From contig NZ_UNRC01000004.1 in NCBI RefSeq assembly GCF_900537065.1, positions 62,001 through 126,000 on the forward strand: a DNA stretch of 64,000 nt, written 5' to 3'. Below the pieces are notes generated by a model. The model was given only the letters and a program-made list of their open reading frames with translations. It did not search any database and was not told where the DNA came from. Both the position numbers and the translations under genes were made by a program. Origin of the DNA: Sphingorhabdus sp. Alg239-R122. GTDB lineage: Bacteria; Pseudomonadota; Alphaproteobacteria; Sphingomonadales; Sphingomonadaceae. How positions within the stretch are numbered: position 1 is the first letter of the stretch; each line of letters begins with the position of its first letter. Positions 1-64,000 of the stretch are shown in pieces.

Positions 1-1
1 T

Positions 2-217
2 TTCGGCTCTGCCGTCGTTGACCTGACGGATGCTGCAGAAAGTAACCTGTCTCAATCGGATGGTTTTGAACCCATACGTACGCGCCTGGGCGTTGCGTAT
101 ACCGATGAATATCTGGACATGGGGGTAACATGGCGCCGCGATTTTGTTGCCACCGGCGATGCTGAGCAGGGTAATACCTTCCTATTTCGGATATCGTTTC
201 GCAATTTGGGATTTTAG
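2..217 (+). CDS. lptD: LPS-assembly protein LptD, C-terminal fragment
   Basis: The open frame runs in from the left edge and ends at TAG 215-217, giving about 71 residues. It has alternating beta-strand character and ends in an aromatic residue (FRISFRNLGF), as expected for the last strand of an outer-membrane beta-barrel. LptD inserts lipopolysaccharide into the outer leaflet. The assignment rests mostly on context: lptD-surA-pdxA-rsmA is a conserved proteobacterial order and surA follows after about 120 bases. The start and most of the gene lie outside the window. Confidence 0.75.
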   Translation, partial: FGSAVVDLTDAAESNLSQSDGFEPIRTRLGVAYTDEYLDMGVTWRRDFVATGDAEQGNTFLFRISFRNLGF

Positions 218-337
218 ACGCGACACATCATTTCTTGGCTTTTGGAAGGAAAAGTCCTATCGGTCAATTTGCTCAGCTTGGGTTCAGCCTTGTTATGGCA
301 ATTCGGCGCATATTTTACGGAAAATTCACAGGAATAT

Positions 338-1720
338 ATGACTAATTTTAAAATGAAATCGATGGCTTTCGGACTTTCTTTCAAGCAGCTGCTGTCTTCA
401 TCAGTTCTTGCTGCCGCATTATGCGCATTCACTGCTCCTGCAGCAGCGCAAAGCATTGATGAAGCCTCCTCTGCACAAGCAAATCCGGCTGAATCGCAAG
501 CGCTCACTGTTTTCGGTGAGAATAATCCTAACATCCGGCGCGCTACAGCTATTGTGAACGGCAAGGTTATTACAGGTACCGATATTGATCAGCGTATGGC
601 TCTTTTGCTGGCCGCCAATGATGGCACTCTTGCAGCCGAAGAGACCAAGGCACTTCGACTGCAGGTTCTTCGCAACCTGATTGACGAAACGCTCCAGATT
701 CAGGCAGCTAAAGCCAATGAGATTGAAGTCAAGCAAGCTGAAATCAATCAGACATATACACGGGTAGCCAATGAGAGTTTCCGTCAGGATCCGTCTGCCA
801 TGGATGCCTATCTGACACGTATAGGCTCATCGCCTGCCTCCCTGAGGCAACAGATACATGGTGAACTGGCATGGCAACGCCTGCTTGGACGCAATGTAAC
901 ACCTTTTGTGAATGTCGCCGAAGAAGAAGTGAAAGATATTATGAAGCGCCTGGAAGAATCCAAGGGCGTAGAAGAATATCGGATTGGTGAAATTTACCTC
1001 TCTGCTACACAAGAAAACGCGCAACAGGTCTTTGAAAATGCGAGCCGCCTGATCCAGCAGATTCAGCAAGGTGCCAATTTTACAGGTTACGCCCGGCAGT
1101 TCTCTGAAGCATCCACAGCCCCTGTGGGCGGCGATTTAGGGTATGTGCGGCTTGAAACACTTCCTGCTGAGATGGCAACTGCTGCACGCCAGATGCAAAT
1201 TGGCCAGCTTGTCGGCCCGGTCCAGATTCCTGGCGGATTTGTTATCGTGTACCTTATTGATAAAAGGCAGATCCTGACAGCAGATCCACGAGATGCACTT
1301 CTCAGCCTTAAACAGTTATCAATTTCATTTCCGCCTGGCGTGACACAGGAACAAGCGGCTGCACGGGCCGGTGAATTTGCAAATGCAGCACGTCAGATAC
1401 GTGGCTGCGGCGATGCGAACCGTGTTGCCGCTGGCCTTGGCGCTTCAGTCGTGGATAATGATCAGGTCACGGTGCGCAGCCTCCCGTCCGCGCTGCAGGA
1501 TACAGTATTGCAAATGTCAATTGGTGAATCGACACCACCATTTGGATCTATCGAGCAGGGTATTCGCATACTCGTTCTTTGCGGGCGCGATGATCCGAAA
1601 GTCAATTCAGGTCCTACGGCCGAGCAATTAACCCGGCAGCTTGAAGATGAGCGCATCAACAAGCGCGCGCAAACATACCTGCGTGATTTACGGCGTGATG
1701 CAGTAATTAGTTATAACTAA
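338..1720 (+). CDS. surA: SurA-type periplasmic chaperone / peptidyl-prolyl isomerase
   Basis: Periplasmic chaperone that escorts unfolded outer-membrane proteins to the BAM complex. The chosen ATG (338) gives 460 residues beginning with a hydrophobic signal peptide that ends AAAQ; an ATG at 353 is also possible, and the frame is open further upstream (242) without a signal-like start. A SurA N-terminal helical domain (VNGKVITGTDIDQR onward) is followed by one clear parvulin domain (GGDLGYVRLETLPAEM; VGPVQIPGGFVIVYLID) and a degenerate second rotamase-like region near the C-terminus. pdxA starts 10 bases downstream, so the two are probably co-transcribed. The client LptD is encoded immediately upstream. 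Confidence 0.92.
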   Translation: MTNFKMKSMAFGLSFKQLLSSSVLAAALCAFTAPAAAQSIDEASSAQANPAESQALTVFGENNPNIRRATAIVNGKVITGTDIDQRMALLLAANDGTLAAEETKALRLQVLRNLIDETLQIQAAKANEIEVKQAEINQTYTRVANESFRQDPSAMDAYLTRIGSSPASLRQQIHGELAWQRLLGRNVTPFVNVAEEEVKDIMKRLEESKGVEEYRIGEIYLSATQENAQQVFENASRLIQQIQQGANFTGYARQFSEASTAPVGGDLGYVRLETLPAEMATAARQMQIGQLVGPVQIPGGFVIVYLIDKRQILTADPRDALLSLKQLSISFPPGVTQEQAAARAGEFANAARQIRGCGDANRVAAGLGASVVDNDQVTVRSLPSALQDTVLQMSIGESTPPFGSIEQGIRILVLCGRDDPKVNSGPTAEQLTRQLEDERINKRAQTYLRDLRRDAVISYN

Positions 1721-1730
1721 AGGATAATTC

Positions 1731-2732
1731 ATGGCGTCTGCCTTTGCCATTTCGTCAGGTGATCCTGCAGGCATAGGCCCGGAAATTATCTGGAAAAGCT
1801 GGAGCAGCCGTGAAGAAAGCAACCTGCCGCCATTTTTTGCGGTGGGCGATAAAAACGCTTTTACCGCATTATACGGTAATCGTATCCAGGCAATTGAAGC
1901 ACCTGAAGAGGCAGGACAGGTATTTGCTAACGCTCTTCCTGTCCTGCATGTCCATGACTGCGGCAATGTCACGCCAGGCGAACCTGATGCAGAAGGCGCG
2001 CGGTGCGCATTACAGGCATTGGAAATGTCGGTTGGTTTGGCTCGTTCAGGGGGAGCAAAAGGCGTTGTTACCGGACCTGTGTCAAAGGCATTACTTAAAA
2101 ATGTTGGTTTTACACACCCTGGACAGACTGAATTTATCGCTGAACGCTGCGGTGTGGCCAAAAGCAATGCAGTGATGATGCTGGCGGGGCCTTCGCTGTG
2201 CGTCGTGCCGATAACCGTGCATATCGCGCTTACCGATGTCCCCTCCGCACTGACGAACGAACTCATCAAGGCGCGCGCGCGCGTGGCAGCCAAGGGCATG
2301 ACCCGTAATTTCGGGATAGAGCAACCAAGGCTTGCGATAGCGGGGCTAAATCCGCATGCCGGAGAAAACGGCAATATGGGGCGTGAGGAATTAGATGTGA
2401 TTATTCCCGCACTCGAAGAACTGCGCAGCGAGGGTATGGATATTATCGGCCCCCTGCCCGCTGACACCATGTTCCACTGCAGTGCACGCGCCAAATATGA
2501 CCTTGCCCTGTGCTGTTACCATGATCAAGGGTTGGTCCCTCTCAAGACGCTGCATTTCGATGATGGGGTCAATATGACACTAGGCCTGCCGATCATCCGT
2601 ACATCGCCTGATCACGGTACTGCTTTTGACATTGCTGGCAAAGGTATTGCCAATGCCAATTCGATGATTGCAGCCATTCAGATGGCCGAAACGGCACGTC
2701 ACCACCGGCAGAATTATGTCGAACCGGCCTGA
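1731..2732 (+). CDS. pdxA: 4-hydroxythreonine-4-phosphate dehydrogenase PdxA
   Basis: NAD-dependent oxidation and decarboxylation of 4-phosphohydroxy-L-threonine in the DXP-dependent pyridoxal phosphate pathway; cytoplasmic. The 333 residues match the usual family length. Visible hallmarks are the N-terminal SSGDPAGIGPEI, the substrate-binding GFTHPGQTEFIAE, LNPHAGENGNMGREE, and the metal-ligand region CYHDQGLVPLKTLHFDDGVN followed by TSPDHGTAFDIAGKG. Its His and Asp residues match those that hold the divalent metal in characterised PdxA. It sits between surA and rsmA, with 6 bases separating it from rsmA. Confidence 0.95.
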   Translation: MASAFAISSGDPAGIGPEIIWKSWSSREESNLPPFFAVGDKNAFTALYGNRIQAIEAPEEAGQVFANALPVLHVHDCGNVTPGEPDAEGARCALQALEMSVGLARSGGAKGVVTGPVSKALLKNVGFTHPGQTEFIAERCGVAKSNAVMMLAGPSLCVVPITVHIALTDVPSALTNELIKARARVAAKGMTRNFGIEQPRLAIAGLNPHAGENGNMGREELDVIIPALEELRSEGMDIIGPLPADTMFHCSARAKYDLALCCYHDQGLVPLKTLHFDDGVNMTLGLPIIRTSPDHGTAFDIAGKGIANANSMIAAIQMAETARHHRQNYVEPA

Positions 2733-2738
2733 GAACGA

Positions 2739-3572
2739 ATGAGCGAGCCTGAACTACCACCGCTGCGTGATGTGATTGCCCGGTACGGCCTGTCGGCAAG
2801 CAAGGCTCTGGGCCAGAATTTCCTGCTCGACGCGCAGCTTTTGGAGCGGATCGCCGGAATTCCGGGGAGCCTGAGCGAAGAACATGTGTTTGAAGTTGGG
2901 CCTGGCCCTGGCGGGCTGACCCGCGCAGCACTTATGGCAGGGGCGAAAGTAACCGCCGTTGAGCGTGACGCCCGGTGTCTTCCTGCGCTGATAGAATTGG
3001 GAAAAGCATTTCCCGATCAACTTCGTGTGGTTGAAGGTGATGCGATGCAGATTGATCCTGTGCAGGAGATCAGCGCACCATTCCATATTCTCTCCAACCT
3101 GCCCTATAATGTTGGTACTGCGCTGTTGGTGAACTGGCTATCAGCCGACAAATGGCCACCGGAATGGAAATCACTCACGTTGATGTTTCAGCGTGAGGTC
3201 GCAGAACGCATTATAGCGCAGCCCGGCGGCAAAGCATACGGAAGGCTCGCCGTATTGGCGCAATGGCGAGCAAAGGCAACCATGCCGATGAAAGTACACC
3301 GCAGCGCATTTACCCCACCGCCCAAAGTCATGTCGGCCGTTGTCCATATTATCCCGAACAAAGCACCAGAAGGCGTTTCACCGCGCACCATAGGAAAGCT
3401 GACCGCCGCCGCCTTTGGCCAACGCCGCAAAATGTTGCGGCAAAGCCTGAAAGCCCTGTCCGGCGCCCTGGATGCGCTGGAGACAGTCGGCATCGACCCA
3501 ACACGCCGCGCGGAAACTATCAGTGTTGATGAGTTTGTGCAGGTGGCGCAAGTATTAGACGCTGGCCTTTAA
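2739..3572 (+). CDS. rsmA: 16S rRNA (adenine1518/1519-N6)-dimethyltransferase RsmA
   Basis: Dimethylates two adjacent adenines in helix 45 of 16S rRNA late in 30S assembly (KsgA family, 277 residues). The SAM-binding motif I is [16 protein letters not shown], preceded by the N-terminal ALGQNFLLD signature. The catalytic motif IV is SNLPYNVGT. The C-terminal helical domain contains [15 protein letters not shown]. It is the last gene of the surA-pdxA-rsmA run, and its final 18 bases overlap the 3' end of the convergent malate synthase gene. Confidence 0.96.
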
Positions 3573-5666
3573 CCTCAGTCTATATGCATGCAGCAAAGGT
3601 TCGGTATAGCCGCTTGGTTGCTCCACACCCTTGAACACCAGATCACGTGCTGCTTGGAACGCTAAGCTCGCTTCAGGATCGTTTGCCATCGGTTTATACA
3701 GCGGATCACCTGTATTTTGCGCATCCACCTTAACCGCCATGCGCAACAAAGCCGCATCAACCTGCTCGTCACTGCACACGCCATGCAGCAGCCAGTTTGC
3801 CATATGCTGTGAAGAGATGCGCAGTGTAGCCCGATCTTCCATCAGACCGACATCATGGATATCCGGTACTTTGGAACAGCCAATGCCCTGATCGATCCAG
3901 CGCACGACATAACCCAATATGCCTTGCGCATTATTGTCGAGTTCTTGCGTAATTTCCTCTTCGGACCAATTATGCCCGTCGGCCAGTGGAATGGTAAGCA
4001 GCTTATCCAGCCCTGCAACAGTCTCACTCGCCACCTCTTGCTGGCGCGCAAATACGTCCAGCCGGTGATAGTGGATAGCATGTAAAGTCGCCGCTGTCGG
4101 GCTTGGTACCCATGCGGTATTCGCCCCTGTTTTGGGATGCCCGATTTTCTGCTCCATCATATCGGCCATCATATCCGGCGCGGCCCACATACCCTTGCCG
4201 ATCTGTGCCTTGCCCGAAAGTCCGCATGCAAGTCCGATACCGACATTGCGCGCTTCATAGGCGGCGATCCAGTCGCTATTCTTGATATCGTCCTTACGGA
4301 TCATCGCGCCTGCGCGCATCGAAGTGTGGATTTCATCACCCGTACGGTCAAGAAAACCGGTATTGATGAAGACAATCCGGTCCTTCACGGCATGGATGCA
4401 TGCGGCCAAATTGGCAGATGTCCGGCGTTCCTCATCCATCACACCCACTTTCACCGTATGGCGGTCCAGCCCGAGCATATCCTCGACTGCATCGAACAGG
4501 TCATTGGTAAGGCCGCATTCTTCGGGTCCATGCATTTTTGGCTTCACAATGTAAATGGAACCGGCACGGCTGTTCTTCAGCGTACCCAGCTGTTTCAGAT
4601 CATGGCAACCAATTGCGCTGGTCATGACGGCGTCCATAATGCCTTCAGGAATCTGGCTACCATCGGCAAGCGTAATCGCAGGATTGGTCATTAAATGCCC
4701 GACATTGCGGACAAATAGCAGGCTGCGGCCCGGTACAGTGACTTTCCCGTCATCCGCATCATGATAGACACGATCCGCGTTCAGGGCGCGGGTAACGGTT
4801 TTCCCGCCTTTATCAAAGCTTGCCGCCAAATCGCCGCGCATCAGCCCCAGCCAGTTACGATAGGCAAGTAGCTTGTCCTCCGCATCAACCGCGGCCACCG
4901 AATCTTCCATATCCACGATAGTGGTGAGCGCAGATTCAAGCACAACATCGGCAATACCTGACGGATCATCACAGCCAATTGGATGCTCGCCATCAAATAT
5001 AACCTCTATATGCAGACCGTTATGGCGAAAAAGGCGGCCTTTATCGCTCTTGCCCACATATTGGTCCGGATCCGCAATCGCGATGCCATTTTCAGCAGAG
5101 CCTAAATCCGCCCATGTGCCAGTTTCCAGTGGTACAGCTTCATCCAGAAACGCCTTGGCAGCAGCGATCACGGCTGCACCACGCACTGCATCATAACCAC
5201 CCGGCTTGGCCGGCGGCGCATCCAATGCATCGGTACCATAGAGTGCATCATATAAACTGCCCCAGCGCGCGTTGGCGGCGTTCAATACAAAGCGATCATT
5301 CAGCGAAGGCACCACCAGTTGCGGCCCCGCCATGGTGGCAATTTCCGGATCCACATTTTGTGTGGTGATTGCAAACGGTGCAGGTTCTTCGACAAGATAT
5401 CCGATATCGCATAGAAATGATTGGTATTCATCGCTATTAACTGACTTACCCGCACGGGCAATATGCCAATCATCAATCTGTTTCTGCAACTCTTCACGGC
5501 GTTGAAGCAAGGCACGGCCTCGCGGGACAAAGCGTTGCAGCAAAGCCGCAAAGTCGATCCAGAACTTATCGGCATCCAGGCCAATTGGCGCCAGCACTTC
5601 ATCCATCACAAAATCATGTAATGCAGTGTCAATTTTCAAACCGGCTTTTGGGGTAATATCGCTCAT
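3555..5666 (-). CDS. glcB: Malate synthase G
   Basis: Condenses glyoxylate and acetyl-CoA to malate (glyoxylate bypass or glycolate use). The 703 residues fit the long G isoform. Typical stretches are [18 protein letters not shown] (catalytic core near residue 250), [13 protein letters not shown], and the C-terminal helical plug with [22 protein letters not shown]. It is monocistronic on the minus strand and convergent with rsmA. No isocitrate lyase gene is present in the window. Confidence 0.96.
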
Positions 5667-5746
5667 AAATCCTCACATATTAGGTCCGACAGCCCTGTCC
5701 ACCTGAATATCACACGGGCAGCACATAGTTTATAAATCGAAATCCT

Positions 5747-5791
5747 GGGGAGGAGGTAATGGCTATATGGCCAGCAGCCATGGTTTTGTAA
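5747..5791 (+). promoter_or_regulatory. Possible translated leader (10-codon ORF with strong Shine-Dalgarno)
   Basis: A very strong GGGGAGGAGGT (5747-5757) is followed at once by a 10-codon ORF at 5759-5791 (MAIWPAAMVL, then stop). The start region can also fold (ATGGCT with AGCCAT). It lies about 80 bases before the M20-astA-astB operon, whose own first gene has only a weak ribosome site. It could be a leader peptide or attenuator, a decayed gene start, or chance. The peptide is not enriched in arginine. Confidence 0.3.
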
Positions 5792-5869
5792 ATGCCCCAA
5801 AATGAAAAATCTCAATGAAAAAATCTCGGGCTGGCTAAGCGTGATGTTACGCGTTAGAGATAGCCGCCT

Positions 5870-7096
5870 ATGAAACAATTATCTCCTGCTGAAACCTCTG
5901 CACTCTCTATCATTAATAACGACCATATGCTGGCCCAGACACAGACATGGGCACTGATCAATAGCGGGTCACGCAATCTGGATGGGCTCGCGAAGATGGC
6001 AGAAGCACTTCGTGAGGCTTTTTCCGTGCTTCCCGGTGATATTGTCCTGCACGATCCAGCCAAAGTCGATGCCGTACGCGGCGATGGCAGCATTGCCGAG
6101 ATCGCACATGGTCAGCATCTGACCGTATCGGTGCGACCAGAGGCCCCTGTTCGCCTGATTCTCACAGGTCATATGGACACTGTGTTCCCAATTGATAGTG
6201 ATTTTCAGACCCTCACATGGCTAGAGGGCGATGAGAAGCAGGGCGGCGTGCTGGGTGGCCCTGGCCTGGCCGACATGAAAGGCGGTATTTCCGTCATGAT
6301 CGCCGCGCTACAAGCGCTGGAAGCCAGCAAATATGCGAGCAACCTAGGTTATGACATACTCATTAACAGCGATGAAGAAGTCGGCTCCCCCTCCTCGGCT
6401 GCACTCATAGCCAAACTCGCTGCGGGTAAAACAGCTGCACTCACATATGAACCAGCCGCCCTGCCCGATGGTACATTGGCGGGCGCACGTGGCGGCAGCG
6501 GCAACTTTTCGATTATTTTCAGCGGTAAATCTGCCCATGCCGGCCGTAATCCGCAGGATGGCCGCAATGCCATTGTCGCCGCTTCCGATATGGCGGTGCA
6601 ACTCAAAGCACTCACCCGCGATGGCCTGTCGGTCAATCCGGCTAAGATAGAGGGCGGCGCTGCAAATAATGTCGTGCCCGACCATGCGATATTACGCGTC
6701 AATTTCCGGCCAAAGTCGCTTGCAATGCAGGCACTGGCGCAAAATGCACTTGATGCTCTGATTGCTGACATCGCCAAGACGCATAACCTGGACGTGCATT
6801 GTCATGGCAGCTTTGGCCGCCCGCCTAAGGAGATTGACGGCCAGGCGGGCAAACTTTTTGAACTGGTCAAAAAATGTGGCAGCGACCTTGGGCTTGATAT
6901 AGGCTGGAAATCAACCGGCGGTGTATGCGATGGCAATAATATCGCGGCTTGCGGAGTGCCGGTTGTCGATACTATGGGTGTGCGCGGGGGCTCCATTCAC
7001 AGCGCCGACGAATTTCTGATTACGGACAGCTTGTCCGAACGTGCAAGGCTTTCTGCGCTTACTATAATGCGCATCGCACAAAAGGGGGGATTATGA
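5870..7096 (+). CDS. M20-family metallohydrolase in the arginine succinyltransferase cluster
   Basis: A zinc amidohydrolase of the M20 family (acetylornithine deacetylase / succinyl-diaminopimelate desuccinylase / CPG2 type), 408 residues. The metal and catalytic residues are all visible: TGHMDTVF (His, Asp), GLADMKGG (bridging Asp), NSDEEVGS (catalytic and metal Glu), the TYEPA acidic site and the C-terminal GGSIHSADE His. The central dimerisation domain (GKSAHAGRNPQDGRNA) is present. Its stop overlaps the astA start as ATGA, so it is coupled to AST enzymes that make and consume N-succinyl amino acids. The substrate is therefore plausibly an N-succinylated intermediate, but this is inference. 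The usual AstE desuccinylase is a different fold and is not seen here. Confidence 0.85.
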   Translation: MKQLSPAETSALSIINNDHMLAQTQTWALINSGSRNLDGLAKMAEALREAFSVLPGDIVLHDPAKVDAVRGDGSIAEIAHGQHLTVSVRPEAPVRLILTGHMDTVFPIDSDFQTLTWLEGDEKQGGVLGGPGLADMKGGISVMIAALQALEASKYASNLGYDILINSDEEVGSPSSAALIAKLAAGKTAALTYEPAALPDGTLAGARGGSGNFSIIFSGKSAHAGRNPQDGRNAIVAASDMAVQLKALTRDGLSVNPAKIEGGAANNVVPDHAILRVNFRPKSLAMQALAQNALDALIADIAKTHNLDVHCHGSFGRPPKEIDGQAGKLFELVKKCGSDLGLDIGWKSTGGVCDGNNIAACGVPVVDTMGVRGGSIHSADEFLITDSLSERARLSALTIMRIAQKGGL

Positions 7097-8103
7097 GTTT
7101 CAGGATACGCGCTGCACGCAGCGATGACTTGCAGCATCTATATGAGATGGCGAAACTCACCGGCGGCGGCTTTACGAACCTGCCCGCGGACAAAAAATCC
7201 CTGACGGCCAAGCTGGACCGGTCGGCAGAGGCTTATGCGAGCAGCGATGAGGAAGTGAGCGATCATATTTTTGTACTTGTCCTGGAAAATACCGAGACAG
7301 GTGAAGTGCGCGGCACATCCCAGCTTTTCACGAAAGTTGGCCAGAAATGGCCATTTTATTCCTACCGGCTCAGCACGCTGACCCAGCATAGCCAGGAACT
7401 CGACCGGACTTTTCGGGCCGAAATGCTAAGCCTGACCACCGATCTGGAAGGATCCAGCGAAGTTGGCGGACTGTTCCTGCACCCCGGCGAACGGGCGGGC
7501 GGGCTTGGCCTGCTGCTGGCACGCAGCCGCTATCTGTTTATCAGGCAGCATCGCAGCCATTTTGGCGACCGTATCCTCGCGGAACTGCGCGGTATAATTG
7601 ATGAAGCCGGCGGATCACCCTTTTGGGATGGGCTTGCGGGCCGGTTCTTCGGTATGAGCTTCCAGGAAGCCGACTATTTCAACGCGCTCAACGGTAACCA
7701 GTTTATTGCCGACCTGATGCCCAAACATCCCATTTATACCGCGATGCTGAGCGAAGCGGCACGTGCGGTCATTGGCCTACCCCATCCTAGCGGGCGCGCG
7801 GCGATGCGGATGCTGGAAAATGAAGGGTATCGCTATAATGGCTATGTCGACATATTTGATGGTGGCCCGACCATGGTGGCACGCACCGACAATGTCGGCA
7901 GCGTCAAAAACGCACAATATGCAAAGATTGCCAGCATTGGCGATGGCGGCGCAAAATCACTGGCCGCCTGTGGTGAATTGACTGATTTCCGCTGTGTATA
8001 TGCCTTTATCGAAAATGGTGACAGCGGCCTGAAGATAGACGCAGAAGGCGCCAAAACACTCGACGTCGATGTCGGTGACGAAATTCTTTATATAGAGCGG
8101 TGA
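7093..8103 (+). CDS. astA: Arginine N-succinyltransferase AstA
   Basis: First step of the AST pathway: L-arginine plus succinyl-CoA gives N2-succinylarginine. The start is ATG 7093 within an ATGA overlap with the preceding gene, behind a purine-rich AAGGGGGGA; the frame is open further upstream but overlaps the M20 gene. This gives 336 residues, the family length. Diagnostic sequences are RIRAARSDDLQHLYEMA, GGGFTNLPADKKSL, EVGGLFLHPGERAGGLG, and FWDGLAGRFFGMSFQEADYF. astB follows after a single base. Confidence 0.95.
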   Translation: MSFRIRAARSDDLQHLYEMAKLTGGGFTNLPADKKSLTAKLDRSAEAYASSDEEVSDHIFVLVLENTETGEVRGTSQLFTKVGQKWPFYSYRLSTLTQHSQELDRTFRAEMLSLTTDLEGSSEVGGLFLHPGERAGGLGLLLARSRYLFIRQHRSHFGDRILAELRGIIDEAGGSPFWDGLAGRFFGMSFQEADYFNALNGNQFIADLMPKHPIYTAMLSEAARAVIGLPHPSGRAAMRMLENEGYRYNGYVDIFDGGPTMVARTDNVGSVKNAQYAKIASIGDGGAKSLAACGELTDFRCVYAFIENGDSGLKIDAEGAKTLDVDVGDEILYIER

Positions 8104-8104
8104 C

Positions 8105-9373
8105 ATGACAATAGGCGAAATCAATTTTGACGGCATTATCGGCCCAAGCCACAATTATGCGGGGCTTAGCCTGGGCAACATTGCATCTTCCTCCAATGCA
8201 GGTGCGACATCGCACCCGCGTGCAGCGGCTCTCCAGGGTGTGGCCAAGATGCGGGCCAACATAGAGCTTGGTCTAACGCAGGGATTCTTCATGCCGCTTG
8301 ACCGCCCCAACCATAGCTGGCTGGAGGCGCTGGGTACCGATATAGCCGAAGCAGAGCCGCACATGCGCGCCGCTGCCTATTCGGCATCATCCATGTGGGC
8401 GGCCAATGCGGCGACCGTGTCCCCTGCCCCTGATACCAAAGATGGCAAATGTCATCTTACCCCTGCCAATCTGATTACCATGGCGCATCGCAGCCATGAA
8501 TGGCACGGTACGCTGGCGCAGCTAAAGCTGGCCTTTGGGAATAGTGATGCCTTTACTGTGCATGACGCAGTGCCACCAACATTTGGCGATGAAGGCGCGG
8601 CCAACCACATGCGGCTATGCGATACTCATGGCACCGCGGGTCTTGAGATATTCGTATATGGTACATCTGGCGGCCCTTTCCCCGCGCGCCAGCATATTGA
8701 GGCCAGCAAGGCGATAGCGCGCGCGCATGGCCTTGATCATAACCGCGTACTGTTTATCCAGCAATCCGAAACCGCCATTGCGGGCGGCGCATTTCATAAC
8801 GACGTAGTGGCTGTCGCCAATGAAAATGTTCTGTTCACCCACGAACTCGCGTTTCAAGACCGCGAAGGCAGTTATATCGCCATTCGTGAGAAAATGTCTG
8901 ATGTGCAAATTGTAGAAGTGCCTGCAGCTGCTGTCAGTCTCTCCGATGCGATCAAAAGCTATCTGTTCAACGCGCAGCTTGTTACGTTGCCCGGTGGTGG
9001 CATGGATGGCGGGGGTATGGCATTAATCCTGCCCACCGAAGCGCAGGAGACACCCGCGGTCTGGAACTGGCTAGAACAGATGGTGGCGGGCAATGGCCCA
9101 ATCCGCAAACTGATCCCCGTGAATGTGCGCGAGTCCATGGCCAATGGCGGCGGCCCGGCCTGTCTCAGGCTGCGTATCGTGGCAGATCCAGCACAGGTTG
9201 ATTCGCGCTTTATCGCTACCGAGGATAAACTGACAGCCATCGAAGAGGTGGTAAGCGCGCGCTGGCCCGAAGCAATCCACCCCGATGACTTAGCTAAGCC
9301 GGACCTCACTGAGACAGTGCAAACCGCACGCACAGCGCTGTTGAATGCATTGGATTTGCAGGAACTTGACTGA
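8105..9373 (+). CDS. astB: N-succinylarginine dihydrolase AstB
   Basis: Hydrolyses N2-succinylarginine to N2-succinylornithine, ammonia and CO2; a guanidine-modifying (pentein) superfamily enzyme. The 422 residues are slightly shorter than the E. coli enzyme. Signatures include FDGIIGPSHNYAGLSLGN near the N-terminus, the catalytic Glu/His region GDEGAANHMRL, the second conserved His in AGGAFHNDVVAVANENVLF, and the C-terminal GGGPACLRLR catalytic Cys. astC and astD are not in the window, so the pathway must continue elsewhere. Confidence 0.96.
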   Translation: MTIGEINFDGIIGPSHNYAGLSLGNIASSSNAGATSHPRAAALQGVAKMRANIELGLTQGFFMPLDRPNHSWLEALGTDIAEAEPHMRAAAYSASSMWAANAATVSPAPDTKDGKCHLTPANLITMAHRSHEWHGTLAQLKLAFGNSDAFTVHDAVPPTFGDEGAANHMRLCDTHGTAGLEIFVYGTSGGPFPARQHIEASKAIARAHGLDHNRVLFIQQSETAIAGGAFHNDVVAVANENVLFTHELAFQDREGSYIAIREKMSDVQIVEVPAAAVSLSDAIKSYLFNAQLVTLPGGGMDGGGMALILPTEAQETPAVWNWLEQMVAGNGPIRKLIPVNVRESMANGGGPACLRLRIVADPAQVDSRFIATEDKLTAIEEVVSARWPEAIHPDDLAKPDLTETVQTARTALLNALDLQELD

Positions 9374-9438
9374 CACAAACTGTCGGAATTTTTGACATTA
9401 ACCGTTTGGTAACCATCATTACCCACGTAAATCAGGGA

Positions 9439-9456
9439 TTGGCATGCCCCTTGCTT
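9439..9456 (+). promoter_or_regulatory. Sigma-54-like -24/-12 promoter
   Basis: TTGGCATGCCCCTTGCTT carries GG (9441-9442) and GC (9453-9454) ten bases apart and differs from the TGGCACG-N4-TTGCW consensus at one position. A start about 12 bases past the GC would fall at about 9466, directly on the ATG at 9467. No enhancer-binding site was identified. It may be fortuitous. Confidence 0.4.
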
Positions 9457-9466
9457 AGTTAACAAT

Positions 9467-9700
9467 ATGTTAAAAAAGCTACGCCGCCTGTTCCTGATCA
9501 AAACCAAGTTCGAAGCCTATCTGATTATCTATGCCCTGTCGCTTGGTGCAATTGAGCGTGGGGAAGCTTACCTTCACCAATATCCCGGCACAGGTGGATG
9601 GATGCTATTCTTGGCGTGTACCGGTGCGGTTTTTATGGCAGGGGCCAAAATCCTTGATGCCATTGATTACCAACGCGCATACGGGAATGAGGACGGATAA
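9467..9700 (+). CDS. Small conserved-looking membrane protein, unknown function
   Basis: 77 residues starting MLKKLRRLF, with two predicted hydrophobic segments (about residues 16-27 and 44-60) around a short loop. I do not recognise a named family. No Shine-Dalgarno precedes the ATG; the preceding bases instead match a sigma-54-type promoter whose start point would make the message leaderless. The C-terminus (DAIDYQRAYGNEDG) is hydrophilic. It is downstream of astB by 93 bases and faces the 3' end of ssrA. Confidence 0.6.
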   Translation: MLKKLRRLFLIKTKFEAYLIIYALSLGAIERGEAYLHQYPGTGGWMLFLACTGAVFMAGAKILDAIDYQRAYGNEDG

Positions 9701-9805
9701 GGTAAGGCTTTTTGCCCGCCGGCACGAAGTCCTTGCTTTAGAAGGCGAGGACCGTCGCTTATAGTCCTTTAGTCAGCGCTTATTTGAAGAGTTGAAGTGG
9801 AGGGT

Positions 9806-9950
9806 TTCTATTGGCCGGCACACAAGTTTGGGATGTGTTGAGGCGAGAACCATTACATCTAGATCATCGTATGCGCCTATCCGAAAGATAGGTGAGGCGT
9901 TTCTGTTGGCCGGCACGCCTCAAGCCGCGGGAATCCGTTCTGTTGCCCGG
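9806..9950 (-). repeat. Three copies of a CCGG[G/C]CAA[C/T]AGAA element inside ssrA
   Basis: Minus-strand copies lie at 9950-9938 (CCGGGCAACAGAA), 9913-9901 (CCGGCCAACAGAA) and 9818-9806 (CCGGCCAATAGAA). A weaker fourth version is near 9720. The second copy is the loop of a perfect 7-bp stem (9894-9900 with 9915-9921). A separate CCTAT/ATAGG hairpin lies at 9876-9892. Confidence 0.75.
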
Positions 9951-10003
9951 TCGGTCCAACCGCGCTTTTAACTTTCTAATTCTGGACCGTGAGGCCCGGT
10001 GAA

Positions 10004-10039
10004 TTAGGCAGCCATTGCGAGTGCGTCATTATCGTTAGC
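10004..10039 (-). other. tmRNA proteolysis-tag reading frame
   Basis: Minus-strand codons from GCT (10039-10037) to TAA (10006-10004) read ANDNDALAMAA. The AND start and hydrophobic Ala-Ala end are the usual degradation-tag features, recognised by ClpXP-type proteases. The GCT resume codon follows AAGT upstream. Confidence 0.9.
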
Positions 10040-10274
10040 ACTTATGAGTTTTAAGCGTTTTTACGGGATACTCAGCCCGGACGAAAACAAAGTCTTTCAA
10101 CACACGTCGATCCTGGTTCGGCCCCGTCAAATGTCCCATCGCCATTACAGCTTTGTGGGATATATGGTGGAGCCGCCGGGTACTGCCCCCGGGTCCGCTG
10201 CATCTATTACACAGTGCAATTTATCGTCATATCTGGCCGAAACCAGCAGAGCCTATATAGCAGGGTCCACATGA

Positions 10275-10313
10275 ATAAAAAGTGGATGGAGCCAAAAAAC
10301 CGGCTCCATCCAC
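10275..10313 (-). terminator. Rho-independent terminator of mscL
   Basis: A perfect 12-bp stem (10282-10293 with 10302-10313, GTGGATGGAGCC and its complement) encloses an 8-base loop. On the minus strand it is followed by TTTTTATT. It lies just past the mscL stop and just before ssrA. Confidence 0.9.
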
Positions 10314-10341
10314 AAAAACTAAGTATATCTATCTGTTTTTG

Positions 10342-10767
10342 TTACTTTTTCAGATTATCGCGAATTTCCGTGAGCAGGTCGATTTCGCTCGGACCGCTAT
10401 CTTCCGCTTCCTCTTCGCGTTTCTTGATCATCTTGTTCGCCTGCCGCACCAGCAGGAAAATTACGAAGGCCAGGATGATGAAATTGATGAGCACGGTCAG
10501 GAACTGGCCATACCCGAGCAACGGAACGCCTGCCTCTTTCAATTCAGTATAACTGGTCAGTGATCCCTCATAGCCTTCAGGAACAGGGCCCAGCATCATA
10601 AAATAATTGGCAAAATCAGCGCCGCCAAAGATCGCACCCACAATAGGCATGATAATATCTTCGGTCAGTGACGTGGTGATTGTGGCAAACGCCCCCGCGA
10701 TAATCACGGCAACGGCCAGATCAATCACGTTTCCCTTGGCGATAAATTCCTTGAATTCTGATAACAT
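10342..10767 (-). CDS. mscL: Large-conductance mechanosensitive channel MscL
   Basis: Homopentameric emergency valve of the inner membrane that opens under hypo-osmotic tension. The 141 residues include the amphipathic N-terminus MLSEFKEFIAKGNVIDLAVAV, TM1 with the pore-lining AVAVIIAGAFATI region, a periplasmic loop, TM2 (GQFLTVLINFIILAFVIFLLV), and the charged C-terminal bundle helix (KKREEEAEDSGPSEIDLLTEIRDNL). It is a single gene with a strong terminator at 10275-10313. Confidence 0.97.
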   Translation of the reverse strand: MLSEFKEFIAKGNVIDLAVAVIIAGAFATITTSLTEDIIMPIVGAIFGGADFANYFMMLGPVPEGYEGSLTSYTELKEAGVPLLGYGQFLTVLINFIILAFVIFLLVRQANKMIKKREEEAEDSGPSEIDLLTEIRDNLKK

Positions 10768-10923
10768 ATAGCTGTTTCTCCCCTAAATTATTCCAAAAAG
10801 CGCGTTTTTACTTGGAATCGCGGGGCTGTCGAGTAAAAAATGGGAGCATAGCCGATTGAAAGAGAGTGTATTAACACTATATTACGGTTAAGTTTGAATT
10901 TTTTGCAGTGGAGGAAATCAAAA

Positions 10924-11508
10924 ATGCGGATTGTTAAATATTTGATGGTGGTGGGCGTAGCGCTCTCACTTTCGGCATGCGGTATCAACAGCGTGCCAAC
11001 AGCAGAAGAGAATGCGAAAGCCAAATGGGCCGATGTAGAAAGCCAGTACCAGCGGCGTGCTGATCTAATCCCCAATCTGGTCGAAACGGTCAAAGGTTTT
11101 GCCGATCAGGAAAGAGAAACGCTTACAGCCGTGGTTGAAGCGCGTGCCAAAGCAACATCGATACAGGTTAATGCCGATGACCTGGGTGATGCATCAAAAA
11201 TGGCCGAATATGCCAATGCGCAGACTCAGCTCAGTTCCGGCCTGGGCCGCCTGCTCGCTAGCTTTGAAGCATATCCCGAGCTCAAGTCGAACCAGAACTT
11301 CCTGGCGCTGCAAAGCCAGTTGGAAGGTACGGAAAATCGGATCGCTGTCGCACGCAGGGACTATAATGAAGCGGTGCGCGGTTATAATACCACTATCCGC
11401 ACTTTCCCGGATATCATCGGTGCAAACATCATTCATGGTGCAGAACCAATGGTGCCATTCAAAGCAACGACCGAAGGCGCTGAAGAAGCCCCTGAAGTCA
11501 AATTCTGA
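10924..11508 (+). CDS. lemA: LemA-family lipoprotein
   Basis: The start at ATG 10924 follows GGAGG by 9 bases and gives MRIVKYLMVVGVALSLSAC, a lipoprotein signal with the lipobox LSAC. The 194-residue protein then has the LemA helical domain: EENAKAKWADVESQYQRRADLIPNLVETVKGFA, a long coiled region and LEGTENRIAVARRDYNEAVRGYNTTIRTFP. LemA proteins are usually encoded next to TPM-domain proteins, as here, but their role is unclear. A terminator at 11519-11548 separates it from the TPM genes, so expression may be uneven within the group. Confidence 0.93.
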   Translation: MRIVKYLMVVGVALSLSACGINSVPTAEENAKAKWADVESQYQRRADLIPNLVETVKGFADQERETLTAVVEARAKATSIQVNADDLGDASKMAEYANAQTQLSSGLGRLLASFEAYPELKSNQNFLALQSQLEGTENRIAVARRDYNEAVRGYNTTIRTFPDIIGANIIHGAEPMVPFKATTEGAEEAPEVKF

Positions 11509-11518
11509 TAATGATACG

Positions 11519-11548
11519 GGTCAGTGCCGAACGGTGCTGGCCTTTTTT
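11519..11548 (+). terminator. Rho-independent terminator after lemA
   Basis: An 11-bp stem with some G-T pairs (GGTCAGTGCCG at 11519-11529 with CGGTGCTGGCC at 11532-11542) has a very short loop and is followed by six T (11543-11548). Confidence 0.85.
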
Positions 11549-11621
11549 CAATGCTCACTTGTCCGCACGCATCAAGGCGATGCGTGACAAGTCTGGCAGA
11601 CTAACTAAAGGATAAAGCGGT

Positions 11622-12419
11622 ATGAAGAGATATATGGCTATTTTTCTAGCGATATTCTTCATGCTGTCGCCGCTTCAGGCGCAGACATTTCCCGAATTGA
11701 CAGGCCGCGTTGTTGATGAGGCAGGGCTACTTTCTGCGGGGCAGGAAGCCCAGCTGACCCAGAAACTGCAAGCGTTGGAAGACCAGTCGGGTCGGCAGCT
11801 GGTCGTGGCCACGGTGAGCGATCTGCAGGGTTATCCCATCGAAGATTATGGCTATCAGCTCGGCCGTACATGGGGTATTGGCAGCGCCGAGCGTGACGAT
11901 GGCACTATATTGCTGGTCGCGCCCAATGAACGCAAGGTGCGGATTGAAGTCGGTTACGGGCTGGAAGGCATCATGACTGATGCGTTATCGAGCATAATCA
12001 TCCAGAATGACATTCTGCCCAATTTCCGCAATGGCGATATGGCCGCAGGGATTATCGCTGGCGTGGATACAATCAACACACAGCTGACCTTGCCCGAAGA
12101 TGAAGCCCGCGCCTATGCGCAATCACTTGAACGGCAGCAGCGCGACCGTGACAGCGAAGGCAATTACGGCATGCTCATTTTTTGGGCGCTCATCCTTATA
12201 TTCTTCGTGCTACCCGCCATTTTTTCTTCACGCAAAGGTAAACGCTATCGCGGCGGCTCCGGCCCCATCATTATCTGGGGGCCCGGCACAGGTTCAAGTT
12301 GGGGCGGCAGCGGCGGCGGTTTTGGCGGAGGCGGCTTCGGTGGCGGCGGCTTTGGCGGTGGTGGTTTCGGTGGTGGAGGCGGCGGCTTTGGCGGCGGCGG
12401 CGCTTCGGGCGGCTGGTAG
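11622..12419 (+). CDS. TPM-domain membrane protein (YgcG family) with Gly-rich tail
   Basis: 265 residues. A signal peptide ends at about residue 20 (SPLQAQ). The TPM (TLP18.3/Psb32/MOLO-1) domain spans roughly residues 25-150 (RVVDEAGLLSAGQEAQL; LVVATVSDLQGYPIEDYG; KVRIEVGYGLEGIMTDALSS). One membrane helix follows at about 185-205 (LIFWALILIFFVLPAIF), then a low-complexity tail of GGGFGGGGFG repeats ending SGGW. The N-terminal domain should lie outside the cytoplasm. It is preceded by AAGGA and followed after 19 bases by a second TPM-type gene. Confidence 0.92.
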   Translation: MKRYMAIFLAIFFMLSPLQAQTFPELTGRVVDEAGLLSAGQEAQLTQKLQALEDQSGRQLVVATVSDLQGYPIEDYGYQLGRTWGIGSAERDDGTILLVAPNERKVRIEVGYGLEGIMTDALSSIIIQNDILPNFRNGDMAAGIIAGVDTINTQLTLPEDEARAYAQSLERQQRDRDSEGNYGMLIFWALILIFFVLPAIFSSRKGKRYRGGSGPIIIWGPGTGSSWGGSGGGFGGGGFGGGGFGGGGFGGGGGGFGGGGASGGW

Positions 12420-12438
12420 AAAACGGGACATAGAGTAA

Positions 12439-13122
12439 ATGAGCAAAGCGATTAACATTAGCGCCGAAGACCATAAGCGTATCACCACAGCAGTGGCCGA
12501 AGCCGAGAAAGGCACCGATGGTGAGATTGTCACAATCGTCACCGAACAGTCGGACCATTATAATGATGTCGCGTTGCATATGGCGATTGCTGCCATGTTC
12601 TTGTTCCTCTCTGCGCTGGCTGTTTTTCCCAGTTTCTTTCGTGGTATCGTCAACTTTCTGGCAGGCGGGTGGCAGCATGACTTCACTACCGCACAGTATC
12701 TTTCGATGATATTGGTTGTGAGCGCAGTGCTGTTCCTGGCAATACGTTATCTTTTTACCATCCCCGCGCTGCGCATGGCGATTACGCCAGGCGGTACCAA
12801 GGAAATCCGTGTGCGCCACCGCGCCATCCAGTTTTTCAAAGTGGGTGCAGAGCGGCGAACACTGGGCCTGACAGGCATTCTCATTTACCTTTCGATCCGT
12901 GAACATCGCGCGGAAATCGTAGCCGATGAAGCCATTGCGACACAGGTCGACCCCGAAGTATGGGGCGATGCCATGGCTGTACTGCTCACAGAAGTGAAGG
13001 CGGGTCGCCCTGGTGACGGTATGGTCGCGGCTGTCGAGAAAGTCGGTGAAGTGCTGGCCGTGTATTTCCCGAAAAGCGTGGACAATACCAACGAACTTCC
13101 TGACCGGCTTATAGAATTATGA
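12439..13122 (+). CDS. TPM-domain protein, second copy
   Basis: 227 residues without a signal peptide. The N-terminal MSKAINISAEDHKRITTAVAEAEKGTDGEIVTIV begins a split TPM-like domain that is interrupted by two membrane helices (about 50-75 and 90-115) and resumes at GILIYLSIREHRAEIVADEAI. This architecture matches the partner commonly found after lemA and a YgcG-like gene. Its stop overlaps the next gene start as ATGA (13119-13122). No enzymatic activity can be inferred. Confidence 0.88.
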   Translation: MSKAINISAEDHKRITTAVAEAEKGTDGEIVTIVTEQSDHYNDVALHMAIAAMFLFLSALAVFPSFFRGIVNFLAGGWQHDFTTAQYLSMILVVSAVLFLAIRYLFTIPALRMAITPGGTKEIRVRHRAIQFFKVGAERRTLGLTGILIYLSIREHRAEIVADEAIATQVDPEVWGDAMAVLLTEVKAGRPGDGMVAAVEKVGEVLAVYFPKSVDNTNELPDRLIEL

Positions 13123-13643
13123 TCAATAGCGCTGATGGCGTGGAAATCATGTGGGAGGGCCGTTTTATCACGGCCAAACGTGACGGAAAATGGGAATATG
13201 TCTCCCGCAGTCGCGGTATTGGCGCGGCAGTCATTCTGGCAATAGATCACGGCCATATCCTGCTGGCCGAACAATACCGTGTGCCGATCGGTAAAAACTG
13301 CATCGAACTTCCCGCTGGCCTGATTGGTGATGAAACTGCTGGCGAAGAACCGGCCATCGCTGCCATACGCGAGCTGGAAGAAGAAACTGGCTATCTCGCG
13401 ACGCGCATGGAGGATCTGGGGGAATATTACAGCTCGCCTGGAATGGTGTCGGAAAGTTTCCGCCTGATGAAGGCGCATGACCTCACCAGAACAGGCCAAG
13501 GCGGCGGCGTGGAAGGCGAAAATATCACGGTACACCGAGTGCCGTTGAACAATGTTGAGACATTTATTGCGGAAAAGCGCGCTGCAGGCTGCGGCATCGA
13601 TGTAAAAATGCTACTGCTATTGGCAGGCGGTTTCTTAAGCTAA
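13119..13643 (+). CDS. NUDIX hydrolase, ADP-ribose pyrophosphatase-like
   Basis: 174 residues with a complete Nudix box: GDETAGE, seven residues, then RELEEETGY, fitting GX5EX7REUXEEXGU with the metal-binding glutamates intact. The preceding EQYRVPIGKNCIELPAGLIG resembles ADP-ribose/sugar-nucleotide pyrophosphatases, and SSPGMVSESF downstream is typical of that group. It is coupled by ATGA overlap to the TPM gene, although a functional link is not obvious. Confidence 0.9.
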   Translation: MINSADGVEIMWEGRFITAKRDGKWEYVSRSRGIGAAVILAIDHGHILLAEQYRVPIGKNCIELPAGLIGDETAGEEPAIAAIRELEEETGYLATRMEDLGEYYSSPGMVSESFRLMKAHDLTRTGQGGGVEGENITVHRVPLNNVETFIAEKRAAGCGIDVKMLLLLAGGFLS

Positions 13644-13646
13644 AGC

Positions 13647-13925
13647 TTAGCGGAAATTATCCGCATAGGCCTGAATTTTCAGCTTGCGTGCCGGCGTTTC
13701 CACAACATGCGCATCAATATTATGCTTGTCGGCATAGGTCAGCGCGGCTTCTTTGCTTGGAAATTTCAGGCTGAGCTGCTGCATCGTATCGCCGGAGCCT
13801 GCCCAACCCATCAGTGGATCTGGATGTTTGGCTTCACTAGGTTCAAATTGCAACACCCAGCGATCAGTCAAAGCGCGACCGGATTGCATGGCATTTTTCG
13901 GTGTCTGGAAAATACGTGCGGGCAT
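13647..13925 (-). CDS. NADH dehydrogenase accessory subunit, NDUFS4-like (ETC complex I)
   Basis: The start at 13925 (MPARIFQTPKNAMQSGRA) has AGGA about 10 bases upstream; an in-frame ATG at 13973 adds 16 non-conserved residues. The resulting 92 residues carry the family pattern WVLQFEP, PLMGWAGSGDTMQQLSLKFPSKEAALTYADKH and KIQAYADNF, as in mitochondrial NDUFS4 and its alphaproteobacterial homologue. It is a supernumerary complex I subunit; the nuo operon is not in the window. Confidence 0.9.
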   Translation of the reverse strand: MPARIFQTPKNAMQSGRALTDRWVLQFEPSEAKHPDPLMGWAGSGDTMQQLSLKFPSKEAALTYADKHNIDAHVVETPARKLKIQAYADNFR

Positions 13926-13996
13926 GGGTGCATCCTGTTCCTGTGTCCCTATCCCAATGCCGCAAAATAACAAGACGGGTCAAGGGAAGACTGCAT

Positions 13997-16450
13997 TCAT
14001 CCCTGCCGTGCCTGCGCTTTTTTAGTCTTCAGACTGGCTGTCGCACTCGCCGGATCATCAGGCCAGTCATGTTTAGGATAGCGCCCGCGCATGTCGCGCG
14101 CAACATCAGCCCAGCTGCCCGCCCAGAATGCCGGTAGGTCGCGCGTAGTTTGTACAGGGCGGCCCGCAGGCGACGTCAGGCTGAGCACAAGCGGAATACG
14201 CTCACTGCCAATCACAGGATGTTCGGAAAGCCCGTAAAGCGCCTGCACCCTGACTGTTACCGTCGGTCCGGCTTCGGCGGCATAGTCGATATCGTGGCTG
14301 GTTCCGGCCGGAGACACGAACTTTTCAGGTGCATATTTTGCCAGTTCCTGCTGCCGGTCCCAGCCAATGCGGTTCACAAGTGCCTGCAAAAGATTACCGG
14401 GCGGAATCGAGCCAAGCGCCGTGCGGCCATCCAATAATGGTTGCAGCCACGACGCCATATCATCGATCAATACGCTATCCGATAACTCTTTTATTCTCGC
14501 GAAACCGGCGCGTGTGCGCAGTGAACGTGCGGCCTTGCTCCATGGCAATACCTCCAGTCCTGCCTTGCGCACATGACTGAGCATAGCATTGGCCAGTGCA
14601 TCATTATCTGGCACCCCTTCAACGCTTTTCTTGAGCCTGATCTGTCCCAGCCGCGTTTCGGTAACCGCCTCGGCCCGATCCATTTTCGGATCATAGCTGG
14701 CACGTGCCTGCTCCGTAATCATATGCGCGAAATGTGTTTCGATTTCCGTCAGGCTAAGCGCTGCGCCTGACAGGATACGCGCATTGGACGCTGCGCCCTG
14801 CACTTCCCCCACTGCGAGCCATTCCTGCGCAGCGAGCGATGAGGCCGCATCCAACCGAAAGCCGCGTCCACCGCTGCTTTGCCAATCGGTGCCATCAAAA
14901 TTACGGCGGCGGCATATCCGGTCGGGATAGGCATGGGCAAGAAATGCACCTACAGAAATATTGCCATTCGCCTTGCTCTCCACGATTTCCTCCGCCTGTG
15001 CGGCCCACCGCCGTGCCATATTCATTGCAGATTTCGCGCGTTTACCTTTCTCGCGCTTCCAGCGGGCCAGGCGTTGCTCCAAATCCTCTTCGCGCCCGCC
15101 AAGGCCGCGCTCCTGTAGCAGCACCGCGATCTGCGCCGCGGACTCGGCAACACCATGTTCTGCACCAACAATCAGCATATGCGCCAGCCCCGGTGGCAGT
15201 GGCAATTGCACCAGTAGGCGTCCGTGTGCGGTAATATAACCATCTTCATCCAGCGCATTCAGCCTTCGCAATTGCATGCGTGCCACCGACAACCCCGCTT
15301 CAGGTGGAGTATCAATCCAGCGCAGTTTTTCCGGTTCCGCTTCCCCCCATGCCGCGCTTTGCAGCAATAATGGTGCTAGATCACTTTCAAGTATCTCAGG
15401 CGGATCAAAAGGCGGCATGCCCTTGGTGGCTGCTTCTTCCCACAACCGATACGCCACACCCGATCCTTGCCGTGCGGCGCGCCCTGCACGCTGCGTTACA
15501 GCGGCCTGGCTGGCGCGTTCAGTTACAAGCTTTGTGACACCTGCCACCCGGTCAAAGCGCGGCCTGCGTGCCATGCCGCCATCGACAACGACACGCACAC
15601 CATCAATTGTAAGACTGGTTTCGGCAATACTGGTGGCTAGGATAACCTTGCGTCGGCCCTGTGGATCAGGGCGGATGGCCGCGCGCTGATCCGTAGCCTC
15701 CATCGCACCATACAGCCTGTGCAGCGCAATATCATCGGGCAATGATGCCAGTGCATCTGCCGCGCGTTCAATTTCATAAACCCCCGGCAAAAACGCAAGG
15801 ATATCCCCCCGCTCCTCTGCCACTGCCCTGCGCACAGCACTTGCAATCGCTGTCGGCACGGGCGTGTCTCCGCTCCTGCTGATATAACGGTGCTCCAACG
15901 GGTAACTGCGCCCATCGCTTTCAATAAGCGGCGCGTCCATCAGTTCGGCATAACGGCTGCCATCCAGCGTGGCAGACATGGCTACTAGCCTGAGGTCAGG
16001 CCGGAACGCTCCCTGCACCTCGAGTGCCAGTGCTAATCCAAAATCACTGTTCAGACTGCGTTCGTGTATTTCGTCAAACAAAACGGCAGACACACCGGAA
16101 AGCTCAGGGTCATCCTGTATCCGGTTCAGAAATATTCCCTCGGTCATAACCAATATACGCGTTTTCGCAGACAAGCGTGTGTCCATACGGGTGGCGTAGC
16201 CAATGGTTTCCCCGACCTTTTCCCCGGCCAGCTCAGCCATACGTTCGGCCGCAGCACGGGCCGCAAGCCTGCGCGGGGAGAGCAGCAATATCTGTCCATC
16301 ACACCATGGCGCATCCAGCAGGGCGGGTGCCGCAGCTGTCGTCTTGCCTGCACCCGGCGGTGCAATCAGGACGGCATTTGGTCCACCCGCAAGTGCTGCG
16401 ATCAATTCCGGCAGGACAGCTTCAATGGGTAAGTTATGGGGTACAGCCAT
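13997..16450 (-). CDS. hrpB: ATP-dependent helicase HrpB
   Basis: A DEAH-box helicase of 817 residues. Visible motifs are Walker A APPGAGKTTAA (about residue 30), motif II DEIHERS, motif III SATL, and motif VI QRAGRAARQGSG, followed by the HA2 region and the HrpB-specific C-terminal domain (PSGRxxLxY-like region near RVQALYGLSEHP; final SPAGRPVQTTRDLPAFWAGSW). The role of HrpB in bacteria is not well defined. It starts 13 bases downstream of the polyprenyl synthase gene and is likely co-transcribed with it. Confidence 0.95.
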   Translation of the reverse strand: MAVPHNLPIEAVLPELIAALAGGPNAVLIAPPGAGKTTAAAPALLDAPWCDGQILLLSPRRLAARAAAERMAELAGEKVGETIGYATRMDTRLSAKTRILVMTEGIFLNRIQDDPELSGVSAVLFDEIHERSLNSDFGLALALEVQGAFRPDLRLVAMSATLDGSRYAELMDAPLIESDGRSYPLEHRYISRSGDTPVPTAIASAVRRAVAEERGDILAFLPGVYEIERAADALASLPDDIALHRLYGAMEATDQRAAIRPDPQGRRKVILATSIAETSLTIDGVRVVVDGGMARRPRFDRVAGVTKLVTERASQAAVTQRAGRAARQGSGVAYRLWEEAATKGMPPFDPPEILESDLAPLLLQSAAWGEAEPEKLRWIDTPPEAGLSVARMQLRRLNALDEDGYITAHGRLLVQLPLPPGLAHMLIVGAEHGVAESAAQIAVLLQERGLGGREEDLEQRLARWKREKGKRAKSAMNMARRWAAQAEEIVESKANGNISVGAFLAHAYPDRICRRRNFDGTDWQSSGGRGFRLDAASSLAAQEWLAVGEVQGAASNARILSGAALSLTEIETHFAHMITEQARASYDPKMDRAEAVTETRLGQIRLKKSVEGVPDNDALANAMLSHVRKAGLEVLPWSKAARSLRTRAGFARIKELSDSVLIDDMASWLQPLLDGRTALGSIPPGNLLQALVNRIGWDRQQELAKYAPEKFVSPAGTSHDIDYAAEAGPTVTVRVQALYGLSEHPVIGSERIPLVLSLTSPAGRPVQTTRDLPAFWAGSWADVARDMRGRYPKHDWPDDPASATASLKTKKAQARQG

Positions 16451-16463
16451 GATACGGCCGCGC

Positions 16464-17477
16464 TTAAAACGCCCGCGCTATCGCGAATTCAACAGTTTCT
16501 ATGAGCGCAGATTTCGCTTTACCAGAACCAAAACCGGCAATCGCATCAATAGCCCGTTGCCCGAAATGACGGGCCCGTTCCAACGTATCGTCAATCGTCC
16601 CATGGGCGCGCATCAGGTCTGTAGCATGAGCAAGGTCGGCATCCGATGTGCGGTGACCGATAATGGCATCCTGCCAAAATTTGCGTTCTTCTTCGTTGCC
16701 GCGCGCATAGGCAAGAATGACAGGCAAAGTTACTTTGCCATCACGGAAATCGTCACCGACACCCTTGCCCATGGTTTCTTCGTCGGACACATAGTCAATC
16801 GCATCATCGACCAGCTGGAATGCTATGCCAAGGTTGCGCCCATATGCGTCCAGAGCCAGTTCGTCTTCTTCGTTGCGTTCCGCAACAACAGCGGAAATCC
16901 GGCAGGCGGCGGCAAATAATGCGGCTGTCTTGGCACCGATAATGTCGAGATAGCGTTCTTCGCTGGTATCAATCTTGCGCTGCGCGGTAAGCTGGTCCAC
17001 TTCGCCTTCGGCGATAACGGCAGACGCGCCCGACAGGATTTTAAGAACCTTGAGCGATCCGTCCTCAACCATCAATTCAAACGAGCGCGAAAACAGGAAG
17101 TCGCCCACCAGGACAGTCGCAGGGTTGCCAAATACAAGATTGGCCGTAGTTTTACCGCGCCTGAGGTCAGAGCCGTCCACCACATCATCATGCAGTAATG
17201 TAGCGGTATGGATAAATTCCACCGCAGCTGCCAGCTTGTGATGTCGTGTGCCCGGATAATCGAGCAGTTTTGCGCAGGCCAGTGTCAGCATTGGCCGCAT
17301 CCGTTTGCCGCCGCCTGCGATCAAGTGCCCAGCGAGTTCGGGAATGAGAGGAATGTCGGACTGCATCCGGTCCAGTATCACACTGTTCACCGCATTCATG
17401 TCCTGTGCAACCAGTGACATGATTGGATCCAGCGAGGGCGGCCCCTTGCGGCCAATATGGTGCACCGTTGCGCTCAT
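16464..17477 (-). CDS. ispB: Polyprenyl diphosphate synthase (octaprenyl/decaprenyl type)
   Basis: Builds the long prenyl tail of ubiquinone from FPP and IPP. The start at 17477 (MSATVHHIGRKGPPSLDPIMSL) is preferred; an ATG at 17507 is also possible. It has 337 residues. The first Asp-rich motif is LLHDDVVDGSDLRRGK, the second is QLVDDAIDYVSDE, and GGGKRMRPMLTLACA is the conserved N-terminal substrate region. Chain length, probably C45-C50 in sphingomonads, cannot be read from sequence alone. Confidence 0.92.
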   Translation of the reverse strand: MSATVHHIGRKGPPSLDPIMSLVAQDMNAVNSVILDRMQSDIPLIPELAGHLIAGGGKRMRPMLTLACAKLLDYPGTRHHKLAAAVEFIHTATLLHDDVVDGSDLRRGKTTANLVFGNPATVLVGDFLFSRSFELMVEDGSLKVLKILSGASAVIAEGEVDQLTAQRKIDTSEERYLDIIGAKTAALFAAACRISAVVAERNEEDELALDAYGRNLGIAFQLVDDAIDYVSDEETMGKGVGDDFRDGKVTLPVILAYARGNEEERKFWQDAIIGHRTSDADLAHATDLMRAHGTIDDTLERARHFGQRAIDAIAGFGSGKAKSALIETVEFAIARAF

Positions 17478-17574
17478 AGTTTCAGCATGTGGCAAGACCC
17501 GCGCCAATTGGCAAGTGCAAAGCGCGCAGAAAACGGTTTGATGTTGCGCAACTTGTGTTTAATCTGCCCACATT

Positions 17575-17862
17575 ATGGACATGGACCAACAGCTTTCCGC
17601 CTATCGCCAGAGCATCGACAATATCGATGCCGCACTTATCTATATGCTAGCCGAACGTTTTCGTATTACCAAGGCAGTGGGTGAGCATAAGGCGCAAAAT
17701 GCCTTGCCTCCGGCCGATCCTGAGCGTGAGGAAAAACAGATTGCGCGGATGAAAGCACTTGCCGAAGACGCCAATCTTGATCCTGATTTTTCAGAAAAAT
17801 TCCTACGTTTCATCATCAATGAAGTGATCCGCCATCACGAACAGATCAGGGATGGCGGCTAA
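17575..17862 (+). CDS. Chorismate mutase, AroQ type
   Basis: A 95-residue all-helical monofunctional chorismate mutase that converts chorismate to prephenate for Phe/Tyr synthesis. The conserved pattern is visible: YRQSIDNIDAALIYMLAERFRITKAVGEHKA (catalytic Arg and Lys), PPADPEREEKQIARM and FLRFIINEVIRHHEQIR. It stands alone, divergent from the polyprenyl synthase gene and converging on the histidine kinase gene. Confidence 0.93.
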   Translation: MDMDQQLSAYRQSIDNIDAALIYMLAERFRITKAVGEHKAQNALPPADPEREEKQIARMKALAEDANLDPDFSEKFLRFIINEVIRHHEQIRDGG

Positions 17863-17871
17863 AAAACCGAA

Positions 17872-19308
17872 TTAGACCTCTATCTCATCGGGCACGCGCG
17901 GAAGCTGCAACCGCACCAACAACCCGCCTAAATCCTCGCTTTCGTCAAGCGAGACATTACCATCATAAATTTCCGCCACGTCGCGAACAATAGCCAGGCC
18001 CAATCCCGTCCCCGGCTTGCCTGTATCCAGCCGAGCGCCACGGTCAAAAATACGCTGCCGTTCTTCTTCGGGAATGCCCATACCATCGTCCTCGACCCAG
18101 ACTTCAACCATTTTTGGTTCTTCTACGCCTGCCTGACGTCCAGTATCTATGGTCACAAATACACTCCCGCCACCATATTTCGCGGCGTTTTCAATCAGAT
18201 TCCCTAGCATTTCGTCCAAGTCCTGCCGTTCGGCTGCAACACGGGCTTTCTTACTGCCATCAAGGTCAAAGCGAACATGCGGATAAAGCTGGGTCACGGC
18301 GCGTTCGACTGCCTCAACGCTTTCCCATACACTGGCAACACTGAGCGCCTGCCCGCGGCGACCGACGGCGCGCGCACGCGCAAGATGATGGTCGACCTGG
18401 CGCCGCATGACAGCCGCTTCGCGTATCACCGTATCGGAAAGATCATCTGCTTTTGCCGTGGCAGCGTTCATAACCACGGTGAGCGGGGTTTTGAGAGCAT
18501 GGGCGAGGTTTCCTGCATGGCGGCGCGCTTCCTCGGCCTGCTTTTCATTATGTGCGAGTAGCGCATTCAGCTCATCCACCATCGGCATGACTTCCAATGG
18601 CAATGTTTCGGTAACGCGGTTCTTGCGCCCCGTACGCATCTGCACAATCGCCTGGCGTACACGGCGCAGCGGCCAGAGACCGTAAAGTGTCTGCAGCGCC
18701 GCCAATACGATCAGGCCCAGCGCCAGCAAGGCAAAGCTCTTGGTCAGGGTGGAGCGTGTCTGCGCAAGCTGTTTATCCAATCCGCCACGATCTTGTGCTA
18801 CAATAACCCACCAGCGGGTCTCAGATCCTGGCAGGTATACCGCACGCTCGATAACCCTCAACTGTTCATCGCCAAATTGGTTCGAATCATAAATATGCGG
18901 TTCGGCATCCTGATGATTATCAGGAACTTCCAACGCCCGGTCCCACAACGAACGCGAAGGAAAATCATCGTGCCCCTCACCGCTAATTTGCCAATAAAAC
19001 CCGCTATTAGGCTCCAGGAAGCGCTGATCCCCCAGCGGGCGGTTAAAAAACACTTCCCCGTCCGGCCCAATTTCCGCCGAAGCAACCATCGCCGTCTGCA
19101 CATATTCGAGCTGCTCATCGAAGTTATTGGTGATGATTGAACGCAAGGTCCGGTCCAGCGCTATGCCGCCACCCAACAAGAGCAATGAAATCCAGACTGT
19201 AGCAATCAGGATCATCCGGCGGCTGAGTGACCCCGAATGCGCGGGAGACGCTACCGGATCATCGATGGTATCGGGGGCTGTTTCGCTGCTGGTCTGGATA
19301 TCCGTCAT
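17872..19308 (-). CDS. Sensor histidine kinase, PhoQ/EnvZ type
   Basis: 478 residues. An N-terminal cytoplasmic stretch is followed by TM1 (about 30-50), a periplasmic sensor of about 135 residues, TM2 (about 190-210) and a linker. HisKA is present with phospho-acceptor AHALKTPLTVV, and HATPase_c carries the N box NLIENAAKYGG, G1 VEDDGMGIPEEE and G2 GTGLGLAIV. The response regulator gene lies 25 bases upstream on the same strand, so the two form one operon. The signal sensed is unknown. Confidence 0.93.
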   Translation of the reverse strand: MTDIQTSSETAPDTIDDPVASPAHSGSLSRRMILIATVWISLLLLGGGIALDRTLRSIITNNFDEQLEYVQTAMVASAEIGPDGEVFFNRPLGDQRFLEPNSGFYWQISGEGHDDFPSRSLWDRALEVPDNHQDAEPHIYDSNQFGDEQLRVIERAVYLPGSETRWWVIVAQDRGGLDKQLAQTRSTLTKSFALLALGLIVLAALQTLYGLWPLRRVRQAIVQMRTGRKNRVTETLPLEVMPMVDELNALLAHNEKQAEEARRHAGNLAHALKTPLTVVMNAATAKADDLSDTVIREAAVMRRQVDHHLARARAVGRRGQALSVASVWESVEAVERAVTQLYPHVRFDLDGSKKARVAAERQDLDEMLGNLIENAAKYGGGSVFVTIDTGRQAGVEEPKMVEVWVEDDGMGIPEEERQRIFDRGARLDTGKPGTGLGLAIVRDVAEIYDGNVSLDESEDLGGLLVRLQLPRVPDEIEV

Positions 19309-19333
19309 GGCGCGATGCCGTAACCATGGCTAG

Positions 19334-20011
19334 TCAGCCCTCGTCACGATCCTCCGGATCTTCCAAGCTATATCCCAACCCGCGAATGGTGGTGATAACA
19401 TCGCTGCCCAGCTTCTTGCGGATACGCGTCACAAACACTTCAATCGTGTTGGAATCACGGTCAAAATCCTGATCATAAATATGTTCGATCAGTTCGGTAC
19501 GCGACACAACCTTGCCCTTGTGGTGCAAGAGGTAGGAAAGCAGCTTATATTCTTGCGCAGTAAGCTTTACTGGCTCCCCTGCCCGCGTAACCTTGCCGGA
19601 ACGTGTGTCGAGCCGGATTTCACCCGCTGTCAGCTCTGAACTCGCATTGCCCGATGCACGGCGGATAAGCGCACGGAGACGTGCGATCAACTCTTCTGTC
19701 TGGAACGGTTTGGCAAGATAGTCATCCGCCCCCGCATCCAGCCCTGCGACCTTGTCTGACCAGCTGTCACGCGCAGTCAGCACCAGCACGGGAAACTTGC
19801 GGCCTTCCTTGCGCCACATGCCCAATACGGTCAGACCGTCAATTTCCGGTAACCCCAGATCAAGAATGACAGCGTCATAATCTTCGGTCGATCCCAGAAA
19901 ATGGCCGTCTTCGCCATCTGTCGAAAGGTCAACGGCATAGCCAGTATTTTCAAGAGTAGATTTCAGCTGCTGGCCAAGCGTCGGTTCATCTTCAACAATC
20001 AGGATACGCAT
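19334..20011 (-). CDS. OmpR/PhoP-type response regulator
   Basis: 225 residues. The receiver domain has the acidic pair VEDEP, phospho-acceptor AVILDLGLPEIDGL, the switch Thr VLTARD and the Lys in DYLAKPF. The winged-helix DNA-binding domain includes LTAQEYKLLSYLLHHKGKVVSR, TIEVFVTRIRKKLG and TIRGLGYSLE. It is the partner of the downstream histidine kinase. A gene for a small PepSY-like exported protein lies upstream on the same strand. Confidence 0.95.
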   Translation of the reverse strand: MRILIVEDEPTLGQQLKSTLENTGYAVDLSTDGEDGHFLGSTEDYDAVILDLGLPEIDGLTVLGMWRKEGRKFPVLVLTARDSWSDKVAGLDAGADDYLAKPFQTEELIARLRALIRRASGNASSELTAGEIRLDTRSGKVTRAGEPVKLTAQEYKLLSYLLHHKGKVVSRTELIEHIYDQDFDRDSNTIEVFVTRIRKKLGSDVITTIRGLGYSLEDPEDRDEG

Positions 20012-20142
20012 GACTATTCCCTTTCTGTCTCATGGCAGCCGCAAAGCGTGCCGCATGGAAATTATCTCATGGATATGCATGAAAGACATGGAAGCCCCGG
20101 TCAAGGGATATGCTGGAATTGCCCCCATTATTCACAGGTGGA

Positions 20143-20451
20143 TCACCGACGGCGCAATATGGCGCCACTACGGGCATCGACAAAAACATCAACCACGCGC
20201 TGGCCCTTGATGAAGCGCAAGGTATAAACGAGAGTGTCCGGGTCATAGCTGAAGCCCAGATAGCGCATGCCCTTCATCTTCGGGACAACCCGTTTTTCTA
20301 TCTCAGACCGGGACTTAATTTCACCCGAGCGCATCTGTTTGCGCGCGTCATCCTGATTATCACGCCGCGCCTCGGCAGGCGCAGGCATGCCGACAAGCGA
20401 CAGGACAATAAGCGCAGATGTGATCAAAGCGGGTATTTTCATCATGCTCAA
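20143..20451 (-). CDS. PepSY-like exported small protein
   Basis: 102 residues with a signal peptide ending PAEARR, then a single PepSY-like domain (SRSEIEKRVVPKMKGMRYLGFSYDPDTLVYTLRFIKGQRVVDVFVDARSGAIL). PepSY domains are often encoded beside PhoPQ-like systems and are thought to modulate periplasmic enzymes or sensors. It lies 131 bases upstream of the response regulator gene in the same direction, which suggests co-regulation. Confidence 0.85.
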   Translation of the reverse strand: MSMMKIPALITSALIVLSLVGMPAPAEARRDNQDDARKQMRSGEIKSRSEIEKRVVPKMKGMRYLGFSYDPDTLVYTLRFIKGQRVVDVFVDARSGAILRRR

Positions 20452-20523
20452 TTACTAGCTATACGGGTTTTAATATCGCGTGAACGACTGGTGGAGCAGC
20501 CGTTCAGCTTTGTCAAACCGTTA

Positions 20524-21267
20524 TTATTGCACCATTTCATAGGTTACATGCACAGTGACACCCGTTCCCACCTGCCCCGGTTGTACCGGAGTGGACTCGG
20601 CCATGTCTGCCGACATAGCGCGGGCCATGACACGTTTTTGAACAGGCGACGATCCCGAAATATGTTCGCTAATCGCCAAAATGCGAACATTGGAATAACC
20701 GGCAAGCTTTGCATAATCGAGTGCCTGTTCACGGCCGCGTTCCATAGCCCGCTTGCGCGCCATGGCCTTCACTTTACCATCGTTGGTCAGGCTGAAATAG
20801 GGGCCGTTAAGGTTATTCGCACCCGCTGATACCAGGGCGTCAATCATTTCGCCCAGCCGCTCAATATCGCGCACTTCAATCTGCACCTGGTTCGATGCAC
20901 GATAGCCGGTTAGCCTTGGTTCTTCACCCCGTTGATAGTCAAATTCGGGATTAATATTGATACCGGTGGTCTGAATATATTTGTCTTCAATTCCAAGTGC
21001 CTTGATTTGCTTGATCAGCGAATCCATTTTACGGGCATTGTCGCGCAATGCCTGCTGCGCTGTCGGCGCCTTGGTTGTAACACCTGTGCTCATACGTGCC
21101 GTGTCTGGCACACTGTCAATGCGTTCCGAAATGCTAAGCTCGATGACCGGCCCTTTGGCATCAATATCTACATCGGCCGCTACGGCAGGTGCTGTTGTCA
21201 GCGTAGTTGCGGTAAATACCGAAGCGGAAATCAGTGCTGCGGGAAGATTTTTGAACCTTTTCATCAT
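20524..21267 (-). CDS. SIMPL-domain (DUF541) periplasmic protein
   Basis: The start at 21267 (MMKRFKNLPAAL) follows AAGGAGT. The protein has 247 residues with a signal peptide ending PAVAAD. The SIMPL pattern is clear: ISERIDSVPDTARMSTGVTTKAPTAQQALRDNARKMDSLIKQIKALGIEDKYIQTTGINI, then YRASNQVQIEVRDI. The family is found in oxidative-stress-related and outer-membrane contexts, without a settled biochemical role. Confidence 0.92.
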   Translation of the reverse strand: MMKRFKNLPAALISASVFTATTLTTAPAVAADVDIDAKGPVIELSISERIDSVPDTARMSTGVTTKAPTAQQALRDNARKMDSLIKQIKALGIEDKYIQTTGININPEFDYQRGEEPRLTGYRASNQVQIEVRDIERLGEMIDALVSAGANNLNGPYFSLTNDGKVKAMARKRAMERGREQALDYAKLAGYSNVRILAISEHISGSSPVQKRVMARAMSADMAESTPVQPGQVGTGVTVHVTYEMVQ

Positions 21268-21391
21268 ATAAACTCCTTGATGTAATATTTTCACGGGCGT
21301 TTAGATGACCCTATATTAGCTTTGCCTGAATATCCATGAATTGCACCATGCCCCCTTGCCAGCCATGTACTGGCAGCCTAACTGCTCAAGC

Positions 21392-23197
21392 ATGAGTGCA
21401 CCACCGATACTGTCCTATGAAAATCTAGGCCTGATACAGGGCAGCGGCTGGCTGTTTCGTGATATGGATATCCATATCGGTCCCCGCGACAGGCTGGCGC
21501 TTATCGGACGCAACGGTGCTGGCAAGACAACTCTGCTCAGGCTAATTGCAGACCAGATAGAGGCAGATACGGGAACGCGCTCAATCAAGCCCGGTACAAA
21601 GGTGGTGATGCTTGAGCAGGAGCCTGATGTCAGTCAATATGAAACACTTATGGGCTTTGCGCTTAACGGCGATGATGCACCCGAGCGTCATGGCGTCGAA
21701 GCGATTGCCGACCAACTTGGTATTGACCTGAACCGTGAAGCCGTGAGTGCGAGTGGCGGCGAGAAAAGGCGTGCCGCCATATGCCGTGCGCTTGCACAGG
21801 AGCCGGACCTGCTACTGCTGGACGAGCCCACCAACCATCTTGATCTCAGCGCCATTGACTGGCTGGAAAGCTGGTTGAACCGTTATAAGGGGGCATTCGT
21901 TACAATCAGCCATGACAGGACATTCCTTACCCGGCTCACGAAACAGACTTTGTGGCTCGACCGCGGAAGTCTGCGGCGACAGGAGGTGGGTTTTGGCGGC
22001 TATGAAGCCTGGATGGAAAAAATCTATGCTGATGAAGCGCAAGCCGTGCAGAAAATGGACGCCAAGCTGAAAATCGAGGCGCATTGGCTGGAACGCGGTG
22101 TGACTGCAAGGCGCAAGCGCAATCAGGGGCGGCTGCAGAAGCTTTATGAAATGCGTGCCACCCGCGCGGCGATGATGGGTCCTGCAGGCACAGCCAGCCT
22201 GAAAGTTGTGAGCGATGATGTCCGCACCAAATCGGTTATCACCGCAGAAAATATCAGCAAGAGTTTCGGAACAGACGGAGAAAAACGTACGATAATTCGT
22301 GATTTTTCTTTACGTATCCAACGCGGGGATCGGATCGGTGTTGTCGGCCATAACGGTGCGGGCAAGACGACTCTGCTCAAGCTGCTAACCGGCGAAATCG
22401 CACCGGATACAGGAACGGTAACACTCGCAAAAACGCTTGATGGCGTCATCATCGACCAGCAGCGCAGCCTGATGCAGCCGGGCAAGCGTGTGCGTGACAT
22501 ATTGGCCGAAGGTGGTGACTGGATTGATGTGCGCGGCACACGCAAACATGTGCAAGGCTATCTGAAAGAATTCCTGTTCGATCCCAGCATGGTCGATACC
22601 AAAGTGGGCACTTTGTCAGGCGGCGAACGCTCGCGCCTCTTGCTTGCCCGGGAATTTGCGCGGGCATCGAACCTGCTGGTGCTCGACGAGCCCACCAATG
22701 ATCTCGATCTGGAAACACTCGACCTGTTGCAGGAAGTGATTGCCGATTATGATGGTACGGTCCTGATTGTCAGTCATGACCGCGACTTCCTGGACCGCAC
22801 TGTCACGCTTACACTCGGCCTCGATGGGTCAGGCAAGGTGGATATTGTCGCGGGTGGCTATGCTGACTGGGAAGCAAAACGCAAATCTGCGCCGGACAAA
22901 AGCAAGGCGGCGCAAAAGGCGAAAAATACTGCACAAAAAGCCAAAGCGTCCGGCCAGCCCAAGCGCAAATTGAGTTATAGGGATCAGCGTGATTATGATG
23001 GCTTGCCGGCGCGTATCGAAGAACTTGATACGGTCATCGCCAGACATGAGGCAGAACTGAATGATCCTGATTTGTTTACCGAAAACCCAGCGCGTTTTTC
23101 TGAACTCTCTAAAGCCATTGAAGATGCGCGCACCGAAAAAGATGCGTCTGAGACACGGTGGCTGGAGCTTGCCGAGCAGGTCGAAAGCCTCGCTTAG
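21392..23197 (+). CDS. uup: ABC-F ATPase, Uup type
   Basis: 601 residues with two ABC domains in one chain and no membrane segments. Walker A motifs are GRNGAGKTTL and GHNGAGKTTL; signatures are ASGGEKRR and LSGGERSR; Walker B motifs are LLLLDEPTNHLDL and LLVLDEPTNDLDL. A Lys-rich linker and a C-terminal coiled coil (RIEELDTVIARHEAEL onward) match the DNA-binding domain of Uup, which favours Uup over EttA. The start at 21392 is the first Met of the conserved N-terminus. The last 4 bases overlap the convergent DUF6456 gene. Confidence 0.92.
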   Translation: MSAPPILSYENLGLIQGSGWLFRDMDIHIGPRDRLALIGRNGAGKTTLLRLIADQIEADTGTRSIKPGTKVVMLEQEPDVSQYETLMGFALNGDDAPERHGVEAIADQLGIDLNREAVSASGGEKRRAAICRALAQEPDLLLLDEPTNHLDLSAIDWLESWLNRYKGAFVTISHDRTFLTRLTKQTLWLDRGSLRRQEVGFGGYEAWMEKIYADEAQAVQKMDAKLKIEAHWLERGVTARRKRNQGRLQKLYEMRATRAAMMGPAGTASLKVVSDDVRTKSVITAENISKSFGTDGEKRTIIRDFSLRIQRGDRIGVVGHNGAGKTTLLKLLTGEIAPDTGTVTLAKTLDGVIIDQQRSLMQPGKRVRDILAEGGDWIDVRGTRKHVQGYLKEFLFDPSMVDTKVGTLSGGERSRLLLAREFARASNLLVLDEPTNDLDLETLDLLQEVIADYDGTVLIVSHDRDFLDRTVTLTLGLDGSGKVDIVAGGYADWEAKRKSAPDKSKAAQKAKNTAQKAKASGQPKRKLSYRDQRDYDGLPARIEELDTVIARHEAELNDPDLFTENPARFSELSKAIEDARTEKDASETRWLELAEQVESLA

Positions 23198-23727
23198 CCG
23201 CTTTCACCGGGCAAACGGTAGAAATCGGCTATCCTGTCAAGCGCGATACGCAGTACCAGTTTGCCCGAACGGTTTGGCCATCCCAGCTCTTTTTCCGCAA
23301 CCGGAACAGATTCGCCCGCACAAATAACGCGCCAGGCAATGTCATTCAGATCACGTCCGGTATAGCTTTCAGCTTTCTGGAACCGGTCCTTGGCGGCAAT
23401 CTGCATTTCGGTTGGCGTCAGGCCTTGTGACCCACTGCCCTTATGCCGTACCGGATCCCAGCTCATTGTGACACGTGGTGACAGGTTCGCACGCTCCCAG
23501 TCCATACGCAGTCTTTCCCCCGCATCAAACTGACGATCGGTCAGATATCCCCGCGCATGCAGCCATGCAAGAGGTGATTCAGCCAGGTTCACTGTGACGG
23601 AACGCTTCACGTTCAATGGCTTTGAGTTTTCGCCTCGACTTGCCCACACAATGTGCCCGTCGGATAATGGCTGCTCTGACAGCATACGATTGCGTGCCTG
23701 AGGTTTGACAGGTGTTCTTTTGCGCAT
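23194..23727 (-). CDS. DUF6456-domain protein
   Basis: The start at 23727 (MRKRTPVKPQARNRML) is chosen because GGAGG lies 8 bases upstream. It has 177 residues. The second half has the pattern of an alphaproteobacterial DUF6456 family: SPLAWLHARGYLTDRQFDAGERLR, LTPTEMQIAAKDRFQKA and LNDIAWRVICAGESVPVAEKELGWPNRSGK, with HTH-like spacing near the end. No function is established. It is transcribed divergently from an HTH regulator gene. Confidence 0.8.
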   Translation of the reverse strand: MRKRTPVKPQARNRMLSEQPLSDGHIVWASRGENSKPLNVKRSVTVNLAESPLAWLHARGYLTDRQFDAGERLRMDWERANLSPRVTMSWDPVRHKGSGSQGLTPTEMQIAAKDRFQKAESYTGRDLNDIAWRVICAGESVPVAEKELGWPNRSGKLVLRIALDRIADFYRLPGESG

Positions 23728-23817
23728 CAACGGTTCCTCCAATATAAAGAAACTTCTTGCCATTTTGGTGATATTGTAGGAAAGTAAAAACCATATAGGT
23801 TTTATCTGGAGTTTTTA

Positions 23818-24381
23818 ATGATTAACCGTATCCGTGATGTACGCCGCGCAAAACGGCTGACACTGGCCGATGTTGCCGCAAAATGTGCTCCATCCACAAC
23901 AGCGCAAACCATTGGCAGACTGGAAACCGGCACCCGCACATTGTCGTTGGACTGGCTCAACCGGATAGCCGATGCGCTGGACGTAGACAGTAATGAACTG
24001 GTTCAGGGCGGCAAGGCGGAGAATATTCCGGTGGCGGCGCGATTGACTCACAAAGGCGCGCAGGCACTATCCAGCACCGAACATGCCTATGTCCCGAAAC
24101 CGGGAGAGCAGATGGTCGCCCTAAATGTACAAAGCGGAGTTGGCGATTACCGCGCGCATGACACGATCTGGCTGCGGCAACTGACACCTGAAAACTATGT
24201 CAGCGCATTGAACCGCGATGTGCTGGTCCCCCGCCCTGCCGGGCGATTTCTATTTGGCAGGCTTATCGGACGCGAAGGTGAGAAACTGCATATCCTGCCA
24301 CTAGGTGCAGGCACACGCCAGCAGGTGGTAAGTGATCCAGCATGGATCGGCATGGCAGAAACGCTAATACGCAGCCTTTAG
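23818..24381 (+). CDS. XRE-family regulator with LexA/S24-like C-terminal region
   Basis: 187 residues. An N-terminal helix-turn-helix (INRIRDVRRAKRLTLADVAAKCAPSTTAQTIGRLETGTRTLSLDWLNRIADAL) is followed from about residue 90 by a beta-rich region like the S24 dimerisation fold (EQMVALNVQSGVGDYRAHDTIWLRQL; GRFLFGRLIGREGEKLHILPLG). The GDSM-type Ser of cleavable repressors is not visible, so autoproteolysis is unlikely. It is divergent from the DUF6456 gene with a 90-base shared upstream region. Confidence 0.8.
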   Translation: MINRIRDVRRAKRLTLADVAAKCAPSTTAQTIGRLETGTRTLSLDWLNRIADALDVDSNELVQGGKAENIPVAARLTHKGAQALSSTEHAYVPKPGEQMVALNVQSGVGDYRAHDTIWLRQLTPENYVSALNRDVLVPRPAGRFLFGRLIGREGEKLHILPLGAGTRQQVVSDPAWIGMAETLIRSL

Positions 24382-24388
24382 GCTGCTT

Positions 24389-24766
24389 TCAGGCAAGCGG
24401 CATAAAGGCCGCGACAATCTGCCTATCTTCCTGCCGCAGCATGCCCCAGGCACGCGCCGCTGCTTTACTGTCCATCACCTCTATGCCCAGGCCCATAGCT
24501 TCAACCTCGCGCACAAAGTGGTGCGGCGGATGTACAAGGGACTGGCCTGTACCGAATAGTAAGAATTCCGGTAGTGGATCACATGGTAAGATGACCGCTA
24601 GGCTGGTTATGTCCATATTGTCCATAGCTGGCGGAAACCAGTCCAGCGCATTGGAAGGTGTCAGCAAAAGGCCGCCATTAACTTGCCGGTTGCCGACCCG
24701 AAAGCCAATGCCGGAAAAGCCCGAAACTACGGGCCCTTCCGGCACATCATCCTTGAAAAGTTCCAT
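24389..24766 (-). CDS. Mth938-like (NDUFAF3-type) domain protein
   Basis: 125 residues with the Mth938/DUF498 pattern: ISGFSGIGFRVGNRQVNGGLLLTP-like strand region, PEFLLFGTGQSLVHPP, GIEVMDSKAAARAWGML and the closing QIVAAFMPL. Mitochondrial NDUFAF3 of this family assists complex I assembly. It is the last gene of the yajC-secD-secF operon, an arrangement I recall from other alphaproteobacteria, which may point to a membrane-assembly role. Confidence 0.88.
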   Translation of the reverse strand: MELFKDDVPEGPVVSGFSGIGFRVGNRQVNGGLLLTPSNALDWFPPAMDNMDITSLAVILPCDPLPEFLLFGTGQSLVHPPHHFVREVEAMGLGIEVMDSKAAARAWGMLRQEDRQIVAAFMPLA

Positions 24767-24781
24767 CAGCCGGGCTCTGCC

Positions 24782-25780
24782 TTATGGCTGTGCACCATCG
24801 AAACCTTCATTCATCGACTGTACCTGCCTGTCGGCATCGGTCGTGGGCGGAATAAAACTATCAGGGCCCACACCCAACCATATCAGCACCGGGTTCGCCA
24901 TATAGATGGACGAATAGGTACCAATAAAAATACCGAGCAGCATCGCAGCAGTGAAGCCGAAAATCGTGTCTGGCCCCAACGTCACAAGCGCTGCCAGCGC
25001 AATAACCATAGTGAGACTGGTCATGATGGTACGTGCCAGCGTTTCATTGGTCGACAGGTCAAGCAAAGACACAATATCCATCTTGCGATATTTGCGCAGG
25101 TTTTCGCGTACACGGTCAAACACTACGATCGTATCGTTAAGCGAATAGCCGATAATGGTCAGCAACGCGGCAATAATGTTGAGGTTGAACTCCAGCTGCG
25201 TCAGCGCGAAAAAGCCGAAAGTCAGCGCAACGTCATGGAACAACGCGAACAATGCCCCTACCCCGAACTGCCATTCAAATCGGAACCAGATATAAACAGA
25301 GATAGCCAGCAAAGCGAAAATCAAAGAATATATCCCAGTGCTGAGGAGTTCTTCGGACACCTTGCCCGACACTGCATCAACGCCATCAATACGCACACCC
25401 TGATCGGCATACTTTTCTTCAATCATATTGGTGATTTGTATCGTAGCAGTATCGGCTTCCTGCAAACCATCACCCTCATCCGCACTCAAACGCATACGGA
25501 TCGATACGACATTGGGATCGCCGAAGCGCTGAATATTGGCATCACCCAGATTCAGTGCAGCAATATCGGTCCGTAGTTCTTCAATCGGCGCTTCTTCCAC
25601 TTTTTCAAAGGTCGCCTGAATCATTTGGCCACCAACAAAATCAACACCAAAATTCAGCCCGCGCGTCGCCACCAAAACAATCGACGCGATAATCATGAGT
25701 GTGCTTATACCAAGCGCCACATGGCGCCATTTCAGGAACTTAATGTTCGTGTTGTCGGGAACGAGTTTCATAAGTTTCAT
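24782..25780 (-). CDS. secF: Protein translocase subunit SecF
   Basis: 332 residues with six predicted membrane helices and a large first periplasmic domain. Characteristic sequences are GLNFGVDFVGGQMIQ (after TM1), IGYSLNDTIVVFDRVREN and STNETLARTIMTSL. With SecD it uses the proton-motive force to aid late translocation through SecYEG. secD ends one base upstream. Confidence 0.97.
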   Translation of the reverse strand: MKLMKLVPDNTNIKFLKWRHVALGISTLMIIASIVLVATRGLNFGVDFVGGQMIQATFEKVEEAPIEELRTDIAALNLGDANIQRFGDPNVVSIRMRLSADEGDGLQEADTATIQITNMIEEKYADQGVRIDGVDAVSGKVSEELLSTGIYSLIFALLAISVYIWFRFEWQFGVGALFALFHDVALTFGFFALTQLEFNLNIIAALLTIIGYSLNDTIVVFDRVRENLRKYRKMDIVSLLDLSTNETLARTIMTSLTMVIALAALVTLGPDTIFGFTAAMLLGIFIGTYSSIYMANPVLIWLGVGPDSFIPPTTDADRQVQSMNEGFDGAQP

Positions 25781-25781
25781 A

Positions 25782-27389
25782 TCAGATCACCAACTCTTTC
25801 GGCCGTTTATTCTTCAGCCAGATCGCGACAAACATGCGCGTTACGAACACTGCAGTAAAGACCGAGGTACAGATGCCGATCAGCAAGACCACTGCAAAAC
25901 CGCGGATTGGGCCAGAGCCAAACAGGAACAGCAGGATCGCTGCGATCACATTCGTGATATTCGCATCATAAATTGCCCGGCTGGCTTCCTTGTACCCAAC
26001 CTCAATCGCTTGAATAATGCGCCTACCCGCCCGTCGCTCTTCTCGGATACGTTCGTTGATCAGCACATTGGCATCAACAGCCGAACCCACTGTCAGGATA
26101 AAGCCAGCAATGCCCGGCAATGTCAGCGTCGCATTGAGCATCGCCATGATGCCGAGGATCAGGAACAGGTTCAGGATCAATGCGATATTCGCGTACACAC
26201 CAAACCGTCCATAAACGGCGATCATGAACGCCAGCACGGCGACCGTACCAATCAGCCCCGCAATCAAGCCCTTTTCAATCGAATCCGCACCAAGGTCAGG
26301 GCCAACAGTGCGTTCTTCGACAACCTGCAACTCAACCGGCAATGCGCCCGAACGCAGCGCAATCGCGAGCTGGTTCGCGCTTTCCACCGTGAAATTACCA
26401 GAAATCTGCGCGGTGCCGCCCAAGATAGGTTCGTTGAAACTGGGCGCGGAAATCACTTCACCATCAAGGATGATGGCGAAACGGCGGCCAACATTTTCGG
26501 TACTGAGCTTTGCAAATTTGCGGCCACCTTCACTATCAAACGCGATGGTCACAACCGGTTCGTTGGTCTGCGGGTCAAATGCCTGGCGCGCATCGGTCAG
26601 GCTGTCACCTTTAATTCCACCCAAGCGGATAACGGCTTCATTCTGTCCATCAAAGCCTGCACCTTCGGCATAGGGAAATACCTGACTGCCAATATTGGCC
26701 TGCCCTGCGGCTGTATTGTTGGGGTCGGCCGTAGCATCCACCAGTTTGAATTCCAGTTCCGCCGTTTTACCAAGCAGCTCTTTGAGAGCTTCAGGATCGT
26801 CCAGACCCGGAACCTGCACAACGATACGCTCGTCACCCTGGCGGATAATAGTGGGTTCGCGCGTACCCATCTCGTCAATACGCTTGCGGATAACCTCTGT
26901 GGCAGTGTTCATTGCCTGATCCAGCGCTTCGTCAACCCCCGCATCGGTCGGTGTCAGGACAAACCGCGTCGTATCACGCACCTCGACATTCCAGTCGCGC
27001 TGACCGGTCAGGCCGACACCATTGGTGAAACGTTGGATTTCCTCACGTGCGGCATCCACCTTATTCACATCACGGACCAGAAATGACAGCGTGTCGTTTT
27101 CGTGGGAGATATTGCCTATCTCAATCCGTGGATTGGCATTGCGCAGCGCGGCACGCACGTTTTCTTCCATATTTTCCATGTTCTGTGCGCGCACATCTTC
27201 CGGGTCTGCCTCCAGCAGAATGTGGCTGCCCCCAGACAGATCGAGGCCCAGATTGACAGTTTCTTGCGGCAGGAAGGATGGCCAATAGTCGCGCATCTGA
27301 CCAGGTAGCAGGCTGGGTATCGAAACCAGCGCACCAAAAAAGAGCAGCAGGGACAGGGAAACAATTTTCCACCGCGGAAATTCAAGCAT
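25782..27389 (-). CDS. secD: Protein translocase subunit SecD
   Basis: 535 residues. TM1 is followed by LGLDLSGGSHILLE, then the large periplasmic P1 domain (EVIRKRIDEMGTREPTIIRQGDERIVVQVPGLDDP) and the five C-terminal helices containing AGFILTVGSAVDANVLINERIREE, which includes the proton-relay Asp region. It sits between yajC (64 bases upstream) and secF. Confidence 0.97.
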   Translation of the reverse strand: MLEFPRWKIVSLSLLLFFGALVSIPSLLPGQMRDYWPSFLPQETVNLGLDLSGGSHILLEADPEDVRAQNMENMEENVRAALRNANPRIEIGNISHENDTLSFLVRDVNKVDAAREEIQRFTNGVGLTGQRDWNVEVRDTTRFVLTPTDAGVDEALDQAMNTATEVIRKRIDEMGTREPTIIRQGDERIVVQVPGLDDPEALKELLGKTAELEFKLVDATADPNNTAAGQANIGSQVFPYAEGAGFDGQNEAVIRLGGIKGDSLTDARQAFDPQTNEPVVTIAFDSEGGRKFAKLSTENVGRRFAIILDGEVISAPSFNEPILGGTAQISGNFTVESANQLAIALRSGALPVELQVVEERTVGPDLGADSIEKGLIAGLIGTVAVLAFMIAVYGRFGVYANIALILNLFLILGIMAMLNATLTLPGIAGFILTVGSAVDANVLINERIREERRAGRRIIQAIEVGYKEASRAIYDANITNVIAAILLFLFGSGPIRGFAVVLLIGICTSVFTAVFVTRMFVAIWLKNKRPKELVI

Positions 27390-27452
27390 GCGTGTGCAAT
27401 CCTTACATTAGAGCACGTGAATACGGCCGGAGCGCCTCAGGCGCCTGCCAGC

Positions 27453-27794
27453 TCAGTCGTTAGCCGGCTTTGAACCACCCGGAGGCACGATATCAGACAA
27501 GGTAGATTTGACAGCCTTAACTTTCAAGCCGCCGCCGAGGTCAATATCAACATAATCATCATCAACCTTGGTCACTTTGCCGACCAGACCGCCGCCTGTG
27601 ACAACTTTGTCGTTTTTCTTGACACTGTCGATTTTTGCCTGGTGCTCTTTCATCCGCTTTTGCTGAGGACGGATCAGCAAGAAATAGAAAATCACGAAAA
27701 TCGCGACGAGCGGCAGCATGCTGAGCAGAAATGGTGGCTGTTCACCCGCAGCTGCGGCAATAATGAAGGAAAAAATTACACTATCCATAGTCAA
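27453..27794 (-). CDS. yajC: Preprotein translocase subunit YajC
   Basis: 113 residues. One membrane helix (about 22-42, LLSMLPLVAIFVIFYFLLIRP) is followed by the conserved QQKRMKEHQAKIDSVKKNDKVVTGGGLVGKVTKVDDDYVDIDL cytoplasmic SH3-like domain. It is the first gene of the yajC-secD-secF-Mth938 operon. Confidence 0.96.
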   Translation of the reverse strand: MTMDSVIFSFIIAAAAGEQPPFLLSMLPLVAIFVIFYFLLIRPQQKRMKEHQAKIDSVKKNDKVVTGGGLVGKVTKVDDDYVDIDLGGGLKVKAVKSTLSDIVPPGGSKPAND

Positions 27795-27953
27795 GAACCT
27801 GTTTCATCTAGAATGTATGGAGAAAGCTATTGCAGCATCTCCCAAAAATATATGTGCGCGCGCCTATCACCTTCAATGGGGAAAGGCAATTATATAGCAT
27901 GTGCATAACATGAAACCTTGCCATTTGGCGTGCACGCGCATATCCGGCACGGC

Positions 27954-28388
27954 ATGGGGTCCGTAAGCAGCCACATAAATAAAATGCACCGCATGGTGGC
28001 GGCTCTGCTTTCGTGCGCCATGCTTTTGTCGCTACTCGTTCCCAGCGGCTTCATGCCAGACCATTCAGACGGCAGTTTCAGTATAAAACTGTGTTCAGGC
28101 ATTCAGGACGCAAAGCTGGTTATAGACCGAAACAATCCGCAATATGAACTGTTGGCGCTGGTCAACGGTATCAATACGCAAACCGATACAGACCGTGGTT
28201 CGGATACAGAAGAAATGCAGGACTGCGCCTTTTCGGCCGGTGCGGGCCTGGCCCTCACACCTCCGCCAACCGTAGCGACCGAGATTGTACGACATCCGGC
28301 CTTCGTTTCCGCCATTCCCCGTGTACGGCAATATAGCGGACATGCATTACGTCTGCCGCCATCAACAGGCCCTCCTATCCATAGTTGA
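27954..28388 (+). CDS. DUF2946-like protein
   Basis: About 144 residues from ATG 27954; alternatives are TTG 27918 and ATG 27984, and none has a good ribosome site. A hydrophobic helix (MVAALLSCAMLLSLLVPSGFMP) leads into IKLCSG, with later DCAFSAGAG. The VPSGFMP-LCSG-CAF spacing resembles DUF2946, a family often encoded beside copper-related outer-membrane genes. The following gene encodes a Met/His-rich outer-membrane protein. Confidence 0.7.
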   Translation: MGSVSSHINKMHRMVAALLSCAMLLSLLVPSGFMPDHSDGSFSIKLCSGIQDAKLVIDRNNPQYELLALVNGINTQTDTDRGSDTEEMQDCAFSAGAGLALTPPPTVATEIVRHPAFVSAIPRVRQYSGHALRLPPSTGPPIHS

Positions 28389-28497
28389 ACGGCCTTTTTA
28401 GCCCCAGTAAATCAGCATTCCGGACATATGCACGCTCGGGAAGTTTCCGTGCGCCATGCTGTTCGGATGACATTTTCCTGTTCGATAGGAATTACTA

Positions 28498-29598
28498 ATG
28501 AAAAGCATATATTTAACACGCCGCATTGTTGCGGTATCTCTCACCGCTGCCATGACTATGGCGGCCCCTGCCCATGCACATGATGTCTATGCCGATGACC
28601 ATGCACCCATAGGTATCATGGCCGACCATGCCCATAAAATGGGTGAAGTCATGTTCTCTGCGCGGTACATGCACATGGCAATGCGGGGCAACCAGATCGG
28701 TGCTGACAATGCTACACCCGAAGAAATTGTCACCACCGTGCCGAATCGTTTTTTTGGTACTCCCATGCAGCCGCCTACACTGCGTATTGTTCCCACGGAA
28801 ATGCGCACCGACATGGTGATGCTGGGCGCCATGTATGCCCCCAGCGATGCCGTGACGTTAATGGTGATGGGCAGCTATAGTGAAAAAGAAATGGACCCTG
28901 TCACATTTCAGGGCGGCATGGGCACAAACAGGCTTGGTGAATTTACCACCAATCCCAAAGGCCTTGGCGATATCAAGGTCGCGGCTTTATTTCCGTTACT
29001 GGGTCATCCTGATGCCAAATCAGATGCACGTGATGAACTCACATTGAAAGTCGGCATCAGTGCGCCGACAGGGTCAACCACCAAGAGAGCCCAGATTCTT
29101 GCCCCCATGGGCGGCACGCCAACGGTTCGCACGCCCTATATGATGCAAATCGGGTCAGGCAGCTGGGATTTTGAGCCCGCCCTCACCTATAAAATGCGGC
29201 ACGGCAAATTGGGCCTTGGCATGCAGGGCAGCGCGAAAATTAGCCTGGAACGCAATGATCAGGATTACCGTCTTGGCAATGTGTATGAAGCGACCGCCTG
29301 GACCAGCTACCGCCCTGCACAATGGGTCAGTCTGTCCGCGCGTGCAAAATTCCGTGCCATGGGCCGGATCGGCGGCATTGATCCGGCTATCATGGGTCCA
29401 GTGCAGACCGCCAATCCTGATTTTCAGGGCGGCGAGCGTATCGACCTGATCGCCGGGGCCAACTTCGTTGCCACCCATGGCGCACTGGCCGGACACAGGC
29501 TGGGTCTGGAAATCGGCAAGCCTGTCTATCAAGACCTGAACGGTCCGCAGATGAAGGGTGACTGGGTGCTAACGCTCGGGTGGCAAAAAGCGTTATGA
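28498..29598 (+). CDS. Met/His-rich outer-membrane transporter-like protein (MetA-pathway type)
   Basis: 366 residues. A signal peptide ends AHAHD, then the mature N-terminus is rich in His, Met and Asp (HDVYADDHAPIGIMADHAHKMGEVMFSARYMHMAMRG). The rest is beta-strand-rich with repeated MVMLGAMYAPSD, VMGSYSEKEMD and final LTLGWQKAL segments, as in the phenol-degradation 'MetA' outer-membrane channel family. The Met/His enrichment and the DUF2946 neighbour suggest a metal, possibly copper, connection; this is inference. Confidence 0.75.
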   Translation: MKSIYLTRRIVAVSLTAAMTMAAPAHAHDVYADDHAPIGIMADHAHKMGEVMFSARYMHMAMRGNQIGADNATPEEIVTTVPNRFFGTPMQPPTLRIVPTEMRTDMVMLGAMYAPSDAVTLMVMGSYSEKEMDPVTFQGGMGTNRLGEFTTNPKGLGDIKVAALFPLLGHPDAKSDARDELTLKVGISAPTGSTTKRAQILAPMGGTPTVRTPYMMQIGSGSWDFEPALTYKMRHGKLGLGMQGSAKISLERNDQDYRLGNVYEATAWTSYRPAQWVSLSARAKFRAMGRIGGIDPAIMGPVQTANPDFQGGERIDLIAGANFVATHGALAGHRLGLEIGKPVYQDLNGPQMKGDWVLTLGWQKAL

Positions 29599-29635
29599 TG
29601 CGGACTGCAATGACATTCACGTCGTAAAACAAATT

Positions 29636-29674
29636 ATTGCCCCGCACCGCTTGCCAAATGCAGTGCGGGGCAAT
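29636..29674. terminator. Strong hairpin between the outer-membrane gene and tRNA-Pro
   Basis: A perfect 12-bp inverted repeat ATTGCCCCGCAC (29636-29647) / GTGCGGGGCAAT (29663-29674) has a 15-base loop. No T-run follows on the plus strand, so its efficiency as an intrinsic terminator is uncertain. Confidence 0.6.
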
Positions 29675-29692
29675 ATACGCCCTCATTCCGGT

Positions 29693-29769
29693 CGGGACGT
29701 AGCGCAGCCTGGTAGCGCATCACACTGGGGGTGTGGGGGTCGTAGGTTCGAATCCTATCGTCCCGACCA
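29693..29769 (+). tRNA. tRNA-Pro (anticodon GGG)
   Basis: The 77-base cloverleaf has acceptor stem CGGGACG/CGTCCCG, encoded ACCA, and D-arm GCGCAGCCTGGTAGCGC. The anticodon stem TCACA/TGTGG holds the loop CTGGGGG (anticodon GGG, reading CCC/CCU), and the T-arm is TAGGTTCGAATCCTA. Confidence 0.97.
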
Positions 29770-29901
29770 ATTATTTCTAGCAAGAGAACCGATACTTCAA
29801 CAGAGAATCCTGTGTAAAACAGGCAAATTTCCGTATAAAACAATACTGTCCTACAAATAACCAAATAGGTTAGTGGTGATTCTTAATATTGGAGAGTCAT
29901 T

Positions 29902-30444
29902 ATGGATATATACAAGCTGATTGATGAAGTTATCGACCGCGAAGGAGGATATAGCAACCATCCTGCAGATCGCGGCGGGGAAACCAACTGGGGGATCACG
30001 CACCGGGTTGCACGCACCAATGGTTTCTATGGACCCATGCGTCAGTTAAGCCGGTCAAAGGCTGCAGATATCTATCGCCACATCTATTGGGATGATCCCT
30101 CTTTCAATATGGTCGCGGCACAAGCCCCTGCTCTTGCGGCTGAGTTATTCGACACTGCGGTGAACATGGGTCCCGCCACTGCATCGGCTTTCCTGCAACG
30201 TGCGCTTAATGTACTCAACCGCAATGAGCGTGATTACAACGATATTTTGGTCGATCGGCAAATCGGCCCGCGCACGCTGGCTGCACTTGATGCTTTTATT
30301 ACCACGCGCGGCGCGCAGGCGGAATCAATCCTGCTGAAAGCCGTGGAAGCGTTGCAGGGCGCAAAATATCTGCGCCTTGCCGAAAAGCGCCCTGCAAATG
30401 AAGCCTTTTTATATGGATGGCTCGCCAACAGGATTGGTAACTAA
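29902..30444 (+). CDS. GH108-family peptidoglycan hydrolase (endolysin-like)
   Basis: 180 residues preceded by GGAGA. The N-terminal glycosyl hydrolase 108 domain has the catalytic Glu in IDREGGYSNHPADRGGETNWGIT and the YRHIYWDDPSF segment. The C-terminal half (AAELFDTAVNMGPATASAFLQRALN; DRQIGPRTLAALDAF) matches the linked peptidoglycan-binding part. No signal peptide is evident, as for phage or gene-transfer-agent endolysins released by a holin. The next gene encodes a holin, so the two form a lysis pair. Confidence 0.92.
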   Translation: MDIYKLIDEVIDREGGYSNHPADRGGETNWGITHRVARTNGFYGPMRQLSRSKAADIYRHIYWDDPSFNMVAAQAPALAAELFDTAVNMGPATASAFLQRALNVLNRNERDYNDILVDRQIGPRTLAALDAFITTRGAQAESILLKAVEALQGAKYLRLAEKRPANEAFLYGWLANRIGN

Positions 30445-30492
30445 CGCCGCTACACAATTTCAGGGGAATAAACCAAACCAAAGGATATGACT

Positions 30493-30906
30493 ATGTCACT
30501 ACTTGAAGGCATAATTGGCCCAATAGCCAAAATCATCGATAAAATCATTCCGGATCCCGAAGCGCGGAACCGGGCGAAACTGGAACTCATCAAGTTGGAA
30601 GGCTCACAGGAAATGCAACAGTTGCAAACCCGCATGTCAGCCATCATTGCCGAAGCAAAATCAGTAGATCCGTGGACGAGTCGCGCACGACCCAGCTTCC
30701 TTTATGTCATGTATGCGATGATTCTATGGGCGATTCCCATGGGTCTGATTGCCAGCATGAAGCCAGATACGGCCCATGCGATTGCCAACGGTATGAATGC
30801 CTATCTGGCCGGCATTCCAGAGCCTCTCTATGCGCTGTTTGGCACAGGATACCTAGGATACACTGTCGCACGGCAATGGGGTAAAGCACGCAGCACAGAC
30901 AGGTGA
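30493..30906 (+). CDS. 3-TM holin (GTA holin type)
   Basis: 137 residues from ATG 30493, 7 bases past AAGGA; an in-frame ATG at 30487 is too close to that site. An amphipathic N-terminus (LLEGIIGPIAKIIDKIIPDPEARNRAKLEL) and a coiled stretch lead to SVDPWTSRARPSFLYVMYAMILWAIPMGL and further hydrophobic segments. This is the 3-TM holin family found in phages and alphaproteobacterial gene transfer agents. It pairs with the GH108 gene 48 bases upstream. No capsid, tail or terminase genes are nearby. Confidence 0.88.
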   Translation: MSLLEGIIGPIAKIIDKIIPDPEARNRAKLELIKLEGSQEMQQLQTRMSAIIAEAKSVDPWTSRARPSFLYVMYAMILWAIPMGLIASMKPDTAHAIANGMNAYLAGIPEPLYALFGTGYLGYTVARQWGKARSTDR

Positions 30907-31007
30907 ATTTGGTGTTTTACCGTATTTTTGCGAAAAATTCTTGCAAGACCGGTAGACATGCAGGTAAATGGCAAATTCTTATTCCAAACCAGAAGGGGAA
31001 AAGTACC

Positions 31008-31286
31008 ATGAAGAAAACAAACCTGCGTTCAATGCTTGCAGTAACCGGCGGTCTCGCTCTTGCTACAGCAGCATGTACACCTGAAACCGCTCAGGAAGAA
31101 GCTGTTGAAGCTGCTTGTGAAGCTGCTGAAGAAGCTACAGAAGCTGCATGTGCCGCTTGTGAAGCTAAATGTGCCGCTGCTGAAGCTGGTGACGCTGAAG
31201 CTGTTGACGCTGCATGTGAAGCTAAATGTTCTGCACAGTGTGCAGCTGTTGAAGCTAAATGTGCTGCTGAAGCTGCTGCTGAATAA
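31008..31286 (+). CDS. Cysteine/alanine/glutamate-rich small lipoprotein
   Basis: 92 residues. MKKTNLRSMLAVTGGLALATAAC is a lipoprotein signal with the lipobox TAAC. The mature part is almost entirely Ala, Glu, Cys and Lys, with repeating EAAC, AAC, EAKC, DAAC, EAKC, SAQC and VEAKC units: nine Cys in all, eight after the lipid-anchor Cys. DNA repeats of GCT, GAA, AAA and TGT codons give codon use unlike the neighbours and leave other frames open by chance. AGAAGGGG lies about 10-15 bases upstream. The Cys pattern suggests a metal- or thiol-active exported protein; I know no named family. Confidence 0.75.
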   Translation: MKKTNLRSMLAVTGGLALATAACTPETAQEEAVEAACEAAEEATEAACAACEAKCAAAEAGDAEAVDAACEAKCSAQCAAVEAKCAAEAAAE

Positions 31287-31301
31287 GCCGACCAGTTTCG
31301 C

Positions 31302-31907
31302 TTGACACAAGCACTTGAAAAGCTGTTTGCCCTAACGGGCCAGATAGCTGAAGAGGGCGTCTCGCTGGTACCCCGTGTGGTGCCGCCGGACGCCCTTTTT
31401 GTTCAGCTGGAACATTATCCCAAGGATGATTGCATCGCCCCGGGAAACAAATCGCGCTGGTTTTACCACGCGCACCCTCCCGAAGAACGTGAAGAAGGCG
31501 AGCACGGGCATTTCCATATATTCCTGCCGCGCCACCTGTTCGGCGATACAAAGCCGTTGATCGGGCCACCTCAAAAAAACGTAAAAGGCAATAAACCGGC
31601 TCAGGTCGTGCATTTCGCTGCATTGGCCTTTGGCACAGACGGCATGCCCAGTTACTGGTTCACAACCAATTACTGGGTCACGCATGAGTATATGATGCCG
31701 GCAACCGAGATTGCCAAATACCTGAAAGAATTTGACATGACGGACGCCCCCGGTGATCCACTGGTCAATGACTGGCTCACCGCCGCGGTTCAGGTCTTTC
31801 ATGACCCGCTCATAGAAATGCTTGAAGAGCGCGACAAAGCGCTGACTGAGAGCAATTATACCGACAAGGCACTGGAAGTCACATCACGCATGGATTTCGA
31901 TCTATAA
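31302..31907 (+). CDS. DUF6969-like protein, unknown function
   Basis: 201 residues with a TTG start (31302), 15 bases after the Cys-rich lipoprotein gene. No Shine-Dalgarno is visible, so translation may be coupled. Cytoplasmic by composition. A His-rich centre is conspicuous (YHAHPPEEREEGEHGHFHIFLPRHLFG), followed by VVHFAALAFGTDGMPSYWFTTNYWVTHEYMMPATE, and the C-terminus is helical. The sequence looks like the family I recall as DUF6969, but this is from memory. The His cluster could bind metal. Confidence 0.7.
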   Translation: MTQALEKLFALTGQIAEEGVSLVPRVVPPDALFVQLEHYPKDDCIAPGNKSRWFYHAHPPEEREEGEHGHFHIFLPRHLFGDTKPLIGPPQKNVKGNKPAQVVHFAALAFGTDGMPSYWFTTNYWVTHEYMMPATEIAKYLKEFDMTDAPGDPLVNDWLTAAVQVFHDPLIEMLEERDKALTESNYTDKALEVTSRMDFDL

Positions 31908-32107
31908 TGCGTTTTATATGATTATGCCGCGCAGCACGGACCTGGAACTTGATATATCACCCAGGCGTGGCGACGTAACCTGTTTTGAATGATATGGTGA
32001 CCGAAGGCTCGTGAGCAGCGAATTTCGTTAAGAATGGATAAGAAATCGCAAACACTGATAACCTATCCGGTTAAAATCGGACTGTCATTTATTTTCATTA
32101 TACTAAG

Positions 32108-33076
32108 TTAATCAACGGAAGAAGCGGCCGCCACTGCCATTTGTCCGTTCTTATGCGCGACACCTGGGACTATTTGGATAGTCCAGTGATAATTGACACC
32201 GTATTTATCTGCCTGTTTCTGTCCCGCCATATGATAGCTCAAACCTCGTGCATAACGGTGAGGCCCCTGTTGCATCGCTTCATCAGTGCGGCGCAGGCTT
32301 TTGTGGTTGGGATCATTATCTTTGTCACCAAGTAATATGAGGACATTCTTGGATAGCGCTTTTTTCAGCATTTCCTCCGAAACACCTGCCCCTTTCAGCC
32401 CGTAAGGATAGGATTTCGTCATATCGGGAACTGTGTACCACCCGGCATTGGCAGAGAGGTACTGATGCGCCCTGGCATTGGGCTTGTAATAAAGGAACCG
32501 GTGCACAAATTGCGAACCGGCTGAGTGTCCGTAAATGGAATATTTTTCCTGCCTGCTATCCACCGCGCGGCGGACAACATCAAATATCGGTTCAATTGCC
32601 GAGAATGACCAGATGGCCTCATCCTGAAGGCCTTTCCCTTCCTTGCGAAACACATTGCCAAGATTATAGCCAGCTGACTTCGGGAAATCGGTTTTGCTAA
32701 ATTCCGGTGCAATAATAATCAGGCCATTCGCTCGTGCTGGCTCTACCCATTCACGGATATAACGGTGAGGGTCCCGCTTGGTGCCGTGCATAACAAACAG
32801 GATAGGAGCCTTATGAACATCAATATTATCAGGCGCATATATCCAGACCGGAAGATCAGGGCCTGCCCATTTGGTGAACATGAAGCGATTAATAGAGCCA
32901 ACTGCAAATTCACGGCTATGCGAGATATTAGGAGAAGTAATATTGTGAAGAGACTGGCTGGCTATCTGGACCGGCACATTGCTGGTGGCAGGCCGCTCAA
33001 TGCTTTCCAGCGGTAATGCCTGACATGCAGCCAGACTTAACAGTACAGTAGGCACACTGAGATATCGCATGTTCAT
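32108..33076 (-). CDS. Alpha/beta-hydrolase lipoprotein (esterase/PHB-depolymerase-like)
   Basis: 322 residues. MNMRYLSVPTVLLSLAAC is a lipoprotein signal. The hydrolase core has PILFVMHGTKRDPHRYIREWVEPA (oxyanion region) and the nucleophile elbow YGHSAGSQF; an Asp in GDKDNDPNH and a His in PGVAHKNGQMA complete a plausible triad. This resembles secreted esterases that have a depolymerase-type lid-less fold. It lies 119 bases downstream of the TonB receptor gene on the same strand and may belong to its regulon. Confidence 0.85.
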   Translation of the reverse strand: MNMRYLSVPTVLLSLAACQALPLESIERPATSNVPVQIASQSLHNITSPNISHSREFAVGSINRFMFTKWAGPDLPVWIYAPDNIDVHKAPILFVMHGTKRDPHRYIREWVEPARANGLIIIAPEFSKTDFPKSAGYNLGNVFRKEGKGLQDEAIWSFSAIEPIFDVVRRAVDSRQEKYSIYGHSAGSQFVHRFLYYKPNARAHQYLSANAGWYTVPDMTKSYPYGLKGAGVSEEMLKKALSKNVLILLGDKDNDPNHKSLRRTDEAMQQGPHRYARGLSYHMAGQKQADKYGVNYHWTIQIVPGVAHKNGQMAVAAASSVD

Positions 33077-33195
33077 ATGAGTTTCCTGGCAGTCACTATT
33101 TCATTAAAATCCATGCCCGCACATATGGAGCCTGGCGGTGAAAGGCCGGCTTTTGGAATATTTCCGAAAAACCGGCCCGGCGCGACCCTGGACTA

Positions 33196-36100
33196 TCAGA
33201 ACCTTATGCTTGCCCCGACAAAGAACTCACGTCCAACCGCATCGTTAAGGTCGGAAACGATATTACGGGAACTACCTGTATCGGTACCTGAAGGAATGAT
33301 CGGTCCGTAATTGTCAAAGATATTGTTGATGCCGGCAGTAATCGTAAAGCGGGCATCGGAACCGAAGCGGTAACGCGCATAAATATCATGATAGGTTTCA
33401 TTACCAACACGGAAATAGCGGTCATCACTCGGATCTGCAGCATCATTGCTGTCAACACCGCCAGCTTCGAAGTTGAGCGTATAAGTCAGGCGGAAACCAC
33501 CGTTGCGGTAACCAGCCCGAAAACGAAGCTCATCCTTGCCGTTCTCAATCTCGCCCAGTGGTGAAGTTATGATAGAAACTCCGCCCAGTCCGACAAATTC
33601 GGTCTGCTGCTTAAAATAATGTGAGTAGCGGAAGTCAATATCAAACTGACCTGGAATAACCGGCAATTCAATCCGACTCCAACGGAGGGTTGCATCAATA
33701 CCTTCCACCAGTTCGTTGTTCAGGTTTTCCTGGAAATTGATGACCTGGTCAACACTGCCGTCTGTCCTGCTCCGCGTTATGACATCACAGAACTTATTAT
33801 TCGGAAAGTCATCTGCTGCATAGCATAGATCGACTGTATCCTGCGTGCTCACCGAACCAATCGCATCCTTGATGTCGATACGGTAATAGTCAGCAACCAG
33901 TGAAAAGTTCGGAATGACGCTTGGTGTCAGGACAAAGCCGGCCGTGAATGTTTCTGCCGTTTCCTCCTTAAGGTTCTGGTTACCGGCATTTGGTCCCTGT
34001 GTGCCACCAGGGCCATCGAATGGATCACCTGCATTGTCTGGATCAGCAAAAAATGCCTGAATACCTGGCTCTGCCAAACAGTTTGTAGCAATATTTGTAA
34101 GGTTGGCATTTTCTCCGCCAGGGCTCGATGGCGCAACGATTCCCGTTCCATCCGGGTTCAGGCCTTCGCAAGGATCCTGAAGATCATCCGCGTCCGGACG
34201 GGGAGGTGAGAAAAATTCGGTTATAGTAGGCGCACGTTGCGAACGGGAATATTGCGTACGAAGACGCAGTGCATCATTCATCTGCCACACGGCACCGGCA
34301 TTAAAGCTGAAAATGGTGCCTATGGTTGAATAATTTGCTATACGCGCCGCCGCACTGACATTTAACCTGTCAACAATGACGGGAACATCAATCTCCGCAA
34401 ACCCTTCGATCACATCATAATTTGCCTTAAGGCTTGGGAATGTGGAGTGGGTTGTGACAAAAACATCATTGGTCGTCGGGTCTCCGTCAACACCGCCGAT
34501 AAGGTCGCCGTCACGATCACCTCGTGTCTCCTGGCCTTCACGGCGATATTCCAGACCCAGGGCAAATTTGATATCGCGTTCGCCAAGGCTGAACAGGTCG
34601 CCATTAATGGATGCCCCAGCCGTAAGTTGGTCACGTTTCTGGGAGGCATCCCCGGTATAACTGATATAGTCGGCAGCTTGAGCCGTCACACTGCCTTCAC
34701 CAAATAGGTTGATCGGCACACATCCATTTGCGCGGGCTGCTGCGTCCACACACTGGAAACCGCCATTGCCATCATCTTCAATATTCAGCGCAAAATCGAG
34801 ATTCTGAAGGTTTATCTCACCATTATTAATCGCGCGCTGTTTCCATTCACCATAGGTAGCAAATGCGTTCCACCTGATCGCATCGGTCAGTTGGCCATCG
34901 AAGTCGGCCATAACACGGATCGTTTCCCGGCTGTTGATTCGCTGTTCTTCTCCAAGTTCGGGGAAAGACCTGATCCAGGATACTGTACCGCTACGGGTTT
35001 CTTCGACCTCGGGCGGAATGAAGGGGTGGCTGGATGACATTCTGCGAACTTCGAACACGTCCGGAACACCGTCCAGGATACCAAATGTCTCACCGCTGCC
35101 GCCATCTTCAAGGCCATTGTGGTTCAACGTGTCAACATCCGAGTAAAGCGCTGTCAGGGACGCCGTGAGAGCGTCAGAAAACTCAAATGTTCCATGGAAT
35201 CCCAAATTCAGCACTTCACGCTTGCTGCGTAGCGACTGACCGATACGGTCGTTATATCCATCAAAGTCACCCAGAAAATCCTGATTCAACGCACGGTCAA
35301 ACGAGCCATCTGGCAAGGTCGGACGCAGGCTTTTGTCGTTAAACCAGCGGCCATCCCTGAACCATGCATCCCCTTCAAAAACGCCGCCGGGCAAATCCGA
35401 ATCAAACGAAGGCAAAATACAGTGCCTGTTCGTATTGTTCGGATCGCAGCCTGGCGCATTTACTTCGTTGGCAAACGAATCACGAGACGAGTCAGCGGGA
35501 TCATCAAACTCAACCGGCAGAATTGCCAGAGGACGACTGCTATCTATCCGAATCTCTTTCTCATCGCGGTAACTGGCGCCCAGCAACACATAACCGCGAT
35601 CATCGGCGAACCTGGTTCCGTAAAGCCCCTCCAGTCGTAATTCTTCGCCCCCACTTGCTTCAGGAGCAGAGAATCGTACGTCAAGGTCAACGCCTTCAAA
35701 GTCATCCTCAAGGATGAAATTGGCGACACCAGCGATCGCATCCGAGCCATAAATAGCCGATGCGCCGCCCGTAGTAATTTCTGCGCGTTTTACGAATCCG
35801 GCAGGAATGGTGCCAAGGCTGACACGATCACCGTTACCGGAGTTCGAAACGGCACGCTTACCATTGATCAACACAAGCGTCCGGTTGTCCCCCAGCCTGC
35901 GCAGGCTAACGGTTGAGAGGCCATTATTCTGAATGCTGTTGTTACTGTTTTGAACAGATATACCGTCGCCCACGCCAGGGAGCTGCGTCACAATTTCCGC
36001 CAGGTCGGTCTTGCCGCTTTCCTCAATATCATCTGATGTGAATACCTGAAGCGGTACCGATGACTCTTCAGCGCGTTTCTCAATCCGAGACCCGGTGACA

Positions 36101-36243
36101 ACAATCAATCCATCATTTTGTTGTGAGGAGGTTGACTGTTCCTCTTGCGCTACATCCTGCGCATGAATGGGGGTAGCCGTAGCAGCAACTGCAATCGGCA
36201 CCAGCATTGTTGAGTGTAACAGAATTTTTTGAAACTTTATCAT
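33196..36243 (-). CDS. TonB-dependent outer-membrane receptor
   Basis: 1015 residues, typical for the large sphingomonad/Caulobacter substrate receptors. A signal peptide ends IHAQD. Next come a probable TonB box (NDGLIVVTGSRIEKR), the plug domain (SDDIEESGKTDLAEIVTQLPGVG; RTLVLINGKRAVS; ASAIYGSDAIAGVANFILE) and a 22-strand barrel ending in EFFVGASIRF with a terminal Phe. The substrate is not readable; the adjacent peptidase operon and LysR gene suggest peptide or amino-acid-derived ligands. Confidence 0.95.
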   Translation of the reverse strand: MIKFQKILLHSTMLVPIAVAATATPIHAQDVAQEEQSTSSQQNDGLIVVTGSRIEKRAEESSVPLQVFTSDDIEESGKTDLAEIVTQLPGVGDGISVQNSNNSIQNNGLSTVSLRRLGDNRTLVLINGKRAVSNSGNGDRVSLGTIPAGFVKRAEITTGGASAIYGSDAIAGVANFILEDDFEGVDLDVRFSAPEASGGEELRLEGLYGTRFADDRGYVLLGASYRDEKEIRIDSSRPLAILPVEFDDPADSSRDSFANEVNAPGCDPNNTNRHCILPSFDSDLPGGVFEGDAWFRDGRWFNDKSLRPTLPDGSFDRALNQDFLGDFDGYNDRIGQSLRSKREVLNLGFHGTFEFSDALTASLTALYSDVDTLNHNGLEDGGSGETFGILDGVPDVFEVRRMSSSHPFIPPEVEETRSGTVSWIRSFPELGEEQRINSRETIRVMADFDGQLTDAIRWNAFATYGEWKQRAINNGEINLQNLDFALNIEDDGNGGFQCVDAAARANGCVPINLFGEGSVTAQAADYISYTGDASQKRDQLTAGASINGDLFSLGERDIKFALGLEYRREGQETRGDRDGDLIGGVDGDPTTNDVFVTTHSTFPSLKANYDVIEGFAEIDVPVIVDRLNVSAAARIANYSTIGTIFSFNAGAVWQMNDALRLRTQYSRSQRAPTITEFFSPPRPDADDLQDPCEGLNPDGTGIVAPSSPGGENANLTNIATNCLAEPGIQAFFADPDNAGDPFDGPGGTQGPNAGNQNLKEETAETFTAGFVLTPSVIPNFSLVADYYRIDIKDAIGSVSTQDTVDLCYAADDFPNNKFCDVITRSRTDGSVDQVINFQENLNNELVEGIDATLRWSRIELPVIPGQFDIDFRYSHYFKQQTEFVGLGGVSIITSPLGEIENGKDELRFRAGYRNGGFRLTYTLNFEAGGVDSNDAADPSDDRYFRVGNETYHDIYARYRFGSDARFTITAGINNIFDNYGPIIPSGTDTGSSRNIVSDLNDAVGREFFVGASIRF

Positions 36244-36337
36244 ACGATACTCCCCACCTGTAATATTTAAATACTATTCAGCTCTCTATTTTGTAAGCTT
36301 TGACTCACTTGTTGACCTGACCGTAAAAAAGCTCCAG

Positions 36338-36379
36338 TTCCTAATTGGAATGAAGCGATGCAAAAAACGCAAATATTTG
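36338..36379. promoter_or_regulatory. Inverted repeats between TonB receptor and LysR genes
   Basis: TTCC-TAATT-GGAA at 36338-36350 and the perfect palindrome CAAATATTTG at 36370-36379 lie in the 151-base divergent intergenic region, a usual place for LysR binding (T-N11-A boxes). Operator function is inferred from position only. Confidence 0.35.
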
Positions 36380-36394
36380 AAATAGAGAGATTTC

Positions 36395-37303
36395 ATGGAA
36401 CTGAAATGGTTAGAAGATTTCATTTGTGTTGCCGAAAAGGGACATTTTGCCCAAGCAGCCGAGATCCGGTTTGTTACTCAATCTGCCTTGAGTCGTCGTA
36501 TTCAGGCATTGGAACTGTGGATCGGCACCCCGTTATTTGACAGGACCGAGCATCCAATCAAACTGACTGCTGCAGGGGTGGAATTTATAAAAACTGCACG
36601 CCATATCGTTGAGCAATCCTATGAAGCGCGGGCTATTGCCAATGAATATTCAAAAATTGGCGAGAACAGCATCAAGATATCGTGTCTGCATACTCTGGCA
36701 CTAAAATTCATTCCTGATGTCATTAGTGACCTTCAGAACAAGATTGGTTCTTTCTCTGCAACCATTGTTGCTGATGCAAAGACGGTCGAGGAGTATCTCA
36801 ACTCACTTTATACAGGAGCATGTGATTTTTTTATCAGCTACAATCACGTATCCATTCCGTTCGATGTGGGTCCGATGCAATTCCCGCATATTGAAATCGC
36901 ATCCCATCACCTTCGTCCGTACCAGAGTGACAAAGTTGAACCAATAATATTGGACGAAAATTCGACCAACCCTATACCCTATATCGAATATTCCGGTACC
37001 TCGTTCATGTCTCGTGTTTTTGAACAGTTGTTGCAAAAGGCTCCATTCCGAAAGAGATTGCAAACGGTTTACCGGGCATCACTCGTAGAAAGCATGATGG
37101 TTGCTGCCCAGCATGGGTTTGGTTTAACATGGCTGCCTGAAACAGTCGTGTCAGGTGATCCGGGTGAACATGGATTGAGACTCGTATCAGATAACTTCCA
37201 GACGTCGTTACAGATAAGAGTGTATCGATCAGCCAGTAACACCAACCCGTTGGTCACTAAAATTTGGGAACAACTGCAAATCGCAAATAACTATCGGTCA
37301 TAG
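36395..37303 (+). CDS. LysR-family transcriptional regulator
   Basis: 302 residues. The N-terminal winged HTH (MELKWLEDFICVAEKGHFAQAAEIRFVTQSALSRRIQALELWIGTPLFDR) is followed by the LysR substrate-binding region (IKISCLHTLALKFIPDVISDL; SMMVAAQHGFGLTWLPETVV). It is divergent from the TonB receptor gene and convergent with aspA, overlapping it by 6 bases. It is the only regulator in this block, so it is the natural candidate to control both the receptor and the peptidase operon. Confidence 0.94.
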   Translation: MELKWLEDFICVAEKGHFAQAAEIRFVTQSALSRRIQALELWIGTPLFDRTEHPIKLTAAGVEFIKTARHIVEQSYEARAIANEYSKIGENSIKISCLHTLALKFIPDVISDLQNKIGSFSATIVADAKTVEEYLNSLYTGACDFFISYNHVSIPFDVGPMQFPHIEIASHHLRPYQSDKVEPIILDENSTNPIPYIEYSGTSFMSRVFEQLLQKAPFRKRLQTVYRASLVESMMVAAQHGFGLTWLPETVVSGDPGEHGLRLVSDNFQTSLQIRVYRSASNTNPLVTKIWEQLQIANNYRS

Positions 37304-38701
37304 GTCCAGTTCGGCGATCAGACAGTCCGCTTTGAGCGGCACAACCCTGCGGAGCGATTGTGCGAGAGTTTCGCGGTTCTCGATGATATTACGAGCAACT
37401 TCAGTTGCAGCAGAATACCCGATAATCGGCATTAGCGAGGTTACACGCGCGGTGCTTGCATTAAGCAGCTCGGCAGTGCGTGCTTCATCTACTTCTATAC
37501 CGTTGATGCAGTTTTCCACTAAAGTATTCATACCCGATATCAATGAAGTACAGCTATCGTGAAGCGACCATATGATTACCGGTTCCATGGCGTTCAACTG
37601 CAACTGCCCCGCTTCAGCGGCGAAGGTCACTGTCGTATCTGCACCGAAAACCCGGTAACAGATTTGATTCATGACTTCAGGAATGACAGGGTTTATCTTG
37701 CCTGGCATGATCGACGATCCAGGCTGCCTTTGCGGAAGCTTTAATTCACCAATCCCGCCCAACGGACCGCTAGACAGCAGTCTCAAGTCGTTGGAAATTT
37801 TGCCAAGCTTGGTGGCCAATCTTTTCAAAAGACCGCTATAGTAAACAAATATGCCCGTATCCCAGCTTGCTTCAATCCGATTGGCAGAAGAAGTCACCGG
37901 CAATCCGCAAACCTTAGCGAGATTGCCAACAATATTTTCCAAATAATAGGGGCTCACACCAACGGCCGTGCCAATCGCAGAACCACCCAGATTGGTTTCC
38001 AAAAACAGTTTCTGCATTTCCTCAATACGATCAATATCTTCACCTAGAGAATCGGCAAATGCCTGCATTTCCTGACCCACTGACATCGGTACGGCATCTT
38101 GCATCTGGGTCCGGCCCAGCTTCATGACATGTTTAAATTCTCGAGCCTTGCGTTCAAAAGCTTTGACACATTTTCTGGTGGCCGCGTTGAGTTTTACATT
38201 CAACTGCACAATTGTGAGACGAATGGCCGTCGCATAGACATCATTAGCTGACTGGCATTTGTTGATGTCATCCTTTGGGTGCAGCTGCTCATACTCGCCG
38301 CGCCTGTGTCCCATAAGCTCCAGTGCACGATTTGCAATCACCTCATTGGCATTCATGTTGGTGGAGGTGCCCGCTCCTCCTTGAATGACATCGATACAAA
38401 ATTCCCCGTGATGCTCACCAGATAATATTTCCCTGCAAGCAACCATAATAGCATCGGCTTTTTCACGGCTCAGATCACGTGCATCTAAGTTGGTCTGGGC
38501 CGCCGCCAGCTTGATCCATGCCAGCGCCTTAATAAGTTCCGGCATTTTGGACAGCGGGATACCTGTAATAGGAAAATTTTCAACAGCCCGCTGTGTCTCG
38601 GCACCAAAAAGCCGGTCCGCAGGCACCTCCACTTCTCCAAGGAAGTCGTGTTCCGTTCGTACTTTCGTGCTAATAGATGAGGAGTCAGATTGACGGCTCA
38701 T
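37298..38701 (-). CDS. aspA: Aspartate ammonia-lyase
   Basis: Deaminates L-aspartate to fumarate and ammonia; fumarase/aspartase superfamily, 467 residues. The SS-loop signature GSSIMPGKINPVIPE carries the catalytic Ser. GAGTSTNMNANEVIANRALELMG and the LGRTQMQDAVPMSVGQE segment are present. The aspartase-type loop residues and the adjacent aspartyl dipeptidase gene favour aspartase over fumarase. It is the last gene of a four-gene operon, with one base between it and the dipeptidase gene. Confidence 0.92.
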   Translation of the reverse strand: MSRQSDSSSISTKVRTEHDFLGEVEVPADRLFGAETQRAVENFPITGIPLSKMPELIKALAWIKLAAAQTNLDARDLSREKADAIMVACREILSGEHHGEFCIDVIQGGAGTSTNMNANEVIANRALELMGHRRGEYEQLHPKDDINKCQSANDVYATAIRLTIVQLNVKLNAATRKCVKAFERKAREFKHVMKLGRTQMQDAVPMSVGQEMQAFADSLGEDIDRIEEMQKLFLETNLGGSAIGTAVGVSPYYLENIVGNLAKVCGLPVTSSANRIEASWDTGIFVYYSGLLKRLATKLGKISNDLRLLSSGPLGGIGELKLPQRQPGSSIMPGKINPVIPEVMNQICYRVFGADTTVTFAAEAGQLQLNAMEPVIIWSLHDSCTSLISGMNTLVENCINGIEVDEARTAELLNASTARVTSLMPIIGYSAATEVARNIIENRETLAQSLRRVVPLKADCLIAELDL

Positions 38702-38702
38702 G

Positions 38703-39455
38703 TCATGGTCTTGCTGGTACCGGGTTTTGCGTAGGCAGCTTTTCAGGTCGCAATATGGACCGCTTGCAAGGGTGGCGGATGATCTGTCCCCCCTCTTTCG
38801 ACAAGCTATAGAGATGCGCGTTTTCCGACAGGCTGAATATTTTCGCTATCTGCTCATTTTCAAAATACGCGGCAACACCATCATCCAGGGAGAAAGCGGG
38901 GAAACTGCAATATCTGTTGTGCCTGAGAAATTCTCTAAAAATCTTTGGCCGCTCGGGATGCGCGTCATGATGCACGCAAACACTTCCATCCAAAATTCCA
39001 AGGCCCTCAATCGGTCTCAGACTGCTTTTGATAGAATCGGTGATGCTCCAATTATACAGGATGTTGAGGCCGGCGCTGGCACCAGCTAATAACACACCGT
39101 TGCTGTAAGCCATCCGAAGAGCTCCGACCACTCCCCATTCCCGAAACAGGGCCAACAGATTGCGCGTTGAACCGCCATCTATGTAGATGATATCCACACC
39201 GTCAAAAAAATCATCCGCATTGCCCGTCGGCGGGTCGAACAGACTAAGTATTCTGGCTTTGGCTTCAATGCGTTCGGCCAGCCGCCGGAATTGGGAAATT
39301 CGGTCAGGATTATCGCCTTTGGCGGCACCGATATAGCAAATTGTCGGTTGCTGCTTACCAGAAACTTCAACTATTTTCTTGCCCAGCAACGGATCCTGGC
39401 CCTCATCAGCAAACAAAGATGCAGAATCGCTCATTCCGAAAATCTTACACGTCAT
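38703..39455 (-). CDS. pepE: S51-family peptidase, dipeptidase E-like (Asp-X dipeptidase)
   Basis: The chosen start is ATG 39455, which overlaps the upstream stop as ATGA; ATG 39434 (MSDSASLF) is the alternative, and the frame also opens at 39485. About 250 residues, cytoplasmic. The S51 pattern is visible: CYIGAAKGDNP, IYIDGGSTRNLLALFREWGV, the nucleophile elbow LLAGASAGLNILYN and the conserved His in VHHDAHPERP. S51 comprises dipeptidase E, which cleaves N-terminal Asp dipeptides, and cyanophycinase. The size and absence of a signal favour PepE. Its neighbour aspA would consume the aspartate released. Confidence 0.82.
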   Translation of the reverse strand: MTCKIFGMSDSASLFADEGQDPLLGKKIVEVSGKQQPTICYIGAAKGDNPDRISQFRRLAERIEAKARILSLFDPPTGNADDFFDGVDIIYIDGGSTRNLLALFREWGVVGALRMAYSNGVLLAGASAGLNILYNWSITDSIKSSLRPIEGLGILDGSVCVHHDAHPERPKIFREFLRHNRYCSFPAFSLDDGVAAYFENEQIAKIFSLSENAHLYSLSKEGGQIIRHPCKRSILRPEKLPTQNPVPARP

Positions 39456-40714
39456 GGTGCTACAGCTTGCATCAGTTGCGCACATAATATGGCGCCATAT
39501 GTACCCAGTGCATATCCCAGAACCGCAAGCAAGACGCCAACAGGTGCCAACGCAGGATGGAATGCGGCCGCAACCACTGGAGCCGACGCTGCGCCTCCGA
39601 CATTTGCTTTGCTGCCTACGGCGACAAAGAAAAATGGCGCTCTAATGATCTTGGCAACCGCGATCAGTAATATGCTGTGCACCAGCATCCAGATGAACCC
39701 TACCAGAAAGAGCATCGGCGCTTCCGCCATCTTGAAAACATCCATCTTTGTCCCGATTATCGCAACAAGCAGGAAGATCAGGACCGTACCAAATTTCGAC
39801 GCACCCGCCCCTTCCAGATCCCTGACCTTGGTAAAACTCAACCCAACCCCAATTGTGGTCGCGATCACTACAATCCAGAAAAACTTGCCGGTCATGAAAC
39901 CGAACTGCTCAGATACCGAACCATCTGGTGCGGTCAGCAGCTGTGTGAAAAAATCAGAGAATATGCCGCCGAAAATGTTGGACAGTGATACTCCGCCAAA
40001 CGCAATTGCAAGCAAAAGCATCAATTCCGGTATAGTTGACTTCCTCTCAACGGAGAGCGTGAAGTTTTCCATTTTTTCGCGCAACCGCTCAATGGCACTG
40101 GAATCGGCTTTCAGCCAGCGGTCGACTTTTTCCACATTCCCGGCACCGTACAGGAGAAATGCCATCCAGATATTCGCAACCACGATATCAATTGCAACCA
40201 TCGCGCCGTAGCGCTCTTTGTTGAACCCGTAGACCTCCAGCATTGCCGTTTGGTTCGCGCCGCCCCCAATCCAGCTTCCCGCCAGTGTCGCTAGCCCTTT
40301 CCAAACCGCATCAGCCCCTTCACCACCAACAGTTTCGGGGCTGAATGAACCGACGATAAGAACAGCAATCGGACCGCCAATGACAATACCGATAGTGGCT
40401 GTGAAAAACATTATCAGCGCCTTGGAACCCAGCCCCATAATGGCCTTGAGGTCGATGCTGAGTGTCATCAGGATCAGCGCAGCTGGAAGGAAATAATCTT
40501 TGGCCGCCTGCCACAAACCGTCGCCTGCCTGCGCAACGAACCCAAAACTCGCCAACAGGGACGGGATAAGATAGCAAAGCAGAATAATGGGAATGAAAGT
40601 AAAGAAGCGATCCCAGAAACCACCACGATTCTTCAGGTAAAAAAGCAACCCCAAAACTGCGCAAAGTACGCCAAAGCTGCCTACGTTATCCAGTGGAAAT
40701 ATTGCTGCAGTCAT
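39452..40714 (-). CDS. DUF819 family membrane protein (YjcL-like permease)
   Basis: 420 residues with about ten hydrophobic helices. DUF819 features include the GSFSPETVGGEGADAVWKGLATLAGSWIGGGANQTAMLEVYG segment, with GGGANQ between helices, and a C-terminal FVAVGSKANVGGAASAPVVAAAF motif of the same shape, suggesting an inverted-repeat transporter fold. The start overlaps the S9 peptidase stop as ATGA, and its stop overlaps the dipeptidase start in the same way. Substrate unknown; a short peptide or aspartyl compound is the contextual guess. Confidence 0.85.
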   Translation of the reverse strand: MTAAIFPLDNVGSFGVLCAVLGLLFYLKNRGGFWDRFFTFIPIILLCYLIPSLLASFGFVAQAGDGLWQAAKDYFLPAALILMTLSIDLKAIMGLGSKALIMFFTATIGIVIGGPIAVLIVGSFSPETVGGEGADAVWKGLATLAGSWIGGGANQTAMLEVYGFNKERYGAMVAIDIVVANIWMAFLLYGAGNVEKVDRWLKADSSAIERLREKMENFTLSVERKSTIPELMLLLAIAFGGVSLSNIFGGIFSDFFTQLLTAPDGSVSEQFGFMTGKFFWIVVIATTIGVGLSFTKVRDLEGAGASKFGTVLIFLLVAIIGTKMDVFKMAEAPMLFLVGFIWMLVHSILLIAVAKIIRAPFFFVAVGSKANVGGAASAPVVAAAFHPALAPVGVLLAVLGYALGTYGAILCAQLMQAVAP

Positions 40715-42867
40715 TCAGAATTCCCTCCGCCATTCGGCTTTTTATCTGGATCGGATTGCTTCTCACAGTCACAATCCTGATCCTCGATGTTTTTCCTCAT
40801 CTTTACCGACGGTAGAACGGGTTGATACTCTTTGTTCAAGGCATATCTGGCAAACCATCCCAGATCGGTATTTATCTTGAAAAGCTGGTGCAGCGGTTTG
40901 CGGAAACCATGTGGTTCACCAGGAGCCAGATACAGTTTCGTCGGTGTGCCGGTTGCCCTCACACCCCGATACATCATGATCCCCTGCGTCGGCGGAACCC
41001 GGACGTCCCGTTCACCATTGAAGAAAAGCGTTGGGGTTTTTACCCGCCAGGCATCTTTCAGCATCGATTGTGCCGTGAAACTTCCGATTGGAGCATTTTC
41101 CTGCCAGGGTGAGCCACCGAACCACGGTGTGCGGTTGTGCCGGACATCGCTTTCACCATACATGGAAATCCAGTCTGATGCCCCCGCGCCCGAAGAAGCT
41201 GCCTTGAATCGGTCCGTGACAGTGATAAGCTTGTTGGTCATATGGCCGCCAGCGCTCCAGCCCATTTTGATAAGCCGGTCCGGATCGGCTATTCCTTTGG
41301 TCACCAGCGCATCGATACCGTCAAGTACATCAAGGTGTGCATTGTTGAAATAGCTTCCAACCATATCACGCATAAAGGCATCCCCATATCCGGTCCCTCC
41401 CCGATGGTTGGGCAGGAAAATAGCATATCCCTGCGCCGCCAGCACTGGCACATGACGGGAAGAATTCCAGCTTCCAAATTGTGAGGAAGACCGCGGCCCT
41501 CCATGAGTAATCGTGACCATTGGATAAGCCTGACCCGGTTTATAATCGACCGGATACACAAGAATTCCGTCCAGCGCTGTTCCATCGCGGCCTCGCCACT
41601 GGAACCGGCTTTGCCTGGGTAGCCGGTACATAGCCGGCCATTCACCATATTCTGACGTAAGCTTACGGAAAGAGACATCGGAGCCTTTTGCAAGGTAAAC
41701 TTCCCCTGGTGACCGGGCATCGGTTATGCGGGCGACATGCCGACCTGTTTCCGGGAAATATTTCCAACCTGTGATCGCATGATCACCTTCGGTCAGTCGT
41801 TCAAGTTGATCGGTATCAAGGTCCAACCGAAACAGTTCCGTCCGAATTCCAATATTGCCTAGAATAAACAAATTTTTACCGGTTTTACCCCATGCAAAGT
41901 CAACCACTTCCATCGCTTCGTCAGGCATTAGAAGGCGCGGCTTGGATGAATCGACATCCTGAATGAACAAATTGTCCTCATAATAGCCTTCACCGCGTTC
42001 ATTCACGGTTGCGATATATGCAAATCGTGATCCGTCAGGAGAAAGCCTAGCTTGGGCTTCCCGGTATCCATTAACGGTCAGTCGTTGATCCGTTCCATTG
42101 TTTAGGTCATGCAGCCATAGTTCGCGATGATGGCTGTCATATTGCGCGCCCTCAGGCTGCCGGCTGTACAGTATCTGCGCACCATTTTTTGAAAGGTCAT
42201 AACCCCTTACAGAAAAACGGCCTGACAGAACCTTTTCACTTCGCGCTTTCTCAAGATCATATTTCCAAAGCTCGTAAGGCGCAGAGACATCATATTCCTT
42301 AATCTCCAGAGCCTTTTCTCGCTTTGAACGTGGGTCGTGACGGCGGGCACGAAAGAAAAGTATATCGCCCTTCAGTCCCCAGGTTACGTCATTAATGTCC
42401 TCGGGATGATCTGTAATTTTCTGGAGTTCTGATGACTCTATATTATAGAAATAGGCAGCGTCCTTTTTGTCTTTTTTCAGCTCAAGTATAGTCAAAAACC
42501 CTGTACTATCCGGTGACCAGACGCTTTCAGACAATCTCTGACCCTTTTCCTCCCATTGTTTGAGGTTTTCGATAGCACCACTTTCAACGTCAATAATCTG
42601 ATAATGATCAACCTTTTTATTGATCGACCAATCGACTGCTGTCCGTTTGAACAGGAGTTTCTTGCCGTCTGGAGATAAAACCGGATCGCTCAGTCGTGGA
42701 ATTTCGACGAATGCAACAGGATCGAAGCCAGTGGCTGCAGCCTGTTCCTCTTCTTCTTGTCCTGTCGCGCTGACAGTTTGCGCCAAATTAGTGAACTGGA
42801 AGACTACAACCGCTAATCCGGCAAAAAACCTAGACCGCTTCGATGACTGTTGGCGCAGCAATTTCAT
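40711..42867 (-). CDS. S9-family prolyl oligopeptidase-like peptidase, exported
   Basis: 718 residues. A signal peptide (FAGLAVVVFQFTNLAQTVSA) precedes a beta-propeller (WSPDSTGFLTIL; LSPDGSRFAYIATVNE) and a C-terminal alpha/beta-hydrolase. The catalytic Ser is in GWSAGGHMTNK, Asp in NGERDVRVPP and His in GEPHGFRKP. The acidic C-terminal end (EDQDCDCEKQSDPDKKPNGGGNSE) is unusual. It is the first gene of the operon and would supply peptides in the periplasm. Confidence 0.92.
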   Translation of the reverse strand: MKLLRQQSSKRSRFFAGLAVVVFQFTNLAQTVSATGQEEEEQAAATGFDPVAFVEIPRLSDPVLSPDGKKLLFKRTAVDWSINKKVDHYQIIDVESGAIENLKQWEEKGQRLSESVWSPDSTGFLTILELKKDKKDAAYFYNIESSELQKITDHPEDINDVTWGLKGDILFFRARRHDPRSKREKALEIKEYDVSAPYELWKYDLEKARSEKVLSGRFSVRGYDLSKNGAQILYSRQPEGAQYDSHHRELWLHDLNNGTDQRLTVNGYREAQARLSPDGSRFAYIATVNERGEGYYEDNLFIQDVDSSKPRLLMPDEAMEVVDFAWGKTGKNLFILGNIGIRTELFRLDLDTDQLERLTEGDHAITGWKYFPETGRHVARITDARSPGEVYLAKGSDVSFRKLTSEYGEWPAMYRLPRQSRFQWRGRDGTALDGILVYPVDYKPGQAYPMVTITHGGPRSSSQFGSWNSSRHVPVLAAQGYAIFLPNHRGGTGYGDAFMRDMVGSYFNNAHLDVLDGIDALVTKGIADPDRLIKMGWSAGGHMTNKLITVTDRFKAASSGAGASDWISMYGESDVRHNRTPWFGGSPWQENAPIGSFTAQSMLKDAWRVKTPTLFFNGERDVRVPPTQGIMMYRGVRATGTPTKLYLAPGEPHGFRKPLHQLFKINTDLGWFARYALNKEYQPVLPSVKMRKNIEDQDCDCEKQSDPDKKPNGGGNSE

Positions 42868-43148
42868 CTCCCTGTTTTTTTGGCATAAGTATTAATGGCA
42901 GATATTCACAACACATCGCCAATTCAAAAATCGATTTGGGCAATGAAAATTTTGCAAGACATTGAATAGTAAATATTTATGAGTGGTAAATAGTAACCAA
43001 GTGATACGAGAAAAGACTTTCAGAACAAGGCTCAGAGACTTTTTCGTTCGGCCGGAGACAATAGAGAAATGGTTCAGGCGCGCACCTTCATATTCTTCGT
43101 TCATGCCCATCAGAGGCCTTGGCGGCGTTCGTGAAAGTCAGATCAAAA

Positions 43149-43225
43149 TGGTGCACCCGACAGGATTCGAACCTGTGGCCCCCAGATTAGGAATCTGGTG
43201 CTCTATCCGACTGAGCTACGGGTGC
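43149..43225 (-). tRNA. tRNA-Arg (anticodon CCT)
   Basis: On the minus strand the acceptor stem is GCACCCG/CGGGTGC with encoded ACCA (end 43149). The D-arm is GCTCAGTCGGATAGAGC, the anticodon arm CAGAT-TCCTAAT-CTG places CCT (reading AGG), and the T-arm is CAGGTTCGAATCCTG. The anticodon sits in a U33-C-C-U-A context. Confidence 0.96.
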
Positions 43226-43299
43226 GCACATATCGCAGCCATGCTCTAATGTGGATATCAGTGGTTTTCAAACCTTATCTGACGCAAGCTTGGTTAACT

Positions 43300-43812
43300 C
43301 TAATTTTTCGCCTCTGGCGGGACGACGGGGAGCGGCAGCGGCGCCACTGATATGCCTTCGTCGATCAAATCCTGTGCTTCTTCCTCACTGGTTTCACCAT
43401 GGATCAACTCCTGCTCAACTTCGCCATAATGGATATCACGTGCGCGCCGCGCGAAATCACTGCCGACCCAGGTCGATTTTTCAAGCATCTGTGACTGCGC
43501 CTTGGCAAGTGCACCAATCATATCTTGCATCTTTTGGTTGATTTCTGGCACATTTTGCATGGCCACAGCATCTTCAGTTGCAGGCGCTTCAACCTGACTT
43601 CCCGCAGCAGAGGCCGTAGCGACCACTTCCTGCACCTGATTACCCTTGGCACCGACATTAGGAGCCATCACAGCTTTCTGGATGTCATGATCGCCGCATG
43701 TGGGACAGCATAGCAGACCGGTCCGCTTCTGCTCGGCAAAAGCCTCACTGGACGCAAACCACCCTTCAAAAACATGGCCGCCAGAGCGACAGACAAGATC
43801 AAATACAATCAT
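43300..43812 (-). CDS. DUF1178 family protein
   Basis: 170 residues. The N-terminus MIVFDLVCRSGGHVFEGWFASSEAFAEQ and LLCCPTCGDHDIQKAVMAPNV form a small zinc-ribbon-like region. The middle is low-complexity, and the end has the conserved YVGSDFARRARDIHYGE-type segment (here WVGSDFARRARDIHYGEVEQELIHGE). No function is assigned to the family. Its start overlaps the nitrilase gene stop as ATGA. Confidence 0.93.
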   Translation of the reverse strand: MIVFDLVCRSGGHVFEGWFASSEAFAEQKRTGLLCCPTCGDHDIQKAVMAPNVGAKGNQVQEVVATASAAGSQVEAPATEDAVAMQNVPEINQKMQDMIGALAKAQSQMLEKSTWVGSDFARRARDIHYGEVEQELIHGETSEEEAQDLIDEGISVAPLPLPVVPPEAKN

Positions 43813-44630
43813 GAGACGGTATAATCCTCTATTTCCCTTGCATTGGCAAGAGATGGCAACCTTTGCCGCACTTTTTCAATCTGTTCCATATCAAGTTCCA
43901 CAACAGCAAGCCCTGGTTCCTGCCCCCCGTCATGCAGCACCCTGCCCCATGGGTCGACCACCAGACTATGACCATAGGTTTTGCGCCCATCCTCGTGCAT
44001 TCCGCACTGGGCCGCGGCAATGACAAAGCTGCTTGTTTCGATGGCACGGGCACGAAGCAACACATGCCAGTGTGCCTCACCTGTTGGTACGGTAAATGCC
44101 GCTGGTATGGCGATAATATCAGCCTTTGCTTCGGCTAACTTGCGATAAAGTGCCGGGAAACGGATATCATAGCAGATGCTGAAACCCAGTCTTTGTCCCG
44201 CAATATCGGACAGCACAACATGCGCTCCCGCTTTATAAACACTGGATTCACGCCAATTGTCGCCGCCGCCCAGTTCGACATCGAACAGGTGTATCTTGTC
44301 ATAATGAGCACGGACCTTACCGGTGTTGTCAATCAGGATGGAGCGGTTGCGCCATTTTCCATCTCCATGGTCCACCGCAAGCGAACCAATATGGACGCTG
44401 ATTCCATGTTGGCGTGCAGCCTTACGGACCTCCGCCAGAAAAACATCATCTTCCTCACACGCAATCTTCTCTGCCGCGCGCTTTCTGTCACGGTCGAGCA
44501 TATTCGACATTTCAGGCGTAAAAAGTACCTCGGCACCCTGCCCAACCGCATCTGCAACAGCAGACACCACCACAGCCGCATTAACCGCGGGATCGATCCC
44601 CCCATTCATCTGCAAAAGCGCGATTTTCAT
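43809..44630 (-). CDS. Carbon-nitrogen hydrolase (Nit2-like)
   Basis: 273 residues with the Glu-Lys-Cys triad of the nitrilase superfamily: FTPEMSN (Glu near 42), YDKIHLFDVEL (Lys near 115) and GFSICYDIRFP (Cys near 155). The sequence is closest in feel to Nit2/omega-amidase and deaminated-glutathione amidase proteins. Its operon includes glutaredoxin, which fits a glutathione-repair role, but substrate assignment is inference. Confidence 0.92.
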   Translation of the reverse strand: MKIALLQMNGGIDPAVNAAVVVSAVADAVGQGAEVLFTPEMSNMLDRDRKRAAEKIACEEDDVFLAEVRKAARQHGISVHIGSLAVDHGDGKWRNRSILIDNTGKVRAHYDKIHLFDVELGGGDNWRESSVYKAGAHVVLSDIAGQRLGFSICYDIRFPALYRKLAEAKADIIAIPAAFTVPTGEAHWHVLLRARAIETSSFVIAAAQCGMHEDGRKTYGHSLVVDPWGRVLHDGGQEPGLAVVELDMEQIEKVRQRLPSLANAREIEDYTVS

Positions 44631-44645
44631 ACCTGTCTTTTGCGC

Positions 44646-44903
44646 CTATGTGCTCAACAACGGATCAAGCCCGCCTTTGGCATCCAGCGCATACAGGTCA
44701 TCACAGCCGCCAATATGCTGACCGTTAATGAATATCTGCGGCACAGTCGTGCTGCCATTTGAACGTTCCAGCATCTCGGTACGCTTCGGCCCGCCCATGC
44801 TGATCTCAAACTCTTCGAATTCCGCACCCTTGCCTTTCAAAAGGCTTTTCGCCCTTACGCAATAGGGGCAATAGAATTTCGTATATATTTCAACCTTCGC
44901 CAA
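44646..44903 (-). CDS. grxC: Glutaredoxin 3
   Basis: An 85-residue thioredoxin-fold dithiol glutaredoxin: active site FYCPYCVRAKSLL, cis-Pro region TTVPQIFINGQHIGGCDDLYAL. The CPYC motif supports dithiol reduction using glutathione. It lies between comF and the nitrilase gene in one operon. Confidence 0.96.
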   Translation of the reverse strand: MAKVEIYTKFYCPYCVRAKSLLKGKGAEFEEFEISMGGPKRTEMLERSNGSTTVPQIFINGQHIGGCDDLYALDAKGGLDPLLST

Positions 44904-44978
44904 TGCTTCTTCCTTTGATGGATTACATCCTGTTCATCGTAGAAATGGGGTACTGTTCGGCAGAAAACAAGTGTGGCA

Positions 44979-45743
44979 TCAATGCCCACCGCCGCCCTCT
45001 TCTCCATCGCGCAATACCCGTGCCCAGCAATATATGGTCACTGTCTGTGCACCTGCTTTTTTGAGCTGTATCACACAGGCATTGGTTGTTGCACCGCTGG
45101 TATAGACATCATCGATCAGCATGATGTCACGTCCCCTTATGTCATCCAGATATTTGGGATTCACTTTTATCGCTCCCTGCAGGATTTTACGGCGCTGCTG
45201 CGCGGTCATGCCTTTGAGCGGCGGTGTCGCCCTCGTACGAAGTAGGCTATCAAGGAGAATATCAATTTCATGGCTGTCGTGCAGTGCCTGTGCAATCAGT
45301 GCCGCCTGGTTAAACCCGCGCCGCCATATGCGGCCGCGGTGCAGCGGCACAGGCACCAACAGCAGATTATCGCAATCATCTGGCATATGACGCCCCAGAA
45401 ACCGCGCGATCAGTTTTGCAAGGCCAATCCGGCCCGCATATTTGAGCTTGAGCGGTATCTGCCGTGACAGCTCATCATAAACGACCGCTGCCCTTACCCC
45501 GTCATGCTTTGGCGGCCTGGCAAGACACGGGGCGCATAGCAGTTCATCATCGCGCGCCACATCGAAAGGGCGGCCACAGGCGCTGCAGCATGGATCGGTA
45601 ATGAATTTAAGCTGTGGCCAGCATGTACCGCAAAACTGCAGGTCATTCTCCACCATATCGCCGCAGGACGGACAACGCGGCGGGATGATGATGTCCAGCA
45701 CCGGCCTTACCACCTGGTCATAAAAGCTTTTAAACGCCCCCAT
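44979..45743 (-). CDS. ComF family protein (double zinc ribbon phosphoribosyltransferase)
   Basis: 254 residues. The N-terminal zinc ribbons are CPSCGDMVENDLQFCGTC and CSACGRPF with CAPC. A type I phosphoribosyltransferase domain includes the PRPP loop RDIMLIDDVYTSGATTNAC. ComF homologues take part in DNA uptake in naturally competent bacteria; in alphaproteobacteria the role is unclear. It is the first gene of the comF-grxC-nit-DUF1178 operon and is divergent from a methyltransferase gene. Confidence 0.93.
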   Translation of the reverse strand: MGAFKSFYDQVVRPVLDIIIPPRCPSCGDMVENDLQFCGTCWPQLKFITDPCCSACGRPFDVARDDELLCAPCLARPPKHDGVRAAVVYDELSRQIPLKLKYAGRIGLAKLIARFLGRHMPDDCDNLLLVPVPLHRGRIWRRGFNQAALIAQALHDSHEIDILLDSLLRTRATPPLKGMTAQQRRKILQGAIKVNPKYLDDIRGRDIMLIDDVYTSGATTNACVIQLKKAGAQTVTIYCWARVLRDGEEGGGGH

Positions 45744-45787
45744 TTTTTAAGCTTGTCGCAGGATGCGGTCCAAGGCACAAGGCTCCA

Positions 45788-46681
45788 ATGGTCCAGACCG
45801 TATCCGATTCATCCGCACGGCCCGCGGATATTTTTGATCGCAAGCGGCGGCAGCTTGCGCGTGACCGCGCCACGCGCAGCGATGCTTCCCATGAGTTCCT
45901 GCATGCGCATATGGCCGAAGAAATGCTCGAGCGGCTGCAATGGGTGAAACGGGATTTCAATGATGTACTTGTCATCGGCAGTGCACCGGGGCAGCTTATT
46001 TCCGGGCTTAAGGCGCAGGGAATGGCGCTAACATACGCAGATAGCAGTGCGGCATGTTGCGCGCGCCACGAAGGTGTGCATTGCGAAGAAGACAGATTAC
46101 CATTTGAAGCGCACAGTTTTGACCTGATAATCTCCAATGGCGTTCTGGACAGCGTGAACGACCTGCCAGGTGCACTGATCCAGATGCAGCACATATTGCG
46201 GCCAGACGGGCTTTTTCTCGCCGCTTTTGTGGGCGCAGGCTCGCTACCACAGCTGAAAGCCGCGATGATGGCTGCCGATAGCGCCAAGAACAGTGAAACG
46301 ATGGCCGCGCATATCCATCCGCAAATCGACGTGCGTGCTGCGGGCGATCTCCTCACACGTGCGGGCTTTACAATGCCCGTGGCCGATGGCGAGCGGCTAA
46401 CAGTGCGCTATTCCGACCTGCCTTCGCTGGTGCGCGACCTGCGCGGCATGGGGGCACATAATGTACTCGCATCCAAGCCGCCCTATATCGGCAAGCAGGG
46501 CCTGCTGGCCGCTGCCAATCATTTTGCAGAATCTGCTGACAATGACGGCAAGACCAGCGAGATATTCGAACTCATATATCTGAGCGGCTGGGCACCCGAT
46601 GCCAGCCAGCCCAAACCCGCAAGGCGCGGGAGCGGGAAGGTTTCCCTAGCATCGACACTAAAGCCGACTGGTCGTCAATAG
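45788..46681 (+). CDS. NDUFAF5/BioC-like SAM-dependent methyltransferase
   Basis: 297 residues. Class I methyltransferase: ADIFDRKRRQLARDRA at the N-terminus (as in NDUFAF5-like proteins), a degenerate SAM loop VLVIGSAPGQL, acidic LPFEAHSFDLIISNGVLDSVNDLPGAL and RPDGLFLAAFVGAGSLPQLK. The C-terminal region (YSDLPSLVRDLRGMGAHNVL) is typical of the same group. Mitochondrial NDUFAF5 hydroxylates an arginine in a complex I subunit; function here is unproven. Confidence 0.85.
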   Translation: MVQTVSDSSARPADIFDRKRRQLARDRATRSDASHEFLHAHMAEEMLERLQWVKRDFNDVLVIGSAPGQLISGLKAQGMALTYADSSAACCARHEGVHCEEDRLPFEAHSFDLIISNGVLDSVNDLPGALIQMQHILRPDGLFLAAFVGAGSLPQLKAAMMAADSAKNSETMAAHIHPQIDVRAAGDLLTRAGFTMPVADGERLTVRYSDLPSLVRDLRGMGAHNVLASKPPYIGKQGLLAAANHFAESADNDGKTSEIFELIYLSGWAPDASQPKPARRGSGKVSLASTLKPTGRQ

Positions 46682-46721
46682 CCGTGTAATTGGGCGGCGA
46701 AGCCCCACCTTTCAGGGCCGA

Positions 46722-46946
46722 CTAGCAGGCGTATGAGTAATTCTCGCTATGAATGTCAAATGTGCCCACAAAATCCACTGTATCATCGCAATACTGGATG
46801 AAGTGGCCTGTGTGATAAGCCATATTGCCACCAGGTTGCGAGAAATACAGCGTCTCATATCTAATATTCGGCGAGGATCCCGGCCCTGTATTGGCAGTTG
46901 ACAGTAGGAAAATCGAACTTAAAGCCGCGATTGTTAAACGTTTCAT
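46722..46946 (-). CDS. Small exported protein, DUF6289-like
   Basis: 74 residues with AAGGAGAAG before the ATG. A signal peptide ends STANTG. The mature 50-odd residues have the pattern YFSQPGGNMAYHTGHFIQYCDD and a C-terminal YSYAC, reminiscent of the short sphingomonad/xanthomonad DUF6289-type peptides with two Cys. The family resemblance is from memory and weak. Monocistronic. Confidence 0.55.
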   Translation of the reverse strand: MKRLTIAALSSIFLLSTANTGPGSSPNIRYETLYFSQPGGNMAYHTGHFIQYCDDTVDFVGTFDIHSENYSYAC

Positions 46947-47069
46947 GCTTCTTCTCCTTCAGATGAGGCAAAACCATGCACAATTACTCAAGCCGTCACA
47001 ATAAAACAGCCTGAAGATTAAATATTTTTAATATAAATCAATATTTTGATATATAAATCAAGCTCTGCA

Positions 47070-49745
47070 TTACTGATTGGCGAGAGCAGCCTGCGCCGCT
47101 GCCAATCTGGCTATCGGTACACGGTAAGGCGAGGCGCTGACATAATCGAGGCCTGTTTTGGCGCAAAACGCGATCGACGCCGGGTCGCCGCCATGCTCTC
47201 CGCAAATGCCAAGTTTGATGTCAGGCCGGGTGACCCTGCCCTTTTCAGCCGCAATCTCGATCAACTGTCCGACACCATCGATATCAAGCGAAACGAACGG
47301 ATCGCGCGCATAAATGCCCTTGTCGACATATTGGCCCAGGAACCGTGCCGCATCATCACGTGACACACCCAACGTGGTCTGCGTCAGATCGTTGGTGCCA
47401 AAGCTGAAAAACTCACCGCTTGCCGCGATTTCACCGGCCATCAGCGCCGCACGCGGCAGCTCAATCATGGTGCCGACAAGATAGTCAACGCTTTGTCCGC
47501 GCTCGGCAAATACCGCCTTTGCCGCGCCATCGACCACCTCTTTCATCAAATCCAGCTCACGTTTCGTGCCCACTAGCGGAATCATCACTTCAGGGATTGG
47601 TGCCTTACCCGATTTTTCGAGCACGTCACAGGCCGCTTCAAATATCGCCTTTGCCTGAATTTCATATATTTCAGGATAGGTGACACCAAGACGGCAACCA
47701 CGATGACCAAGCATCGGGTTAAATTCGTGCAGCTCATTTGCCCGGCGTTTCAGCGCCTCAATACCTATACCCGTCGCTTCGGCCACATCCTTGAACTCGT
47801 TTTCACTGTGTGGCAGGAATTCATGCAGCGGTGGATCAAGCAGTCGGATGGTGACGGGAAGCCCCACCATCACTTCGAAAATCTCGGTAAAATCCTGTCG
47901 CTGTTCAGGGAGTAGCTTGTCGAGCGCCACACGGCGGCCTGCTTCGTTTTCCGCCAGAATCATCTGCCGCACCGCGGTGATACGTGCGGCGTCAAAAAAC
48001 ATATGTTCGGTGCGGCACAGGCCAATGCCCTCCGCGCCGAAATCGCGCGCGACGCGGCAATCGGCAGGCGTTTCGGCATTGGTGCGTACATTCAGCTTGC
48101 GTGAACGGTCCGCCCATTCCATCAGCGTGCCGAAATCTCCGACCAGTTCAGGCTGAATGGTGGCAACCTCACCCGCCATCACTTCACCAGTGGAACCATC
48201 GAGCGTCAGCATGTTACCCTCTTTCAAAGTACGGCCCGCGACTGTCATGCTGCGTGTTTCATTATCGATCACCAGTTCACCCGCGCCCGATACACATGGC
48301 CGCCCCATACCGCGCGCTACCACGGCGGCGTGACTGGTCATACCACCTCGGGCGGTCAATATGCCTTCTGCGGCATGCATGCCGTGAATATCCTCGGGCG
48401 AAGTTTCCATGCGCACGAGGATGACATGCTCACCCATACCTTTGCGCCGTTCAGCAGTATCGGCGTCAAATACGATCACGCCCGCCGCAGCGCCCGGGGA
48501 TGCCGGAAGGCCGCGTGTCAGCACGTCACGTACAGCGTCCGGGTCCAGTGTGGGGTGGAGCAGCTGATCCAGCGCCATCGGATCGACCCGCTGTACTGCT
48601 TCTTCCTGAGTAATCAGGTCTTCATTCGCCATATCCACCGCGATCTTCAGCGCTGCCTTTGCCGTGCGCTTGCCGCTGCGTGTCTGCAGCATCCAAAGTT
48701 TGCCGCGTTCAACGGTGAACTCAATGTCCTGCATGTCGCGGTAGTGTTTCTCAAGCAGGTCGAACACACCCGCCAGCTCGGCATAGGTCTCCCCCATCGC
48801 CTCTTCCATGCTCAGCGGCTTGGCACCCGCTTCCTCGCGCGCAGCCTTGGTGAGATATTGCGGCGTGCGGATGCCCGCAACCACATCCTCGCCCTGTGCG
48901 TTGATAAGATATTCGCCGTAATAGGCGTTGCTGCCATCGGACGGATTGCGCGTAAACGCAACGCCCGTCGCGCTGGTTTCGCCCATATTACCAAACACCA
49001 TCGCCTGCACATTGACCGCCGTACCCCAGTCGCCCGGAATGTCATTCAATCGGCGATAAACCTTGGCACGTTCCGCCTGCCAGCTTCCAAAGACAGCGGT
49101 GATCGCGCCCCATAGCTGGTCATTCACATCCTGCGGGAACGGCTTGGCCCACTGCTCCTCAACCAGCGTTTTATATTCGGCGACCAACGCCTTCCAATGT
49201 TCAGCTTCCATCTCGGTATCGTTATAAAAACCATTGTCTTCCTTGACGATTTCGAGCGCCTCTTCAAATGCATCATGGTCAAGACCCAGCACGACATCAC
49301 TGTACATCTGAATAAAACGGCGATAGCTGTCCCATGCGAAACGTTCGTCACCGCTGACTTTGGCAAGGCCTTCGACCGTCGCATCGTTAAGGCCCAGGTT
49401 GAGCACCGTGTCCATCATGCCCGGCATCGACACCCGCGCACCGGAGCGCACTGAAACGAGCAGCGGATTGGCCGCATCCCCAAATGTCTTACCCGTCACG
49501 CTTTCAATATGCGCGATGGCCTGCGCCACTTCACCGATCAGGCTATCGGGATATGTTTCGCCATCGGCATAATAGCGTGTGCACAGCTCGGTCGAAATGG
49601 TGAATCCCGGAGGAACCGGCAGGCCAATCGACGCCATTTCCGCAAGGTTCGCGCCCTTACCGCCGAGCAGGTTGGTACGCGCCAGCTTATCGTCTTCCTG
49701 CGCATCCGAAACACCGCCGCCGAAACGAAATACATATTGGGTCAT
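47070..49745 (-). CDS. ppdK: Pyruvate, phosphate dikinase
   Basis: Interconverts pyruvate, ATP and Pi with PEP, AMP and PPi; 891 residues. The N-terminal ATP-grasp domain (LLGGKGANLAEMASIGLPVPPGFTI) is followed by the swivelling phosphohistidine domain (ARGGMTSHAAVVARGMGRPCVSG). The C-terminal PEP/pyruvate barrel has FGTNDLTQTTLGVSRDDAARF and the catalytic Cys in LGICGEHGGDP. It follows glyS by 9 bases; glyQ-glyS-ppdK is a recurring alphaproteobacterial order. Confidence 0.97.
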   Translation of the reverse strand: MTQYVFRFGGGVSDAQEDDKLARTNLLGGKGANLAEMASIGLPVPPGFTISTELCTRYYADGETYPDSLIGEVAQAIAHIESVTGKTFGDAANPLLVSVRSGARVSMPGMMDTVLNLGLNDATVEGLAKVSGDERFAWDSYRRFIQMYSDVVLGLDHDAFEEALEIVKEDNGFYNDTEMEAEHWKALVAEYKTLVEEQWAKPFPQDVNDQLWGAITAVFGSWQAERAKVYRRLNDIPGDWGTAVNVQAMVFGNMGETSATGVAFTRNPSDGSNAYYGEYLINAQGEDVVAGIRTPQYLTKAAREEAGAKPLSMEEAMGETYAELAGVFDLLEKHYRDMQDIEFTVERGKLWMLQTRSGKRTAKAALKIAVDMANEDLITQEEAVQRVDPMALDQLLHPTLDPDAVRDVLTRGLPASPGAAAGVIVFDADTAERRKGMGEHVILVRMETSPEDIHGMHAAEGILTARGGMTSHAAVVARGMGRPCVSGAGELVIDNETRSMTVAGRTLKEGNMLTLDGSTGEVMAGEVATIQPELVGDFGTLMEWADRSRKLNVRTNAETPADCRVARDFGAEGIGLCRTEHMFFDAARITAVRQMILAENEAGRRVALDKLLPEQRQDFTEIFEVMVGLPVTIRLLDPPLHEFLPHSENEFKDVAEATGIGIEALKRRANELHEFNPMLGHRGCRLGVTYPEIYEIQAKAIFEAACDVLEKSGKAPIPEVMIPLVGTKRELDLMKEVVDGAAKAVFAERGQSVDYLVGTMIELPRAALMAGEIAASGEFFSFGTNDLTQTTLGVSRDDAARFLGQYVDKGIYARDPFVSLDIDGVGQLIEIAAEKGRVTRPDIKLGICGEHGGDPASIAFCAKTGLDYVSASPYRVPIARLAAAQAALANQ

Positions 49746-49754
49746 GCTATTGGC

Positions 49755-51824
49755 TTATCCTTCGATCTTGGAAAAATCTGCAACTGTATGCACGGCATTT
49801 CGTACCCGCATTAACAGGCCTAGCCGCGCTTCGCGTTTTACGGGGTCGGCATCGTTCACTGTTACATCTTCAAAGAAACTGTCAATCGGCCCACGCAGGC
49901 TGGCTAATGCTGCCATCGCGCCTTCGAAATCCTCCGCTGTAATAGCAGCGGCCGCTTTGGGTTCGGCACTATCAAGTGCCGCAATGAGGCCCGCCTCAGC
50001 CTTTTCAGGCGTGTAAGACAGTGCTTTTTGTGCATCCGCATCCGCAACAACATCCTCTGGCGCTTCCTTCTTCAAAATATTCGAAGCCCGCTTATATCCC
50101 GCCAGTAAATTGGTGCCGTCCTCGGTTTCAACGAACGATTGAAGTGCCTTCACACGATTGACCATACGCACGTTGTCACCATCGGTTTCAACAACGACGA
50201 CCGCATCAATCATGTCATGCTTGATTCCAGCATCTTTCTGCTGAACTTTAAGCCGGTCGATAAAGAAAGTTGCGATATCACGACCTGCATCCAAGCCACC
50301 TTCATGCGCAGCAGCGGTGATGAGGTCGCGTATTGAAACCCGGATATCGTTATTCAGGATAAGGCTTAATATTCCTATTGCAGCACGCCGAAGCGCAAAC
50401 GGATCTTTCGAGCCTGTCGGCTTTTCATCAATCTGAAAAAAACCGACCAAAGTATCCAGCTTATCCGCCAAACTCACCGCTACCGTTACCGGCGCAGACG
50501 GCACATTATCACCCTGCCCAACTGGTTTGTAATGATCGCGAATAGCATCGCTGACTTCGGTCGGCAGGCCTTCTTTTTCCGCATAATAGCCGCCCATCAG
50601 GCCCTGTAGCTCGGGAAACTCGCCGACCATTTCGGTGACGAGATCGGCTTTGCACAGACACGCGGCCTGCTCGGCCATGTCGGCGTCGCCTTTGACAATG
50701 CCTTCCTCGCACAACCACCGTGCAAGCTTCGCCACACGTTCGACTTTGTCTGCGACCGTGCCCAGCTTTTCGTGGAAAACGATATCTTTCAACTTCTCGG
50801 CATGCTGTTCCAGCATAGTTTTTTGATCAAGTTCCCAGAAGAATTTTGCATCGGCAAGCCGCGCCGCGAGCACTTTTTCGTTGCCTGCCACAATCGCCTT
50901 GCCACCGTCATGCGCCGCTATATTGGCCGTGCAGACAAACGCGTTGGTGAGCTTGCCCGCATCATCACGCACTACGAAATATTTCTGGTTGATGCGCGTG
51001 GTAAGCTGGATCACCTCTTCGGGCACATCCAGGAACGCTTCGTCAAACCGGCCCAGCAGCGGCACCGGCCATTCGGTCAGGCCGGCGTTCTCGATCACTA
51101 GCCCTTCATCTTCGATTAGGGCCAGTCCTGCATCAGCGGCGGCTTTGACCGCGCCCTCACGGATAATCGCTTCACGCTCCGCATGATCGACAATTACATG
51201 ACAGGCCCGCAGTTTCTCCACATAGTCATCAACGCCGCCGATAGTGATGGCCCCATCATGATGGAACCTGTGCCCCACCGTGTCATAGCAGGAGGCCACG
51301 TCGCCAATCTCACATTCGACAAGATCATCGCCGAATATCGCGACGATGCCTTGCAACGGCCGCACCCAGCGCAAGCTTTCGGTGGTGGCGCTCGCATCAC
51401 CCCAGCGCTGTGACTTGGGCCATGGGAAGGCTTTGATGATCGCGGGGATGGCTTCGGCCAGAACATCCCTGGTCGCGCGGCCCGGCGTATCAACCACGGC
51501 AAAATATGTCGGACGCCCTTTGACATGACGCACCTCAAGCTGGTCACGCGTCACACCGTTTTTGCGGCAAAACCCGTCAACAGCCTGATCGGGCGCACCC
51601 TCGGGCGGCCCTTTGGCTTCTTCGCTAACCGCTTCGGTTTCGACGGGTAGACCCTTTGCAATTAAGGCCAAGCGGCGGGGTGTCGAATAAACGGTGATGT
51701 CTTCGGACTTCAGCCCGGCATCGCCAAGCTGCGCAGCAAAGAGCTTCTCAAGGTCCGTGCGCGCCTTTGCCTGCATACGTGCGGGAATTTCTTCGCTGAG
51801 GATTTCAAGGAGGAAGTCGGTCAT
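49755..51824 (-). CDS. glyS: Glycyl-tRNA synthetase beta subunit
   Basis: The start at 51824 (MTDFLLEILSEEIPARMQAKA) is the conserved N-terminus, one base after the glyQ stop; a longer open frame upstream would run into glyQ. It has 689 residues. Features include FLLEILSEEIPARM, GPLLGRF-like AENAGLTEWPVPLLGRFDEAFL, NQKYFVV, and the anticodon-binding C-terminus with FFEDVTVNDADP. It works as an alpha2beta2 enzyme with GlyQ. Confidence 0.97.
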   Translation of the reverse strand: MTDFLLEILSEEIPARMQAKARTDLEKLFAAQLGDAGLKSEDITVYSTPRRLALIAKGLPVETEAVSEEAKGPPEGAPDQAVDGFCRKNGVTRDQLEVRHVKGRPTYFAVVDTPGRATRDVLAEAIPAIIKAFPWPKSQRWGDASATTESLRWVRPLQGIVAIFGDDLVECEIGDVASCYDTVGHRFHHDGAITIGGVDDYVEKLRACHVIVDHAEREAIIREGAVKAAADAGLALIEDEGLVIENAGLTEWPVPLLGRFDEAFLDVPEEVIQLTTRINQKYFVVRDDAGKLTNAFVCTANIAAHDGGKAIVAGNEKVLAARLADAKFFWELDQKTMLEQHAEKLKDIVFHEKLGTVADKVERVAKLARWLCEEGIVKGDADMAEQAACLCKADLVTEMVGEFPELQGLMGGYYAEKEGLPTEVSDAIRDHYKPVGQGDNVPSAPVTVAVSLADKLDTLVGFFQIDEKPTGSKDPFALRRAAIGILSLILNNDIRVSIRDLITAAAHEGGLDAGRDIATFFIDRLKVQQKDAGIKHDMIDAVVVVETDGDNVRMVNRVKALQSFVETEDGTNLLAGYKRASNILKKEAPEDVVADADAQKALSYTPEKAEAGLIAALDSAEPKAAAAITAEDFEGAMAALASLRGPIDSFFEDVTVNDADPVKREARLGLLMRVRNAVHTVADFSKIEG

Positions 51825-51825
51825 A

Positions 51826-52755
51826 TTATACGCTCCATCCTTCATACTCGGCGGCCCAGCGTTCTTTATTTTTATCGATCCACGCCTCGCATGACCCTTT
51901 GGCCAAGTCGCGGACACGGCCCATATAGGCTTGCCGTTCGGCAACCGAAATCACGCCGCGTGCCTGTAGCAGGTTGAAGATATGGCTGGCTTTCACTGCC
52001 TGCTCATACGCAGGCAGTGGCAATTTATGTTCCAGGCAATTCTCGCATTCCGCGGTTGCTTTTTTAAACAGGTCGAACAGCGTTTCAGTGTTCGCCACCT
52101 CAAAATTCCAGGTGCTTTGCTGTACCTCATTTTCATGGAACACGTCGCCATACGTGACGCCCTTGCCGTTGAAATCAAGGTCATAAACACTGTCGACACC
52201 CTGAATATACATGGCCAGACGTTCCAAGCCGTATGTCAGCTCGCCCGCAACAGGCTTGCAGTCATACCCGCCCATTTGCTGAAAATAGGTAAACTGCGTG
52301 ACTTCCATCCCGTCACACCACACTTCCCAGCCCAGGCCCCAAGCGCCCAGCGTGGGACTTTCCCAGTCATCCTCCACAAAACGGATGTCGTGCAGTAGCG
52401 GGTCGATGCCGATTGCGTCCAGGCTGCCCAAATACAGCTGTTGCAGGTTGGCGGGTGAAGGTTTGAGTATCACCTGATACTGGTAATAATGCTGAAGCCG
52501 CATCGGATTGTCGCCATAACGGCCATCGGTCGGACGGCGGCAAGGCTGCACAAACGCGGCGTTCCAAGGCTCCGGCCCAAGAGCGCGCAAAGTTGTCGCG
52601 GTGTGAAACGTGCCCGCACCCATTTCCATGTCATAAGACTGCAGGATCAAGCAGCCATGATCGCTCCAGTAATTATGGAGCGTCAGGATCATGTCCTGAA
52701 AGCTCATTTTTCCGCTCTTTTGCGCGGGTTGTCCCGCTGGCTGCGCATTGCCCAT
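51826..52755 (-). CDS. glyQ: Glycyl-tRNA synthetase alpha subunit
   Basis: 309 residues from ATG 52755. ATG 52707 ([19 protein letters not shown]) is an alternative that removes a 16-residue non-conserved extension. Catalytic-core sequences are [51 protein letters not shown] and [19 protein letters not shown]. It is the first gene of glyQ-glyS-ppdK. Confidence 0.96.
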
Positions 52756-52926
52756 CTAAGTCCGCCTTCGCACTTGCAACAATTTTAAAATGCAATGGCG
52801 GATGATACCGCGTGGGTCAAGAAAGCTTGGTGATAAATCTGCGATTCTTTCATGCCGGCATGCTTTTTAATGCGTCCATATGAAGGGCAAAAAGACCTTT
52901 TTGAAAATTTTTTCGCTATTTAAACA

Positions 52927-53021
52927 TGACATTAAGTCATTTAACCATGTCATTTAGTCAGGTGTTGTTGACATAGTCAGCGAATCAAGACATAAAGTAA
53001 GGGAAGCATGACATTGTGTCA
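52927..53021. repeat. Phased array of five TGAC-N5-GTCA palindromes upstream of urcA
   Basis: Copies: 52927-52939 TGACATTAAGTCA, 52948-52960 TGTCATTTAGTCA, 52969-52979 TGACATAGTCA, 52988-53000 AGACATAAAGTAA (degenerate) and 53009-53021 TGACATTGTGTCA. Centres fall near 52933, 52954, 52974, 52994 and 53015, i.e. every 20-21 bases (two helical turns, same face). The rest of the 328-base gap (52756-53083) shows nothing else clear. It is a likely cooperative operator for the genes to the right. Confidence 0.8.
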
Positions 53022-53083
53022 GTTTCAAGTTACATACCTCCCACCCCACAGGGACAATTTGAACCGTTTGAAAGGAATAAATC

Positions 53084-53425
53084 ATGTTTAAGAAAACCGC
53101 CTTTACCATCGCCGCCGCATGCATGGCTGTATCACCAGCTATGGTTGCTGCGCAAACCAATGACACAGTCAGCGTAACTGTACAGACCAATGACCTTGAT
53201 CTCGCCAATGCCAAAGACCGTTCGCGTCTGGATTTCCGTATCAAATCGGCAGCCCGGAAGATTTGCGGAGAAAATGCAAGTCGTTCAATTGCTGCATCAA
53301 AAATCCATAAAGAATGCATTGCACAGGTTGTTTCAAATGCCCAACCCACGGTTGAATTGGCCGTTTCCAAAGCTGCTACACGAGTTGCACTGAACAGTTA
53401 TGCGACGCGTCCAGCCAATGGGTAA
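53084..53425 (+). CDS. UrcA family protein
   Basis: 113 residues preceded by AAGGA. A signal peptide ends MVAAQT. The UrcA pattern follows: VSVTVQTNDLDLANAKDRSRLDFRIKSAARKICGEN, a second Cys in HKECIAQVV and a helical end (AVSKAATRVAL). UrcA proteins are small exported proteins common in sphingomonads and related groups, without known function. The gene lies right behind the five-palindrome array, which suggests strong regulation. Confidence 0.9.
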   Translation: MFKKTAFTIAAACMAVSPAMVAAQTNDTVSVTVQTNDLDLANAKDRSRLDFRIKSAARKICGENASRSIAASKIHKECIAQVVSNAQPTVELAVSKAATRVALNSYATRPANG

Positions 53426-53440
53426 GCTTGCTGGAGTAAG

Positions 53441-53460
53441 GGGGCGGCATAGTCCGCCCC
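53441..53460 (+). terminator. GC-rich hairpin after urcA
   Basis: GGGGCGG (53441-53447) and CCGCCCC (53454-53460) form a 7-bp stem with a 6-base loop. There is no T-run, so it may be a weak or partial terminator or an mRNA 3' end stabiliser. Confidence 0.5.
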
Positions 53461-53534
53461 ACTAGCATTGCAAAGTGAGTATAATGCAGTCATGCACAGC
53501 GGAAAAGCAGGTTACAGATTTAAGAGGTGTCTCA

Positions 53535-53954
53535 ATGGCCAGAAGTTCTTATCGATACACGACTACAAAACTGGATATTCTATTCGCATTTCTTGCACCG
53601 GTAAGCATCTTCCTGTTTGCTGATGGACCGCCGAAAAATGCAGAAATCCCTCCTGTTTTTGGCCAATATGTTATGGCGGCGATAGGTATAGGTGCAACCC
53701 TTCTGTTCAGCTTAATTGCCACGAAGGCTGCCGACCTGGACCGAAGGTGCGCTGAAGAATATGCCTTTCAGATGCTTGCCAACGCTGCGGTTATCGCAGT
53801 CATAACAACGATGTTCACCCATGTTATCTGGGATATGAGCGTTCTTAATGACATGGGATTGCCCAAGCCATCTTCAGGCCAAATCATTGGTGTTCTCGTG
53901 CTCAGCTGGGCCGCAGGCTATGCCATCTACAGAATCCGCGGAATCAAATCATGA
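53535..53954 (+). CDS. Four-helix membrane protein beside an XRE regulator (DUF2178-like)
   Basis: 139 residues from ATG 53535; the frame opens earlier at 53475. Hydrophobic segments lie at about 14-29, 42-62, 80-97 and 110-128. Between helices 2 and 3 is AADLDRRCAEEYAFQ, which echoes the [MV]DE[LQ]E loop of the three downstream membrane proteins. Its stop overlaps the XRE gene start as ATGA. Such small membrane proteins are commonly coupled to short XRE regulators. Function unknown. Confidence 0.75.
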   Translation: MARSSYRYTTTKLDILFAFLAPVSIFLFADGPPKNAEIPPVFGQYVMAAIGIGATLLFSLIATKAADLDRRCAEEYAFQMLANAAVIAVITTMFTHVIWDMSVLNDMGLPKPSSGQIIGVLVLSWAAGYAIYRIRGIKS

Positions 53955-54154
53955 AGAACCGCCTCAAAGTCCTGCGTGCGGAACGCGACTGGTCACAGGC
54001 GGAACTCGCCGGACGGCTGGATGTTTCCCGTCAGGCAGTGAATGCCATCGAGACCGGGAAATACGACCCCTCGCTTCCCCTCGCCTTTAAAATCGGCCGC
54101 CTGTTCAGCCAACCCATCGAAGAGATTTTCGATGACGAATTTGATGGAGAATAA
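53951..54154 (+). CDS. Short XRE-type HTH regulator (YozG-like)
   Basis: 67 residues forming a bare HTH: MKNRLKVLRAERDWSQAELAGRLDVSRQAVNAIETGKYDPSLPLAFKIGRLFSQPIEEIFD. There is no ligand domain. It overlaps the preceding gene by ATGA and is followed one base after its stop by the next membrane protein gene, so all should be co-expressed. It is the candidate binder of the palindrome array at 52927-53021. Confidence 0.93.
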   Translation: MKNRLKVLRAERDWSQAELAGRLDVSRQAVNAIETGKYDPSLPLAFKIGRLFSQPIEEIFDDEFDGE

Positions 54155-54155
54155 C

Positions 54156-54599
54156 ATGACAGATCAAAGACCAGGGTATGGCGAAGAGAAAGAAAAGGCA
54201 AGTAAACGTCAGTTTAACAATGCTTTAGCTATATCGGCCATCATTGGCATCATTATAGCCGCCGCGCTGAAATATGCGCAGGGCGACAGTGGCAGTATAT
54301 TCACTGCATCGCCGGATACAATGTCCATAAGCCCGGCCCTGGCTATCGGCCTCACAATATTGGTGCTAGCCGGCTTCATCGTATTTCCAGTGCTTGGTCT
54401 ATTCAGGATGGACGAATTGGAACGCGGTCATAATGTCAATGCAAGTGCACTGGCTGGCCTTTATGGTATCACGGCTTTCCCGGCATGGCATCTGCTCTCG
54501 CTCGGAGGCCTCCTGCCGGCTCCAACAGCGGTAGGATTGTTCCTGATAATCTTTTGCGGTGGTTTTCTCTCTTACCTTTTCCTCAAGTACCGCCATTAG
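54156..54599 (+). CDS. DELER-type membrane protein, copy 1
   Basis: 147 residues with four hydrophobic helices and a hydrophilic N-terminus. A conserved loop MDELER at 85-90 follows helix 2. The end GGLLPAPTAVGLFLIIFCGGFLSYLFLKYRH is nearly superposable on the gene at 55144. Same length and same motif position show tandem duplication. No known domain is recognised. Confidence 0.85.
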   Translation: MTDQRPGYGEEKEKASKRQFNNALAISAIIGIIIAAALKYAQGDSGSIFTASPDTMSISPALAIGLTILVLAGFIVFPVLGLFRMDELERGHNVNASALAGLYGITAFPAWHLLSLGGLLPAPTAVGLFLIIFCGGFLSYLFLKYRH

Positions 54600-54642
54600 T
54601 TTTAACCAATAGATACATAGTCAACCGGATCAGGAAATTATC

Positions 54643-55107
54643 ATGACCGATACATCAAAAACACAATCACCTGCAAAAACACCCATGTCACCGCGCGCAA
54701 AAAAATACTGGCTCAGTCTTATCGCTGCTAGTGCGCTTGGCCTGATTGGCGGTTTTCTAATCTACCCGATCGGGTATGAGCTGGGCCGGGCTGCAGGTTC
54801 AGGCGAAATGCCGGCCGGAAGCTGGTTCGAGGCTCCGATCGATTCCACCACGGCAGTTATCATTGCCCTTATCTGGGGCGTAGCCCTGCCACTGCTGTGC
54901 ATTCTTTATCACAAGAATGTTGATGAGCAGGAAGAGCACGCTTTTCTGTGGGCCGGACTTATCGGCTGGTACGCCATGGTGATCATTGCACCGGTTTGGT
55001 GGGTGCTCGCCTGGGCTGGCATCTGGCCAGAAGCACATGTCATGGGTATTTTTGCAATAGGCATGATTGTAAATGCCATCGTCTTTTCCTGGAAAAAATT
55101 CCACTAA
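54643..55107 (+). CDS. DELER-related membrane protein, divergent copy
   Basis: 154 residues with four hydrophobic segments. The loop after helix 2 reads VDEQEEHAF (93-101) instead of DELER, and the last part (PVWWVLAWAGIWPEAHVMGIFAIGMIVNAIVF) aligns in pattern with the flanking copies (GGLLPxPTA). It is the more diverged member of the family, placed between the two near-identical-length copies. Confidence 0.8.
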   Translation: MTDTSKTQSPAKTPMSPRAKKYWLSLIAASALGLIGGFLIYPIGYELGRAAGSGEMPAGSWFEAPIDSTTAVIIALIWGVALPLLCILYHKNVDEQEEHAFLWAGLIGWYAMVIIAPVWWVLAWAGIWPEAHVMGIFAIGMIVNAIVFSWKKFH

Positions 55108-55143
55108 AAACAACACCTGAACTGCATCTAAAGGATTGGTTTA

Positions 55144-55587
55144 ATGAACGATACTGACAAAAATTACGGTGAGCAAAAAGTTAAGAATCAAAACCGCAAA
55201 ATGTTGAAGATGGTAGCTTTTTCACTCGTTATCGGAGGCGTTATCGGCACGCTTCTTAGGAATATTGATGGCGGTGCTGTTAATTTGCTCACAGGCAATA
55301 CCGAGAATATCTCACTGAATCCACTCACCGCTATCCTCGTTGCAGCAGCAATATTTATCGGCCTGATTGGTTTCCCACTTTATTCGCTGCGTCATGTCGA
55401 CGAACTGGAGCGGCGTATCAATATCAACGCCACCGCTATTTCAGGACTGGCAGTGCTCGGAGCTTTTCCAGTTTGGTTGCTGCTCGCCATTGGCGGACTG
55501 CTTCCCCACCCCACTGCTTATGGAATGTTTCTGATCGCCATGGCATCAGGTTTCGTATCCTATCTGTGGCTTAAATTTCGCCCATAA
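55144..55587 (+). CDS. DELER-type membrane protein, copy 2
   Basis: 147 residues, identical in length to the product at 54156. VDELER falls at 85-90 as in copy 1, followed by ININATAISGLAVLGAFPVWLLLAIGGLLPHPTAYGMFLIAMASGFVSYLWLKFRP. The preceding TAAAGGATTGG provides a ribosome site. The GumN/TraB gene lies 46 bases downstream on the same strand. Confidence 0.85.
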   Translation: MNDTDKNYGEQKVKNQNRKMLKMVAFSLVIGGVIGTLLRNIDGGAVNLLTGNTENISLNPLTAILVAAAIFIGLIGFPLYSLRHVDELERRININATAISGLAVLGAFPVWLLLAIGGLLPHPTAYGMFLIAMASGFVSYLWLKFRP

Positions 55588-55633
55588 CCAAGTTATCAAT
55601 TAAATTCAAATACTAAACACAAGGAGAATATAC

Positions 55634-56572
55634 ATGAAGAAACTACTGCTTAATACCGCACTTGGCGCACTTACTCTTGGCATCGTCAGCGTTGCATCGC
55701 CCACGATGAATACAGCGCTGGCCCAGGAAGCGGCCGCACCGGCCGCCACCGAAGATACAAAAACTGTCGACGTTGATCCCGCATTGTGGGTCGTCAAGGA
55801 CGAAGACACCACCATTTACATGTTCGGTACGGTGCACTTCTTACGTCCGGGGCTCAGCTGGTTTGACGAAGCTGTCAAAACCTCTTTTGACCAGTCAGAC
55901 GAGCTTGTTGTTGAGATTTTATCTCCTGACGGCCCTGATGCGCAGCAGATGGTCATGCAACTGGCGACCGACACAAGCGGAACTTCACTACGCGACAAGC
56001 TGGAGAGCGAAGATCGGGCTGCATATGAAGCCGCGATGAAAAAACTCGGGTTACCGGAACAGGCATTTGACCAGTTCAAACCGTGGTTCGCGTCTCTTAA
56101 TCTGGGCCTGCTGCCAGCGCTAAAAAGCGGCTATAATCCGAACAGTGGTGCAGATAAAATCTTGATCACCAAAGCCAAAGAATCAGGTAAGAAGCTGAGC
56201 GAGCTGGAAACTGTTGCATTCCAGATGAACATGCTGGCAGGCAGCAATATAGAGGACCAGATCAAAGGCTTGAACTACACCGTGCAGAATGTCGACAAGG
56301 CCGTCCCTACGATCGATGGTATGGTGACAGCATGGAGCGAAGGTAAACCTGATGACCTTGCCGAGATAATGAATGCCAACATATTGAATGGTAGAATGTA
56401 TGACACTTTCCTGACCCGCCGCAATGCCGCGTGGTCACGCTGGATTGATGAACGGCTTGACCAGCCGGGCACAGTGTTCATCGCTGTCGGCGCGGGCCAC
56501 CTGGCCGGTGATGGGAGTGTGCAGGAACAGCTGAAACTACGCGGTATCGATACTGCCCGTATCAACTATTAA
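55634..56572 (+). CDS. TraB/GumN family protein, copy 1
   Basis: 312 residues preceded by AAGGAGAA. A signal peptide ends ALAQEA. The family motif YMFGTVHFLRPGLSW (first GxxH) and the C-terminal [19 protein letters not shown] (GxxH repeat) are present, with conserved ELxxIE-like Glu residues between. TraB/GumN proteins are putative metalloproteases related to Tiki. The gene follows the membrane protein cassette and precedes a strong terminator at 56630. Confidence 0.9.
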   Translation: MKKLLLNTALGALTLGIVSVASPTMNTALAQEAAAPAATEDTKTVDVDPALWVVKDEDTTIYMFGTVHFLRPGLSWFDEAVKTSFDQSDELVVEILSPDGPDAQQMVMQLATDTSGTSLRDKLESEDRAAYEAAMKKLGLPEQAFDQFKPWFASLNLGLLPALKSGYNPNSGADKILITKAKESGKKLSELETVAFQMNMLAGSNIEDQIKGLNYTVQNVDKAVPTIDGMVTAWSEGKPDDLAEIMNANILNGRMYDTFLTRRNAAWSRWIDERLDQPGTVFIAVGAGHLAGDGSVQEQLKLRGIDTARINY

Positions 56573-56629
56573 AATGCATAGTACACAGATTTGAAGCAGA
56601 CGCTCCCCAAGCAATTCTGTTTCAATAGG

Positions 56630-56661
56630 GGGCCGGGAGTAGCCAAGGCTGCTTCCGGCCC
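56630..56661 (+). terminator. Terminator after the first GumN gene
   Basis: A 15-bp stem (GGGCCGG...AGCC at 56630-56644 with GGCT...CCGGCCC at 56647-56661) closes a 2-base loop. The trailing TTGCTGTTATT is only moderately T-rich. Confidence 0.7.
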
Positions 56662-56739
56662 TTGCTGTTATTAAGTGTGTCTCCTGTCAGCTCAGAGACT
56701 CTATTTTCAAGGCAGTTTCCATTCAAGCCGTAACGCATT

Positions 56740-57660
56740 ATGGTCATGGCTATGCTACATAGATTGATCCTACCAATTTTTACGGCTGTCTTTCTTACCG
56801 CATGCGGCCAGAGTGCCAATACAGCGCCGGTGGATATCGTGCAGCCCGACGACCCCAGCCCTGCGCTTTGGGAAATAAGCAGCAAGGGGCAACCTTCTTA
56901 TCTGTTCGGCACAGTGCATATCTTGCCCGAAAACATCGCGTGGCAGGACAATGTTGTGGATGCTGCAATTGCCCGTGCAGACCATCTGATCCTGGAGCTT
57001 GATCCTGCCGAAACGCCGGAGAGGATTGGTGACATATTCACCGTTATGGCAACCACGCCAGGCCAACCGCCGCTAAAAAACCGCATTGATACAGATTTGC
57101 ATGATGAAGCCGCAGACATCATGCAGGAATACAGCCTGCCTGCATCCCTTTTTGCCAATGTGGAAAGCTGGGGCGCAGCGTTAATGATATCATCGAGCCT
57201 TTCAGGCAAAACCGGTGCGCGCGGCGAATTTGGCGTGGAAGAAATATTGACCAGCGCTTTCAGGAAAAATGGCAGGCATATTTCCGGCCTGGAAAGCGCC
57301 ACACAGCAATTTGGCTATTTCGATGGACTTTCTGAAAGCGATCAGCGCGCCATGCTGGAAGCCGTGATTGACGGTGCAGACGAGTCTGCTGCCAATTACA
57401 AACGCCTGCTCGAAAGCTGGCTTACAGGCGATACGAAAATGCTGGAAACTATTCTGGCACAAGGTTTTGACAGTCGTCCATCCATTCGCAAAGCCGTAGT
57501 TACGGCCCGCAACCGGGACTGGGCAGAGCAGATTGCGGGTAAATTGGAAAGCGGCGGCAGTATATATTTTATTGCTGTGGGCGCAGGTCATTTTACCGGG
57601 CCTGACAGCCTGCAGAAGCTGCTCACTGAAAAAGGATATACAGTGAAACGCCTGCAATAG
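56740..57660 (+). CDS. TraB/GumN family lipoprotein, copy 2
   Basis: About 306 residues from ATG 56740; ATG 56752 ([18 protein letters not shown]) is an equally plausible start. The lipobox LTAC makes it a lipoprotein. Motifs match copy 1: [28 protein letters not shown] and the closing [19 protein letters not shown]. It is separated from copy 1 by a terminator, so it may be expressed on its own. The two paralogues differ in localisation: one soluble, one lipid-anchored. Confidence 0.9.
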
Positions 57661-57791
57661 CAGCAGATGGGTCAAGACTCTGCTTGCATTATCCCCTCTC
57701 CCCCCCTATAGCGCCCGCTTCCCGGCCATGTTCATCCCTGGAGGTGTGGCGGGAAACACATGAAACACTTATTTTTATTTGGAGACTGACT

Positions 57792-58478
57792 ATGAGCGAT
57801 CAGCTTACACTGTCGGCCGAGACACGCGAAAAAGCAGGCAAGGGAGCCTCTCGTGCGCTACGTCGTGAAGGCCGCATCCCCGCCGTGATTTACGGAGACA
57901 AACAGGACGCACAACCCATCCATGTGGAAGAGCGCGAACTGACCAAACTCCTGCACACCGGCCATATGATGAATTCACTGGTGGAAATCACCCTTGGCAA
58001 GGACAAGATCCGTACCCTGCCAAAAGACGTCGCTTTGCACCCCGTTTCTGATCGTCCGCTCCACGCCGACTTCCTGCGCCTGGCCAAAGGTGCCACGGTT
58101 GAAGTTGCCGTACCTGTTGTCTTTGTTAACCAGGAAGAATCGCCTGGCCTGAAACGTGGCGGCGTTCTCAACGTGGTCCGCCACGAGCTTGACCTCGTCT
58201 GTGATGCAGCACGCATTCCCGACGAAATCGAGCTGGACGTAACCGGCCTTGAAGTGGGTGACTCGATCCATATTTCCGCCGTCAGCCTGCCGGAAGGCAG
58301 CGAGAGCGCGATTACCGACCGCGACTATACGATCGCAACGGTTGTTGCTCCATCCGCTCTGAAGAAATCAGACAGCGAAACCGATGAAGATGAAGAAGAA
58401 ACCGAAGGCGAAGAAGGTGCAGAAGCAGCTGAAGGCGCAGAAGGTGAAGCAACTGAAGGTGAAAACAGCGAAGATTAA
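57792..58478 (+). CDS. rplY: 50S ribosomal protein L25/Ctc
   Basis: The start at 57792 ([35 protein letters not shown]) follows GGAGA; an upstream open frame has no ribosome site. It has 228 residues: the L25 beta-barrel, the TL5/CTC C-terminal domain ([20 protein letters not shown]), and an acidic low-complexity tail (Glu, Ala, Gly) from about residue 198. It binds 5S rRNA. A terminator follows at 58497. Confidence 0.97.
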
Positions 58479-58496
58479 TTTCTTTGGAATCTATTA

Positions 58497-58536
58497 AAAA
58501 GGCGCGGCTTGCAACCTTGCAATCCGCGCCTTTTTT
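58497..58536 (+). terminator. Rho-independent terminator after rplY
   Basis: GGCGCGG (58501-58507) pairs with CCGCGCC (58524-58530), extended by flanking A/T pairs, then TTTTTTG. The loop holds TTGCAA repeats. It separates rplY from pth. Confidence 0.92.
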
Positions 58537-58593
58537 GTATTCTGGTAGCGATGCGTACATATTGGGGGCAGCGCAAGGAGAGAAACAGACACT

Positions 58594-59163
58594 ATGCAAT
58601 TATGGGTAGGCCTTGGTAATCCTGGTGCTGAATATGCGCTGCACCGTCATAACGTCGGATTTATGGCAATGGACGCGCTGTGCGAAGTGCATGATTTTCC
58701 TGATTATAAAAAGAAATTTCTCGGCTGGGCTACGGAAGGTCGGTTTGGAAGCAAAAAGGTCATTATCCTGAAACCCGCCACGTTTATGAATAAAAGCGGA
58801 CAGGCAATTGGCGAGGCCATGCGCTTTTACAAGCTCACCGAGCAGGATGTGACCGTTTTTCACGACGAACTTGACCTTGAACCATTCAAGATCAAGGTGA
58901 AGTGTGGTGGCGGCTTAGCCGGGCATAATGGCCTTAAATCCACCGCAGCACATCTGGGGCCCGACTTTCGCCGTGTACGTATCGGCATTGGTCACCCTGG
59001 CCACAAAGATCGCGTCCACGGCCATGTGCTGGGCAATTATGCCAAAACCGAAATGGACGATCTCGCACATATGCTCGGTGCAATTGCTGCTGAAGCGCAT
59101 TGGCTGGCCGAAGACAATGATCCACGCTTTATGAGCGACGTGGCGCTTCGCATGCAAGAATAG
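58594..59163 (+). CDS. pth: Peptidyl-tRNA hydrolase
   Basis: 189 residues. VGLGNPGAEYALHRHNVGFMAMDAL carries the catalytic His, PATFMNKSGQAIGEAMRFY the second conserved segment, and VFHDELDLEPFKIKVKCGGGLAGHNGLKSTAAHLGPDFRRVRIGIGHP the Asp and substrate loop. It recycles peptidyl-tRNA released prematurely. The rplY-pth-ychF order is a common bacterial arrangement, here interrupted by an SDR gene. Confidence 0.97.
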   Translation: MQLWVGLGNPGAEYALHRHNVGFMAMDALCEVHDFPDYKKKFLGWATEGRFGSKKVIILKPATFMNKSGQAIGEAMRFYKLTEQDVTVFHDELDLEPFKIKVKCGGGLAGHNGLKSTAAHLGPDFRRVRIGIGHPGHKDRVHGHVLGNYAKTEMDDLAHMLGAIAAEAHWLAEDNDPRFMSDVALRMQE

Positions 59164-59226
59164 CTGCTGAGTTGCATCGCCAACGGGTGCGTATATACTC
59201 CTGACTAGATGTAAAGGAGCCACCCC

Positions 59227-60216
59227 ATGCCCAAATCACCCCCACTTTCTCGCCGCCAGATACTTGCTGGCACAGCCGCAGTGGGAACTGCTGCAGCTAT
59301 TCCCGCCATTGCCAGCCAGTCGGCAAAAAAAGCAGATATGTCCGGTAGATCTGTAATTATCACGGGCTGCTCGTCCGGTTTTGGCTATTTGAGCGCGCTG
59401 CATTTTGCGCGAGCAGGCGCGAAAGTTATTGCCACCATGCGCAACCTGCCACGCGGTGAGGCGGATAAATTACGCGCTGAAGCGGACGGCCTGGACCTGC
59501 ATATCGTGGAAATTGACGTGCTGTCCGATGAATCCGTCAGCGAAGGCGTCGCCGAAGCCGAACGCATCGCAGGCGGCGCAATCGACGTGCTGGTTAACAA
59601 TGCAGGCATTGGCATTACCGGCCCGGTCGAGGTTCAGGACATGGAAGCCACACAGCTTATTTTCGATACCAATGTCTATGGCGTACAGCGCATCCTCCGC
59701 GCCGCTCTGCCCGCCATGCGCAAGGCAAAGTCGGGGCAGATATTCAATATCTCATCGCAGCTTGGCCGCGTGATCGTGCCAGGTGCTGGCCACTATAGCG
59801 CCACCAAATTCGCGCTAGAGGCACTGAGCGAACAGATGGCCTATGAGCTGGTTCCGTTTGGCATTGATGTCACCATCATCCAGCCCGGTGGCTACCCAAC
59901 CAAGGTCTGGGTTAACCGCAACCGCTATACTGCTGCACTTAAAGAGCGCACTGCGACGAACAGGCTGGAAGGATATGGCGCGATGGCGGCTGGTATGGGC
60001 AAGGAAGATGGCAGCGGGCGCAGCGCTGACCCAATGGACGTGCCACGCGCGATGACCGATATCATCGCCTTGCCCGTCGGCAAGCGCCCGCTGCGCCGTG
60101 CAGTACATCCTGGCGGCAAGCCGCAGCTACCTATCAATAAAGTCTGCGCCAAGGTGCAGCAGGACTGGCTTGGCAGGTCGCCTTATGGTCCGCTTGTCAA
60201 TGCGGTTCATGACTAG
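59227..60216 (+). CDS. SDR-family oxidoreductase with twin-arginine-like signal
   Basis: 329 residues. The N-terminus PKSPPLSRRQILAGTAAVGTAAAIPAIASQ looks like a Tat signal (SRRQILAG with a hydrophobic core). The Rossmann domain has GCSSGFGYLSAL (cofactor loop), LVNNAGIG and the catalytic YSATKFA with SSQ upstream. Substrate cannot be read. Tat export would place an NAD(P)-dependent enzyme in the periplasm, which needs a tightly bound cofactor; alternatively the signal is only a look-alike. Confidence 0.88.
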   Translation: MPKSPPLSRRQILAGTAAVGTAAAIPAIASQSAKKADMSGRSVIITGCSSGFGYLSALHFARAGAKVIATMRNLPRGEADKLRAEADGLDLHIVEIDVLSDESVSEGVAEAERIAGGAIDVLVNNAGIGITGPVEVQDMEATQLIFDTNVYGVQRILRAALPAMRKAKSGQIFNISSQLGRVIVPGAGHYSATKFALEALSEQMAYELVPFGIDVTIIQPGGYPTKVWVNRNRYTAALKERTATNRLEGYGAMAAGMGKEDGSGRSADPMDVPRAMTDIIALPVGKRPLRRAVHPGGKPQLPINKVCAKVQQDWLGRSPYGPLVNAVHD

Positions 60217-60318
60217 AAGCAAAAGAACCGCATCAGCACTGGCATCTTGAGCAAACTGGCGCTAAAGGACGCTGGCGAGGCGCGGCATATGGCCGCCGGA
60301 CGAGATTAAGGACATATC

Positions 60319-61419
60319 ATGGGTTTCAAATGCGGCATTGTGGGGCTTCCCAATGTAGGTAAATCGACACTGTTCAACGCGCTAACCGAGACACAGGCAG
60401 CGCAGGCGGCCAATTATCCGTTCTGCACGATCGAACCCAATGTTGGTCAGGTCGCTGTACCTGATCCACGTCTGTACAAGATTGCGGAAATTGGCGGCAG
60501 TGCCAAAATCATCGAAACACAGCTTGGCTTTGTCGATATCGCGGGCCTTGTCAAAGGCGCGTCACAGGGCGAAGGCCTGGGCAACCAGTTTCTTGCCAAT
60601 ATCCGCGAAGTTGACGCGATTGTGCATGTTCTGCGCTGTTTTGAGGATGACGATATCCAGCATGTCAGCAATACGGTTGATCCGATTTCAGACGCCGAAA
60701 TTGTCGAAACCGAATTGCTGCTCGCCGATCTGGAAAGCCTGGAAAAGCGCGTCCCGAACCTGATCAAGAAAGCGCAGCAGGGCGACAAGGAAGCCAAAGC
60801 ATCTGCATCCGTTCTGGGCAAAGCGCTCGACCTGCTGCGTGATGGTAAGCCTGCGCGCCTTACCGAGCCTGATGGCGAGGAAGAAGAGCGGCTGTTTGCA
60901 CAGGCGCAACTTATTACGTCGAAACCCGTTCTTTACGTTTGCAATGTCGATGAAGACAGCGCCGCCGAAGGTAATGAATTTAGCGTCAAGGTGTTTGAAA
61001 AAGCCGCCGCAGAAGGCGCAGAAGCGGTAATCGTTTCCGCCGCGATTGAAGCAGACCTTGTCGGCATGTCGTTCGATGAAAAAATGGAATTCCTGTCCGA
61101 TCTTGGCCTGAAAGAAACCGGCCTCGCGCGGATTATTCGCGCAGGATATGAGCTGCTTCACCTGATTACCTTTTTCACCTGCGGGCCCAAGGAAGCGCGT
61201 GCCTGGACGGTCGAAAAGGGTTCAAAAGCCCCACAGGCGGCAGGTGCAATCCACAGTGACTTCGAACGCGGTTTCATCCGTGCAGAAACCATCGCTTATG
61301 ACGACTATATCGAACTGGGCGGCGAAAGCGGCGCGCGTGACGCAGGTAAATTGCGTCAGGAAGGCAAGGAATACGTAACGCAGGATGGCGACGTCATGTT
61401 GTTCAAATTCAACGTCTGA
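60319..61419 (+). CDS. ychF: Redox-regulated ATPase YchF (OLA1-type)
   Basis: 366 residues. Motifs: GLPNVGKSTLFNAL (P-loop), YPFCTIEPNVG, DIAGLVKGASQGEGLGNQFL (switch region), CNVDEDSA in the NxxE-type G4 position (the OLA1 change from NKxD favouring ATP), and the C-terminal TGS domain with YVTQDGDVMLFKFNV. It binds ribosomes and is linked to stress responses. Confidence 0.97.
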   Translation: MGFKCGIVGLPNVGKSTLFNALTETQAAQAANYPFCTIEPNVGQVAVPDPRLYKIAEIGGSAKIIETQLGFVDIAGLVKGASQGEGLGNQFLANIREVDAIVHVLRCFEDDDIQHVSNTVDPISDAEIVETELLLADLESLEKRVPNLIKKAQQGDKEAKASASVLGKALDLLRDGKPARLTEPDGEEEERLFAQAQLITSKPVLYVCNVDEDSAAEGNEFSVKVFEKAAAEGAEAVIVSAAIEADLVGMSFDEKMEFLSDLGLKETGLARIIRAGYELLHLITFFTCGPKEARAWTVEKGSKAPQAAGAIHSDFERGFIRAETIAYDDYIELGGESGARDAGKLRQEGKEYVTQDGDVMLFKFNV

Positions 61420-61461
61420 TTTTCAGCTAGCAGCTTGGCAGATGCGCTGTTAGAAAGCGCC

Positions 61462-62724
61462 ATGCTGAAAAAAATATCCTGCACGATTCTGCCCGCCATG
61501 TGTATGGCGCTGGCAGCCTGTACCGTTAACCAACCCATTTCTGTGCAGCCGGGCGTAGCAGGTCAAGCATCGCCTGAAGCGCACGCGCCTGTCACAATAT
61601 TGGTTTCGATCGACGGCTTCCGCCCAGATTATCTGCAACGAGGAATTACACCTAACCTCAATGCGCTGGCCGAAAGCGGCATCAGCGCAGCGATGCGGCC
61701 CAGTTTCCCGACCAAGACATTCCCCAATCATTACACGCTGGTCACCGGCCTGCGCCCTGACAGGCACGGCGTGGTCGGCAACACAATGCGCGATGCAGCA
61801 CGGCCCGGTGAAGTGTTCACCATGGCCAACAAAGACATATTCTGGTGGCAACAGGCTGAACCCATCTGGATCACGGCGGAGGAACAGGGTGTGCACACTG
61901 GTACAATGTTCTGGCCGGGATCGGAAGTCGCTTTTGCGGGCACGCGTCCTGCAAACTGGTGGCCTTTTTCGATGGATCTCAGCAACGATCGCCGTGTGGA
62001 AGCCGTGTTGGATTGGATGCGACGTCCGGCAGAAACACGGCCAAAGCTGGTGACACTCTATTTCGACACGGTGGATACCGCCGGACATTTTTATGGACCC
62101 GCGCTTTCGGAAAAACTGAACGCGGCGATTGCCGATGCGGACAAACAGATTGGCGCGCTCAAATCCGCGCTCGACAAAATGGGACAACCCGCAAATTTCG
62201 TCATTACTTCGGACCACGGTATGGCCGAAACGCATCCTGACCGGGTGATATATATGGACAGCATATTGGCGCGTGACAAATACGTGCTGGTTACCGATGG
62301 TACCTATGCAGGCATAGACCCGCTGAACGGCGATATAGGCAGCATCCGGGCCGCATTTGTGCGTACGCATGCACACATGCAATGCTGGGAAAAAGGCAAT
62401 ATCCCGGCACGCCTGGAATATGGTGAGAACCCGCGCGTTCCAGCCATTATCTGCCTCCCGGAAACCGGCTGGAAAATCTATCAGGACAAACCGGAATGGA
62501 TGACCGGCATTGGCGGCGACCACGGCTATGACAATGCCGACCCCGACATGGCGGCACTGTTTATCGCCAGCGGACCGGGCATCGCCGCAAAAGGCGGCAT
62601 TGCCCCGTTCGATAATGTCAGCATTTATCCCCTGATAGCACGCCTTGCGGGCATTACCCCCAAAGCGAACCAGGGCAGTCTCGCGCCATTTGGCGATGCG
62701 GTCAAAGCCCGGACAGAACAATAG
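61462..62724 (+). CDS. Alkaline-phosphatase-superfamily phosphodiesterase (NPP type), lipoprotein
   Basis: 420 residues from ATG 61462 (MLKKISCTILPAMCMALAAC); ATG 61435 is possible upstream. The lipobox LAAC is present. NPP features: VSIDGFRPDYL (metal Asp), FPTKTFPNHYTLVTGL with the Thr nucleophile, FDTVDTAGHFYGP, SDHGMAE and GGDHGYDN metal ligands. These are typical ectonucleotide pyrophosphatase/phosphodiesterases. Its minus-strand frame is open for the full length but is a shadow. Confidence 0.92.
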   Translation: MLKKISCTILPAMCMALAACTVNQPISVQPGVAGQASPEAHAPVTILVSIDGFRPDYLQRGITPNLNALAESGISAAMRPSFPTKTFPNHYTLVTGLRPDRHGVVGNTMRDAARPGEVFTMANKDIFWWQQAEPIWITAEEQGVHTGTMFWPGSEVAFAGTRPANWWPFSMDLSNDRRVEAVLDWMRRPAETRPKLVTLYFDTVDTAGHFYGPALSEKLNAAIADADKQIGALKSALDKMGQPANFVITSDHGMAETHPDRVIYMDSILARDKYVLVTDGTYAGIDPLNGDIGSIRAAFVRTHAHMQCWEKGNIPARLEYGENPRVPAIICLPETGWKIYQDKPEWMTGIGGDHGYDNADPDMAALFIASGPGIAAKGGIAPFDNVSIYPLIARLAGITPKANQGSLAPFGDAVKARTEQ

Positions 62725-62736
62725 TCAGGAACAGCC

Positions 62737-63189
62737 ATGATCTATTTTGAAGACATTGAGGTAGGCACCACCCAATCATTCGGATCGTATGAAGTAACTC
62801 GCGAAGAAGTGATTGATTTTGCGTCAAAATATGACCCGCAGCCTTTCCACCTCAACGACGAGGCAGCAGCACAAACCTATTTCGGGCGCTTGTCCGCCAG
62901 CGGCTGGCACACATGCGCAATGACAATGCGTATGCTGGTTGATTCCATGATGGAAAGGAAAGCCGCAAGCCTGGGTTCGCCGGGCGTCGACAAAGTGCGC
63001 TGGCTCCAGCCCGTTTATCCTGGCGATACATTGCGCGTCGAAAGCGAGGTGCTTTCGAAACGGCAGTCGGAAAGCAAGCCTCAAATGGGCAGTTTTCAGA
63101 GCGAAATGACTGTCTATAACCAGAATAACGAACCGGTCATGACCATGGTTTCAATTGCACTGATGCGCGTACGCGCAGATGCCGCCTGA
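62737..63189 (+). CDS. MaoC-family hydratase
   Basis: 150 residues of hot-dog fold: MIYFEDIEVGTTQSFGSYEVTREEVIDFASKYDPQPFHLNDEAAAQTYFGRLSASGWHTCA is the hydratase-2 motif region, with catalytic Asp and His. It acts on enoyl-CoA or related thioesters; exact substrate unknown. It starts 12 bases after the phosphodiesterase gene and may share its transcript. Confidence 0.92.
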   Translation: MIYFEDIEVGTTQSFGSYEVTREEVIDFASKYDPQPFHLNDEAAAQTYFGRLSASGWHTCAMTMRMLVDSMMERKAASLGSPGVDKVRWLQPVYPGDTLRVESEVLSKRQSESKPQMGSFQSEMTVYNQNNEPVMTMVSIALMRVRADAA

Positions 63190-63209
63190 AGATACGGGCT
63201 CACCAGGCT

Positions 63210-63776
63210 TTACAGGTTGCAGCTATACTCCCCGCCGCGATAGACACGCACCTGGTCCCCTTCACCGCGCACCACCATGGCAGCATCCCAGACCAGCGAT
63301 TTCACATTTCGCTTGGAGCCGCTCCCGCGATCAGGCGTGATTTCAATTGCAAAATCGGGGCCTCTGAATTCGGGGCCCGCGGCAAGATAGCCCATACGTC
63401 CCGCTTTTGACGCAGTGAGGTCGATCGCATCTCCGCCCATACGGACAATCGCCTTGGGCCTGCCGCGGGAGCTTGAGGGCGCATTCGCGACGAGCAGCGA
63501 ATCCTTTTCACCCTTCATCTTGAAGCTACAGCCCTTGAGTGGACCGATCAGTTCCTGGAAATCTTCCAGCATGACTGGGGTGAGCCTGATATTATCTTCA
63601 CTCGCCAGGATATTGCGTACCGGAATGATGCGATTATCTTCACCGACCAGTTTGCCTGCACGGCCATCATCGGACCAGGATACTCTCGCATTGTCCGTCA
63701 TCGGTTCGCTCGAACCACAACCCGCAAGCAGGGCAGACGCCATAAGCGCAGCGGACAAGCCATAAAGATGCTTCAT
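63210..63776 (-). CDS. Lipoprotein of unknown function
   Basis: 188 residues from ATG 63776 (MKHLYGLSAALMASALLAGC, lipobox LAGC); an ATG at 63812 precedes a non-signal extension. The mature part is soluble and mixed alpha/beta, with a Cys pair (LKGCSFKMKGEKDSLLVAN, and SCNL at the C-terminus) that may form a disulphide. No known domain is recognised. Confidence 0.75.
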   Translation of the reverse strand: MKHLYGLSAALMASALLAGCGSSEPMTDNARVSWSDDGRAGKLVGEDNRIIPVRNILASEDNIRLTPVMLEDFQELIGPLKGCSFKMKGEKDSLLVANAPSSSRGRPKAIVRMGGDAIDLTASKAGRMGYLAAGPEFRGPDFAIEITPDRGSGSKRNVKSLVWDAAMVVRGEGDQVRVYRGGEYSCNL

Positions 63777-63891
63777 GATATTTTCTCTTTCTTCGCGCGG
63801 AGTCATGCACATTGACGCACGATTCTAAAAGAAAGAGGTAAATATTTCTTCAATATCTTAAGGCATTACATACCATGTGTTTAGCGCTTAA

Positions 63892-63999
63892 TCATGCGCC
63901 GCAGGCATAAGTGCCTTCATAGCTGTTAGAGCCGCCTTCATCCTGTGCCACCTGCATTGTAGCAGGCCAGCCCATTGTTTCGACACCAATGCGTTTTCC
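63892..63999 (-). CDS. C-terminal fragment of an unidentified protein
   Basis: An open minus frame enters from the right edge and stops at TGA 63894-63892. Its 35 residues end NSYEGTYACGA. The final Cys near the terminus parallels the lipoprotein at 63210. Too little is present to assign. Confidence 0.5.
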   Translation of the reverse strand, partial: GKRIGVETMGWPATMQVAQDEGGSNSYEGTYACGA

Positions 64000-64000
64000 A

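Follow-up and report, generated by a model that had tools for sequence, protein, structure and literature searches.

A likely autoregulatory operator array in front of a CylR2-like XRE, membrane-protein and TraB/GumN operon in Sphingorhabdus

We analysed a 64,000-nucleotide stretch of the genome of Sphingorhabdus sp. Alg239-R122 (the window), in which a row of short inverted repeats stands in front of a run of genes: a urcA-family gene, four genes for small membrane proteins with three to four hydrophobic segments each, a 67-residue XRE regulator among them, and two TraB/GumN-type genes (Table 1). The two TraB/GumN-type proteins, encoded at 55634-57660 and with hydrophobic N-termini, end the operon in nearly all relatives. 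Just past the urcA stop is a GC-rich hairpin (53443-53465; GGGGCGGCATAGTCCGCCCC) that is not followed by a T run and could attenuate transcription into mem1 and xre. Phage and defence libraries returned only generic helix-turn-helix matches.

The XRE protein belongs to the HTH_3 family (PF01381; 49.1 bits against a cut-off of 23) and is 46% identical to CylR2. Its predicted structure, good when modelled from aligned sequences and poor from the single sequence, has the five helices and short terminal strands of a CylR2-like short XRE protein. Its closest folds are DR_2454 (Z 13.6, 0.8 Å over 64 residues) and CylR2 (Z 13.1, 1.1 Å over 65 residues), and the PlcR-DNA structure 3u3w is also among the fold matches.

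All five TGAC-type inverted repeats that a first-pass annotation had described, one degenerate and one perfect, are present at 52927-53021, phased as it claimed, with centres at 52933, 52954, 52974, 52994 and 53015 and steps of 21, 20, 20 and 21 bp. The array extends further, to 53034, where a GTCA at 53018 pairs with a TTAC at 53030. Each pair of neighbouring half-sites also admits an outward reading, as GTCA-N8-TGAC, with a constant spacer of eight bases against inward gaps of 5, 5, 3, 5 and 5. Read outward, the array consists of five candidate operators of the form TGTMA-N8-TKACA, O1 to O5, spanning 52935-53034 with centres 21, 19, 21 and 21 bp apart.

Table 1. Features of the repeat array and of the operon behind it, in window positions.
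Feature	Position	Strand	Remarks
Orphan TGAC half-site	52927-52930	+	left end of array
Inward repeat 1	52927		TGACATTAAGTCA
Inward repeat 2	52948		TGTCATTTAGTCA, one mismatch
Inward repeat 3	52969		TGACATAGTCA, N3 gap
Inward repeat 4	52988		AGACATAAAGTAA, degenerate
Inward repeat 5	53009		TGACATTGTGTCA, perfect 5+5
O1	52935-52952	+	AGTCA-N8-TGTCA, 8/10 to consensus; weaker or a half-site outside the genus
O2	52956-52973	+	AGTCA-GGTGTTGT-TGACA; the probable -35, an invariant TTGACA (52968-52973), forms its right half
O3	52975-52992	+	AGTCA-GCGAATCA-AGACA; relatives usually have CGAC as right half; conserved GCGAATC core
Possible -10	52993-52998	+	TAAAGT (TATAGT in most relatives), 19 bp from TTGACA
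O4	52996-53013	+	AGTAA-GGGAAGCA-TGACA; relatives GTMAGG...CCTKAC; over likely start site
O5	53017-53034	+	TGTCA-N8-TTACA; sole exact TGTMA-N8-TKACA in window
urcA-family gene	53084-53425	+	optional first cargo; TIGR04433, 62.7 bits against a cut-off of 25
mem1	53535-53954	+	small membrane protein with about 3 hydrophobic segments; xre starts inside it
xre	53951-54154	+	67-aa CylR2-like XRE regulator, putative array binder
mem2	54156-54599	+	small membrane protein
mem3	54643-55107	+	small membrane protein
mem4	55144-55587	+	small membrane protein, mem2 paralogue (42%)
TraB/PrgY/GumN family protein 1	55634-56572	+	hydrophobic, signal-like N-terminus
TraB/GumN-like protein 2	56740-57660	+	tblastn match to protein 1

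The array is conserved well beyond the genus. Of 118 relatives, 23 from 21 genera carry its core (TTGACATNGTCAGCGAATCNNGACATNNNGT, up to three mismatches) in exactly one copy each, with no occurrence in the reversed control; the possibility raised at first pass that the repeats are equally frequent elsewhere is not borne out, the core not being repeated in those genomes. Together with one genome in which the core itself is degenerate (G028) these give 24 arrays, which align without gaps from O2 to O4. All 24 have an XRE orthologue (79-100% identity) downstream on the same strand with TraB/GumN genes next, and the array in these relatives is phased and free of indels. The two same-genus genomes (G001 and G002) keep the array nearly unchanged, with the same spacing, immediately before mem1 and an xre whose product is 99% identical to that of 53951; the conserved block is flanked by diverged sequence, and urcA is absent. 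In two other genomes (G003 and G068) xre lies directly behind the array, about 50-60 bp after its centre.

Scanning named genomes for the core gave at least 117 stretches, including Sphingopyxis, Erythrobacter, Qipengyuania, Porphyrobacter, Novosphingobium, Blastomonas and Croceicoccus, and 80 loci were read among these listed matches. An XRE gene follows in 70 of the 80, at 41-2655 bp, and in the remaining 10 the sequence ends within 102-1306 bp; all 70 loci with enough downstream sequence, among the at least 117 listed, therefore have one. Divergent glyQ lies upstream in 76 of these same 80. The left half of O2 and the right half of O4, both outside the search pattern, are each kept in 78 of the 80 (again among at least 117 listed); positions fixed by the pattern inflate conservation at their own columns and are unusable as conservation evidence for these loci.

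Because both same-genus genomes keep the array without urcA, it belongs to the XRE operon and not to urcA, in front of which it had at first been described; urcA as owner was rejected on its absence there. A urcA gene follows the array in 5 of the 24 relatives' arrays, in two of them (G008 and G017) behind the same promoter core, and a urcA-family gene is directly behind it in 31 of the 80 named loci (among at least 117 matches listed). Upstream of other urcA homologues the inward TGAC motif was not seen. urcA is a variable cargo, and these comparisons suggest its gain and loss. Some of the urcA copies behind arrays share leader sequence (G008, G017 and G090), and the second urcA-family gene of the Alg239-R122 genome (contig 15, 28898-29173, L027) has no array.

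The middle palindrome of the first-pass annotation holds the TTGACA at 52968-52973, invariant in 24 of 24 genomes, which is probably a -35 element. TATAGT (here TAAAGT) is a possible -10 element with a 19-bp spacer. A strict sigma-70 scan found no site, and a -10 candidate that is off consensus or 19 bp distant counts against this placement; a promoter elsewhere has little room in genomes where only 41-55 bp separate the array centre from the start of xre (15 of the 80 named loci read, among at least 117 listed). Against the operator reading also count the weakness of O1 and O5 in many relatives and the right half of O3, which is rarely TKAC (2 of the 80 loci read among at least 117 listed).

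Inside O3, the block GCGAATC (52980-52986) has columns identical in 21-24 of 24 genomes, above the spacers of O2 or O4, and half-sites do not explain this conservation. It may be that a second factor uses the block besides XRE, which would be compatible with an XRE operator array. We consider this unlikely: there is no candidate for such a factor, and the block may instead reflect promoter geometry or an asymmetric contact in O3.

Repression is likelier than activation because O2 holds the probable -35, and O3 and O4 cover the putative -10 and start. The same XRE protein on the same array could nevertheless be an activator, or an activator or repressor depending on the site, by bringing RNA polymerase to a weak promoter with its long spacer. 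A perfect TTGACA combined with a poor -10 19 bp away, the failure to find a consensus promoter, and the position of O1 and O2 upstream of or at the -35 would suit such a role. Operators O2 to O4 over the -35, -10 and likely start are, on the other hand, the usual layout of a repressor, and in some genomes a mere 41-62 bp lie between the array centre and the start of xre, so that the promoter would lie under the operators; we regard activation as unlikely.

Most likely it is the outward TGTMA-N8-TKACA site that serves as the binding unit, with the inward palindromes as seams between neighbouring operators. Read as TGTCA-N8-TGACA, the window contains a chain of five sites, each matching at least 8 of 10 bases, against a maximum of two in 200 dinucleotide-shuffled windows. 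In the 24 arrays, pairs of GTCA to TGAC are commonest at an offset of 12, with 37 pairs; the two inward offsets have 22 and 19. The inward TGAC-N5-GTCA palindrome as the unit, the form in which the array was first described, draws on two of the five copies being exact at N5 and on the regular 20-21 bp steps. The middle gap, though, is N3 and is kept in relatives, and because of it the inward chain is unremarkable: the longest at 19-22 bp in the window has two members, which is also the usual length in shuffles. Nor is the inward spacing seen in paralogue promoters, where the outward N8 is the main peak, and we consider this unit quite improbable. What stands of the first description is a phased array for a dimeric regulator, for which the XRE protein would be the best candidate.

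The N8 rule was prompted by the array together with two paralogue loci (L080 and L075), and both loci were left out of the test on 19 paralogous XRE upstream regions. Those regions hold 15 outward half-site pairs spaced 5-30 bp apart; 11 fall at N8, against a shuffled mean of 0.05, and none has the inward 3-base gap (5-mer half-sites). Both other XRE paralogues of the Alg239-R122 genome, on contig 10 (TGTCAATGCTACTTGACT, one mismatch) and contig 3 (TGTAAAGAGTTATTGACA), also have such a site. The motif, which could not initially be matched to a regulator, can therefore be placed, as the same kind of site precedes paralogous XRE operons. The third XRE gene of this genome, that on contig 3, has its own TGTAAAG/CTTTACA palindromes at L079:3100-3160 (GTAAAGAACTCTTTAC) around a TTGACA directly 5' of its start. 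Genome-wide, both TGACATNNAGTCA (21 matches with one mismatch, against 19 in the reversed control) and TGTCA-N8-TGACA (65 places with one mismatch, against 33) are too noisy for calling targets.

Array-linked XRE proteins form one group on a small tree, whose 67 residues offer few columns and low resolution. Their recognition helix reads SRQA(V/I)N in 70 of 70 array-linked proteins from named genomes (among at least 117 matches listed), and that of the paralogues SRQS or SRQT. The bases inward of the array half-sites are mostly GG (O2-left in 73 and O4-right in 65 of 80 loci, among at least 117 listed), with O4-left and O3 less regular; paralogue half-sites are A-first in 22 of 22, with AG in 15. 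The TTGACA-bearing half-site keeps the A-first form, as a -35 would require. This co-variation of recognition helix and half-site is evidence, short of proof, for each XRE binding sites of its own.

In Caulobacter, urcA is named for the uranium response and is controlled by UzcRS, UzcR binding CATTAC-N6-TTAA (reviewed in PMC8963506). No such site with up to two mismatches occurs on either strand of 52756-53083, so an UzcR/m_5 promoter was rejected and urcA here is probably under different control. That a different regulator, a metal-responsive two-component one such as UzcR, binds the array is very improbable despite the urcA-family first gene, as most arrays lack urcA and XRE is never missing where downstream sequence suffices. 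By inspection, an FNR/FixK-type TTGAC-N4-GTCAA spacing fits no unit, and the spacer between -35 and -10 is not palindromic as MerR-type binding would need.

Most likely, the small DNA-binding protein encoded downstream docks at this row of sites, which lies where its own gene cluster begins. We think it highly likely that a CylR2-like XRE/membrane-protein/TraB-GumN operon is here controlled by its own regulator through the array, in which O2 contains a -35-like TTGACA: operator sites stand at the front of the operon encoding their putative regulator, over the presumed promoter. The operon runs from the array through optional urcA and/or small membrane proteins to XRE, further small membrane proteins and two TraB/GumN genes, with glyQ divergent alongside. 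XRE dimers would bind TGTMA-N8-TKACA sites about two helical turns apart on one face of the DNA, perhaps cooperatively between neighbours, and would repress the operon, including xre itself. The membrane proteins of the operon would bring relief, in the way proposed for CylR1, and by this analogy these proteins may sense an envelope signal.

We give even chances to a broader reading, in which this is an undescribed module found across the sphingomonad family: a CylR2-like XRE that works without a phosphorelay, membrane proteins as sensors, an envelope operon (UrcA, small membrane proteins and TraB/GumN), an array fixed at three to five operators, and one recognition-helix residue (Ala against Ser/Thr) separating it from the operators of its paralogues. 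The open-licence literature yielded no account of the array or operon, or of CylR2-like regulators and GumN/regulator operons in sphingomonads. Our analysis proposes an operator for tiny XRE regulators paired with membrane proteins, a motif usable for seeking their targets in other bacteria, and a pair of paralogues whose operator specificity seems to follow a single helix residue. UrcA, known from the Caulobacter uranium response and of unknown function, is here placed in a different, XRE-linked operon.

The locus resembles several known systems in part. As at the Caulobacter urcA promoter (m_5/UzcR), repeated regulatory sites precede a urcA-family gene, but the motif is unrelated and urcA is optional here. 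Lambda-type and PlcR-type XRE regulators are likewise dimeric HTH_3 proteins on inverted half-sites, lambda OR has adjacent operators over a promoter, and the half-sites of the PlcR box have the same 12-bp offset; here the half-site is different, there is no C-terminal effector domain, and there are up to five sites. Among solved structures the closest relative is that of Deinococcus radiodurans DR_2454 (PDB 9k3w), which aligns structurally at 0.8 Å with 69% identity over the aligned part, and for which we found no function or operator in the open-licence literature. The CylR1/CylR2 pair of the Enterococcus faecalis cytolysin is a further parallel: CylR2, a 66-residue XRE repressor with 46% identity and nearly the same fold, is encoded with a small membrane protein and acts at overlapping promoters, including that of its own genes, and relief of this repression is thought to go through the membrane protein CylR1 (PMC3709268). 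In contrast, the present operon is Gram-negative, with several membrane proteins, TraB/GumN, optional urcA, up to five operators and no lantibiotic; its membrane-protein genes adjoin xre, a likeness to CylR1 in position.
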